The notes beneath the pieces are model-generated. The model was not told where the DNA came from. It made no database searches and worked only from the letters and a program-made list of their open reading frames with translations. A DNA stretch of 44,692 bases from Lachnospiraceae bacterium (GTDB lineage: Bacteria; Bacillota; Clostridia; Lachnospirales; Lachnospiraceae): positions 1 to 44,692 of the forward strand of contig JAFTQM010000078.1 of the NCBI GenBank assembly GCA_017462755.1. Direction: 5' to 3'. The position numbers and the translations under genes are program-made. Below are positions 1-44,692 of this stretch, one piece after another (within the stretch, counting starts at the first letter, position 1; the number at the start of each line of letters is the position of its first letter).

Positions 1-480
1 CCACGCCAAGCCAATGTTACCATTTTTACCACAAAACAAGAACTTGTCATTTACAAAATTCCTTCGAATTTTCGAAAGTGCATACATATCCGTAAGTACT
101 TCACAAGGGTGGTTTATGTCTGTCATTGCATTTATAACAGGCACGCATAAATACTGCGACATTTTCTCTATTATATTTATATCCTTATGTCTAACAACCA
201 CCATATCCGCCCAGTTGTTCAAATAACCACAAACATCTTTCAAATCTTCTTTTTTATCAAGGGGTTCAGGCGGGAACAATATAGGTTGTCCACCCAGCAA
301 ATATATCCCCTTTTCGAAAGTAACTCGTGTTCGGATACTGGAATTAGGGAAAAACAAAACTACACTTTTGCCTTTTAGAATATCTTTGTATTTTTCTTGC
401 CCAACTTCATCTGCTATGCTAAAAATATCATAAATGTCATTTGTATGATAATCTGTCAATCTTATAAGATTTTTCAATTA
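1..480 (-). CDS. Ornithine/aspartate carbamoyltransferase family protein, C-terminus beyond left edge
   Basis: The minus strand from 480 to the left edge is open for about 160 codons and reads as the N-terminal, carbamoyl-phosphate-binding half of an ATCase/OTCase-fold enzyme. Two family motifs are visible: FPNSSIRTRVTFE at about residues 40-52, equivalent to the S-T-R-T-R loop, and HPCEVLTD at about 118-125, equivalent to HP(T/C)Q-x-L-x-D. It ends at GKNGNIGLAW, the start of the second domain. Both motifs deviate: Thr to Ile in STRTR and Gln to Glu after HPC. The acceptor amino acid therefore cannot be called and normal catalysis is uncertain. The start is a TTG at 478-480, preceded by GAGG at suitable spacing; there is no ATG in frame before the first motif. 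The surrounding 640 bases are visibly more AT-rich than the rest of the window. Family assignment is firm, function is not. Confidence 0.75.
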
Positions 481-531
481 TATTTTCCTCGCTAACTTCA
501 AATTTTGTTAATTGTTCGCCATATTGGCACT

Positions 532-627
532 TTACCGCACCTCCGCAAATCCAATAGTTTCCTTCTCTATACTAACACATTCCCAGTAAAAATACCATTT
601 TAAATCCATCGTACTTAAAATAGTCAT
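532..627 (-). CDS. Possible 31-residue ORF or remnant upstream of the carbamoyltransferase
   Basis: A short ORF starting at ATG 625-627 encodes 31 residues (begins MTILSTMDLKWYF) and stops at 532-534. Only a weak GGTGAAAG-type ribosome site precedes it. Another frame of the same strand is open across the end of this ORF and runs past the TTG of the next gene, so a single frameshift would join the two. It may be a decayed small gene, a leader peptide, or nothing. I recognise no family. Confidence 0.22.
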   Translation of the reverse strand: MTILSTMDLKWYFYWECVSIEKETIGFAEVR

Positions 628-644
628 TCTTTCACCCCACATAT

Positions 645-670
645 AAAAAAGGCGGGAAATTCTTCCCGCC
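645..670 (-). terminator. Intrinsic terminator of the ABC-exporter operon
   Basis: Inverted repeat GGCGGGAA / TTCCCGCC at 651-670, followed on the minus strand by a run of six U (645-650). It lies about 65 bases past the stop of the small membrane protein and so ends the operon that starts near 5850. Confidence 0.85.
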
Positions 671-735
671 TACGGTGGTCCAAAGAGCTCGCGCCCAAAC
701 CAAACTGCAATACTTAAGTAAATTAGCTAGTCGAT

Positions 736-1218
736 TTAATGTTCCTCCGCAACCCTTTCCAACGTATAAAATTCCTGCGCCTTCAGCTGGCTTTCCGACT
801 CTGCATATCGAAATCGAATCCTTTCACCTGTGTCGTATTGCAGTTCAACATATACTTTCGCATCGAAATCCGAATATCGCCCTTCTGCTTCAAAAATATA
901 TCTCTTTCCCGCTTTTTTATCCAGTTCCACCGGCTGAAACGCTTCTTCAAATACCTGTCCACCGGTTCCATTTGTCAAACCGGTTCTCGTTTTCAAAGAA
1001 ATCGTCACCACATAATGCTGCCCCGCATCCTCGATTTCTATCGTAGGCATAAAGCATTTATAATCATCCTGCGCATATACTCCGTAAGTATAAAAGCTTC
1101 CGGTATATCTGCCTGCCCAATCAAGTTTCCAAAATCTGCCATCGATGACTGCAAGACCGATTCCAAAGAGTAGCAACAAAGCAATGACAAGGATACTCTT
1201 CTTTTTATCTAAGTGCAT
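736..1218 (-). CDS. Small membrane-anchored protein of unknown function
   Basis: This 160-residue protein has a short basic N-terminus (HLDKKK) and one hydrophobic segment at about residues 8-25, which could be an uncleaved anchor or a signal peptide. A hydrophilic, beta-rich exported domain follows with many aromatic and acidic residues. No lipobox cysteine is seen and I recognise no family. It is the last gene of the operon: 64 bases separate it from the ABC half-transporter upstream, and a strong terminator follows. Position suggests an accessory envelope protein for the exporter, which is inference only. Confidence 0.7.
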   Translation of the reverse strand: MHLDKKKSILVIALLLLFGIGLAVIDGRFWKLDWAGRYTGSFYTYGVYAQDDYKCFMPTIEIEDAGQHYVVTISLKTRTGLTNGTGGQVFEEAFQPVELDKKAGKRYIFEAEGRYSDFDAKVYVELQYDTGERIRFRYAESESQLKAQEFYTLERVAEEH

Positions 1219-1282
1219 GCTCCTTTCTCACCTCTTTCAAATCATCTCATTTCTCAGTTACAAAATTCTTAACCATTCCGCC

Positions 1283-3046
1283 TTAATTCAGCGCATAGTA
1301 CAGTCCCTTCTTCTCCATCAGCTCCTCATGCGTACCTTCCTCTGCGATTCCCTTGTTTGCAATATACAGAATCCGGTCCGCATTTCGAATAGTGGACAGA
1401 CGGTGCGCTACCATAAACGCGGTTTTCTCCTTCAATACCACATCCAGCGCCTGCTTAATCAGATTCTCCGTCTCCGTATCAATCGAGCTGGTCGCCTCAT
1501 CGAGGATAACCACCGAAGGATTTTTTAAGATGATTCGTGCAAAGGACAACAGCTGCTTTTCTCCGGCAGACAAGCCCGCACCACGCTCCTCCAGCACATG
1601 CTGGTAGCCATCCGTCAGACGTGAAATAAAGCCGTCCGCAAAAATCAGCTTTGCCGCTGCGATACATTCCTCGTCCGTTGCATCCATTCTGCCGTAGCGA
1701 ATGTTTTCCATGACCGTACCCTTGAAGATAAACGGGTCCTGCATCAGCACGCCCACCTCGCGGCGCAGCGACTCTAACGTGGCATCCTTTACGTCTACTC
1801 CGTCGATTTTTACACTTCCCTGCGACACATCGTAAAAACGGGTCAGCATGTTGATGACCGTCGTCTTGCCTGCTCCGGTCGGCCCTACGAGCGCTATCGT
1901 CTCGCCCGGCTTTACATGCAAATCAAAATGCTCCAAAATATTGACCCCTTCCTCATAGGCAAAGGTCACATCGTTAAAATCCACCTGTCCCTTGACATTC
2001 TTCAATTCCACACTGGATTCTGCATCCGCAATCTCCACCGGATAATTGATGGTATCAAACACCTGCTCCAGATTCGAGCTTACCTGTGCTAATTGCTGAA
2101 TAATTACCGCAATCTGTGTCAATGGTCCGCTGAACTGTGTCATGTAGCTGGTAAATGCTACCACAATACCGGCATCAACCAGACTGCTGCCGCCCAACAT
2201 CAGATAGAGCGCCAGTCCGTACAGACACAGTGTACCCAGATTCCAAAAGCTCTCCACGATAGGCGTATTCAGCTCATTGCGGTATACGATTTTCATCCAC
2301 TGCTTCAAGCTGGTATCGTGAATCTGCGAATAGATTTCCTCGTTCATTTCTGCACGATTGTAGCTCTTTACAATCTTCTCGCCCATGATGGACTCAATCA
2401 AAAACGCAGTACGGTTCGACACCTTGGCACGATGTGCACCAAACAATCGGCGAATCGAATAACGCAGCAAAAATACCGCTGCCATCATCGGGATTACCGT
2501 CGCAAACACCACCAATGTCAGATGCACATTGAGTCCCAGCATAAATCCGGTTACCACCACAATTTTTACAATGTAAACCAAAAACAGCAAAACATAATTT
2601 GAAAAGAAATTCGCCAAATCATTTACATAGTCCGTAACACGCACCACGATTTTGCCATTCGGCTTCGAATCAAAATAATCAAACGGAAGCTGCTGCAGCT
2701 TATAAAAAATATCCTGTCGTATCGTCGCTATTACTCCATGTCCGAGGGAACCCATCAGACGCTGATGTACGAAAGTAATGCCGATTTCGATTGCCGCCAA
2801 TGCAACCATTCCCGATACCAGCAGTGCCAGAGTACGATACTCCTCCGTCAATACGACTTCATTAATAATCTGCTTGAGCAACAGCGGCGTTATCATTGCC
2901 ATTCCTGCACCAACTACCATCAGAAAGCAAACCAGAATAAATATCTTTCGATATGGCAGAATGTACTTCAGAATCTTTCCGAACTGCTTCATATCAATCT
3001 TACGTTCAATAATCTCATCCTGAAAATAAGTGTTTCGTTTTGCCAT
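1283..3046 (-). CDS. ABC exporter half-transporter (permease-ATPase fusion), subunit B
   Basis: A 587-residue type IV ABC exporter half: a six-helix membrane domain at about residues 20-320 and a nucleotide-binding domain at about 350-585. Walker A is GPTGAGKT (about 389-396), the signature is LSAGEKQ (about 492), Walker B is VVILDEATSS (about 508-517) with the catalytic Glu present, and the H-loop is in MVAHRLS. The signature departs from LSGGQ, while the partner encoded just upstream has a canonical signature but lacks the catalytic Glu. That is the pattern of asymmetric heterodimers such as LmrCD, TM287/288 and BmrCD. Only 3 bases separate the genes. The start at 3046 has AAGGAGG in front of it. 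Drugs, lipids or peptides are all possible substrates; sequence does not decide. Confidence 0.92.
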   Translation of the reverse strand: MAKRNTYFQDEIIERKIDMKQFGKILKYILPYRKIFILVCFLMVVGAGMAMITPLLLKQIINEVVLTEEYRTLALLVSGMVALAAIEIGITFVHQRLMGSLGHGVIATIRQDIFYKLQQLPFDYFDSKPNGKIVVRVTDYVNDLANFFSNYVLLFLVYIVKIVVVTGFMLGLNVHLTLVVFATVIPMMAAVFLLRYSIRRLFGAHRAKVSNRTAFLIESIMGEKIVKSYNRAEMNEEIYSQIHDTSLKQWMKIVYRNELNTPIVESFWNLGTLCLYGLALYLMLGGSSLVDAGIVVAFTSYMTQFSGPLTQIAVIIQQLAQVSSNLEQVFDTINYPVEIADAESSVELKNVKGQVDFNDVTFAYEEGVNILEHFDLHVKPGETIALVGPTGAGKTTVINMLTRFYDVSQGSVKIDGVDVKDATLESLRREVGVLMQDPFIFKGTVMENIRYGRMDATDEECIAAAKLIFADGFISRLTDGYQHVLEERGAGLSAGEKQLLSFARIILKNPSVVILDEATSSIDTETENLIKQALDVVLKEKTAFMVAHRLSTIRNADRILYIANKGIAEEGTHEELMEKKGLYYALN

Positions 3047-3049
3047 ATC

Positions 3050-4873
3050 CTACGCCTCCTTTCCTGCCAGTGCATCAAAGTCTACGACCGCCTTCTGCTG
3101 TGCCTCCTGAATCCGGTAAACAGCAGCAAAATGTCCGTCAAGCTCCATCAGCTCCTTAAAATTACCACGCTCTACTATCATACCATCCTGCAGATAAATA
3201 ATCTCATCACAATCGACAACCGAGGACAGACGGTGTGCCGAAATCAGCAAGGTCTTCTCCGGATAATTTTCCTTGATATCCTTTAACAATTCCTTCTCCG
3301 TCTCTCTATCAAGTGCCGAGGTTGAATCGTCCAAAATCAGTACCGGAGCATCCTTTAAGAGCGCTCTCGCAATGGATACACGCTGCTTCTGTCCACCGGA
3401 AATACCGAGTCCGCGTTCTCCGACGATGGTCTCGTAGCCGTCCAAAAGCTTCTGGATAAAGCCGTGCGCCTGTGCATGACGCGCCGCCTCAATTACCTGA
3501 TTTTTCTCGATATCCGGCTGCGCATAGGCGATATTGGAATCGATGGTATTGGAGAAGAGGAATACGTCCTGAAATACATAGGAAAACTTGTTGCGCAGCG
3601 AATCCAGCTCACAGTTTCGGATATCCTCTCCATTGATGGTAATCTCACCCGAGGTCATATCGTGTACTCGGATAAACGACTCTAACAGCACGCTCTTACC
3701 ACTGCCGGTGCCTCCAACCACACCTAACTTCTTACCGAACGGAATATCCAGATTGATGTCCTTTAATACCTGCTTTCCATCCATAATCATAGAGGCATGA
3801 GATACCTTTAAAGCCACCTGCTCCGGCTCGCGTACCGGCATCGTACCATCCGGAATCCGCGACTCGCAATTCATATAATTCATCATCTTCTGACCAGATA
3901 CCAGCTGCTGCTGCATCTGGAACATCATGTTGTTGATTAACGAAATGTAATCCATGATTTTCAATACATAATTGGCACAGGCAACCAGATAGCCGACCAT
4001 CATGTAGCCCTTCATAACTAACACTGCACTAACCGCAATCGTACCGATATAGGTACTCTGCTTTATTGCACTAAAAATCGCATCAAAGGTCGAAGACAGG
4101 CGAATCTGCCGGATATGAGATTCCTTCAGTCTGCCGTTTGCTTTATCAAACTTCTCTTTTTCCACCTGCTCATTGGTAAAGGAACGTACCAGACGTACCG
4201 CCTCGATATTTTCCTGCACCGTCAGACTCATTTCACTGTTGCAGGCACGAATGTTCTGATAATTGGCACGCGCCAGTTTTCGAAAGCGAAGCAGCGAAAC
4301 CACAAAAAACGGTGTCGCAATGACCGGTATCAAAAGCAGCCATGCATTAATGGATGCCAGAATACCTATCGTTACCACCAATACAAAGATACTGTCGAAG
4401 ATGTTCGGGATGATACGGCAAAACATTTCCTTGAACATAATGGTATCCGAATTAATCGTCGTCAGCAGCTCACCGGTATTGTAAGCAGATAAGGTTTCAC
4501 TGTCTAACTTCATCAGCTTATGAAAGGTCGCCATACGCAAATCCGTTTCCAGACGCAGACCCATCTTCTGATTGATGATATTTCTGGTATAAACCAGACA
4601 CAGCTTAATGGCCAACAGCACTGTAAAAATGCCTGCCAGATGCCAAAACAGCTGCATCGTATGTACTTCTCCGTACTTTCCTGACACCAAAAACGCAAAG
4701 ATTCCCTTCTCTTCCTCTGCCGGGTTGTCCTGTATAATATAGTTGATAAACAGTGCGGTCAACATTGGCAGCAGCAAATCCGCCGTCAGTGCAATCGCGC
4801 TTAACAGCTTTGCAAACAGTGACCAGCCAACATTGCGTTTCCAGTACCCAAAGCCAAATTTAATTACGTTCAT
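3050..4873 (-). CDS. ABC exporter half-transporter (permease-ATPase fusion), subunit A with degenerate ATP site
   Basis: A 607-residue half-exporter: membrane domain at about residues 10-320, nucleotide-binding domain at about 350-590. Walker A is GGTGSGKS (about 386), the signature is ISGGQKQR (about 491), and Walker B is VLILDDSTSALD (about 508-519). Asp replaces the catalytic Glu after Walker B, which in known heterodimeric exporters marks the non-hydrolysing site. The partner immediately downstream keeps the Glu, so the two should form one transporter with one active and one degenerate ATP site. It sits 29 bases after the FAH-family gene in the same operon. Substrate unknown. Confidence 0.92.
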   Translation of the reverse strand: MNVIKFGFGYWKRNVGWSLFAKLLSAIALTADLLLPMLTALFINYIIQDNPAEEEKGIFAFLVSGKYGEVHTMQLFWHLAGIFTVLLAIKLCLVYTRNIINQKMGLRLETDLRMATFHKLMKLDSETLSAYNTGELLTTINSDTIMFKEMFCRIIPNIFDSIFVLVVTIGILASINAWLLLIPVIATPFFVVSLLRFRKLARANYQNIRACNSEMSLTVQENIEAVRLVRSFTNEQVEKEKFDKANGRLKESHIRQIRLSSTFDAIFSAIKQSTYIGTIAVSAVLVMKGYMMVGYLVACANYVLKIMDYISLINNMMFQMQQQLVSGQKMMNYMNCESRIPDGTMPVREPEQVALKVSHASMIMDGKQVLKDINLDIPFGKKLGVVGGTGSGKSVLLESFIRVHDMTSGEITINGEDIRNCELDSLRNKFSYVFQDVFLFSNTIDSNIAYAQPDIEKNQVIEAARHAQAHGFIQKLLDGYETIVGERGLGISGGQKQRVSIARALLKDAPVLILDDSTSALDRETEKELLKDIKENYPEKTLLISAHRLSSVVDCDEIIYLQDGMIVERGNFKELMELDGHFAAVYRIQEAQQKAVVDFDALAGKEA

Positions 4874-4902
4874 CTGCTTCTCCTGCTCCTCTCGTATTCT
4901 GC

Positions 4903-5796
4903 TTATGCTCTTCCGATGAAATTACGCAACACTCCGATGCCCTCGATTTCACATATGATTTCATCACCCGGCTGCAAAAACTGCGGTGGATTCATGCCCA
5001 TGCCTACTCCCGCAGGAGTACCGGTTGCGATAATCGTACCGGCTGCCAACGTCATTCCTGCCGAAAGCTCCGCTATCGCTCCTGCCACCGTCTGAATCAT
5101 ATAGCGTGTATTGCTGCTCTGACGCTGCTCTCCGTTTACCAAACTTCGAATCTGCAGATTCTGTACCTCCGGGATTTCATCCGCCGTTACGATGCATGGT
5201 CCCATCGGCGTGAAGCCATCCAGACTCTTTCCGAGATACCACTGCTTATGCCTGGTTTGCAGATTTCTTGCACTGATATCATTGATAATCGTGTAGCCAA
5301 AAATATAATCCTCTGCCTCTTCTACGTTCACATTTTTGGCGTCCTTGCCCAGAATTACACCCAGCTCCACCTCATAATCCAGACTGTCCACCAATCCGGT
5401 ATACGATGGTATCTCCTCCTCGGTTGCCGTTGCCCGATTCACACGCTTCGAAAAATAAATCGTATACGGACGTTCTCCGCCAAACGCCTCTGCCGAAAAT
5501 CTGCCCGCCTCCTTGGCATGTTCGTCATAATTGATTCCAAGGCAAACCACATCCTGTAGCGGCTTTACAATTGGCGCACATAAGGTTACCTCTGTCAAAG
5601 CTACCGCTGCTGCCTGCTTTTTCTCTTCCGAAGCCTGCTCCAGTGCCTGCTTCTGCTCCTTCGTCATATTGCAAATCACATCATTCATATCCTGAAAAGC
5701 AAAGCCCAACGCAGCGAGCGAATACAACTCCTCTCCGCCCGGAAATCCGACCAATACCTCTTCCTTGCCATTTCTGCTTACTGTATAAAATCTCAT
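4903..5796 (-). CDS. Fumarylacetoacetate hydrolase (FAH) family enzyme
   Basis: A 297-residue protein of the FAH / 2-hydroxyhepta-2,4-diene-1,7-dioate isomerase superfamily. The C-terminal catalytic domain covers about residues 80-297. Visible motifs are CLGINYDEHAKE, the metal-ligand segment DYEVELGVILGK, YTIINDISARNLQ and GKSLDGFTPMGP, ending with GTIIATGTPAGVG and an acidic strand before GVLRNFIG. Family members cleave or decarboxylate 2,4-diketo acids and related compounds (acylpyruvase, oxaloacetate decarboxylase). The exact substrate cannot be read here. The first 70 residues are a less conserved cap. It is the first gene of an operon with two ABC exporter halves, an unusual pairing that does not by itself define the substrate. 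Confidence 0.88.
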   Translation of the reverse strand: MRFYTVSRNGKEEVLVGFPGGEELYSLAALGFAFQDMNDVICNMTKEQKQALEQASEEKKQAAAVALTEVTLCAPIVKPLQDVVCLGINYDEHAKEAGRFSAEAFGGERPYTIYFSKRVNRATATEEEIPSYTGLVDSLDYEVELGVILGKDAKNVNVEEAEDYIFGYTIINDISARNLQTRHKQWYLGKSLDGFTPMGPCIVTADEIPEVQNLQIRSLVNGEQRQSSNTRYMIQTVAGAIAELSAGMTLAAGTIIATGTPAGVGMGMNPPQFLQPGDEIICEIEGIGVLRNFIGRA

Positions 5797-5854
5797 ATTC
5801 CCTCCATTTATTTAAGTTATCGCTAAAACAATCAATTTTTTTCTTAATAATTAC

Positions 5855-5883
5855 ATCGTACTACAAGTCAAATCAAGTGTCAA
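5855..5883 (-). promoter_or_regulatory. Sigma-A promoter for the FAH/ABC operon
   Basis: On the minus strand, TTGACA (5878-5883) is followed after exactly 17 bases by TACGAT (5855-5860), about 60 bases upstream of the FAH-family start codon. The -35 is perfect and the -10 is four of six. Confidence 0.6.
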
Positions 5884-5922
5884 GAATGACTTCACGAACC
5901 ACCAAAACATACTATACCATCC

Positions 5923-5971
5923 AAAAAAGAAGGGGAGTCCCGAAGCCAAACCGGTCTCCGGAAACTCCCTC
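5923..5971 (-). terminator. Intrinsic terminator of the hybrid histidine kinase
   Basis: Minus-strand hairpin: outer stem GGGAGT/ACTCCC, inner stem CCGGAG/CTTCGG with one G-U pair, and a loop of about ten bases. It is followed by CTTCTTTTTT (5923-5930). It lies just after the kinase stop codon at 5986. Confidence 0.82.
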
Positions 5972-5985
5972 TGCTGCTATTATTT

Positions 5986-8781
5986 TTATGGCTTTATTAA
6001 TACCTTTAGACGCTCCATGAGCTTATGGTATTCCTCCAACAGCTTCGAATGTGCTACCTTTACAAATGCAACGTCTCCATTCTTCGCCGCCTGCTCTACA
6101 TCCTTAGCCAATTCCGAAAATTCATCCGCTCCGATGGAACGTGCAGTTCCCTTCAGCGCATGCACCTGAATCTGATAATTCTTCCAGTCTTCCTTTCCAA
6201 ACAGCTCACCCAACAACGCCTGCTTGTCATCCTCCACAAACATCCGAACAATTTCTTCATACAGCTCTTCGCTGCCGCCACTGTAAATCAGCGCATTACT
6301 CGTATTCAGGAAGGACGCCCGTTCCATAAAAGTTTTCCCCTCCAGCACAATCTCTTCTTCCTTTCCTGCTACCGAAAGCAGCTCCTTCGGCAAATAGTTT
6401 TTTATCATTTCCTTCAACTTCCGACTGTCCACCGGCTTCGACAAATATCCATCAAAGCCCTCCGCCAGATATTCCTCCTTCGCGCCTACGATTGCATTTG
6501 CCGTCAGCATAATTACCGGCGTCATGCGGTTCTTATTGTCATGCAGCTTTTTCATCTGACGAAGCGTTTCTATTCCATCCATCTCCGGCATCATATGATC
6601 CAGAAAAATCATATGGTACTGATTCGACTTTACCTTCTTCAGACATTCTTTTCCGCTGCCTGCCGTATCAATCTGAAGCTTTGTCGCACGCAGAAGTCCG
6701 ATGATTACCTTTAGATTCATCGGTACATCATCCACCACCAGAATCCTGCCCTCCGGTGCCTCAAATTCTAACTTTGCCTCATCTGTTGCCTGTTGCTTTG
6801 CTGACGAAGCCTCCGATGCATCCTTGGCTTTGCTGCTTCCCTCACCGATGACCTGCCATCCGATTGCATCCGGCATCACAATCTCCTGTGCAAAGGTTAC
6901 CGTAAAGGTAGAACCCTTTCCAAAGACGCTCTTTACCTTGATGGTTCCTTCCATCAGCTCTACCAGATTTTTGGTAATGTTCAAGCCCAGACCGCTTCCC
7001 TCGATGCTTCGGTTCTGCTTTTCATCAATTCGCTCGAAGGAATCAAACAGTTTTCCGATATTTTCTTCCTTGATACCGACACCGGTATCCGTTACCGACA
7101 CCTCAAGCACAATCCGCTCCGGTCCTCTGGTCTTCCAATCAACCTTAAGCGTTACGCTTCCCTCCGGTGTATACTTGATGGCATTGGTCAACAAATTCAG
7201 CAAAATCTGCCGTACACGCACCTCGTCACCTAACAATCGGCGCGGCAGAGTCTCACTGCAATGAAACTGCAGCTTCAGCCCCTTGTCCTTTGCACGCATT
7301 GCCACCAGATGATAGGTGTCATTCAGCAAGGAGGTAAGCTCGTATTCCGTCGGTATAATCTCCATCTTACCGGACTCTATTTTCGTAAAATCCAAAATAT
7401 CATTCACGATGGAAAGCAATGAATTTCCTGCACTCCGAATATCTCTCGCATAAGCCAGAACACTTTCTTCCTTAGCTTCCTCCAAAATAATCTCATCCAT
7501 ACCAAGAATGGCATTAATCGGCGTTCGAATCTCATGCGACATATTGGCAAGGAAACGCGCCTTTGCCTCACTCGCCAGCATGACCTGCCGCTTCTCTTCC
7601 TCGCTGTGAATAATATCCCGTATTGTTTCAATCAGACTGACAATCAGCAAAAACAACAGACCAATGGCAATCAGACTGCCGCTGAACGGTGTCTGAACCT
7701 CTTTCAGGTATATGTAAATCTGTGCCACCGCAGATACTCCGATACCAACAAATCCAACCGCGGAAAACATATACTCCTTGATATGTCCGGTTACAACATC
7801 CGCTATCATCGTAACAACAATAAATCCGATTGCCAAGACACAAACCGCAGCAATCCAAGTAAAGGAGCTCGGGAAATCACTGATGCCGGTCACCTGGAAC
7901 AGTACACTTACTACAAAATCCAGTACCACTAACGACTCTATGATTCCGTACCAGAAATCATAGCGTTCCTTCTGCATAAAGTTCAAATACATCAAAAACG
8001 GCAACGGCATAATCAATACCGCCATAAATGCCAAATCATTCGCTACCGACATATTCTCGAACAGAATCTGCCGCAAGGAGGAATTCGTAATAATCCACCA
8101 CGATGCTACGATAACGCCCCAGCCCAAATATTCCAAACGACTTCTTCGTTTATAATTCAGGCGCAGCACCACGCCGAGAATCACACTCGCAATACCAAAG
8201 ATTAATACCAAAAAGGCTACTACAACCTCTTGTATATTATCCCGCAGTATCTGTGCCCAGATATCCGAACGTTCTCCGTAATATATCGTCCGTAAGATTC
8301 CCGCACCTACATACTCCGGTACACCCTGCGTAATAATCTCTAACTTCTTGCCGGTATCCTCCGGATAGATTTTGATAAAAAGATACAACGCCGGACTGGA
8401 TTTACCAAACAACCGTGAGTCCTCCGTGCTATAGCTCTTGCGCAATTCCCCGCCGACATAGATGTTTACATCCTGCCGCTGACTCCAAAACATCAGATAG
8501 GTATGGCTGCCCATTTCCGGCAGGGTAGTTTCTATTCGCATTCGGCCATCTGCATCCGTCGTATATTCTCCCGGCACCGCAATCGCCTCTCTGCTGCCAT
8601 CCGGCAATATACGCTCCCACGCTGCCTCAAAGACCTCGCAGAACTGTTCGCCACGCTCGCGTTCTGAGGGCAGCACATGTTCGCCCGTCCAAAAATAAGC
8701 CGCTGTCAAAAGGAGCATAACTACAAACACCACACGCATTATTATTTCTCTGATCTGTGCTCTGTTTTTTACATGTTTCAT
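5986..8781 (-). CDS. Hybrid sensor histidine kinase with receiver and HPt domains
   Basis: A 931-residue multidomain sensor. One membrane helix (about residues 14-31) leads into an extracellular beta-sandwich region (about 35-175) resembling the sensory part of 7TMR-DISM receptors. About seven more helices follow (190-390). Then come HisKA (MSHEIRTPIN, phospho-His about 414), HATPase (NLLTNAIKYTPEG, DTGVGI, GSGLGL; about 510-630), a receiver (VVDDVPMN; acceptor Asp in FLDHMMPEMDG, about 726) and a C-terminal HPt domain (HALKGTARS, His about 873). All four phosphorelay stations keep their key residues. No DNA-binding response regulator is adjacent, so the output partner is elsewhere. The extracellular fold suggests sensing of a small ligand, possibly a carbohydrate. 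Confidence 0.93.
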   Translation of the reverse strand: MKHVKNRAQIREIIMRVVFVVMLLLTAAYFWTGEHVLPSERERGEQFCEVFEAAWERILPDGSREAIAVPGEYTTDADGRMRIETTLPEMGSHTYLMFWSQRQDVNIYVGGELRKSYSTEDSRLFGKSSPALYLFIKIYPEDTGKKLEIITQGVPEYVGAGILRTIYYGERSDIWAQILRDNIQEVVVAFLVLIFGIASVILGVVLRLNYKRRSRLEYLGWGVIVASWWIITNSSLRQILFENMSVANDLAFMAVLIMPLPFLMYLNFMQKERYDFWYGIIESLVVLDFVVSVLFQVTGISDFPSSFTWIAAVCVLAIGFIVVTMIADVVTGHIKEYMFSAVGFVGIGVSAVAQIYIYLKEVQTPFSGSLIAIGLLFLLIVSLIETIRDIIHSEEEKRQVMLASEAKARFLANMSHEIRTPINAILGMDEIILEEAKEESVLAYARDIRSAGNSLLSIVNDILDFTKIESGKMEIIPTEYELTSLLNDTYHLVAMRAKDKGLKLQFHCSETLPRRLLGDEVRVRQILLNLLTNAIKYTPEGSVTLKVDWKTRGPERIVLEVSVTDTGVGIKEENIGKLFDSFERIDEKQNRSIEGSGLGLNITKNLVELMEGTIKVKSVFGKGSTFTVTFAQEIVMPDAIGWQVIGEGSSKAKDASEASSAKQQATDEAKLEFEAPEGRILVVDDVPMNLKVIIGLLRATKLQIDTAGSGKECLKKVKSNQYHMIFLDHMMPEMDGIETLRQMKKLHDNKNRMTPVIMLTANAIVGAKEEYLAEGFDGYLSKPVDSRKLKEMIKNYLPKELLSVAGKEEEIVLEGKTFMERASFLNTSNALIYSGGSEELYEEIVRMFVEDDKQALLGELFGKEDWKNYQIQVHALKGTARSIGADEFSELAKDVEQAAKNGDVAFVKVAHSKLLEEYHKLMERLKVLIKP

Positions 8782-8920
8782 CTGCCTTTACCTGCCTCAA
8801 TCTATAAATGTATTTTCTGTAGAATAATTTTTCACTTCAGCCAATAAAGTATATTTAAGAACATTATAATACATTTATAAATACTTTTCCATAAAAAAGG
8901 CAGAAAAAAAGTTTTTTATC

Positions 8921-9280
8921 CTAATCTTCTTCAATATGCTCTCTTCCCTGTGCAATGATGGAGCGTACATGCTCATCTGCCAACGAGTAAAAGATGGATT
9001 TGCCTTCGCGTCTGCTCTTTACCAGCTTATTCGTTTTTAAGATACGAAGCTGATGCGAAATTGCCGACTGCGTCATATTCAGTACCATTGCCAAGTCACA
9101 GACACAGACCTCCGCTTCAAACAAAACGAACAATATCCGGATTCTTGTCGAATCTCCAAAAACCTTAAACAGTTCTGCCAAGTCGTATAATTCCGTTTCC
9201 TCCGGCATCGTTGCATTTACCTTCTTTAAAAGCTCCTCATGTATCTCCACCGCTTCACAGCATTCTGTTTCCTTCACCAT
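8921..9280 (-). CDS. cadC: ArsR/SmtB-family metal-sensing repressor (CadC-like)
   Basis: A 119-residue winged-helix repressor. Two metal sites can be read. The alpha-3N type has Cys-Cys in the N-terminal arm (ETECCEA) and the VCVCDLA motif on the recognition-domain helix, as in CadC sensors of Cd, Pb and Zn. The alpha-5 type has D-x-H then ten residues then H-x-x-E (DEHVRS... to GREHIEE), as in SmtB and CzrA. The recognition helix is MTQSAISHQLRILK. It is the last gene of the efflux operon, 20 bases after the P-type ATPase, so the repressor is made from the transcript it controls. Its likely operator is at 11525-11542. The symbol is given by homology of the motifs. Confidence 0.88.
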   Translation of the reverse strand: MVKETECCEAVEIHEELLKKVNATMPEETELYDLAELFKVFGDSTRIRILFVLFEAEVCVCDLAMVLNMTQSAISHQLRILKTNKLVKSRREGKSIFYSLADEHVRSIIAQGREHIEED

Positions 9281-9300
9281 ATGTCCTTCCTTTCAACATA

Positions 9301-11172
9301 TTATGCTTTCTTCTTCCTTACAAACAACACGCGGATTGCATTGAGCACTGCCAATACCATCACTCCGACATCTGCAAAAATCGCAAGCCACATATTCGCA
9401 ATACCGACTGCTCCCAAAATCAGGCATGCCACCTTAATCCCGATTGCAAAATAAATATTTTCATACACAATACGGATACACTTTTTGGCGATTCGAATTC
9501 CCTGCGCCAGCTTCAATGGGTCATCGTCCATCAGCACAATATCCGCTGCTTCAATCGCCGCATCTGAGCCCAGAGCGCCCATGGCAATACCGACATCTGC
9601 TCTTGAGAGCACCGGCGCATCGTTGATACCGTCTCCGACAAATGCCAGCCTTGCCTTTGCAGGCTTCTCCGCTAACAATCGTTCTACCTGCACTACCTTA
9701 TCTGCCGGTAACAATTCACTGCATACCTCTGAAATTCCAAGCTCTGCTGCTACTGCCTCTGCCGTATTTTTTGCATCTCCGGTCAGCATGACCAAACGCG
9801 ACAAACCTAACTGTCTCAGCTGCGCAACCGCCTCTTTCGCGTTTGGCTTTAACGTATCCGCAATCAAAAGATAGCCTGCATACACACCATCCACCGCCAA
9901 ATGAACAACCGTACCGATACCGGTGCATTCTTCATACGCAACCTTCTGGCGGCGCATCAGTTTCGCATTTCCTGCTGCTACCGTCCTTCCGTCTACCTGT
10001 GCCAGCACACCATGTCCGCCGATTTCCTGCACCTCTCCGACTCTGGCTGCATCAAGCTCTTTTCCGTAGGCATTTCGAATGCTCCGACTGATCGGATGGG
10101 TCGAATAGCTTTCCGCATAAGCTGCCCATTCCAGCAATGCCTCCTTCGTCATGCCCATCGGATGAAGCTCCGTCACCTCAAAAACTCCCTGCGTCATCGT
10201 ACCTGTCTTGTCAAATACCACATAATTCACTGCTGCCAACGCTTCCAGATAATTGGAGCCCTTAACCAAAATTCCCTGACTGCTTGCGCCACCGATTCCC
10301 GCAAAAAAGCTTAACGGTATACTGATAACCAATGCACACGGACAGCTGATAACCAAAAAGGTCAAGGCGCGGTAAATCCATTCGTTCCAATTCGCATCTC
10401 TGCCGCAAAGCAACATAATCAACGGCGGCAGCACAGCTAATGCCAGCGCACCGTAACACACTGCCGGAGTATATACCCTTGCAAATCTTGTAATAAAGTG
10501 CTCCGATTTTGATTTTTTTGCGCTTGAATTTTCGACCAGCTCCAGAATCTTAGATGCCGTGGACTCTCCAAACTCCTTCGTGGTCTGCACTCTAATCACT
10601 CCGGTCATATTGATGCAGCCGCTCAATACCGCAGCTCCCGTCTCTACATCCTGTGGCAGACTCTCTCCGGTCAACGCACTTGTATTCAGAGTCGTCCTGC
10701 CCTCGCAAATGATTCCGTCAATCGGTATCTTCTCTCCCGGCTGTACCACAATGATGCTGCCAATCGCCACCTCATCCGGGTCCACACGCACCAGCTCGCC
10801 CTCCTGCTCCAGATTTGCATAATCCGGCCGGATATCCATCAGCTCGTTGATATTTTTCCGGCTTTTTCCTACCGCATAGCTTTGGAACAGCTCGCCAATC
10901 TGATAAAAGAGCATCACGGCAACGCCTTCCTTATAATCGCCCAACAAAATCGCACCAACCGTCGCAATTGCCATCAGAAAGTTTTCATCAAAAATCTGAC
11001 GGTTCCGGATTCCTTTCGCCGCCTTTAACAAAATGTCATAGCCGATTACGAAATACGGAATCATAAACAGCCCAAATTGCAGCCATCCTTTTAACGGCAG
11101 CAGCAGTAATACAATCACGATTACCAGCGCAGCCACAATACGCATCAGCATCTTTTTCTGTTTTCTTGTCAT
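9301..11172 (-). CDS. cadA: P1B-type heavy-metal-translocating ATPase (Cd/Zn/Pb efflux)
   Basis: A 623-residue P-type ATPase. The membrane metal site is SCPCALVIS (CPC at about residue 277), the phosphorylation site DKTGTMTQG is at about 321, the hinge GDGINDAP at about 511, and the HP motif SYSTHPISRS lies in the nucleotide-binding domain. CPC with these helices fits the P1B-2 class that exports Zn, Cd and Pb, although copper classes also have CPC. The cognate CadC/SmtB-like regulator favours Zn/Cd/Pb. The protein starts directly with the first helices and has no N-terminal HMA domain. That domain is encoded as a separate small protein 71 bases upstream. The enzyme is expected in the cytoplasmic membrane. 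Confidence 0.93.
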   Translation of the reverse strand: MTRKQKKMLMRIVAALVIVIVLLLLPLKGWLQFGLFMIPYFVIGYDILLKAAKGIRNRQIFDENFLMAIATVGAILLGDYKEGVAVMLFYQIGELFQSYAVGKSRKNINELMDIRPDYANLEQEGELVRVDPDEVAIGSIIVVQPGEKIPIDGIICEGRTTLNTSALTGESLPQDVETGAAVLSGCINMTGVIRVQTTKEFGESTASKILELVENSSAKKSKSEHFITRFARVYTPAVCYGALALAVLPPLIMLLCGRDANWNEWIYRALTFLVISCPCALVISIPLSFFAGIGGASSQGILVKGSNYLEALAAVNYVVFDKTGTMTQGVFEVTELHPMGMTKEALLEWAAYAESYSTHPISRSIRNAYGKELDAARVGEVQEIGGHGVLAQVDGRTVAAGNAKLMRRQKVAYEECTGIGTVVHLAVDGVYAGYLLIADTLKPNAKEAVAQLRQLGLSRLVMLTGDAKNTAEAVAAELGISEVCSELLPADKVVQVERLLAEKPAKARLAFVGDGINDAPVLSRADVGIAMGALGSDAAIEAADIVLMDDDPLKLAQGIRIAKKCIRIVYENIYFAIGIKVACLILGAVGIANMWLAIFADVGVMVLAVLNAIRVLFVRKKKA

Positions 11173-11243
11173 CCTTTCCTGTCACCTCCGCACCAAGTAT
11201 CTATAAGCCCGCTGTATATCTTCCTGCGACTCCTGTATTTTCT

Positions 11244-11462
11244 CTACAAATAAATCTCACAATCCGGCTCTACTTTTCTGCAGGCCTTCAGTACCTCCTT
11301 CATCACAGCTTTCACATCCGCATCCTCTTCAAACTCCACATTCATCTTCAACGTCATAAAATTCACAACAGCATCCTTTACTCCCGCCGTCTTCTTTGCA
11401 GCCTCTTCCATCTTGTTTGCACAATTCGCACAATCCACCTCGATCTTATATGTCTTCTTCAT
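11244..11462 (-). CDS. Free-standing HMA (heavy-metal-associated) domain protein
   Basis: A 72-residue ferredoxin-like HMA protein beginning MKKTYKIEVDCANC, with the metal-binding C-x-x-C on the first loop. It covers a single HMA domain and little else. I chose ATG 11462 because GGAGGCAAGG precedes it; an in-frame ATG eight codons further upstream lacks such a site. It is the first gene of the efflux operon, ahead of a P-type ATPase that lacks its own HMA domain, so it probably passes metal to the pump or regulates it in trans. That role is inference from context. Confidence 0.85.
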   Translation of the reverse strand: MKKTYKIEVDCANCANKMEEAAKKTAGVKDAVVNFMTLKMNVEFEEDADVKAVMKEVLKACRKVEPDCEIYL

Positions 11463-11524
11463 CCTTGCCTCCATTCCGAGGTGCATTCCCTTTTCGCACC
11501 TCTTTGTTGTTATTCTTATTTACG

Positions 11525-11542
11525 TATGAACAATTATTCATA
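11525..11542. promoter_or_regulatory. Operator of the metal-efflux operon (SmtB/CzrA type)
   Basis: Dyad TATGAA-CAATTA-TTCATA, matching the TGAACA...TGTTCA-like palindromes bound by ArsR/SmtB repressors. It lies about 12 bases downstream of the -10 element, over the expected transcription start, which suits repression by the CadC-like protein at the end of the operon. Confidence 0.7.
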
Positions 11543-11553
11543 TGTTTATTTTA

Positions 11554-11581
11554 ATTATAGCACTTGACATAGTTTTGTCAA
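11554..11581 (-). promoter_or_regulatory. Consensus sigma-A promoter of the metal-efflux operon
   Basis: Minus strand: perfect TTGACA (11576-11581) and perfect TATAAT (11554-11559), 16 bases apart. The region also forms a 10-bp inverted repeat (11559-11568 with 11577-11586) that spans the core promoter. The operator dyad follows immediately. Confidence 0.8.
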
Positions 11582-11611
11582 GTGCTATTTTCAGAAATTA
11601 ATATATTCTCT

Positions 11612-13600
11612 CTATTCTCCCAGCTTAAATGCGTTAAAGCCCTCCGTCTGTACATAGGACTGATGCAATGCCTGCACAAAATCATAGTCCTTCGGCTCGT
11701 TATAAATTACCAGCTCGCAGATATTTCCGATAAAGGATGGCTGGAATACGTCACCGCCTAAGATAATCCACTTTACATAGCGGTTGGTCGGTACATTATC
11801 CAAAAGCCCTACGACCTCTCCGTTTACGAATGCCACTGCACGCTCAGTACGCGCATTGTAGCTAATCACATAATGCACCCACTCATTTTCGCGGAGCTGA
11901 CAGCCGCTCACATCATACCAGCCGTTGACCTCTTTAGAATCTCGGATACGAAAATCCGAATTTCCCTCCCATGCTAACGGCATGATACTGCAGAAGCCAC
12001 TTTCAAACTTGATGTATAACGCCGAAACCCACTGATGATTTACCTTCGGCTTCAACCACATGGACACCGTAAAGCTGTCATTTACAATCGCCTTCGGCGG
12101 GATATGTACGGTATTCTGCTCCGTATCGCCACCCGGGAAGTACAGAGATTTTCTTCCCGCAATGATACCAGCCTCATAATGCAGCCCTTCTCCGCTGATG
12201 ATGCCCTCCAGACTTCCATCCTCGGATTTTAAATCACCGTTTAGGCGGAATACATAGCTTTCCAACGTATTTGCCAGATACTCCTCTGCAAATACGATAA
12301 AATCAGAAAGTGTAAGCGGCTTCGCATAAAAGAAGCCCTGTGCAATCTGACAGCCGCAGCTTGTGATGAAATCAATCTGTTCCTGTGTCTCAATACCTTC
12401 GCTGACCACATCCAGTTTTAAGTCGCGGCACATCGCAATTACATTCTTGATTACCTTTCTACCGCGTACATCATTGGACGAGGACTGCAAAAAGGACTTA
12501 TCCAGCTTAATCGTATTAACCGGAATATCCTTCAACAGATTCAGCGCCGAAAAACCGGAACCAAAATCATCAATCGACACCAAAAAGCCTTTCTCTCTCA
12601 GCTTATTCGTCATATTTACCAGCTCATTGTTATCCTTGATAAATACGCTTTCTGTTATCTCAATCTCCAACTCCTGCGGCGGTATTTCGTATTTATTTGC
12701 TATCGCAAGCAGCGTCTCTGCAAACGCCATATCATATAAATGCAATCTGGACATATTGACCGAAATCGGTATATGCTCATAGCACTCGCCTCTCCAGGAT
12801 GCCTTTAAGCGACATACCTCCTCGAACATATATAAATCCAGCTTCACAATAAAACCATTCTTTTCAAATACCGGTATGTAAGCATCCGGAGTTCGCAATC
12901 CCTCCACCGGGTGCAACCAACGCGACAATGCCTCTGCACCACAAAATGCACTCGACACCATATTGACCTTCGGCTGCAGATATACCTGAAACTCTCCCCG
13001 TTCCAGCGCACCCTTCATCTCCATCTCTATGTTGCGGCGGATTTCGATTTTTTTATCAAATGCTTCGTATACTGCATAACAGTTCTTACCGTTATTCTTT
13101 GCCTGATACATTGCCGCATCACACATAAACAAAATATCATCCAAATTGAGTGCTGTACTCTGACTCATGACAATACCGATACTTAATGATACCATAGACA
13201 AAATATCCTTGCGGAAATCTGCCGTCTGCATACTATCCAGCATCTTGCGCGCAATCTGTTCCAACTGCTCCCGATTATAGGATTCATCAAAAAGAACCAC
13301 ATACTCATCCCCGCCTATTCTGGATGCAAAGCCCTGTGTATGCTCCTTAACCAGTCTGGCAATCTGAATCAGCAGAGTATCTCCCACACTATGTCCATGC
13401 AAATCATTTACTCTCTTAAAATTGTCAACATCAATGAACATCGCATGAACATTCTGATTTCTCGGCAAGGCTTCATAATACTCGTATAAACCGCGTCGAT
13501 TCGGCAGACCGGTAAGATAGTCGCTCTCTGCCAGCCGCTTCATAATGTCCGCTTCTTTTTCACTTTTTACCATCTTCGCTCCCTTTTCCTGATTTGTCAT
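11612..13600 (-). CDS. GGDEF-EAL protein with C-terminal LamG-like domain
   Basis: A c-di-GMP enzyme of about 660 residues with no membrane helix or signal peptide. The GGDEF domain covers about residues 25-180, with the signature RIGGDEYV near 97, probably active. The EAL domain covers about 195-435 and keeps GAEALSRW, the Asn in NMSRL, EITES, IDDFGSGFS, LDKSF and SEGIE, the residues needed for phosphodiesterase activity. After a linker, about 480-655 read as a LamG/concanavalin A-like beta-sandwich (FTVSMWLKP, EWVHYVISY, AVAFVNGE, ICELVIYN). Such domains normally bind sugars outside the cell, so a cytosolic copy on a c-di-GMP enzyme is odd. Starts at GTG 13609, ATG 13600 and ATG 13573 are possible; 13600 has GGGGTG and 13573 has AAGGGAG. 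It follows the MBL-fold gene and is probably cotranscribed. Confidence 0.9.
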   Translation of the reverse strand: MTNQEKGAKMVKSEKEADIMKRLAESDYLTGLPNRRGLYEYYEALPRNQNVHAMFIDVDNFKRVNDLHGHSVGDTLLIQIARLVKEHTQGFASRIGGDEYVVLFDESYNREQLEQIARKMLDSMQTADFRKDILSMVSLSIGIVMSQSTALNLDDILFMCDAAMYQAKNNGKNCYAVYEAFDKKIEIRRNIEMEMKGALERGEFQVYLQPKVNMVSSAFCGAEALSRWLHPVEGLRTPDAYIPVFEKNGFIVKLDLYMFEEVCRLKASWRGECYEHIPISVNMSRLHLYDMAFAETLLAIANKYEIPPQELEIEITESVFIKDNNELVNMTNKLREKGFLVSIDDFGSGFSALNLLKDIPVNTIKLDKSFLQSSSNDVRGRKVIKNVIAMCRDLKLDVVSEGIETQEQIDFITSCGCQIAQGFFYAKPLTLSDFIVFAEEYLANTLESYVFRLNGDLKSEDGSLEGIISGEGLHYEAGIIAGRKSLYFPGGDTEQNTVHIPPKAIVNDSFTVSMWLKPKVNHQWVSALYIKFESGFCSIMPLAWEGNSDFRIRDSKEVNGWYDVSGCQLRENEWVHYVISYNARTERAVAFVNGEVVGLLDNVPTNRYVKWIILGGDVFQPSFIGNICELVIYNEPKDYDFVQALHQSYVQTEGFNAFKLGE

Positions 13601-13638
13601 GTTACACACCCCGTTTTTGTTCTCAGCCTCAACCGTTC

Positions 13639-14478
13639 CTAAATAAAAATCTCCCGTCCGGTTGTCAGAGTCTCCAATCCGCTGCTTCGATATTTTTGAA
13701 GCAATTCAAACCCCACCGCTCCGGTACAATGACCGGTATACAAGCAACGCAAGCCCTCCGTCTCCAAATATCCTGCAATCTCTTTTATCTCTTCCTCCGT
13801 AAAGGTACAGTATTCCTCACCATTTCTGGTGCCCTTCATATGCAGTCCTCCGATAAATGCATTCAGCGGTCTTCCCGGCAACACTGCCCTTACTTCGTTT
13901 ATAATAGTTCTGATTCCCGCATGAGAGCAACTGTTACATATGACCAGCCCATCCTCTGTGTCAAACACCAAACTCAGCTCATGTGCAAAATCATCCGGCA
14001 AATATTCTCCTGCGGCCCTCCGATACAGCTTTGTCCGCGCTCCAATCGCCTCCAAGCCCTCCGTAGAATGCGGAATCAAGTATACATCCTCTGTCAGCTT
14101 CTGCATTCCGTCAAGCAACACAAACTGCGGTGCAAATGCCGGATATACCTCCTCCGGTATACCGATATAGTGCAACTCTCCGCCCGATGCCGAGTGATAA
14201 TCTCCCACAGCCTCCCGCATGGCATATACCTTTGCCCCGGGATTTCTCTTCAGATATTCCGCAAAGCCTCCTGCATGGTCGTAATGTCCATGTGAAAGGA
14301 TACAGACATCCGCCTCGTCTACCGGCTCCTGCAGCCTCTCGGCGTTCTCCAAAAAGATACCGGTACTCCCTGCATCCAGCAAATATTTCTTTTCCTTGTA
14401 TTCAATCAACAGACTCAGACCATGCTCACATACCAAATCAGAATCCGTTGTATTCTCGATTAATACCCTTATTCGCAT
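13639..14478 (-). CDS. Metallo-beta-lactamase-fold hydrolase
   Basis: A 279-residue MBL-fold protein. The metal motif is SHGHYDHAGG (H-x-H-x-D-H, about residues 62-71), with further ligand positions in NSCSHAGIRT, GGLHMKG and LYTGHCTG. The pattern is that of the family often annotated as dihydropteridine-ribofuranosylaminobenzene-phosphate synthase-related (COG1237), found in methanogens and anaerobes. In Firmicutes its substrate is not established, so I name only the fold. The start has a purine-rich AAAGGAG just upstream. It is followed after roughly 30-40 bases by the GGDEF-EAL-LamG gene. Confidence 0.88.
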   Translation of the reverse strand: MRIRVLIENTTDSDLVCEHGLSLLIEYKEKKYLLDAGSTGIFLENAERLQEPVDEADVCILSHGHYDHAGGFAEYLKRNPGAKVYAMREAVGDYHSASGGELHYIGIPEEVYPAFAPQFVLLDGMQKLTEDVYLIPHSTEGLEAIGARTKLYRRAAGEYLPDDFAHELSLVFDTEDGLVICNSCSHAGIRTIINEVRAVLPGRPLNAFIGGLHMKGTRNGEEYCTFTEEEIKEIAGYLETEGLRCLYTGHCTGAVGFELLQKYRSSGLETLTTGREIFI

Positions 14479-14532
14479 AGCTCTCCTTTAGTCCTCATAC
14501 CATGTCACGAATCACTTAAGTCTCTTATGTAC

Positions 14533-14562
14533 AGTATACACTATTCCCCCTACTAAATTCAA
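14533..14562 (-). promoter_or_regulatory. Probable promoter for the MBL/GGDEF-EAL pair
   Basis: Minus strand: TTGAAT (14557-14562), 18 bases, TATACT (14533-14538), about 55 bases ahead of the MBL start codon. Confidence 0.45.
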
Positions 14563-14645
14563 TACTTTTTACATTTTTTGCTCTGTTTTTGTCAAAAAAA
14601 TTGATTTTGTATCTAAATTATTTCAGTTTTTACTAAAAAGCTTTT

Positions 14646-14683
14646 AAAAAAGGACCGGTACACATTGCTGTGCGACCGATCCT
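14646..14683 (-). terminator. Intrinsic terminator of the binding-protein/chemoreceptor operon
   Basis: Minus-strand hairpin AGGATCGGT...ACCGGTCCT (14651-14683) followed by a U-rich tract. It lies about 40 bases past the chemoreceptor stop codon. Confidence 0.85.
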
Positions 14684-14724
14684 CTTACTTTTATCTCCAG
14701 CTTCGAGAATATGCCGAATGCTTC

Positions 14725-16464
14725 CTAGAATTTCTTAAATACATCTGCTCCCTGCTTCAAGAGTACTGCTATACCTTCATTTTCTTCCATCTGGCTATTA
14801 ATCTTCTCTACGTCCTTAACCAGATTCTGTGTGCTTTCTGCAGCACCGCCGACACCATCGGCACCCTCATCAATTGCACAGGTAATGATACCGATCGAGG
14901 AGGTAATCTCGTTCACTGCTCTTCTCAACTCCTCCGTCATCTCGGCAAACTCATTCATGGACTGCTCAATATATGTTGCATTTTCCTTGTACTGTACACC
15001 ATTATCCACAAAGTTTCCGAACTCCGGCAGAATGGACTCCTGCATATAGCCTACCAGCTGATTGGCATTGGCAGCCAGATTGTGAACCGCATTCATTACC
15101 ACTGCATTAATCTGCTGAATCCGGTTGGCTGTCTCACGGCTCGAATCCGCCAGCTGACGAATTTCATCCGCTACCACTGCAAAGCCTCTGCCCGCTTCTC
15201 CTGCTCTCGCTGCCTCAATCGAAGCATTCAGCGCAAGGAGATTGGTCTGACTGGAAATACCGAGAATATCGTTGGTCAGGCTGTTTACCTGATCTACACT
15301 CTTACTTTCCTCGATTGCCTTATTCAATACCGCCAGAATCTCCGTTACCTTCTCGCTGGTATGCTCCATATTGACTCTTGCATCCTGTTCCATCTTGTCT
15401 GCATTTGCCTTCATCTCAATCGAGTATTCGTTAATCTTGCCGGTCTTTTCTGCAATAATCTCTACCTCTTCACGTACTGACTCGACATTACCGTTAATCA
15501 TATTGGCAGAATTGCCCACCTCCTGCATCGTTGCTGCCAGCTCCTCTGTTACCGCAGACAAATCGGATACATTATCATTGGAGGTCCGTACGCTGCTGCG
15601 TACCTCACGCACTACCGTTTCCATGCGTGTCGTATTGCCGACAATCAGCTTCATAATTTCCTGAAGCTTCGAAATAAAGAGATTCATCGCTCTTGCAATA
15701 TCGGAAATCTCATCGTTCGAAAGGATACTGATACGCTGTGTCAAATCACCGTCGTTATTTTCAATGCTCTTAACAATGCCCTTAATTTCACGATTGATTG
15801 CACTCAGCGGACGAAGCACCAGACGAAGCACTACATACAGCGCTACAACCAGTCCCAATACACTGATTACGACCATCACTACGTTTCCGGACATCGCTCC
15901 CTGATATACCGACTCCAGCGAAACTCTCGCCTCGCCTGCTTCCTGATTGGTCAGTTCGACAATGGCACTGATGTAATTTTCCATCGACTTTACATTCTCT
16001 GACAACGCTCCGTTCGCAACCGAATACGCTGCCTCCTTTTCACCCAACGCACTGAATGCCATCAGGCTGGCAATCTCGTATTTGATGCCCTCGTAGCTTA
16101 CAAGCATTGCTTCATAGGCCTCTAACTCTGTCTGATCCACATACTTCTTGTAATCCGTCAGCATCCGGTCAAGCTGTACCTCCTGCGCCTTAATCGAATC
16201 TACCAACTCTACCATGGTATTCAAATCCGTCGCAATAATATGAGAAAGTGCCATCTTATGTAATACCTGTGCATCGTTCTGAATTTCACTCAGCTCCGAA
16301 ATCCGAAGCATATAATTATCCGCAATCTCCGATGCCGTCGTATTTACCTTTCGTATATTCACAATACCCTGCACATTCGATACCAGCGCTACAAGCCACA
16401 GAATCAGCACAGGCACCAGAATCGTAATCTTTAAGCTCATTCGCATTTTCTTTTTCGTCTTCAT
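14725..16464 (-). CDS. Methyl-accepting chemotaxis protein with four-helix ligand domain
   Basis: A 579-residue transmembrane chemoreceptor. Helix 1 is at about residues 13-33. An extracellular all-helical 4HB_MCP-type sensor domain follows (about 35-190), then helix 2 (about 193-215), a HAMP domain (about 216-270) and the cytoplasmic signalling coiled coil. The highly conserved tip reads [20 protein letters not shown] and [11 protein letters not shown] at about 405-435. It starts 11 bases after the stop of a lipoprotein solute-binding protein and is clearly cotranscribed with it. That suggests the loaded binding protein docks on the sensor domain to trigger signalling. No transporter genes accompany the pair. 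A c-di-GMP riboswitch governs the leader. Confidence 0.94.
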
Positions 16465-16475
16465 CCGATTCCCTC

Positions 16476-17759
16476 CTACTGTACTGTTGATGCGGCAATA
16501 CCGTTCGCTAAATTATCCATAAGCTCCTGCAACGGCGTACCCGCTGTATTGCCTTCCAGCAGAATATTTATAAAATCCGTACAAGGACTCCAGAAATTAT
16601 TACCTACACGCTGCAATACACCGTACTGAGACTGTGCAATAACTGCCTGGATAGCCGGTACCTTCATAACCTCGTCCGAAGCTGCCGCTTTGATATTCGA
16701 CGGTCCCTGATTTCTTTCCACAAAACGAATGGTCTGATTTTCCTCATTGGTCAGCCAATCTGCCAGCTTATGTGCCCAGTCCGGATGCTCCGAGTAAGAA
16801 TTTACACCCATCATTTTATAACCGGTAAAGGAAGACATCTGAATCTGCTTACCCTTACAGGTATAAGTAGGCAGCTGCACTGCACCATAGTCCTCGCCCC
16901 ATACCTCTTTTACGGATACTGCATTCCACACACCGCTGACTGCAGCAATGACCGTACCTTCCTTGGCATAGGTAATAAACTCACCATCCGGTACACACAT
17001 AAAGCCCGGATGCGCAACCAAATCAACCAATACCTGACCTACCTCAACACCTGTGATTTCACCCTCGGTCGTATTCCAGATACAGTGATTGGTTACACCA
17101 TCCTCATTTAACCCAAAGCTCATGCCGGTATTTCCAAAAAAGGCATACATATACCAGCCGGAGTTTAATTCCATCGAAAACTTCTTTCCTTCTCTTTCTG
17201 CAACTGCTAATATTCCATCCAGTGTCTTGACATCCTCTTCTGTAAAATAGTCTTTGTCATAATACAGGAAATATCCGTTGTCCGCAGTCATCGGATATCC
17301 ATACATCCTGCCATTCAGCGATGCTGCTGCCACAGACTCGGCTGTATTCGCAGACTTAATTGCCGCAGAATCCGGTACTGCATCCAGTACACCACCGGCA
17401 ATCAAACTGTTCAGCTGGTCATCCGGGAAGGAAAATACATCCGCACCGGAATGGATATCCCCAAGCATCACATCACGCACTCCGGCATCACTCTGCACTG
17501 CCAGCGTAATCTCAAACTCTGCCTGACCGGCATAGTGCTTTTTGAAGCTTTCTATCATACCTGCCAGCATCGTATGGTTATCCTCTTCCGCCCATACAAG
17601 CAAATCTACCACACCGGAATCTGCCGTTTCTCCGGATACTGTTCCCTCGGTGTTTCCCTGTTCTCCTGTTGTATTTTCTGTCCCCTTATTCTGGCATCCG
17701 GTCATGACCCCCATCAATAACACGCCTGCCATCAACAATGGTAATCCTTTTTTCTTCAC
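16476..17759 (-). CDS. ABC-type extracellular solute-binding lipoprotein (chemosensory partner)
   Basis: A family 1 solute-binding protein of 427 residues. A lysine-rich start leads to a hydrophobic segment and the lipobox LMGVMTGC (Cys at about 22), so the mature protein is lipid-anchored. A Gly/Thr/Glu-rich linker precedes the two-lobe binding fold ([43 protein letters not shown]), which resembles maltose- and oligosaccharide-binding proteins. I chose GTG 17759 because AAAGGA precedes it. An in-frame TTG at 17783 lies inside the attenuator's U-run and would begin with residues unlike a signal peptide. No permease or ATPase genes are near; the next gene is a chemoreceptor. Ligand unknown, a sugar or oligosaccharide being most likely. 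Confidence 0.9.
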
Positions 17760-17781
17760 GCATTCCCATCCTTTCTCAAAC

Positions 17782-17812
17782 AAAAAAGCACTCCCAAATA
17801 TTTGGCAATGCT
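17782..17812 (-). terminator. Riboswitch-controlled attenuator ahead of the binding-protein gene
   Basis: Minus-strand hairpin AGCATT-G-CCAAA / TTTGG-G-AGTGCT (17787-17812) followed by six U. It lies between the c-di-GMP aptamer and the start codon, the standard place for an expression platform. Confidence 0.82.
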
Positions 17813-17815
17813 CTC

Positions 17816-17893
17816 GTTACAACTGGCTGTCATTTTACAGACCCTATAGCTTTGCGTCACAAACTTTCATTTGTTTTGCCAAAATACCGTGCA
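17816..17893 (-). promoter_or_regulatory. Class I cyclic di-GMP riboswitch (GEMM-I)
   Basis: The minus-strand leader contains the GEMM-I core in order: GGCAAA, a short hairpin capped by GAAA (AAATGAAAGTTT), GTGACGCAAAGC, TATAGGGTCTG, then ATGACAGCC, with the GGC/GCC closing helix. These are the conserved c-di-GMP-I aptamer elements. An intrinsic terminator follows directly, so binding should switch transcription of the binding-protein/chemoreceptor operon on or off. The direction cannot be told by eye. Confidence 0.88.
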
Positions 17894-17918
17894 ATTTTTG
17901 TATAAATTATATGAATAT

Positions 17919-17947
17919 ATTATAAATCTGTTTTACTTTTTTGTCAA
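17919..17947 (-). promoter_or_regulatory. Consensus promoter for the c-di-GMP-controlled operon
   Basis: Minus strand: TTGACA (17942-17947), 17 bases, TATAAT (17919-17924). Both hexamers are perfect. Transcription would begin near 17912, leaving a leader of about 150 nt that contains the aptamer and attenuator. Confidence 0.85.
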
Positions 17948-17999
17948 TATAACTCAACTATATATCTTTGTTTCTCACTTATCTTCGTGAATTTTCTAC

Positions 18000-18028
18000 T
18001 TGCGTTTCTCACGCTCCTGCATTATAAT
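18000..18028 (+). promoter_or_regulatory. Promoter of the thiamine operon
   Basis: TTGCGT (18000-18005), 17 bases, perfect TATAAT (18023-18028), about 50 bases upstream of the TPP aptamer. Confidence 0.65.
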
Positions 18029-18075
18029 GCAGTTACATTGTATACGACCTCGGTCTTAACACAATGTACAATCAC

Positions 18076-18175
18076 ATACATCGGGGAGCTGGAATTGACC
18101 GGCTGAGAGGAAGCTTTCTGCTTCGACCCGCGAACCTGATTTGGGTAATGCCAACGTAGGGAATTCATATGATCT
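18076..18175 (+). promoter_or_regulatory. TPP riboswitch (THI element) of thiEDC
   Basis: The conserved thi-box is present: CGGGGAGC, GGCTGAGAGGAAGC, then GACCC, ACCTGATTTGGGTAATGCC and AACGTAGGGA, with complementary flanks that can form P1. It senses thiamine pyrophosphate. A terminator follows at 18183-18209, so excess TPP should stop transcription before thiE. Confidence 0.96.
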
Positions 18176-18182
18176 ATGAATG

Positions 18183-18209
18183 AAAAGGAAGCCTGCGCTT
18201 TCTTTTTTT
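18183..18209 (+). terminator. Attenuator of the first TPP riboswitch
   Basis: Stem GGAAGC-CTGC-GCTTTC (18187-18202), extendable by A-U pairs, followed by seven U. It lies about 8-15 bases after the aptamer and 90 bases before thiE. Confidence 0.7.
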
Positions 18210-18301
18210 ATTCTTTCTAAAATTTTCCAACGCATCCCAAATAGCAACTCTTTTCAAAATACAGACACCGAAGCTACCCGCTTCAGAATGGAGGCATTCT
18301 C

Positions 18302-18982
18302 ATGAATCTCTTACCGAACCACCTAAGACTCTATGCGGTAACTGACCGCAGTTGGCTGCCACCGGACAAAAAGCTCACTGATTTTTTGGAAATCCTGCTG
18401 CAAAACGGAGTTAGCTGTGTTCAACTCCGCGAAAAAGCACTTTCGGACGACGAACTGCTTTCAGAGGCACTTGCAGTAAAAGCACTTTGCCAAAAATATC
18501 GGGTACCGTTTATTATCAACGACCGACCGGACATTGCCAAGCGTGTTAAAGCAGACGGCGTACATGTCGGCTTGTCCGACATGGGAATCGCAAATGCACG
18601 TGCATTGCTCGGTCCGGATTACATCATCGGCGGCAGTGCACACAATGTCACAGAAGCACGCGCGGCAGAGGCTGCCGGCGCAAACTACATCGGCTGCGGC
18701 GCAGTGTTTGGCAGCACTACCAAAACCGATGCCGGTACCCTTCCCATCTCTGTGCTAAAGGATATCTGTCAGGCAGTTTCCATTCCGGTAGTCGCCATCG
18801 GCGGTATTTCAGCAGAAAACATCTCTGCTCTAACAGATACCGGTATCGCCGGTGCGGCAGTAATCAGTGCGCTCTTTGCCGCACAAAACCCGGCAGAGGC
18901 TGCGAAAACCCTGTCAATTAAGCTTTCCACGCTATCATCTAATCAGCTTGAGCACTGCCAAAGCAGCGCAGAAAAGAGGTAA
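18302..18982 (+). CDS. thiE: Thiamine-phosphate synthase
   Basis: A 226-residue TIM-barrel enzyme that joins hydroxymethylpyrimidine diphosphate to thiazole phosphate to give thiamine monophosphate. Family motifs are present in order: LYAVTDRSW, CVQLREKAL (diphosphate-binding Gln/Arg/Lys), FIINDRPDIA, ADGVHVGLSDM, GGSAHN, GCGAVFGSTTKTDA and PVVAIGGIS. The length is normal, with a short extra tail after residue 205. The start follows GGAGG at good spacing. It is first in a thiE-thiD-thiC operon under TPP control, and thiD begins 2 bases after its stop. Confidence 0.96.
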   Translation: MNLLPNHLRLYAVTDRSWLPPDKKLTDFLEILLQNGVSCVQLREKALSDDELLSEALAVKALCQKYRVPFIINDRPDIAKRVKADGVHVGLSDMGIANARALLGPDYIIGGSAHNVTEARAAEAAGANYIGCGAVFGSTTKTDAGTLPISVLKDICQAVSIPVVAIGGISAENISALTDTGIAGAAVISALFAAQNPAEAAKTLSIKLSTLSSNQLEHCQSSAEKR

Positions 18983-18984
18983 CT

Positions 18985-19863
18985 ATGTATACTGCATTAA
19001 CCATCGCCGGAAGTGACTCCAGCGGAGGTGCCGGCATTCAGGCTGACATCAAGACGATGACTGCACACGGCATCTATGCCATGAGTGCAATCACTGCTCT
19101 GACCGCTCAAAATACGACCGGAGTTTACGATATTTTGGAGGTTTCCCCGGAATTTCTCGCCAAACAGCTGGACTGCATCTTTACCGACATCTTTCCGGAC
19201 GCGGTCAAAACCGGTATGGTCGCTTCTGCCAAGCTGATTGAGGTCATTGCGGATAAATTGTCCTTCTATCACACACGCAGACTCATCGTAGACCCGGTCA
19301 TGGTATCTACCAGCGGCTCCCGCCTGATTAGCGAGGAAGCCATTCATACCCTGACCACGCGATTATTTCCATTGGCAACCCTAATCACACCAAATATCCC
19401 GGAGGCAAGCACCCTGACCGGTCGCTCCATTCATACTGCCGACGATATGATAAGTGCCGCCCGTTCCTTACAGGAGCGCTTCGGCTGCGCTGTTCTGCTA
19501 AAAGGGGGACATCAGACCAACACCGCCAATGATTTGCTCTACGAAAACGGAAGCGCAACCTGGTTTTTCGGCAAACGCATCGACAATCCAAACACGCATG
19601 GCACCGGCTGTACACTTTCCTCTGCCATTGCCTGCAATCTTGCTGCGGGTATGGATTTGTCCGCTTCCATTTCCCATGCGAAGAACTACCTTTCCGGTGC
19701 ACTGAAGGCAGGACTCAATCTCGGTGCCGGCTCCGGTCCGCTCAACCATGCTTACCGCATCGACCCTTCACAAGCAAAACCGGATACTCCGTATACTTTT
19801 ACAGATACAACCCAAATCACAAATCACCACATACACCAAAACAATTCAGGAGGAACCACATGA
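18985..19863 (+). CDS. thiD: Hydroxymethylpyrimidine/phosphomethylpyrimidine kinase
   Basis: A ribokinase-fold kinase of 292 residues that phosphorylates HMP and HMP-P to the diphosphate used by ThiE. Motifs are [17 protein letters not shown] at residues 7-23 (substrate and anion site), [26 protein letters not shown] and the catalytic [14 protein letters not shown] near 205-220. The usual length is about 265. The last 25 residues (His/Gln/Asn-rich, ending SGGTT) look like an unconserved tail created by read-on into the thiC ribosome binding site. The stop codon overlaps the thiC ATG (ATGA), so the two are translationally coupled. Confidence 0.96.
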
Positions 19864-21179
19864 AACACACAAGCACTTACACAACCCAGATGGATGCGGC
19901 ACGCCGCGGCATCCTGACCCCGGAGCTGCAAGCCGTTGCTTTAAAGGAGCATATTTCGGAGCAGCACCTTATGCAGCTGGTCGCAGAAGGTAAGGTCGTC
20001 ATCTGCGCAAACAAAAAGCATACCTGCTTGAGCCCGGAAGGTATCGGCAGTATGCTGCGTACCAAAATCAATGTTAATCTCGGTATATCCCGCGATTGCA
20101 AGGATTATAACATTGAAATGCAGAAGGTCATGAGCGCCGTCCGTATGGGCGCAGAGGCCATTATGGATTTGTCCAGCCACGGAAATACCAGACCCTTTCG
20201 TCAAAAGCTAACCGCAGAATGCCCTGTTATGATTGGCACCGTACCGGTCTATGACAGCGTCATTCATTACCAGCGTGATTTAGCTACCCTGACAGCAAAG
20301 GATTTTATTGACGTCATTCGGATGCACGCAGAGGACGGAGTGGATTTTGTCACGGTCCACTGCGGTATTACCCGCAAAACCATCGAGCAAATCCGCACAC
20401 ACAACCGAAAGATGAATATCGTCAGCCGCGGCGGCAGTCTGGTATTTGCATGGATGAGCATGACCGGCGAGGAAAACCCTTTTTATGAATACTTCGATGA
20501 AATACTGGATATCTGTGAGGAATACGATGTCACACTTTCTCTCGGTGATGCCTGCCGTCCGGGCTGCCTTGCCGATGCCACCGATGTATGCCAGATTGAG
20601 GAGCTGGTACGTCTCGGCGAATTGACGAAGCGTGCCTGGGCGCACAATGTACAGGTCATGATTGAAGGACCCGGACATATGCCTATGAACCAGATTGCCG
20701 CAAATATGGAAATTCAGAAAACTCTCTGTATGGGTGCGCCTTTTTATGTGCTCGGTCCCTTAGTAACAGATATCGCTCCGGGGTACGACCACATTACGGG
20801 CGCCATCGGCGGTGCAATCGCTGCCATGAACGGTGCTTCCTTTCTTTGCTATGTCACACCGGCAGAGCACCTTGCGTTACCTAATGTCGAGGATGTAAAA
20901 CAGGGAATTATCGCTTCTAAAATTGCAGCTCACGCAGCGGATATTGCCAAAGGAATTCCGGGTGCCAAAGACATTGACGACCGGATGGCAGATGCCAGAA
21001 GAGCTCTTGACTGGGACGCTCAGTTTGCCTGCGCACTCGACCCGGAAACTGCCAAGCAGATTCGCAATAGCCGCCGCCCGGAGGACGACCACAGCGATAC
21101 CTGCAGCATGTGCGGCAAATTCTGTGCCGTCCGCAGCATAAACAAAGCACTCGCAGGAGAATACATTGATATCTTGTAG
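19860..21179 (+). CDS. thiC: Phosphomethylpyrimidine synthase (radical SAM)
   Basis: A 439-residue ThiC that converts aminoimidazole ribotide to HMP phosphate. It is the short form without the N-terminal extra domain found in the 600-residue plant and proteobacterial enzymes. Visible landmarks are [66 protein letters not shown] and [14 protein letters not shown]. The C-terminal iron-sulphur motif is CSMCGKFC near 415, the cysteine set that carries the [4Fe-4S] cluster. Here three rather than four residues separate the last two cysteines, as I would expect for short clostridial forms. It follows AGGAGGAACCAC. Thiazole-branch genes (thiG, thiH, thiM) are not in the window. Confidence 0.96.
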
Positions 21180-21204
21180 GCATTTTTCTGCACACACTAT
21201 AAAC

Positions 21205-21232
21205 GCCCGGCAAGTTTCAAAACCTGCCGGGC
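21205..21232. terminator. Bidirectional hairpin between thiC and the second chemoreceptor
   Basis: Inverted repeat GCCCGGCA...TGCCGGGC with a 12-base middle, lying between the convergent ends of thiC (21179) and the chemoreceptor (21266). No long U-run on either strand, so efficiency is uncertain. Confidence 0.6.
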
Positions 21233-21265
21233 TCAAAAATATCATTCAATTACTGCTTATACGCT

Positions 21266-22771
21266 TTATATGTACTTATTCAATTCACTCGAAACCTTAA
21301 TGACACCATCCAACAATTCCTTGGTCTGGTCTGCGTTCTGCATATTCTGCTCACTCAATTCTGCCGCTTGTACCGTCGATGCCATAACCTCCTCTGTCGT
21401 CGCCGAAAGACTCATGATATTCTCTACAATCCGGTTATTCGCCTCGGACAGACTGTTCAACATATGGTCAATCTCGTCGATATCTCCAACCAGCACATTG
21501 ACATTTTCATTCATCTCATGGAAGCTGTCATTGGCCACTGTAATCATACGTTCCTGTTCTCCTGCCGCCTCCACCGACTTTGCTACCGCACCGGCTGCGG
21601 ACTCTGCCTCCATCGAAAGCTCATTCAGAATATCTTCGATATTCTTTGTTTCCATACGGGTTTTCTCTGCAAGCTGGCGAATCTCGTCCGCTACTACCGC
21701 AAAACCGCGTCCCTGCTCTCCGGCACGCGCCGCTTCAATCGAAGCATTCAGTGCCAGCAGATTGGTCTGACTTGAAATCGAAAAAATCGTATCCGTAATG
21801 CTCTTTACCGCTTCCATGCGCTCCTTGAGCTTCTTCATTGCATCTGCTGCCAGAGAGTTGGTATCCGTAATAACCTCTGCCTGCTGCTTCATCTGTCCCA
21901 TCATTGTAAGACTCTGCTCATTTAACTCACCGGAATGATTCGCTACACGCACCATATTTTCCGAGCGTTCCAAAATCGTATCAATCGAGCCCTGAATATT
22001 TCGGGTCATCGTCGTCTGCGTCTGAATATTCTCTGCCGTACTCTGATTGCTGTCCGAAATATCCTGCATTGCACCATTTACCACTCTTGCAGACTCATCC
22101 AAACTGTTGACAATTCCCATTGCATCCTGTGTTCCCTTACGAACCTCTTCTGCCACCATGAGAACCTCGTCCATAATCCTCTGCTGCTTTTCCTGCTGCC
22201 GCATCAGACTATGTCTGGTATCATGGTTGAACTTTGCCGCGATTATCGTTGTCAGATAAACCAGCACCAGCAAAATCATGATAATAACTGTCGCCCAAAT
22301 ATGATCTATAAGCACCTCGCCGGTATACGCCTTCGTTAGACATGCCTTAATAAATACATTCGCAATGTTCAGTACCGTAACTGACACACCGGAGGTAATG
22401 GCAAAGCGTTTATCGAAAAACAGAATACAGCCTGCAAACGGAACTGCAGCAGCAAAGCGAACATAATAGTTATCAAACTCAAATGCCATCATCGCCGTAA
22501 CCAACAGCAGACCTACCAAGGCAAGATAACGTATTCTTGCACTATATGGGTTCTTCTTGCGCATCACTGTATTAATAGCAATAATGAGCACAACCACTAC
22601 CGTTATCGCACCTGCATAACCTGCCGTTCGCATTCCCCTGCCAACCGCTACCCAAACCAATATCTCTACAAAAAGATAAAATACAATAAATCCAATCGTA
22701 AGAAACCGATTTGCTCGCCTGATTTGTTCTTCCTTGCTGGCATAAAGATACTTCTTCTCTGTTGACTCCAT
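21266..22771 (-). CDS. Methyl-accepting chemotaxis protein with polytopic membrane N-terminus
   Basis: A chemoreceptor of about 501 residues. Instead of an extracellular ligand domain it has roughly six membrane helices in the first 190 residues and almost no periplasmic loop. The signalling domain follows directly, with the conserved tip [20 protein letters not shown] and [13 protein letters not shown] near 335-365. No clear HAMP domain is seen. Such architecture suggests sensing within the membrane or of cell energy state, but the stimulus is unknown. I placed the start at ATG 22771 because AGGAGGTCAATGG precedes it; the reading frame stays open 29 codons further upstream without a ribosome site. 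Confidence 0.9.
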
Positions 22772-22829
22772 CCATTGACCTCCTGTAATCCGATACTTTT
22801 TGCCGCATTTTACAGCAACACTTATATAA

Positions 22830-22858
22830 AATATACTATACAGTATTTTTCTTGTCAA
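22830..22858 (-). promoter_or_regulatory. Promoter of the second chemoreceptor
   Basis: Minus strand: TTGACA (22853-22858), 17 bases, TATATT (22830-22835), about 60 bases ahead of the chosen start. A second TTGACA lies nine bases further upstream. Confidence 0.6.
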
Positions 22859-22927
22859 TTATTTTGTCAAACAATTTCATTTTTTTTGCACTCTTCACAG
22901 AATTTTTCAAACACGCCGCATTGTACT

Positions 22928-24343
22928 TTACTGATTCTCCACTATTTTTTGTAGGCTTTCATACAACGTCAGCGTTCCTGCATCCTCTGCTGCACTCATA
23001 TAATACAACGTATCCTCTGCAACAAAGGTAATAAAGTAATCATTCTGAGGATTTAAAAACACCTCACAATCACTGCCATATGTTATATGAAAGTTACCTT
23101 TATAGAGCGTATCCATTGCAGTACCACTATTTTTTGACATCTTCGGTCGCTCGGTAATCAGTTCCAGCTCTGTAATATCCCCCACCGGAATTTCATAGTC
23201 CTTATCCAAATGCTCTGCCACCAGCACCTTGTCCTCTATCATCAGCTGAATCGGCGTAAATTCCTCTAAAATCATCCAAAGACAAAATATCGGAATCGAT
23301 AATATTGCAACCGCCGCCAAAAGATTCATTATCTTACCAATCGGTGTTGCCAGATTCATCGCCGTACCAATACCAACGCGTGCCTCTACCATCGAATGCT
23401 TATCCTGTTTATTATAATATATGATTCCCCAAAGCCAGTGTTCATCGTCATCCGGTGTCAGCTCCTCCGTTCGCTTCTCACGGTATTCCTCCTCCAAAGC
23501 TCTCAGTTTTTTCAGAGTACACAATGCGGCTGCCAGCAATACCATGGTATAAAGAATACCTCCGACCAAAACCGTACTGCCGACGGCTACCTCTGTTTTT
23601 CCCAGCAGCAGGGCAAACCCTACCGTCAACAATGTATTGCACCACGCACAGAACAACCAGAAATTTTTCCAATGGTTTTTCTTTGCACGCGCAAAATTCA
23701 GATTTACATTACTATCCTCACTGATGACCAAGACCTTTTGCTGATCCATCCAAAGCGCAAGCAGATAAAACAATATCGTAATGATTGCAAACAAAATAAT
23801 CAAATACGAAAAAGCTCCTGCATAGCTATCCCTGCTGCCAATCGTATAGCTTACCGCCGCCGCTGCACTGACTGCTACCGGTATCAGAAACAAAACCGGG
23901 CGTACTCTTCGCACCTTGCCCACTTCATGCAATTCTGTGTAGCTGCTCCTTTGTTCCTCCGACACTACTACCACATGCTCCCGCTTCCACGCTCTCAGCA
24001 CCTTATGCGCACACAAATACGGCACCATAAGCAGTCCCAGAAAACCGACAAACCAAAGCATCCAAATAGTAAAATCAATCGATACACTCGGAATCAGCAG
24101 ATTAACAAACGGAATCCAGAAGGTTGCTAACAGACACCACCGCATCCGGCGCAAAAACAACGCTTCCTGCTCTTCTGCCAGCGCAAGAAATGCTTCCCGT
24201 AATTCTTCCTCCTTCGGTGCATGCAATCCGTAGTAAATCCCTTTCTTGCGCATATTTTCCATTTTTCCAAAGCTTTTATATACAAAGTATAAAATAAAAT
24301 TGACCGGATACATGCATATAAAAAATATAATATCTAATAACAT
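22928..24343 (-). CDS. Polytopic membrane protein with DUF5808-like segment, partner of GntR/YtrA regulator
   Basis: A 471-residue membrane protein. Hydrophobic segments can be seen at about residues 2-22, 69-87, 92-112, 150-170, 176-197, 228-248, 252-272 and 340-360. Between the seventh and eighth is the soluble motif EHWLWGIIYYNKQDKHSMVE ending GIGTAMNLATPIGK, as in DUF5808 proteins of Firmicutes. The last 100 residues (DKDYEIPVGDITELELI and onwards) look like a bacterial PH-like domain. It is cotranscribed with the GntR/YtrA regulator 60 bases upstream, a common arrangement in Firmicutes linked to envelope stress. The biochemical role is unknown. Confidence 0.78.
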   Translation of the reverse strand: MLLDIIFFICMYPVNFILYFVYKSFGKMENMRKKGIYYGLHAPKEEELREAFLALAEEQEALFLRRMRWCLLATFWIPFVNLLIPSVSIDFTIWMLWFVGFLGLLMVPYLCAHKVLRAWKREHVVVVSEEQRSSYTELHEVGKVRRVRPVLFLIPVAVSAAAAVSYTIGSRDSYAGAFSYLIILFAIITILFYLLALWMDQQKVLVISEDSNVNLNFARAKKNHWKNFWLFCAWCNTLLTVGFALLLGKTEVAVGSTVLVGGILYTMVLLAAALCTLKKLRALEEEYREKRTEELTPDDDEHWLWGIIYYNKQDKHSMVEARVGIGTAMNLATPIGKIMNLLAAVAILSIPIFCLWMILEEFTPIQLMIEDKVLVAEHLDKDYEIPVGDITELELITERPKMSKNSGTAMDTLYKGNFHITYGSDCEVFLNPQNDYFITFVAEDTLYYMSAAEDAGTLTLYESLQKIVENQ

Positions 24344-24403
24344 AACCGTCCTCTCCTTTCTCCTTCTATCCTTGCCGTTTTGCCTCCTGCCGTCTTACAG
24401 AAG

Positions 24404-24793
24404 CTATTCCTGTGCGTTCTCCGACTCCTGATTTTGATATAACAGCCTGCATTCCTCCAAAAACTCCTCCTGCGTCATCCCTGCCAGCTTTGCCTCAGAA
24501 ATCAATCGCTTTAATAATTCGCGATTTTCCTTCGACAACCCTTCCGCTGCTTCAAAGCTGCTCGCCACTCTGGCACCGTTTCTTCGATCCGTCACAATAT
24601 ATCCCTGTAGCTTCAGCAGCTGATATGCTTTGTTTACCGTCATGGAATTGATGCCGATTTCTGCCGCCAAAGCACGCACCGTCGGCAATGCCTCTCCCGG
24701 CTGCAGCCTGCCGTCCGAAATCCCCATCACAATCTGGTCTCTGATTTGCTGATAAATCGGTATCTCCGACCCATCCCGAATCGCAATAACCAT
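24404..24793 (-). CDS. GntR-family (YtrA subfamily) transcriptional repressor
   Basis: A short GntR regulator of about 129 residues. The winged helix-turn-helix is IPIYQQIRDQIVMGI, GEALPTVRALAAEIGI, TVNKAYQLLKLQGYI and RNGARVAS. A helical tail of about 50 residues follows instead of a large effector domain, which defines the YtrA type. The start at ATG 24793 follows AGGAGGCAGAGG. An in-frame ATG at 24841 falls inside the operator palindrome and overlaps the likely transcription start, so it is not used. It leads an operon with the membrane protein downstream and very probably represses it through the palindrome at 24831-24875. Confidence 0.9.
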   Translation of the reverse strand: MVIAIRDGSEIPIYQQIRDQIVMGISDGRLQPGEALPTVRALAAEIGINSMTVNKAYQLLKLQGYIVTDRRNGARVASSFEAAEGLSKENRELLKRLISEAKLAGMTQEEFLEECRLLYQNQESENAQE

Positions 24794-24830
24794 CCTCTGC
24801 CTCCTCTCCGAATGCTTATCCGCCTTCTTA

Positions 24831-24875
24831 TTTTGTATCATTTGTATTATTAATTGTAATACAAATGATACAAAA
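24831..24875. promoter_or_regulatory. Perfect 19-bp-arm palindrome, operator of the GntR/YtrA operon
   Basis: Left arm 24831-24849 (TTTTGTATCATTTGTATTA) is the exact reverse complement of right arm 24857-24875, with a 7-base centre. It covers the spacer, the -10 box and the start region of the minus-strand promoter. Each arm carries two TTGTAT-like half-sites, so two repressor dimers could bind. Confidence 0.82.
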
Positions 24876-24881
24876 TGTCAA
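24853..24881 (-). promoter_or_regulatory. Promoter of the GntR/YtrA operon
   Basis: Minus strand: TTGACA (24876-24881), 17 bases, TACAAT (24853-24858). The palindrome occupies everything from the -35 edge downstream, ideal for steric repression. Confidence 0.78.
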
Positions 24882-24907
24882 TATCTAAATCGTAAATCTC
24901 TACTTGC

Positions 24908-24936
24908 TTGACACCATACCTATGTTGTAGTAAGAT
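24908..24936 (+). promoter_or_regulatory. Promoter of the structured RNA / GH51 leader
   Basis: TTGACA (24908-24913), 17 bases, TAAGAT (24931-24936). Transcription would start near 24943, giving a leader of about 300 nt before the GH51 start. A weak TTAAG/CTTAA hairpin plus six T lies just after the start site (24946-24967). Confidence 0.6.
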
Positions 24937-24942
24937 GAAATT

Positions 24943-25245
24943 ATATTAAGAACTTGCTTAATTTTTTCACTATCCGTTTAACGAAACATTGTTTTATTTC
25001 ACTTTCAACTGAAAGTAAGAACTTTATAGGGTTTACGAAACTCACAAAATTTCATGCTAAAGCCACTGCAAATGAACAAAACATAAACAGGTACTTGAAT
25101 CCCGCCGGTACTTAGACGCTGTATTTTAGCGTCTTATGTACCGCTGCGAGGATGAAGTAGCAAGAGCGTACCTGTTAATGTTTTCGTTCATCTTGCTAGG
25201 CTTTTCAGCACTATTATTAAGTTTCGCAAACTCCTATAACAATTA
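24943..25245 (+). ncRNA. Large structured RNA (raiA-like candidate) upstream of GH51
   Basis: This gene-free stretch folds into nested long-range helices. Helix A pairs 25024-25042 with 25220-25239, about 17 pairs. Helix B pairs 25055-25064 with 25199-25210. Helix C pairs 25072-25094 with 25168-25191, 22 pairs with one bulge and one mismatch. Inside, ATCC-GC (25099-25105) pairs with GC-GGAT (25146-25153) and encloses the hairpin CGGTAC-TT-AGACGC...GCGTCT-TAT-GTACCG (25106-25143). The apical loops (GAAGTAGCAAGAGC, TTGAATCCCGCC) look sequence-constrained. Size, nested P-helices and Clostridia context resemble the orphan raiA RNA class, but I cannot confirm membership without a covariance search. 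No U-run follows, so it may be a leader of the GH51 gene or an independent RNA. No protein-coding ORF is credible here. Confidence 0.72.
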
Positions 25246-25260
25246 TGAATGGAGGCTATC

Positions 25261-28170
25261 ATGAAAAAACACACCACACGCTTTTTTGCCCTTTGCTCCG
25301 GCGTCCTCCTGCTCACTGCCGGCTGCGGCAAAGCAGGCAACACATCCGAAGCACCAAGCACCACTCCTGCACCGACAGAAGCGGTACTGACACCGGAAGC
25401 ACCGACTGCAGCTGCGACACAGGCGCCGACCACAGCACCAACCGTAGCCGCAACACAGGCGCCGACTGCCACACCAAAGCCTACCGCTACCCCGACACCA
25501 CTTCCGACTGCGGCACCGGTATACGGCAAGGCGGGCGAGGTCGCTGCTTACGATGTCAGTCAAAGCAATTACCAGCTGACGATTGACGCTTCCAATGCAG
25601 TACACGATATCAGCGATTTGCTCTACGGTATTTTTATTGAGGATATCAACTTTGCCGCAGACGGCGGTCTGTATGCAGAAATGGTGCAAAACCGTTCATT
25701 CGAATTTACCAAGCTGGCGGCCGGAGATGAATTACACGCCTGGGTAACCTTCGGGGGCGCTAAGGCTACGGTAATCAAGGACGATACTACCGGCTGCTTA
25801 AATCAGAACAATCCAAATTATCTGCTCTTAGAGGCAGGCGAGCAAGCCGATTCCGGCATTTACAACAAGGGCTTTCTGGACGGTATGTGCATTGAAGCCG
25901 GCAAAAATTACAAATTCTCCGTTTATGCCAGAGGTTTGGATGCCTTTACCGGTCCGGTTGAAGTCACTCTTCGCATCGGCGAAAACATTGTTGCAACCGC
26001 TGCCATCCCGACCGTTACTGCAGAATGGCAAAAATATGAGCTTACACTGACTCCGACCGAAAGTGCTCATACAAACGTGCGCCTGATGCTTTCCATTGCA
26101 GACGGCTCCTGTGCTTTGGATATGGTATCCCTGTTCCCGGAGGACACCTATCTCGGACGCAAAAACGGTCTGCGTAAGGATTTAGCGGAAAAGCTTGAGG
26201 CTTTGGAGCCTTCCTTCTTGCGTTTCCCGGGCGGCTGTGTGGTCGAAGGCGTTACTCTGGCAACCGCATACGACTGGAAGGACTCCATCGGTGTGGACGA
26301 GAACCGTGATCCGCTACTTTTTAACGGCACCTACGGTGATGTCGCAGCCCGCAAGCAGGGTCAGAACATCTGGACCAACGAAAACACCTCCAGTGACCAG
26401 TATCCTTCCTTTATGAGCTATGGTCTTGGATTTTATGAATATTTTCTGCTTGCTGAGGATATCGGCGCCATCGGAGTTCCGGTCATCAACTGCGGTCTGT
26501 GCTGTATGGCACAGGGCAACGGCTCCGGTCCTGCACTCGGTACCGCAGAGTTTAAACGCTATATCGACGATGCACTGGACTTAGTCGAGTTCTGCCGCGG
26601 AGATGAAACCACTGTCTGGGGTGCTGCACGAGTTGCACTGGGACACCCGGAACCATTTGAATTAAAATACATCGGTATCGGAAACGAGCAGCACGGCTCC
26701 AATTTCTACTCCCATTACGCAGCCTTTGTCGAAGCCTTCGCACAGGCACGCACCGAAAACCCGGAGCTTTACGAGGGTATCGAGCTGATGTTCAGTGCCG
26801 GCTTGGACGACGGTGACAGCGGCTACGCTACCTACATTGCCGCATACAAGGAAGCAGACCGCTGGCTGGCTGCCAACCCGGACTGCGATATTTTAGATTA
26901 CACCGGTGCAATTGACCACCATTACTACAATCCTCCGGAGTGGTTTTTCTCCCATGTGGATTATTATGACGAAAAGAACTACAGCCGCGATACCGCCACC
27001 ATGGTGGATACTCTGTACGGCGGTGCCATTCCGGTATTCGTCGGCGAATTTGCCGCCCAGTCCAATACCTTAAAGGCTGCACTTTCCGAAGCAGCTTATA
27101 TGACCGGATTGGAGCGCAACGGTGATATCGTCCGTATGGCAGCATATGCGCCACTGTTCGGCAATCTGACCGCAACCCACTGGTCACCGGATTTGATTTG
27201 GTTTAACAACCACACCTCCACCGCTTCCGTCAACTATTATGTACAGCAGATTTTTGCCCGCAATGCAGGCAGCGCCCTGCTGGCTTCCGAGCTGCTTGGT
27301 GCTGAGCTTCCGGCAGATACCCTGAATGGTAAGATTGGTGTCGGCACTTGGAATACGGCTGCCAAGTTTGATGATATCGTGGTTACCGACAATGCAACCG
27401 GCGAAATCTTAGCCTCCTGCAATTTTGATGATGGCGAAATGACCGGTTGGGAAAAGGTATCGGACGGTCGCTGGGGCGTACTGGACGGTCGTCTGGTACA
27501 GGCAAGCACTACCACCAACACCGGTACCTACGGCAATACCGGCTCTGCTCTCTACTTTGGTGATTCCTCGTGGACCAATTACACCTATACCGTAAAGGCC
27601 ACAAAAACCAACGGCTCCGAGGGCTTCCTGATTCCATTTGCCGTAAACGACAAAAACAACAACTATTTTTGGAACATCGGCGGCTGGAACAATACCGTTT
27701 CCTGTCTGCAGGTGGTAGAATCCGGCAACAAATCCGGTCAGATTGGTTCGACCGTCCGCGATTTTACCGCAAAAATAGGCCAGACCTACGAATTGAAAAT
27801 CGTAGTATCTGACCTCAATGTAAAATGTTATATTGATGATGTTCTCTATGTTGACTATACCCTTTCCGAGAACACCACTGCCGAAGCATATCAGGTAGTC
27901 AGCACCGACGAAACCGGTGATATCATTCTCAAGCTGGTCAACGTAACCGGCAGGGAAAAGACCGTTGCCATCCATGTAAGCGGCAAGGAAATCATCTCTG
28001 AGACCGCTGTACTCGAGGAGGTAAAGGGTACCAGCCTGTCCAACGACAATATCCTTGGTCAAAGTCCGGTCGTTACCCTAAAGACCTCCGAGCTTACCGG
28101 TGTATCCGGACAGTTCAATTATACGCTGCCAAAATACTCCGTAAGCGTGCTTCGATTAAAAACCAAATAA
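25261..28170 (+). CDS. GH51-type alpha-L-arabinofuranosidase lipoprotein with inserted beta-sandwich domain
   Basis: A secreted lipoprotein of 969 residues. The signal peptide ends in the lipobox LLLTAGC (Cys 22), followed by a Pro/Thr/Ala-rich spacer to about residue 90. The GH51 catalytic barrel has its acid/base Glu in GIGNEQHGSNFY (about 476) and its nucleophile Glu in PVFVGEFAAQS (about 595); FLRFPGGC and LYGIFIEDIN are also typical. An extra concanavalin A-like / family-16-type binding domain of about 170 residues (about 700-870: CNFDDGEMTGWEKVSDG to KCYIDDVLYVDY) is inserted before the final GH51 beta-sandwich. It should release arabinose from arabinoxylan or arabinan at the cell surface. 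The start at 25261 follows GGAGG. Its stop codon abuts that of the convergent acyltransferase. A structured RNA precedes it. Confidence 0.92.
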   Translation: MKKHTTRFFALCSGVLLLTAGCGKAGNTSEAPSTTPAPTEAVLTPEAPTAAATQAPTTAPTVAATQAPTATPKPTATPTPLPTAAPVYGKAGEVAAYDVSQSNYQLTIDASNAVHDISDLLYGIFIEDINFAADGGLYAEMVQNRSFEFTKLAAGDELHAWVTFGGAKATVIKDDTTGCLNQNNPNYLLLEAGEQADSGIYNKGFLDGMCIEAGKNYKFSVYARGLDAFTGPVEVTLRIGENIVATAAIPTVTAEWQKYELTLTPTESAHTNVRLMLSIADGSCALDMVSLFPEDTYLGRKNGLRKDLAEKLEALEPSFLRFPGGCVVEGVTLATAYDWKDSIGVDENRDPLLFNGTYGDVAARKQGQNIWTNENTSSDQYPSFMSYGLGFYEYFLLAEDIGAIGVPVINCGLCCMAQGNGSGPALGTAEFKRYIDDALDLVEFCRGDETTVWGAARVALGHPEPFELKYIGIGNEQHGSNFYSHYAAFVEAFAQARTENPELYEGIELMFSAGLDDGDSGYATYIAAYKEADRWLAANPDCDILDYTGAIDHHYYNPPEWFFSHVDYYDEKNYSRDTATMVDTLYGGAIPVFVGEFAAQSNTLKAALSEAAYMTGLERNGDIVRMAAYAPLFGNLTATHWSPDLIWFNNHTSTASVNYYVQQIFARNAGSALLASELLGAELPADTLNGKIGVGTWNTAAKFDDIVVTDNATGEILASCNFDDGEMTGWEKVSDGRWGVLDGRLVQASTTTNTGTYGNTGSALYFGDSSWTNYTYTVKATKTNGSEGFLIPFAVNDKNNNYFWNIGGWNNTVSCLQVVESGNKSGQIGSTVRDFTAKIGQTYELKIVVSDLNVKCYIDDVLYVDYTLSENTTAEAYQVVSTDETGDIILKLVNVTGREKTVAIHVSGKEIISETAVLEEVKGTSLSNDNILGQSPVVTLKTSELTGVSGQFNYTLPKYSVSVLRLKTK

Positions 28171-29229
28171 TTAAGCCTTCTTCCGCTTCAAGCTGCGGAA
28201 CGGATTGGAAATCCAGTTAATGAGCTTTCCGAACAGCGGATTACCAAGCACTAAGGCTGCGACTGCACAGGCAGGAATTGCTAAAAACATATACCTGCCT
28301 GGCAGTTTTTTTATTTCTGTAAATACGCCGGTATACTTCATAGCATCTCTTACAAAAATGTGCAGGATATACACCGCCATCGAGTATTTTCCCACATAAG
28401 AAAACCACATCTTTCTTCGGGGAATCAGAAACATACATGCTACCCCAATCAAAACGGCAAACAAATACAGACCACCCCGAATCAAAAATCCGTACGGCTC
28501 CAATTCTCCCAAGGTGGCACTATATGGCGTACCGCCAAATACTATTTTCTTTATCGGCTTCAACGGATTTCCGACAAAAACAAAATACCCGCAAGCCCCC
28601 GCCAAAAGCAGCAATGCCGGAATCCGAAGCCTTTTGTTCAAAAAGTTATCCAAACGCTCCTTTGACACATACAAACCAATCGCAAAAAACGGCAGATAAA
28701 CTGCAATTCGTGAAATTGCCAGAAAATCCTCTGCTTCTTCCACATACCCCATCAACAATCCTGCCATCGTTGCCACAATCACTCCCACCAACGGCTTCAT
28801 CGACAACAACAACGGAACCATCAGATACCACGCAGACATTGCCAGAAGATACCACGGTGCTCCGCTTACCTCCAACAGCTTAAACTTCGACGAATGTCCC
28901 AGCTGTCGCCCAAGCAGATAATTTGCCACCCGGAAGAAAAAATACATCCATAGAATCGAAAAATATCTGTCAACCCGGAATTTTCCATCCTTCATGATTC
29001 CCTTTGCCATATACCCCGAGGTAAATACAAAAAGCGGCATATGAAAGGTATATACAAAATAATATAATGCCGACATTTCCTTTACTCCACGTAACGAGGT
29101 AACCACATGTCCAAATATCACCAGCACCATCAAAAATGCCTTCAGATTATCCACAAAATAATCTCTGTTATCCCCCTCTTTCCGTAATTCCGGATTATAC
29201 CAGCTTTGTACCCACGCTTTTATACTCAT
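28171..29229 (-). CDS. Membrane acyltransferase (acyltransferase 3 family)
   Basis: An integral membrane O-acyltransferase of about 352 residues with roughly ten hydrophobic helices. The first helix carries NLKAFLMVLVIFGHVV, with the conserved His of the acyltransferase-3/NolL family, followed by YTFHMPLFVFTSGYMAKG. It resembles fucose-4-O-acetylase-like proteins that acetylate surface polysaccharides. The real acceptor is unknown. I start it at 29229 (MSIKAW, preceded by AGAGGAAG); ATG 29253 with GGGGAG is equally possible. It is transcribed toward the GH51 gene with no space between the stop codons, and diverges from the SpoIID-like gene. Confidence 0.88.
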   Translation of the reverse strand: MSIKAWVQSWYNPELRKEGDNRDYFVDNLKAFLMVLVIFGHVVTSLRGVKEMSALYYFVYTFHMPLFVFTSGYMAKGIMKDGKFRVDRYFSILWMYFFFRVANYLLGRQLGHSSKFKLLEVSGAPWYLLAMSAWYLMVPLLLSMKPLVGVIVATMAGLLMGYVEEAEDFLAISRIAVYLPFFAIGLYVSKERLDNFLNKRLRIPALLLLAGACGYFVFVGNPLKPIKKIVFGGTPYSATLGELEPYGFLIRGGLYLFAVLIGVACMFLIPRRKMWFSYVGKYSMAVYILHIFVRDAMKYTGVFTEIKKLPGRYMFLAIPACAVAALVLGNPLFGKLINWISNPFRSLKRKKA

Positions 29230-29342
29230 TTTTTCTTCCTCTCTTCCTGACATTTTTTCCGCTCCCCTGCATATATTGCAGTAAAGATTGCCTTTTCCTG
29301 CCAAGGCGCAGCAAAGGCTTAATTGATTTTAAGGAGAACGCA

Positions 29343-30662
29343 TTGAAACGAAATCCTACTTTTTTAACTCCGGGCGCCTTATCCGCAGCACAGACCGACA
29401 CCATCCCGCCTGCTCTAAGCGAAGCGCCGCAGCGCTACGAGGGTGAGCTGCGCATTCATGTTACCGCTGCTGCCGGTAACCGCCCGATTCCTAACGCTAC
29501 CGTGCTCATCACTACCATGAATGAGCCGGAAAATATTTTAGAGCGCCTGACAACCGACGAAAGCGGTAACACACCAATAATCGGACTTCCCACGCCACCG
29601 CTGCAATATAGTCTGGAACCCTTCTCATTACAGCCATATGCAGAGTATGTCTTCCAGATTTCTGCCGAGGGCTACGAACCGGTCGTTATCAGCGGTGCCG
29701 AAATCCTCCCTGACGTGACTGCGATTCAAGAGGTTACGCTTGACCCTGCCGCTGCCGCACCGGATACCGCCGAAACCTTTGTCATCGGTCCGCACACCTT
29801 ATACGGCGATTATCCGCCCAAAATTATCGAAGACGAAATCCAGCCGTTAGCAGAAACCGGTGAAATCGTACTCAGCCGCGTCGTTATCCCGGAATATGTG
29901 GTAGTCCACGACGGAGTACCCTCCGACCGCTCTGCCATGGACTACTATGTACCTTATCGTGATTACATCAAAAATGTTGCTTCCAGCGAAATCTACGCCA
30001 CCTGGCCGGAGGCAGCAATCTATGCCAATATTCTTGCAATCCAGTCCTTTACCCTAAATCGTGTGTACACCGAATTTTATCGCAACCGCGGATACACCTT
30101 TACGATTACTTCCTCCACTGCCTACGACCACAAATGGATTCCGGAGCGCAATATCTACGACACCATCAGTGAAGCCGTAGACAATATCTTCAACAATTAC
30201 CTGTCCCGCCCGGATATCCGACAGCCGATTCTGACCCAGTATTGTGACGGCAAGCGTGTTACCTGTCCGGGGCTGATGTCCCAGTGGGGCTCCAAGGATT
30301 TGGCAGAAGCCGGCTACAGTGCGATTGAAATCCTGCGTTATTATTACGGCTCCTCGATTTATATCAATACCTCCGAGGAAATCTCCGGTATTCCATCCTC
30401 CTACCCCGGCAGTCCGCTCACGGTCGGCTCCCAGGGCTCCAAGGTGCGTCAGATGCAGGAACAGCTCAACACCATTGCGGATGTTTACTACGTTGTTCCG
30501 AATATCGTCGCGGACGGTATCTTCGGCGAACGCACCCGCGCTGCCGTTGTTGCCTTTCAGGAGCTGTTTGACCTGCCGGCAAACGGCATTGTTGACTTCG
30601 CTACCTGGTACAAGATTTCACAAATCTATGTAGCAGTCAGCCGCATTGCAGAATATTCCTAA
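29343..30662 (+). CDS. SpoIID-like protein with peptidoglycan-binding domain
   Basis: A protein of about 439 residues in three parts. First is a carboxypeptidase-regulatory-like beta domain (ELRIHVTAAAGNRPIPNATV..., about 25-135). Second is a SpoIID/LytB-like region (PYRDYIKNVASSEIYATWP, EAAIYANILAIQSFTLNR, TSSTAYDHKW; about 180-330). Third is a C-terminal PG_binding_1 repeat (VGSQGSKVRQMQEQLN, ADGIFGERTRAAVVAFQE; about 358-425). Family members act on or bind peptidoglycan during sporulation or growth. The start is TTG 29343, with AAGGAG at ideal spacing. Upstream in-frame ATG codons fall inside the divergent acyltransferase gene. From this start no signal peptide is visible, odd for a wall protein; export may be non-classical. 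Confidence 0.85.
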   Translation: MKRNPTFLTPGALSAAQTDTIPPALSEAPQRYEGELRIHVTAAAGNRPIPNATVLITTMNEPENILERLTTDESGNTPIIGLPTPPLQYSLEPFSLQPYAEYVFQISAEGYEPVVISGAEILPDVTAIQEVTLDPAAAAPDTAETFVIGPHTLYGDYPPKIIEDEIQPLAETGEIVLSRVVIPEYVVVHDGVPSDRSAMDYYVPYRDYIKNVASSEIYATWPEAAIYANILAIQSFTLNRVYTEFYRNRGYTFTITSSTAYDHKWIPERNIYDTISEAVDNIFNNYLSRPDIRQPILTQYCDGKRVTCPGLMSQWGSKDLAEAGYSAIEILRYYYGSSIYINTSEEISGIPSSYPGSPLTVGSQGSKVRQMQEQLNTIADVYYVVPNIVADGIFGERTRAAVVAFQELFDLPANGIVDFATWYKISQIYVAVSRIAEYS

Positions 30663-30674
30663 GCAATGCCTCTC

Positions 30675-33020
30675 TTACTTTTTACTTAACTCCGCTCCCA
30701 ATGCCTCATTTAACTGCTCCACCAGTTCCTCCAAAGCTTCATTGGACATTGCGTGCCAGCTTCGCATATTGCGCAGCGGATCATCCCAGGTCATCATCAT
30801 GTCCAGAAAATCAGTGGCAGCCTTCTCTGCCTCTGCATTTTCTGCGGCAGTCAGCTCTTCCGGCTCCAAACCTGCTCGTTTTGCCAGTACCCGCTTCTCC
30901 TTTTGTTTCTTCTCCAGCTCCTCCCGAACCAGATACGGCAATACTGCCTTTCTTGCCAGCTCAGCCAAGCGCGGCATCGGATTCAGCTCCGAAAAACAGG
31001 TATTGATGTCGATATGGCGGGCAATCTTTGCCGCTCCGGTAAAGGTAACCTGCGCCATACACTCGATTGCTCTGGAGGAACGTCCCACCAGAATCGTATA
31101 ATCACCGTTTGCTGCATACCAGTCCCAAATATCCGTATTGTACCATGCAAACGCACGCTCATCCAACACAAAAGTTACGGTCTTTGTCTCTCCCGGCTCC
31201 AACGCAACCCGCTCAAAGCCCTTCAACTCCTTCTTCGGACGCATTACCGTTCCGGTATTATCCTGCACATAAAGCTGTACGATTTCCTTACCGGCACGGT
31301 CTCCGGTATTCGTAATATCCACCGATACCGTTATCTCGCCACCCGGCTGCATCGTGTTGCTGCTCAACGCAAGCTTACCATACGCAAAGCTGGTATAGCT
31401 CAGACCATGACCAAACGGGAACCGTACCTCCTGCTCCTTCGTATCATAGTAACGGTAACCGACAAATAGTCCCTCTCTGTATTCTACCTTTGCCCGGCTG
31501 CCCGGAAAATTCAGATAAGTCGGATTGTCTGCCAGCTTTATCGGGAAGGTCTCTGCCAGCTTACCGGACGGATTGACCTTACCGTACAGAATATTGGCAA
31601 CCGCCCTGCCGCTGCCCTCTCCTGCCAGATATGCTTCCAAAATGGCCGGAGTACGGTCTGCCCACGGCAGCTCCACCGGCGCGCCATTGTGCAATACAAC
31701 CGTCAGATTCGGATTTACTGCAAGCAGCTCCTCAATCAGCCGGTTCTGGCATGCCGGAAGCTTCATATCCTTCCGGTCAAAGCCTTCGGACTCGATGCTC
31801 TCCGGTAAACCTGCAAATACCACAACCTTCTCTGCCACTGCTGCTGCCGCCAACGCTTCCTTCGCCAGAGCCTCCTCATACACATCCTCCGTTGCCGAAA
31901 AGCCCTTCGCATAGGATACCTGCGCATATTCTCCGGCTACATCCAATGCATTTTCAACCAGCCAGAAATTCGTATGCGAGCTGCCGCCGCCCTGAAAACG
32001 CGGCTTCTTCGCAAACTCACCGACAAACAGTACCTTTTCTGCTTTCTCCAACGGAAGCTGTCCTTCATTCTTTAGTAACACCATGCTCTCTTCCGCAAAG
32101 CGAACTGCCTTGGCATGGTCTGCTTCACGGTCAAAAACACCCTCTCTGCCTCCGGCGATTCCTTTTTCTACCAGCTTCAATACCCGGCGTACCGCTTCAT
32201 CCAATGCCTCCATCGGTATCGTTCCGTTTTGTACCGCCTCAATTAACCGCGCATTGTTTGCCTGATTTGCCCCCGGCATCTCCAAATCCAAACCTGCCGG
32301 AAGTCCTTTCACACGGTCGCTTACTGCTCCCCAATCAGACATTACCAATCCGTCATAATCCCATTCGTTTCGCAGTACATCATTCAGCAGCCAGCCATTT
32401 TCCGAAGAATGCACCCCATTGATTCGATTGTAGGAGCACATAAAAGTCCACGGCTTTGCTTTCTTGACCGCTGTTTCAAATGCCGGAAAATAGATTTCCC
32501 GAAGTGTTCTCTCGTCCACCTCCGAGCTGCTGACAAAACGGCAGTATTCCTGACTGTTCGCCGCAAAATGCTTGATGGAGGTACCGACCTGCTCGCCCTG
32601 CACACCATTGATGTAGGCGCTGGCAAGCTCACCTGCCACATACGGGTCCTCCGAAATATACTCAAAATTTCTTCCGCAAAGCGGGGAACACTTGATATTG
32701 ACTGCCGGTCCCAAAAGCACCGCCACACCCTCTGCACGACATTCCTTGCCAAGCGTACTGCCAAGCTCTTTTACTAACTCTCTGTCAAAGCTGCATGACG
32801 TTGCACAAGCCGCCGGAAAGCAAACCGAGGTAATACTGTCCTGCGGACCTGCCAGCTCATTGTCCACATCCTGCTTTCTAAGTCCATGCGGTCCGTCACT
32901 TACCATAATCGACGGAATCCCCAGACGCTCAATCGGTACCGTATGCCAGAGACCCGCTCCCTCACATAAGCTTACCTTTTCCTCCAGTGTCAACTGCTTT
33001 AACAATGCTTCGATTTCCAT
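30675..33020 (-). CDS. Family 3 glycoside hydrolase (beta-glucosidase/xylosidase type)
   Basis: A 781-residue GH3 enzyme without a signal peptide, so cytoplasmic. The N-terminal barrel has MVSDGPHGLRK, KHFAANSQE and the nucleophile Asp in GLVMSDWGAV (about 228). A GH3 C-terminal sandwich (VLFVGEFA, VVFAGLPESIESEGFDR) and a fibronectin III-like domain (GEITVSVDITNTGDRAGKE, VQLYVQD) follow. A charged helical tail of about 90 residues after the FnIII domain is an addition to the usual layout. It probably hydrolyses beta-linked disaccharides or alkyl glucosides after uptake; gluco- or xylo-specificity is not readable. The start at 33020 follows AAGGAGAAGGCT; a further in-frame ATG nine codons upstream lacks a site. 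Confidence 0.93.
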   Translation of the reverse strand: MEIEALLKQLTLEEKVSLCEGAGLWHTVPIERLGIPSIMVSDGPHGLRKQDVDNELAGPQDSITSVCFPAACATSCSFDRELVKELGSTLGKECRAEGVAVLLGPAVNIKCSPLCGRNFEYISEDPYVAGELASAYINGVQGEQVGTSIKHFAANSQEYCRFVSSSEVDERTLREIYFPAFETAVKKAKPWTFMCSYNRINGVHSSENGWLLNDVLRNEWDYDGLVMSDWGAVSDRVKGLPAGLDLEMPGANQANNARLIEAVQNGTIPMEALDEAVRRVLKLVEKGIAGGREGVFDREADHAKAVRFAEESMVLLKNEGQLPLEKAEKVLFVGEFAKKPRFQGGGSSHTNFWLVENALDVAGEYAQVSYAKGFSATEDVYEEALAKEALAAAAVAEKVVVFAGLPESIESEGFDRKDMKLPACQNRLIEELLAVNPNLTVVLHNGAPVELPWADRTPAILEAYLAGEGSGRAVANILYGKVNPSGKLAETFPIKLADNPTYLNFPGSRAKVEYREGLFVGYRYYDTKEQEVRFPFGHGLSYTSFAYGKLALSSNTMQPGGEITVSVDITNTGDRAGKEIVQLYVQDNTGTVMRPKKELKGFERVALEPGETKTVTFVLDERAFAWYNTDIWDWYAANGDYTILVGRSSRAIECMAQVTFTGAAKIARHIDINTCFSELNPMPRLAELARKAVLPYLVREELEKKQKEKRVLAKRAGLEPEELTAAENAEAEKAATDFLDMMMTWDDPLRNMRSWHAMSNEALEELVEQLNEALGAELSKK

Positions 33021-33072
33021 AGCCTTCTCCTTTCGAATTGTTCTCATTTTAGAGCTTTGTAAACACTCTGGG

Positions 33073-34164
33073 TCAATTTATTTTCTCAATTGCGCTCCGA
33101 TATGCATCAAAGGCCGCCGGCACGGAATAGACTTCTCGCAACTCCTCCCTCGCTGCCTCAACGCTGTCTTTTACCAATCGTACAAGCTGCGCTGCCTGCC
33201 CGTCTTGCGCCTCCAAACACGCAATTTCTTTCCGCCAGCCGGTTTCCAGTTCAATCCGGTAACCGTCCATATGCCACTCGATATGCGAAAAAATATGCTT
33301 TGCCGGTCCCATATGCGAAATCGCCCGATACTTAACTCCTGCCATACCAAGTAGCTCCTCCAGTGCTTCATATCCAAAGCGTCCTTCCAGATTCGGAAGC
33401 TCCCACAGCCCCGCTAACAGGCCCTTCGCCTCCCGCTTATGCAGCAGGAAGCCTGTCGGAGTCTGAAAGACCAATATCGTCCGCCATTCGATGCTCCTTG
33501 CTTTTTTCTGCGGCTTGACCGGAAGCATAAGCTCCGTCCCCTGATGAAATGCCTTGCACAAATGCATAATCGGGCATTGCTCACACAGCGGCTTCCCGTT
33601 CGGCAGACAGACCGTAGCTCCAAGCTCCATCAATGCCTGTGTAAAATTCCCCGGCTTCTCCCTCGGCATAACGTTCTCCAGACACGCCGCTAACTCCCGC
33701 TTTACCGCATCCTTCGTAATATCTTCAAAGCTGCCGCGCAGACGCATCATCACACGCAGAACATTCCCATCCACCGCAGCTGCGACCCTTCCATAAGCAA
33801 TGGACGCAATCGCGCCTGCCGTATACGGTCCGATTCCCGGAAGGGTAAGCAGCTCCTCCTTCGTATCCGGCAGTCTACCGCCATACCGCTCCATCACGAC
33901 CTGCGCTGCTTTTTTCAGATTGCGCGCCCGGCTGTAATAACCAAGCCCCTCCCACAGCTTTAGCAGCCGTTCCTCCGAAACCTCCGCCAATGCCCTTACA
34001 TCCGGCAATTCCCGGATAAAACGTTCAAAAAGTGCTTTTACCGCCTCGACTCTCGTCTGCTGCAGCATAATCTCCGAAATCCAGACATAATACGGCTGCG
34101 GCTCCTCACGCCACGGAAGAATTCTGGCATTATATTCAAACCAATGCAGCAGGTAGGGTACCAT
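33073..34164 (-). CDS. mutY: A/G-specific adenine glycosylase
   Basis: This base-excision enzyme removes adenine mispaired with 8-oxoguanine. The HhH-GPD domain shows RILPWREEPQPYYVWISEIMLQQTRV (catalytic Glu), the hairpin LPGIGPYTAGAIASI and AVDGNVLRV (catalytic Asp). The [4Fe-4S] loop reads CLPNGKPLCEQCPIMHLC, with four cysteines and the wider first gap common in Firmicutes. The C-terminal NUDIX-like OG-recognition domain is present (FLLHKREAKGLLAGLWELPN, HIFSHIEWHM). I favour ATG 34164 (GGAG six bases upstream), which puts the LPW motif where E. coli MutY has it. The frame is open to ATG 34257 and a 31-residue longer protein is possible. Confidence 0.93.
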   Translation of the reverse strand: MVPYLLHWFEYNARILPWREEPQPYYVWISEIMLQQTRVEAVKALFERFIRELPDVRALAEVSEERLLKLWEGLGYYSRARNLKKAAQVVMERYGGRLPDTKEELLTLPGIGPYTAGAIASIAYGRVAAAVDGNVLRVMMRLRGSFEDITKDAVKRELAACLENVMPREKPGNFTQALMELGATVCLPNGKPLCEQCPIMHLCKAFHQGTELMLPVKPQKKARSIEWRTILVFQTPTGFLLHKREAKGLLAGLWELPNLEGRFGYEALEELLGMAGVKYRAISHMGPAKHIFSHIEWHMDGYRIELETGWRKEIACLEAQDGQAAQLVRLVKDSVEAAREELREVYSVPAAFDAYRSAIEKIN

Positions 34165-34300
34165 TTCCTGCTCCAACGGATACTGCTTTTCTATTTCTTC
34201 TCTTTTTTCCACAAAATCACATATACCTTTCTCAAAACAAGCATGTAAAATATACACAATTCATTATAAAAAATTTCTACAAAATTAGCAAGGAAAAGAC

Positions 34301-34330
34301 TTGATATTTCCCCAATTAAGGGTGTATATT
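34301..34330 (+). promoter_or_regulatory. Probable promoter of the lipoprotein/acidic-protein pair
   Basis: TTGATA (34301-34306), 18 bases, TATATT (34325-34330), about 40 bases upstream of the lipoprotein start. Confidence 0.45.
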
Positions 34331-34371
34331 TATACTTGTAACAATATTGTCTGAACGGAGGATAAAGTGTC

Positions 34372-35457
34372 TTGAAAAAGTATCTTAATTTTAAAAAATT
34401 TTTATCAGGTGTGGTATGTTTTTTTGCACTCACCACAACTCCTCTGACCTTTACCTCTTGCAGAAATGATGTCTCGGAGAATAACAATTCCCCATCACAG
34501 AGCATCAGTGCAACTCCGGTTCCGGATGTCCCGGACGCTACCATTACCAAGGCTCCGGTCTCTCCAAACATGACTCCGCAGCCGACTGCGATTCCGGTAG
34601 TCCCGGATGATTCCGTAACCATCGCACGTCAGCAGATACAAAATATCTTGCCTTCGGAACGCTATGATATTTCACTGCTTTCCGATACCCTGATCATTGA
34701 TTCCATAAAGTATTATACCTTTTTGGTAACCTTAAAGGGCGAGGCCATCGAACCTCTGATTATTGTAGATCAGGCAACCTACGCATTAAAATGTATTTCC
34801 TCGAACAATGTTGTAAGTGATATTTCTCTGCATCCGCTTTACCACACCTCCGAAGATACACCACCGGAGGTTACCCTTACCTGGGACGGCAGCTATACCG
34901 CTACCGAAAGCGACGGCACGACACATTACCTTACAATGACTCCGGTAGACGATACGCATTTCAGCTTTACGATATATACCTATCCTTCCGCTACCCAGAC
35001 CGAATTATCCGGTGTAGCGGAAATATCCGGCAACAGCGCATCCTTTGTCAGCGAATCCAACCTCATCATCCTATCCTTTACCTGGAAAGAGGATTCCCTG
35101 AATCTGACACAGCATCCATATGATGTGAAGCCATTCTTTACCGGCACCTATCAGGCAGCTGCGGCAGATACCTTACCATCCATACATATCGGAGTAGATG
35201 CTGCATTGCAAAAGCTTTTGGAGTTGACACCGGAGCAGGCAGGCTTATCCGGAGCGCTGTCTGACTACTACTTCTACGCCTTGGATGAAACAGAGATTGT
35301 TCACGACCACCTCTGCTACCACATTCAGGCATACCTGCCGGAGCAGCAGCGGCTCCTTTATGCCGCAGAATTTTATATCAGTGTCGACGGCAGCAAAATA
35401 TACCGGGTAGAAGATGCCTCCGACGGAGATATTGAAATCTTTTCTTTATACGAATAA
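34372..35457 (+). CDS. Secreted lipoprotein of unknown function
   Basis: A 361-residue exported protein. It starts at TTG 34372 after GGAGG, and the N-terminus KKYLNFKKF leads into a hydrophobic core ending in TFTSC (Cys about 30), a lipobox-like site. A Pro/Thr/Ser/Val-rich spacer covers about 35-85. The mature part looks all-beta: a PepSY-like half (about 85-150), a lipocalin-like or DUF-type middle with LTWDGSYTATESDGTTHYL, and a C-terminal segment (about 260-361) that again recalls PepSY domains (YYFYALDETE, AAEFYISVDGSKIYRV). I do not recognise a named family. It is followed after 30 bases by a small acidic protein, probably cotranscribed. Confidence 0.75.
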   Translation: MKKYLNFKKFLSGVVCFFALTTTPLTFTSCRNDVSENNNSPSQSISATPVPDVPDATITKAPVSPNMTPQPTAIPVVPDDSVTIARQQIQNILPSERYDISLLSDTLIIDSIKYYTFLVTLKGEAIEPLIIVDQATYALKCISSNNVVSDISLHPLYHTSEDTPPEVTLTWDGSYTATESDGTTHYLTMTPVDDTHFSFTIYTYPSATQTELSGVAEISGNSASFVSESNLIILSFTWKEDSLNLTQHPYDVKPFFTGTYQAAAADTLPSIHIGVDAALQKLLELTPEQAGLSGALSDYYFYALDETEIVHDHLCYHIQAYLPEQQRLLYAAEFYISVDGSKIYRVEDASDGDIEIFSLYE

Positions 35458-35487
35458 CCAACAAGCTTTGAAAGGAGTTGCTTATAT

Positions 35488-35787
35488 ATGCCAGAAACCA
35501 AAGATGATACCAACAAAACAAAATATTCTCCTATCTTACCATTTGACGTAACAGTCGGTGAGGATTTCAGTATGTACCAACACACGACCTATCATCGTGA
35601 CATTTCGATGTTTGACAACGATGAGCAGATGATGGAGCGCGGCAATGTTATTCACAGCTTCCGCTGCAATTTTCAGGAAGCCCGCCCGATCGGCGGCGAT
35701 ATGCCGGTCAAAACCGATACCGATGAGTCAGATACGGACAACGAAGTGTCGGATGAGGCGGCTGTAACCGAAGAAGAAATGCTGTAG
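35488..35787 (+). CDS. Small acidic protein of unknown function
   Basis: A 99-residue, strongly acidic protein with no membrane segment or signal peptide. The last 30 residues are almost all Asp, Glu, Thr and Ser (KTDTDESDTDNEVSDEAAVTE), and the middle has histidines and methionines (YQHTTYHRD, DEQMMERGN). AAAGGAG precedes the ATG at good spacing, which supports expression. It follows the lipoprotein gene by 30 bases and ends before a strong terminator. I recognise no family. Confidence 0.65.
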   Translation: MPETKDDTNKTKYSPILPFDVTVGEDFSMYQHTTYHRDISMFDNDEQMMERGNVIHSFRCNFQEARPIGGDMPVKTDTDESDTDNEVSDEAAVTEEEML

Positions 35788-35820
35788 CATCCTCCCAATC
35801 GACTACTTCCTTTTACACAT

Positions 35821-35897
35821 AAAAAAGAGGCTCTCTTCGCAATGCCATTTCCAAAACCAACTGTTTGGAAGCGCTCAGCGAAGAGAGCCTTTACTTA
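35821..35897. terminator. Strong bidirectional terminator
   Basis: Perfect 13-bp arms AGGCTCTCTTCGC (35828-35840) and GCGAAGAGAGCCT (35878-35890) with a 37-base middle. The minus strand continues with CTTTTTT, the plus strand with a U-rich tract. It serves the convergent acidic-protein and EAL genes. Confidence 0.85.
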
Positions 35898-37595
35898 TCT
35901 TTTTACATAAATATCCTTGTCTTTTAAGCGTATTTCAAATTCTTCTTTCAGTAACGGCCGGTCAAAAAAGTAGCCCTGTGCAACCTCACATTTCATGTTC
36001 TTCAAGAATTCCAGCTGCTCCTTATTCTCTACACCCTCTGCCAATACTGCTATTTCAAGCTCCTGAACCATATTGATAATATTTTTTATTACAATATGGT
36101 CTGCACGTTCGCCCCGCTCCAAATGGTCCAAAAACGACTTATCCAGCTTGATGACATCCACATTCAGTTCCTTTAACATATTCAGCGTTGAATAACCGGT
36201 ACCAAAATCATCAATCGACACGGAAATGCCCTTTTCATGAAGGCATGCGATAAACTCCGCCATTTTAGCAAAATCTTCTTCGCCTGACATTTCTGTCAAT
36301 TCGATTTCTATGTACTTTGAATCAATCCGGTATTTCTCCATTATCGCCAAAATCTGCTCCAACAAACGTTCATTGCTTAGATGAAGCTTCGAAAAATTAC
36401 TGGAAATACGCACCGGCTCGATTCCATTATCCAGCCAGTCTCGAAGTGTCTTGCAGATTTCTTCAAATACATAAAAATCCAGCTGACAAATCATACCCTC
36501 CTGTTCTAACACAGAAACAAACTCCTGCGGTCGAACAATCCGGTCCACACGCACCCAGCGTACCAATGCCTCCGCTCCATACAGACGCTGTGTCTTTACA
36601 TCTACCTTTGGCTGATAGCATACGGAAAACTCGTTTTTGGAAAGCGCCTTCGGAAACGCATTCAGGATTGCTCTGGAATGCATCGTCTGCTCCAACATCT
36701 GCGGCATATACCATACCACATCCTGATTCCGGCGATGCCGTCTCGCCACATTGAGCGCAACCGAAGCGGCATTCATCACTTCGTTCATTGTATCCCACTC
36801 GTTCGCCGGATAAACTCCCATTTTGGCACGCATTTCGAAATCCATATACTCTCCGCTCTCTAGCGCAAGCGTCAGAGGAACGACTGCTGCAAACTTTAAA
36901 TATTCTTCAATTCGCTCATTTTTCACAAGTATAACAAAATTATCTCCGCCCGGTCGCGCAATGATTTCCTCCGCATTCAAAAACTCCTGCGTTTTCCGGA
37001 CATATTCTGTCATAATCCGATCGCCTACCCGATCGCCTACTCTTGTATTGATATATTTGAAATTCTTCAGATTCATGAAAACAACCGTAAATTCATGAAT
37101 GCGACGCTGTGCACAAAGCCTGCCGCCATACTGCATCAGACCGCGTGTATTCAATGCACCCGTCAGATTATCACAACGCAAGGAACGCTCCAGCAGATTA
37201 CCGATACGCAGCCTTCCGGCATACGCCATGATGGACTGCTCCAGTAATAAAATAATGCGCTCTTCCGAATCGTTCCATTTCAAACCACGTCTTGGCATCA
37301 CGGTAAAGGTTGCCGTTCCGTTATTTCCGGTCTTAAAGCATTTCGTCCGGACATAACCATCGACATCATAATTATCCGGACATTCATAAATCACCATGTT
37401 TCCGCTTCTTCCCTTTGGTTCGAGAATCGAAGACGGCGACCAGACCTCCAAGGCCATGTAGCCAATTCCCAGCTCCTGCGCAATTCCTTCCATTGCTGTA
37501 CTAAGCCCGGAAATCAGCTCTTCCTCCGTGGCGCACTCTGCCTGTAATGCATTTAGAAAACGATAAAGTCCTTCACTACATATGTTTTGTTGCAT
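35895..37595 (-). CDS. EAL phosphodiesterase with degenerate GGDEF and N-terminal sensor-like domain
   Basis: A 566-residue soluble c-di-GMP protein. Residues 1-135 form an unrecognised, possibly GAF-like sensor. The GGDEF-type domain (about 145-300) has GGDNF (about 218) in place of GGDEF, so cyclase activity is probably lost, although it may still bind GTP. The EAL domain (about 310-555) keeps GAEALVRW, NFSKL, IEIELTEMS, IDDFGTGYST, LDKSFL and AEGVE, and should degrade c-di-GMP. No membrane helix. A consensus-like promoter lies at 37639-37667 and a strong terminator follows, so it is a single-gene unit. Confidence 0.92.
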   Translation of the reverse strand: MQQNICSEGLYRFLNALQAECATEEELISGLSTAMEGIAQELGIGYMALEVWSPSSILEPKGRSGNMVIYECPDNYDVDGYVRTKCFKTGNNGTATFTVMPRRGLKWNDSEERIILLLEQSIMAYAGRLRIGNLLERSLRCDNLTGALNTRGLMQYGGRLCAQRRIHEFTVVFMNLKNFKYINTRVGDRVGDRIMTEYVRKTQEFLNAEEIIARPGGDNFVILVKNERIEEYLKFAAVVPLTLALESGEYMDFEMRAKMGVYPANEWDTMNEVMNAASVALNVARRHRRNQDVVWYMPQMLEQTMHSRAILNAFPKALSKNEFSVCYQPKVDVKTQRLYGAEALVRWVRVDRIVRPQEFVSVLEQEGMICQLDFYVFEEICKTLRDWLDNGIEPVRISSNFSKLHLSNERLLEQILAIMEKYRIDSKYIEIELTEMSGEEDFAKMAEFIACLHEKGISVSIDDFGTGYSTLNMLKELNVDVIKLDKSFLDHLERGERADHIVIKNIINMVQELEIAVLAEGVENKEQLEFLKNMKCEVAQGYFFDRPLLKEEFEIRLKDKDIYVKR

Positions 37596-37638
37596 TTTTC
37601 ACACCCCTGCCAAACGCGCATAATCTACATGATATTCT

Positions 37639-37667
37639 ATTATACCTGCTTTTTCTTACTTTTTCAA
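37639..37667 (-). promoter_or_regulatory. Promoter of the EAL gene
   Basis: Minus strand: TTGAAA (37662-37667), 17 bases, perfect TATAAT (37639-37644), about 45 bases ahead of the start codon. Confidence 0.68.
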
Positions 37668-37687
37668 TTTCATTTTCCGAAAATAAC

Positions 37688-37724
37688 GCAAAAAACGAAA
37701 TTTTCGGCGGCTTTTCAGCCGCCG
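37688..37724 (-). terminator. Probable terminator of enolase
   Basis: Minus-strand hairpin CGGCGGCT-GAAA-AGCCGCCG (37705-37724), followed by AAAATTTCG and six U (37688-37695 region). It starts 16 bases after the enolase stop codon. The U-run is displaced, so efficiency is uncertain. Confidence 0.6.
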
Positions 37725-37739
37725 TTATCCGCAATTGCA

Positions 37740-39128
<1,389 letters not shown>

Positions 39129-39227
39129 TTACCAAAATCTTATTTTTATACTTTCCTGAGTTTCTGCATTTTATTAAAGGACAATTTGTGATATACTATC
39201 CTCATCAAACGGAAATGGAGAAACAAA

Positions 39228-40736
39228 ATGAGCGAATTATTTGACAAGCTGGTTCCGCATCTTGACCGCATGGAGGCATTAAATGCCGCGCTCGGTCTTT
39301 TTTCCTGGGACAATGAAACCCTGGCTCCGACTGCGGCAATCGACAATACCGCAAGACTTATGGGTACTTTATCTGCAGAAGCATATCATGCAATGATTAA
39401 CGATGAGGTAAAGGAGCTTTTGACAGCCCTAGGCACAGAAGCGGAGCAGGAGAAGCTGACTTTAAAGGAAAAAACGATTTTTAAGAAGCTGAACAAGAAT
39501 TACGAAGAACTGAAAAAAATTCCGCCGGCCGAATATCAGGCGTACAATGAGCTGATGGCAAAATCCGGTGCAATCTGGGCTGCTGCCCGCGAAAATAACG
39601 ATTTCGCTTCCTTCGCACCGGTATTAAAGGAAATCGTCGACTATCAGAAAAAATTTGCAAACTAGACCAAAAAGCCGGAAATGGGCTTGTACGATTCCCT
39701 GCTGAACGATTACGAGGAAGGCCTGCTGAGTGCCGATTTAGATGCCTTCTTTGATAAAATTCGCACCGCAGTCGTACCTCTGCTCCAAAAGGTTGTGGCA
39801 CAAAATGACCGCATCGACAAGACTTATAATTATTGGCAGTATCCGGCAGACAAACAGCGTAAATTTTGTAATTTCTTAGCCGAATACATCGGCTTTGATT
39901 TTGACAAGGGTGTCATTGCAGAAAGCGCACATCCTTTTACTACAAACCTGCACAATCACGATGTCCGCATTACCAACCACATTTATGAAAACAATCTGGA
40001 AAGTGCTATTTTCTCGGTAATACACGAGGGCGGACACGCACTCTATGAAATGGGAGTAGCGGATGAGCTGACGATGACTCCGGCTGCCGCCATTTCCATG
40101 GGAATGCACGAATCCCAGTCCCGCTTTTACGAAAACGTCATCGGACGCAGCGAAGCATTCTGGCAGCCGCTTTACGGTAAGCTGCAGGAGCTGTTTTCGG
40201 AACAGTTAAAGGAAATTCCTCTCCGCCAATTCATTCTCAGCATCAACAAGGCTGCACCGGGACTGATACGCACCGAGGCTGACGAGCTGACATACCCGCT
40301 TCACATTATGGTACGCTATGAAATCGAAAAGCTGCTGATGGATGACAAGATTACGGTTGACGAATTACCAAAGATTTGGAACGAAAAATATCAGGAATAT
40401 CTTGGTGTTACCCCATCCACCGATGCGGAGGGTGTATTGCAGGATGTCCACTGGTCCGGCGGTATGATTGGCTATTTCCCATCTTATGCAATCGGAAACG
40501 CTGTGGCTGCCCAGATTTATGCTTTTATGAAAAACGAAGTGGCAATCGACGACTGCTTAAGCTCAGGCAACCTTGCTCCGATTCGTGAATATCTTAAGAA
40601 TCACATTCACCAGTATGCCGGTACCAAGACCATGAATGAAATCCTGACCGAGCTTACCGGAGAGCCGTTGAATGCAGATTACTATATCGCTTATTTGACG
40701 GAAAAATATACAAAGCTTTATCTTAATGAAAAGTAA
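39228..40736 (+). pseudogene. M32 metallocarboxypeptidase interrupted by one in-frame TAG
   Basis: One continuous frame of 502 codons broken only by TAG at 39663-39665 (codon 146); the frame resumes at once. The protein is a family M32 (Taq/Pfu-type) carboxypeptidase of normal length. All landmarks lie after the stop: AHPFTTNLHNHDVRITNH, the zinc motif HEGGHALYEMG (about 266), HESQSRFYENVIGR, IRTEADELTYPLHIM and HWSGGMIGYFPSYAIGNA. Before the stop are GLFSWDNETLAPTAA and the helical N-domain. The ribosome site GGAGAAACAAA precedes ATG 39228. The interruption sits in the loop before YDSLLNDYEEG, where a Tyr codon (TAC/TAT) would fit. A fresh nonsense mutation, a sequencing error, or amber read-through are all possible. 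Restart at ATG 39681 has only a weak GGAA and would lack the N-terminal quarter. Confidence 0.85.
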
Positions 40737-40778
40737 GCTACAAACAATTTTCTCAAAAAATAAAGTTCTTTAAAACGA

Positions 40779-40812
40779 ACTGCCGCCCCGGTCTTTGTGC
40801 CGGGACGGCAGT
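40779..40812. terminator. Bidirectional terminator between the peptidase and the carboxyltransferase
   Basis: GC-rich inverted repeat ACTGCCG-CCCGG / CCGGG-CGGCAGT with a short loop. The plus strand continues TTTTATC, and the minus strand has a GTTTTAAAG tail. It lies between convergent stop codons at 40736 and 40833. Confidence 0.8.
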
Positions 40813-40832
40813 TTTATCATACTCTATTTTTT

Positions 40833-42413
40833 TTACAGCGGAATATTACCATGCTTCTTATATACAACCTCTACTTCCTTATTCTGAAGCATATCCAGTG
40901 CTGCCAACAGACGGTCTCTCGTCTCATCCGGACGAATAACCTCATCCACATATCCTCTTGCAGCTGCAATATAAGGATTCATAAACTGCTCGTCGTATTC
41001 TGCCTTTAACTGCTGCTGTAAGGTCTTCTGGTCCTCTGCACTCTTTAAGGAATCCTTGAAGATAATATTTACCGCACCATCTGCACCCATTACTGCGATT
41101 TCAGCGATTGGCCATGCAAATACCATATCGGCACCCATATCCTTACTGTTCATCGCAATGTATGCACCACCGTATGCCTTTCTCATAATCAGAGAAATCT
41201 TCGGCACCGTTGCCTCTGCATATGCGTAGAGAATTTTTGCACCATGGCGGATGATACCCTTTTGCTCCTGGTCGGTTCCCGGGAAGAATGCCGGTACGTC
41301 AATCAGCGTAATCAACGGAATCTCAAAGCAGTCACAGAAACGAATAAATCTTGCAATCTTATCGGATGCATTGTAATCCAGGGAACCGGAAAGTACCAAT
41401 GGCTGATTGGCAATGATACCAACGCTCTTTCCCTTCATACGCGCAAAACCAACGACTGCATTCTTTGCAAATTCTGCATGTACCTCAAAGAAGCTGTTCT
41501 CATCCACCAATGCCTCGATAATCGGCTTTACATCGTATGCCTTCTTGGTATTATCCGGTACCAAAGCCTCAATGTCCTTGAGTGGATTCTTATTGCTTCT
41601 TACAAATCTCTTTAATACTCCACCGGTTGCCGGTGTCTCTTCCATACCTTCCATCGGCTTGGAATTATCCGGAAGATACTCCAACAAATCACAAGCCTGA
41701 TCCATACAGGACTTTTCATCCGGACAGGAGAAATGTGCTACACCGCTAATCTTTGTGTGAATCTGGTCACCACCAAGCTCCTCCATCGTTACCTGCTCGC
41801 TGGTTACTGCCTTTACTACCTTCGGACCGGTCAGGAACATCGTACTGGTCTTTTCTACCATGAATACAAAATCACAAAGTGCCGGAGAATAGCATGCACC
41901 ACCGGAGCAAGGTCCCATCATCAGCGAAATCTGCGGAATCACACCGGAAGCCTTCGTATGACGCAGGAACATTGCACTATAACCGCTCAGAGAGGAAATA
42001 CCCTCCTCGATACGCGCTCCGCCGCTGTCATACATAAAGATAATCGGTGCCTTTACCATGTATGCCATATCCTGAATCTTGCAGATTTTCTTTGCATGGT
42101 ACTCACCTAAGGTACCACCGATTACCGTAAAGTCCTCGGATGCAATAAATACCAGTCTGCCGCGAATCTTACCATAGCCGGTTACTACACCGTCACCCGG
42201 TACACGCTTCTCCTTCAGGTTGAAGTCATCGATTCTGGATTCGATTAAGTCATTTACCTCCACGAAGGTACCCTTATCGAAAATATAATCAATACGTTCA
42301 CGCGCTGTCATCTTGCCCTTCTTGTGCTGGCGTTCGATTCTCTTCTCACCGCCGCCCTGCTTGGCAAGTCCACGTCTGCGCTCTAACTCATCGATTGCGT
42401 CTTTCCACAACAT
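40833..42413 (-). CDS. Biotin-dependent carboxyltransferase (PccB/MmdA type)
   Basis: A 526-residue carboxyltransferase with both crotonase-like halves. The N-half carries the acyl-CoA site around YDSGGARIEEG and MMGPCSGGACY, and the C-half has FFPGTDQEQKGIIRHGAK and RKAYGGAYIAMNSKDMGADM. It ends KKHGNIPL, as PccB and methylmalonyl-CoA decarboxylase alpha subunits do. It either carboxylates propionyl- or acetyl-CoA, or serves as the carboxyltransferase of a sodium-pumping decarboxylase. The biotin-carrier, biotin carboxylase and membrane decarboxylase subunits are not adjacent, so the reaction cannot be fixed. The start at 42413 follows GGAGG. It lies 42 bases after mscL and may be read from the same transcript. 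Confidence 0.9.
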   Translation of the reverse strand: MLWKDAIDELERRRGLAKQGGGEKRIERQHKKGKMTARERIDYIFDKGTFVEVNDLIESRIDDFNLKEKRVPGDGVVTGYGKIRGRLVFIASEDFTVIGGTLGEYHAKKICKIQDMAYMVKAPIIFMYDSGGARIEEGISSLSGYSAMFLRHTKASGVIPQISLMMGPCSGGACYSPALCDFVFMVEKTSTMFLTGPKVVKAVTSEQVTMEELGGDQIHTKISGVAHFSCPDEKSCMDQACDLLEYLPDNSKPMEGMEETPATGGVLKRFVRSNKNPLKDIEALVPDNTKKAYDVKPIIEALVDENSFFEVHAEFAKNAVVGFARMKGKSVGIIANQPLVLSGSLDYNASDKIARFIRFCDCFEIPLITLIDVPAFFPGTDQEQKGIIRHGAKILYAYAEATVPKISLIMRKAYGGAYIAMNSKDMGADMVFAWPIAEIAVMGADGAVNIIFKDSLKSAEDQKTLQQQLKAEYDEQFMNPYIAAARGYVDEVIRPDETRDRLLAALDMLQNKEVEVVYKKHGNIPL

Positions 42414-42455
42414 TTCACATTCCTCCATATTTCCTATAGTCTAACCTACTAGACA

Positions 42456-42896
42456 TTATTCACTCAAATCCGAAGTACAATTCGGACATTTGGTTGCTGC
42501 GATATTGATTTCCGACATACAGTGCGGACACTTCTTGGTGGTCGGCGCTGCCGGTGCCGGAGCATCCTTCTGTCTCAGCTTATTCATGCCCTTTACAATA
42601 AGAAATACAACAAATGCCATAATGATAAAATTCAATACGCCCGAAAGAAACATACCGAAATTAACCGTAGCCACACCGGCCTCCTGTGCCAGCGCTATTG
42701 TTTCATATTTCTTACCGTCCAAAGCTATAAACCAGTTGGTAAAATCCAACTTTCCGGTAAATAAGCTTAAAATAGGCATAATGATGTCGTTTACTAAGGA
42801 CGATACCAAGGAATTGAACGCACCACCGATGATAACACCGACTGCCAAATCCATCATATTTCCCTTAATCGCAAATTTTTTGAACTCTTTTAGCAT
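42456..42896 (-). CDS. mscL: Large-conductance mechanosensitive channel with C-terminal zinc ribbon
   Basis: A 146-residue MscL that releases solutes on hypo-osmotic shock. The N-terminal helix and first membrane segment read [20 protein letters not shown] and [20 protein letters not shown], and the second segment is [21 protein letters not shown] (about 85-106). The cytoplasmic bundle found in E. coli is replaced by an Ala/Pro hinge and a zinc ribbon (KKCPHC...TKCPNC, about 122-140). Four cysteines in two C-x-x-C pairs could hold one zinc per subunit. The start has AAAGGAGGAGC directly upstream. A consensus-like promoter is at 42928-42956. Confidence 0.95.
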
Positions 42897-42927
42897 AATT
42901 GCTCCTCCTTTGCTTTAATCAAACCTC

Positions 42928-42956
42928 ATTATAATTATTTTTACACCAAAACGCAA
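42928..42956 (-). promoter_or_regulatory. Promoter of mscL
   Basis: Minus strand: TTGCGT (42951-42956), 17 bases, perfect TATAAT (42928-42933), about 30 bases ahead of the start codon. Confidence 0.65.
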
Positions 42957-42963
42957 GTTAATC

Positions 42964-42992
42964 TTGCATAATTCTTTGAAACACGTTACTAT
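42964..42992 (+). promoter_or_regulatory. Probable promoter of argH
   Basis: TTGCAT (42964-42969), 17 bases, TACTAT (42987-42992), about 45 bases before the argH start, back to back with the mscL promoter. An alternative -10, TACAAT, lies at about 43004-43009 without a good -35. Confidence 0.45.
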
Positions 42993-43036
42993 TATCTTTG
43001 TGATACAATTAAACTTTAAGAAAAGAGGTAACGAAT

Positions 43037-44437
43037 ATGAAGCTTTGGGGAGGACGTTTTACCAAGGAAACCAACCAGCTTGTACATAATTTTAATGCAT
43101 CCCTTTCGTTTGACCAAAAATTTTACGATCAGGACATCCGCGGCAGCATCGCTCATGTCACAATGTTAGCAAAGCAGGGTATCTTAACCGATACCGAACG
43201 CGACGAAATCATCGCCGGTCTGAAGGGAATTCTCGCCGACATTGAAAACGGCACTCTTGCCTTTGATGCCGAGTCGGAAGACATTCACAGCTTCGTTGAG
43301 GCTCACTTGATTGAGCGCATCGGCGATACCGGTAAGAAGCTGCACACCGGACGCAGCCGCAATGATCAGGTTGCACTGGATATGAAGCTTTATACCAGAG
43401 ATGAGATTGTAGAGCTGAATCAGCTGTTAAAGACTTTAATGGAAGAGTTATACAAGATTATTTCGACCAATACAGAGACCTTTATGCCGGGCTTTACCCA
43501 TCTGCAGAAGGCTCAGCCGGTCAGCCTCTCCCATCATCTGTCCGCATATTTCGAGATGTTCAAGCGTGACCGCAGCCGCCTGTGCGACATTTATGAGCGC
43601 ATGAATTACTGTCCGTTAGGCTCCGGTGCCTTAGCCGGCACGACCTATCCGCTTGACCGCGCTTATACCGCATCTTTGCTGGATTTTGCAGGTCCGACCT
43701 TAAATAGTATGGATTCCGTATCCGACCGCGATTATATCATCGAGCTGCTTTCCGCATTATCTACCGTAATGATGCACTTGAGCCGCTTCTGCGAGGAAAT
43801 CATCATCTGGAATACCAATGAATACCGCTTCGTAGATATTGACGATGCATATTCCACCGGCAGCAGTATCATGCCGCAGAAGAAGAATCCGGATATCGCT
43901 GAGCTGATTCGCGGTAAGACCGGACGTGTCTACGGCGCTCTGATTTCGATTCTTACGACAATGAAGGGTCTGCCGCTTGCCTACAATAAGGACATGCAGG
44001 AGGACAAGGAGTTTACCTTCGATGCGATTGATACCGTAAAGGGCTGTATCGCACTGTTTACCGGTATGCTCTCAACCATGAAGTTCAACAATGAGGTAAT
44101 GGAGGCCAGCGCAAAGAACGGCTTTACCAATGCTACTGACGCGGCAGACTATTTGGTAAATCATGGCGTACCGTTCCGTGATGCGCATGGTATCATCGGC
44201 CAGCTCGTACTGACCTGCATTGATAAGGATTGTTCTCTGGATGAGCTTCCGCTTTCCGAATATCAGGCTATCTGCCCTGCCTTCGGTGAGGATATCTATG
44301 AGGCAATCAGCATGAAGACCTGTGTCGAGAAGCGCAATACCATCGGTGCTCCGGGCGTACAGGCAATGAAAGAGGTTATTGAGTGCTACCGCGAGTATCT
44401 GGATACTCCGAATGTATGCGATACCAAGCAGAATTAA
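43037..44437 (+). CDS. argH: Argininosuccinate lyase
   Basis: A 466-residue lyase that splits argininosuccinate into arginine and fumarate, the last step of arginine synthesis. Motifs are LWGGRFTKETN at the N-terminus, DIHSFVEAHLIERIG, LHTGRSRNDQVALDMKL, MPGFTHLQKAQPVS, and the superfamily signature GSSIMPQKKNPDIAE (about 278-292) with the catalytic Ser. The C-domain ends around EDIYEAIS. Length is normal. The start follows AAAAGAGGTAACG. No argG is adjacent; the only other arginine-type gene is the odd carbamoyltransferase at the opposite end of the window. Confidence 0.97.
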   Translation: MKLWGGRFTKETNQLVHNFNASLSFDQKFYDQDIRGSIAHVTMLAKQGILTDTERDEIIAGLKGILADIENGTLAFDAESEDIHSFVEAHLIERIGDTGKKLHTGRSRNDQVALDMKLYTRDEIVELNQLLKTLMEELYKIISTNTETFMPGFTHLQKAQPVSLSHHLSAYFEMFKRDRSRLCDIYERMNYCPLGSGALAGTTYPLDRAYTASLLDFAGPTLNSMDSVSDRDYIIELLSALSTVMMHLSRFCEEIIIWNTNEYRFVDIDDAYSTGSSIMPQKKNPDIAELIRGKTGRVYGALISILTTMKGLPLAYNKDMQEDKEFTFDAIDTVKGCIALFTGMLSTMKFNNEVMEASAKNGFTNATDAADYLVNHGVPFRDAHGIIGQLVLTCIDKDCSLDELPLSEYQAICPAFGEDIYEAISMKTCVEKRNTIGAPGVQAMKEVIECYREYLDTPNVCDTKQN

Positions 44438-44469
44438 GAAAAAGAAGTTGCAACACCAACTACTTTTAC

Positions 44470-44498
44470 TTGCATTTTGAAACAACAGGGTATATAAT
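44470..44498 (+). promoter_or_regulatory. Promoter of the second TPP riboswitch
   Basis: TTGCAT (44470-44475), 17 bases, perfect TATAAT (44493-44498), ending about 18 bases before the aptamer. A short AGTTG/CAACT hairpin with a T-rich tail just upstream (44446-44470) might end argH transcripts. Confidence 0.7.
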
Positions 44499-44514
44499 AT
44501 CTGCAACAATTGAA

Positions 44515-44605
44515 CAGTTGGGGAGCTTGTATGACAGGCTGAGAGGAAGGTATGACCTTCGACCCATAAACCTGATTTGGATAATGCCAACGTAGGGATG
44601 ACTGA
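44515..44605 (+). promoter_or_regulatory. Second TPP riboswitch (THI element)
   Basis: The full thi-box is present: TTGGGGAGC, GGCTGAGAGGAAGG, GACCC, ACCTGATTTGGATAATGCC and AACGTAGGGA, with CAGT/ACTG flanks for P1. A terminator follows at 44625-44662. The controlled gene lies beyond the right edge. Common targets are a thiamine or HMP transporter or thiazole-branch genes. Confidence 0.95.
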
Positions 44606-44624
44606 GGATACAAGGATTTTTTTT

Positions 44625-44662
44625 GTGAGAAGTTACCGTAATGGCAGCTTCTCACTTTTTTT
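44625..44662 (+). terminator. Attenuator of the second TPP riboswitch
   Basis: Hairpin GTGAGAAG...CTTCTCAC with G-U-tolerant inner pairs (ACC/GGC) and a five-base loop, followed by seven U (44656-44662). It lies about 20 bases past the aptamer. Confidence 0.88.
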
Positions 44663-44692
44663 GTTTCCAAAGAGACAAAACCCTCCTTGAGA

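Follow-up and report, generated by a model that had tools for sequence, protein, structure and literature searches.

A dispersed 210-bp mobile repeat of Lachnospiraceae appears to be kept as a folded element, probably as RNA

Background

Upstream of a gene for a GH51-type alpha-L-arabinofuranosidase, the genome of a Lachnospiraceae bacterium carries a non-coding stretch that folds into several nested helices, raising the question whether this structure belongs to the neighboring gene, represents a known RNA class or is something else. A sequence-only reading of the window (here, the whole stretch of 44,692 nt that was analysed) had placed the structure at positions 24943–25245, located it in the leader of the GH51 gene and suggested either a raiA RNA or an undescribed RNA. 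Short repeats of bacteria, of which BOX/RUP, ERIC/RU and bcr1 are known interspersed examples, are mostly regarded as the remains of transposons. We report that the structure is one copy of such a dispersed repeat, and we consider why its copies appear to be kept.

Results

The nested helices were present where the sequence-only reading had located them, and the fold went far beyond shuffled sequences: for 24943–25245 the folding energy was −94.9 kcal/mol (z −8.2) and none of 100 shuffles was equally stable. This interval contains the element but is too wide, as terminal repeats shared with other copies set the ends at 25027 and 25236. The exact element folded with −83.1 kcal/mol (z −8.9), and its reverse complement was likewise stable (−92.0, z −10.1). 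Since both strands fold well, which is true of every long palindrome, folding energy cannot tell the strand. From outside inwards, the fold consists of the pairing terminal repeats, a spacer, the P1 arms, P2, the side hairpin P5, P3 and P4. The features of the window copy are as follows.

24908..24936, plus strand: promoter-like TTGACA-17-TAAGAT upstream of the element, consensus match only
25027..25236, plus strand taken as folding strand: whole element, 210 bp, ends from terminal repeats common to other copies
25027..25043, plus strand: left terminal inverted repeat TAGGGTTTACGAAACTC, letters checked, 1 nt short of the family form TAGGCGATTGCGAAACTC
25068..25084, plus strand: P1 left arm, partner 25178–25196, pairing kept, sequence variable
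25069–25182: match to covariance model R1, 124.2 bits
25088..25094, plus strand: P2 left, CAGGTAC, partner 25168–25174, last two bases belonging to the P2b helix in the family consensus
25099..25105, plus strand: P3 left, ATCCCGC, partner 25146–25153, one bulged A
25106..25143, plus strand: P4 hairpin, GGTACTTAG ... CTTATGTACC, 7-nt loop GUNNUUU at 25121–25127, most conserved part (invariant alignment columns)
25146..25153, plus strand: P3 right, GCGAGGAT, partner 25099–25105
25160..25167, plus strand: P5, 2-bp stem and tetraloop, AAGA in the window copy, GNRA in nearly all others
25168..25174, plus strand: P2 right, GTACCTG, partner 25088–25094
25178..25196, plus strand: P1 right arm, partner 25068–25084
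25219..25236, minus strand: right terminal inverted repeat, reading TAGGAGTTTGCGAAACTT on the minus strand, 25219–25235 matched with 3 mismatches
25251..25255, plus strand: GGAGG, likely ribosome-binding site of the GH51 gene, 14 bp past the element
25261..28170, plus strand: GH51-type alpha-L-arabinofuranosidase gene (Pfam ASD1_dom 1.2e-34, Alpha-L-AF_C 1.1e-26)

The promoter-like sequence that had been noticed upstream was confirmed as a match to the consensus; three such sites occur in the whole window versus 1.5 expected, and a scan of the same stretch gave no terminator-like site. That the interval lacks an ORF is right in so far as no gene-like ORF fills it, but a 113-aa minus-strand frame (25188–25529), taken from the mechanical ORF list, overlaps its end. 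The start of the GH51 gene is lipoprotein-like as judged by eye, and the window copy lies in its presumed 5′ UTR. Elsewhere in the window, a 47-bp near-perfect palindrome around ATTTGTATTATTAATTGTAATACAAAT (24830–24876) overlaps a minus-strand promoter-like site (11 of 12), both at the start of a GntR-family gene, and judging from this arrangement it is likely a self-regulation operator of that gene. Rfam further recognised a c-di-GMP-I riboswitch (17815–17890, minus strand), a DUF3800-XI RNA (655–702, minus strand) and two TPP riboswitches (18072–18179 and 44509–44617, both plus strand).

A BLAST search of the own genome yielded 36 matches, 34 of them with E < 0.01, which apart from the window itself were 72–95% identical. 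The covariance model R1, built from 50 copies, located 32 places in this genome with 63 to 128 bits, most of which were already among its building copies. The folded stretch is thus one of about thirty own-genome copies of a dispersed 210-bp repeat. A leader special to the GH51 gene was dismissed on these 32 places and their varied gene contexts, and the GH51 neighborhood is probably incidental because the repeat is dispersed and mobile. The left half of one further copy (L318:1547; own-genome position C59:37046) directly precedes another arabinofuranosidase-like gene, its product assigned by eye, and the repeat is found upstream of two arabinofuranosidase(-like) genes in this genome.

Carriers, counted with the own genome included, made up 2 of 6 in the window's genus, 65 of 150 in Lachnospiraceae (one genome per genus), 13 of 196 in the order, all 13 in Lachnospiraceae, and 5 of 398 in the phylum, where four carriers belong to the family and G702 to a different one; the family, order and phylum surveys applied stricter filters and counted at most 25, 19 and 9 copies per genome. 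A pattern scan of named genomes found at least 117 stretches. Among the 80 stretches listed, most were labelled as Lachnospiraceae, its genera or unspecified Clostridiales, with Coprococcus catus, Roseburia porci and Ruminococcus turbiniformis as named carriers and some uncultured bins labelled otherwise, e.g. Muribaculum and Gastranaerophilales. The repeat was not found in plasmids, nor its exact pattern in viral contigs. A phage collection gave one hit, to the unverified 'Bacteriophage sp.' record MT838426.1 (L373). A core fragment lies there next to genes that by eye resemble bacterial housekeeping genes, so the record probably represents a bacterial contig with a wrong label. Outside the family, only G702 was found to carry the repeat; its four matches are weaker and could stem from horizontal transfer, and a glmS ribozyme lies near its locus L372.

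Signs of mobility became visible in genome G123, where several closely similar copies are bounded by TAGGCGATTGCGAAACTC and its inverse and flanked by direct repeats. An end scan of the fetched loci gave 65 candidates between such 18-bp terminal inverted repeats, 60 of which contain the core. Among these 60 full-length elements, 53 measure 206–213 bp, the window copy included, and 24 have target duplications of 9–12 bp with at most 2 mismatches (0.06–0.63% per length in shuffled flanks), whereas 36 are without a duplication at these settings. The length near 210 bp, about twenty turns of B-DNA, is maintained in spite of sequences that are largely different from genus to genus. The window copy shares the terminal inverted repeats and the size; it is probably an old insertion, since its ends have slightly diverged and no duplication is visible (AAGAACTTTA versus TAACAATTAT). 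A 137-bp palindrome-rich insert is shared by two G123 elements (L303, L304), which carry it at one and the same position of the P4 stem and oriented alike with respect to the repeat; probably a single nested insertion was duplicated together with the element around it.

A second form, with the ends CTTGAGTTTCCGCATTTT, occurs in the own genome and in the congener G005. There, one copy has an exact 9-bp duplication and another an 11-bp duplication with one mismatch in low-complexity sequence; of the remaining elements listed for this form, only L014 comes near (8 bp, 1 mismatch).

No transposase with TAGGCGATTGCGAAACTC ends was found in the fetched loci or, in the end-match search, among the matches listed. 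DDE_Tnp_1 (PF01609), searched in six genomes, remained without a match in G123 and the own genome; in the four others it was not enclosed by a facing end pair. Facing ends 350–3500 bp apart were present at four loci, none of which proved to be a transposon: at L109, L151 and L153 the ends come from two adjacent element-size units, and at L159 from a solitary end plus a unit beyond it. Between the two units of L109 lies a gene of the DUF4317 family, which is not one of transposases. Mobilisation by Y1/RAYT transposases was dismissed, as Y1 genes are not associated with carriage (36 of 65 carriers versus 51 of 85 non-carriers, p 0.62, 150 genomes). Y1_Tnp had no match in the own genome, and no Y1 transposase was found in the carriers G071 and G007.

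The terminal repeats, target duplications and near-constant length, the similarity among the G123 copies and the missing orientation rule (below) would all suit a plain miniature transposon (MITE), the fold of which serves transposition only, with the transposase recognising palindromic or single-stranded DNA, and the copies of which become neutral after insertion. Against this stand short derivatives that retain terminal repeats without the core (L306 has a near-perfect duplication by eye), though these may be post-insertion deletions, and the fate of individual copies in two species of one genus. For this species pair, 15 copies were listed in G179 and 12 in G216, and 11 sites are retained by both. 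At these orthologous sites 37 of 961 core positions have changed, compared with 110/649 in the arms, 185/1233 in the next 60 nt per side (plus 228 gapped columns) and 612/7609 further out, where genes and intergenic sequence were taken together. The core differs from the next 60 nt with p 2e-19 and from the sequence further out with p 7e-7. A single site, L350/L364, contributes 20 of the 37 core changes (20/87; 7/24 at its unpaired positions), and without it the core shows 17/874.

Paired changes had also occurred in place. Seventeen core pairs have changed, 13 of which are still standard pairs (6 double and 7 single changes) while 4 were not counted as kept; 15 of 269 unpaired core positions differ. 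In P5 of L350/L364, AC-GAAA-GT has become GT-GAGA-AC, so that both pairs changed and the GNRA loop was kept. The two L348/L366 copies have the same core sequence, yet large parts of their outer arms differ; at L347/L361 the core has 6/87 changes and the outer arms are largely replaced. In both cases the arms still pair within each genome, and joint arm replacement with few G.U intermediates is what one would expect from template switching in palindromes. Because the core at orthologous sites is more conserved than flanks and surroundings, selection seems to maintain single copies in this species pair, which would not be just dead transposons, and we regard the plain MITE as unlikely.

The position of copies relative to genes was surveyed for 121 copies with a simple home-made ORF caller. 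They are mostly intergenic and share no orientation: 29 are antisense and 26 sense to both neighboring genes, 20 lie between divergent and 13 between convergent genes, 12 inside a long frame and 21 at a contig end. In G270, the five placed copies of those fetched are codirectional within runs of same-direction genes. In a longer form, 'cagacaagttaac', of the own genome (e.g. L014, L016, L017, L018, L021, L022), 11 of the 13 copies for which a right-hand gene was called are codirectional with that gene, unlike the other form.

Independent genes for a small RNA, spread by transposition and each acting in trans, would fit both this lack of an orientation rule and the conservation in place. Adjacent cores less than 1 kb apart, counted in 97 of the at least 117 pattern-scan loci, are moreover head-to-head in 11 of 12 pairs (one is same-direction), as with a shared divergent promoter region, although same-direction and tail-to-tail cases at L338 and L339 make this a rule and not a law. 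In a promoter scan of 184 copies, the upstream flanks were slightly more promoter-like than the downstream flanks (mean best score 6.7 versus 5.8 of 12, p 0.01). Matches of at least 10 of 12, however, were in equal excess on the opposite strand (minus strand 20 upstream and 7 downstream; plus strand 15 and 10), and the window is without a terminator-like site. We give stand-alone RNA genes a low chance.

Whether the fold is maintained across the family was addressed by two alignments. A1 comprises 57 copies from five genera, aligned with MAFFT, with the RNAalifold consensus of the same sequences as structure; A3 comprises 118 matches from 97 loci of named contigs, which were fitted to the model, hence it leans towards it. 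In A1, positions around GGTACTTAG...CTTATGTACC are invariant and the stems vary between copies. Changes on both sides affected 29 of 37 pairs in A1, including 5 of 5 in helix 1 (P1), and 30 of 32 in A3; 94.8% of cells were paired in A1 (78.3% when shuffled) and 90.2% in A3 (71.4%). None of 500 shuffles reached the same covariation, and slid versions of the structure scored 0.03–0.09 instead of 0.47–0.49. The domain supported in this way is a three-way junction, in which P5 consists of two pairs and a GNRA loop, P3 has a bulged A and P4 contains a U-rich internal loop and the 7-nt loop.

The same alignments bear on the strand. In A3 the P5 loop is GNRA in 109 of 118 copies and never GNYA, and its stem is GC/GC in 99, GU/AC in 11 and AC/GU in 5 copies. 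GNRA is legible on the plus strand only. G.U cells outnumber A.C cells in A3 by 215 to 35, but two columns supply 147 of the G.U; without these columns the ratio is 68 to 34, a mild support for the plus strand. As the P5 loop follows GNRA without GNYA and the wobbles of P2 are U.G on that strand, the plus strand as RNA is probably the selected form. Two observations speak against RNA: the minus strand folds as well, and the scarcity of G.U pairs in the variable stems of both alignments also suits a DNA hairpin or template-switch correction. A DNA-level site, i.e. a hairpin, either extruded or exposed in single-stranded DNA, to which a chromosome protein binds, would account for this scarcity, for the mixed orientation and for the arms that were replaced yet stayed complementary at L348/L366 and L347/L361. 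It does not account for the nearly constant GNRA loop, which has a purine at position 3 and is never GNYA although DNA is expected to tolerate GNNA loops, and we judge it improbable.

Finally, Rfam 15 returned nothing at gathering score on the folded stretch. Even with E up to 10 there were four hits only; three were to eukaryotic families and one to lysM-Prevotella, each on the minus strand and far under its gathering score. The raiA model RF03072 gave no match at this E; it gave none in G000, G123, G179 and G030 either, but the control genomes likewise yielded nothing. Fifteen other copy-bearing loci (E up to 0.1) yielded glmS at a separate place and one sub-threshold miRNA hit. The similarly sized nested stems notwithstanding, raiA and the remaining Rfam families were dismissed for want of a model match; judged by these models, we consider it next to impossible that the interval belongs to one of them. 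The second proposal of the sequence-only reading, an undescribed RNA, was strengthened, though as a mobile multicopy repeat family: the repeat is a structured-RNA candidate outside Rfam 15, and comparison among related Lachnospiraceae revealed strong covariation above the shuffled and slid controls.

Discussion

The interval upstream of the GH51 gene is very probably one copy of a dispersed, non-coding and originally mobile repeat of Lachnospiraceae. The best overall explanation, to which we assign a probability of roughly 0.6, is a mobile repeat that is kept as an RNA element. The copies appear to be selected as folded strands, and probably as RNA. Against this explanation count the AAGA loop and missing duplication of the window copy, the 20/87 core changes at L350/L364 and the presence of the repeat in only 2 of 6 congeners.

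Many copies are built like MITEs of about 210 bp: a transposase would recognise their 18-bp terminal inverted repeats, and target duplications of 9–12 bp flank them. Where transcribed, the hairpin might act in cis as an RNA module, with the apical domain bound by a protein and the arms protecting the transcript or being cut, similar to REP, ERIC and bcr1 repeats. In case of the window copy, the GH51 mRNA would carry the hairpin in its leader, between the promoter-like site and the ribosome-binding site. A cis-acting module is conceivable, yet we hold it as a tentative idea: the mixed orientation among the 121 copies strains a single cis role on the sense strand, and it keeps the stand-alone RNA and the DNA-site explanations alive.

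A more speculative version of the RNA element, which we find rather doubtful, would make the RNA domain and not the transposon the selected unit. A widespread class of Lachnospiraceae RNA would ride transposons with at least two kinds of ends (TAGGCGATTGCGAAACTC and CTTGAGTTTCCGCATTTT), each copy being kept in place while hairpin-templated synthesis rewrites its arms as a complementary pair and leaves the core unchanged.

An RNA-like domain is thus carried by a repeat that Rfam 15 lacks and that occurs in 65 of the 150 genera sampled from a major gut family; in one species pair the domain is conserved copy by copy, more strongly than its surroundings. Whether bacterial interspersed repeats are parasites or functional RNA components is an old question that becomes directly testable here. 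With the covariance model, as many as dozens of sites that lack a label could be annotated in a genome, and the sites of complementary arm turnover provide a natural record of palindrome renewal. In a literature search of open-licence papers we recognised no publication describing the repeat, which for PMC8040213 and PMC2267715 applies to the sections looked into. PMC8040213 is, from these sections, a resource of 3161 candidate RNAs, and the repeat family may be present among the candidates in its supplementary tables; the claim of novelty is therefore limited to Rfam 15 and the open-licence literature search.

The comparison with known systems places the repeat as follows. With the raiA motif RNA (ModT), described in the consulted portion of PMC11706538 as a structured non-coding RNA of Bacillota, it shares exactly this character, but it matches no Rfam model and is dispersed, multicopy and mobile. 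Like MITEs, BOX/RUP, ERIC/RU and bcr1 it is short, non-coding, intergenic, hairpin-forming and present in tens of copies, and like MITEs it has terminal repeats with target duplications. From BOX/RUP, ERIC/RU and bcr1 it may differ in having a covarying three-way junction with a GNRA hairpin that is kept between two species. REP/REPIN elements with RAYT are, in the parts of PMC3733652, PMC2817692 and PMC3116915 at hand, intergenic palindromes that are often close and oppositely oriented and possibly act as RNA. The present repeat resembles them in being an intergenic palindrome with inverted close pairs and possible RNA action (the latter for REP/REPIN in the same part of PMC3733652). It differs in size, 210 bp with terminal repeats and 9–12 bp duplications instead of the 20–40 bp given there, and in not being associated with Y1 transposase genes. 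Hence, it is a MITE by mobility, REP/REPIN-like by habit and a structured-RNA candidate outside Rfam 15 by fold, most likely a new family of a broadly known kind.
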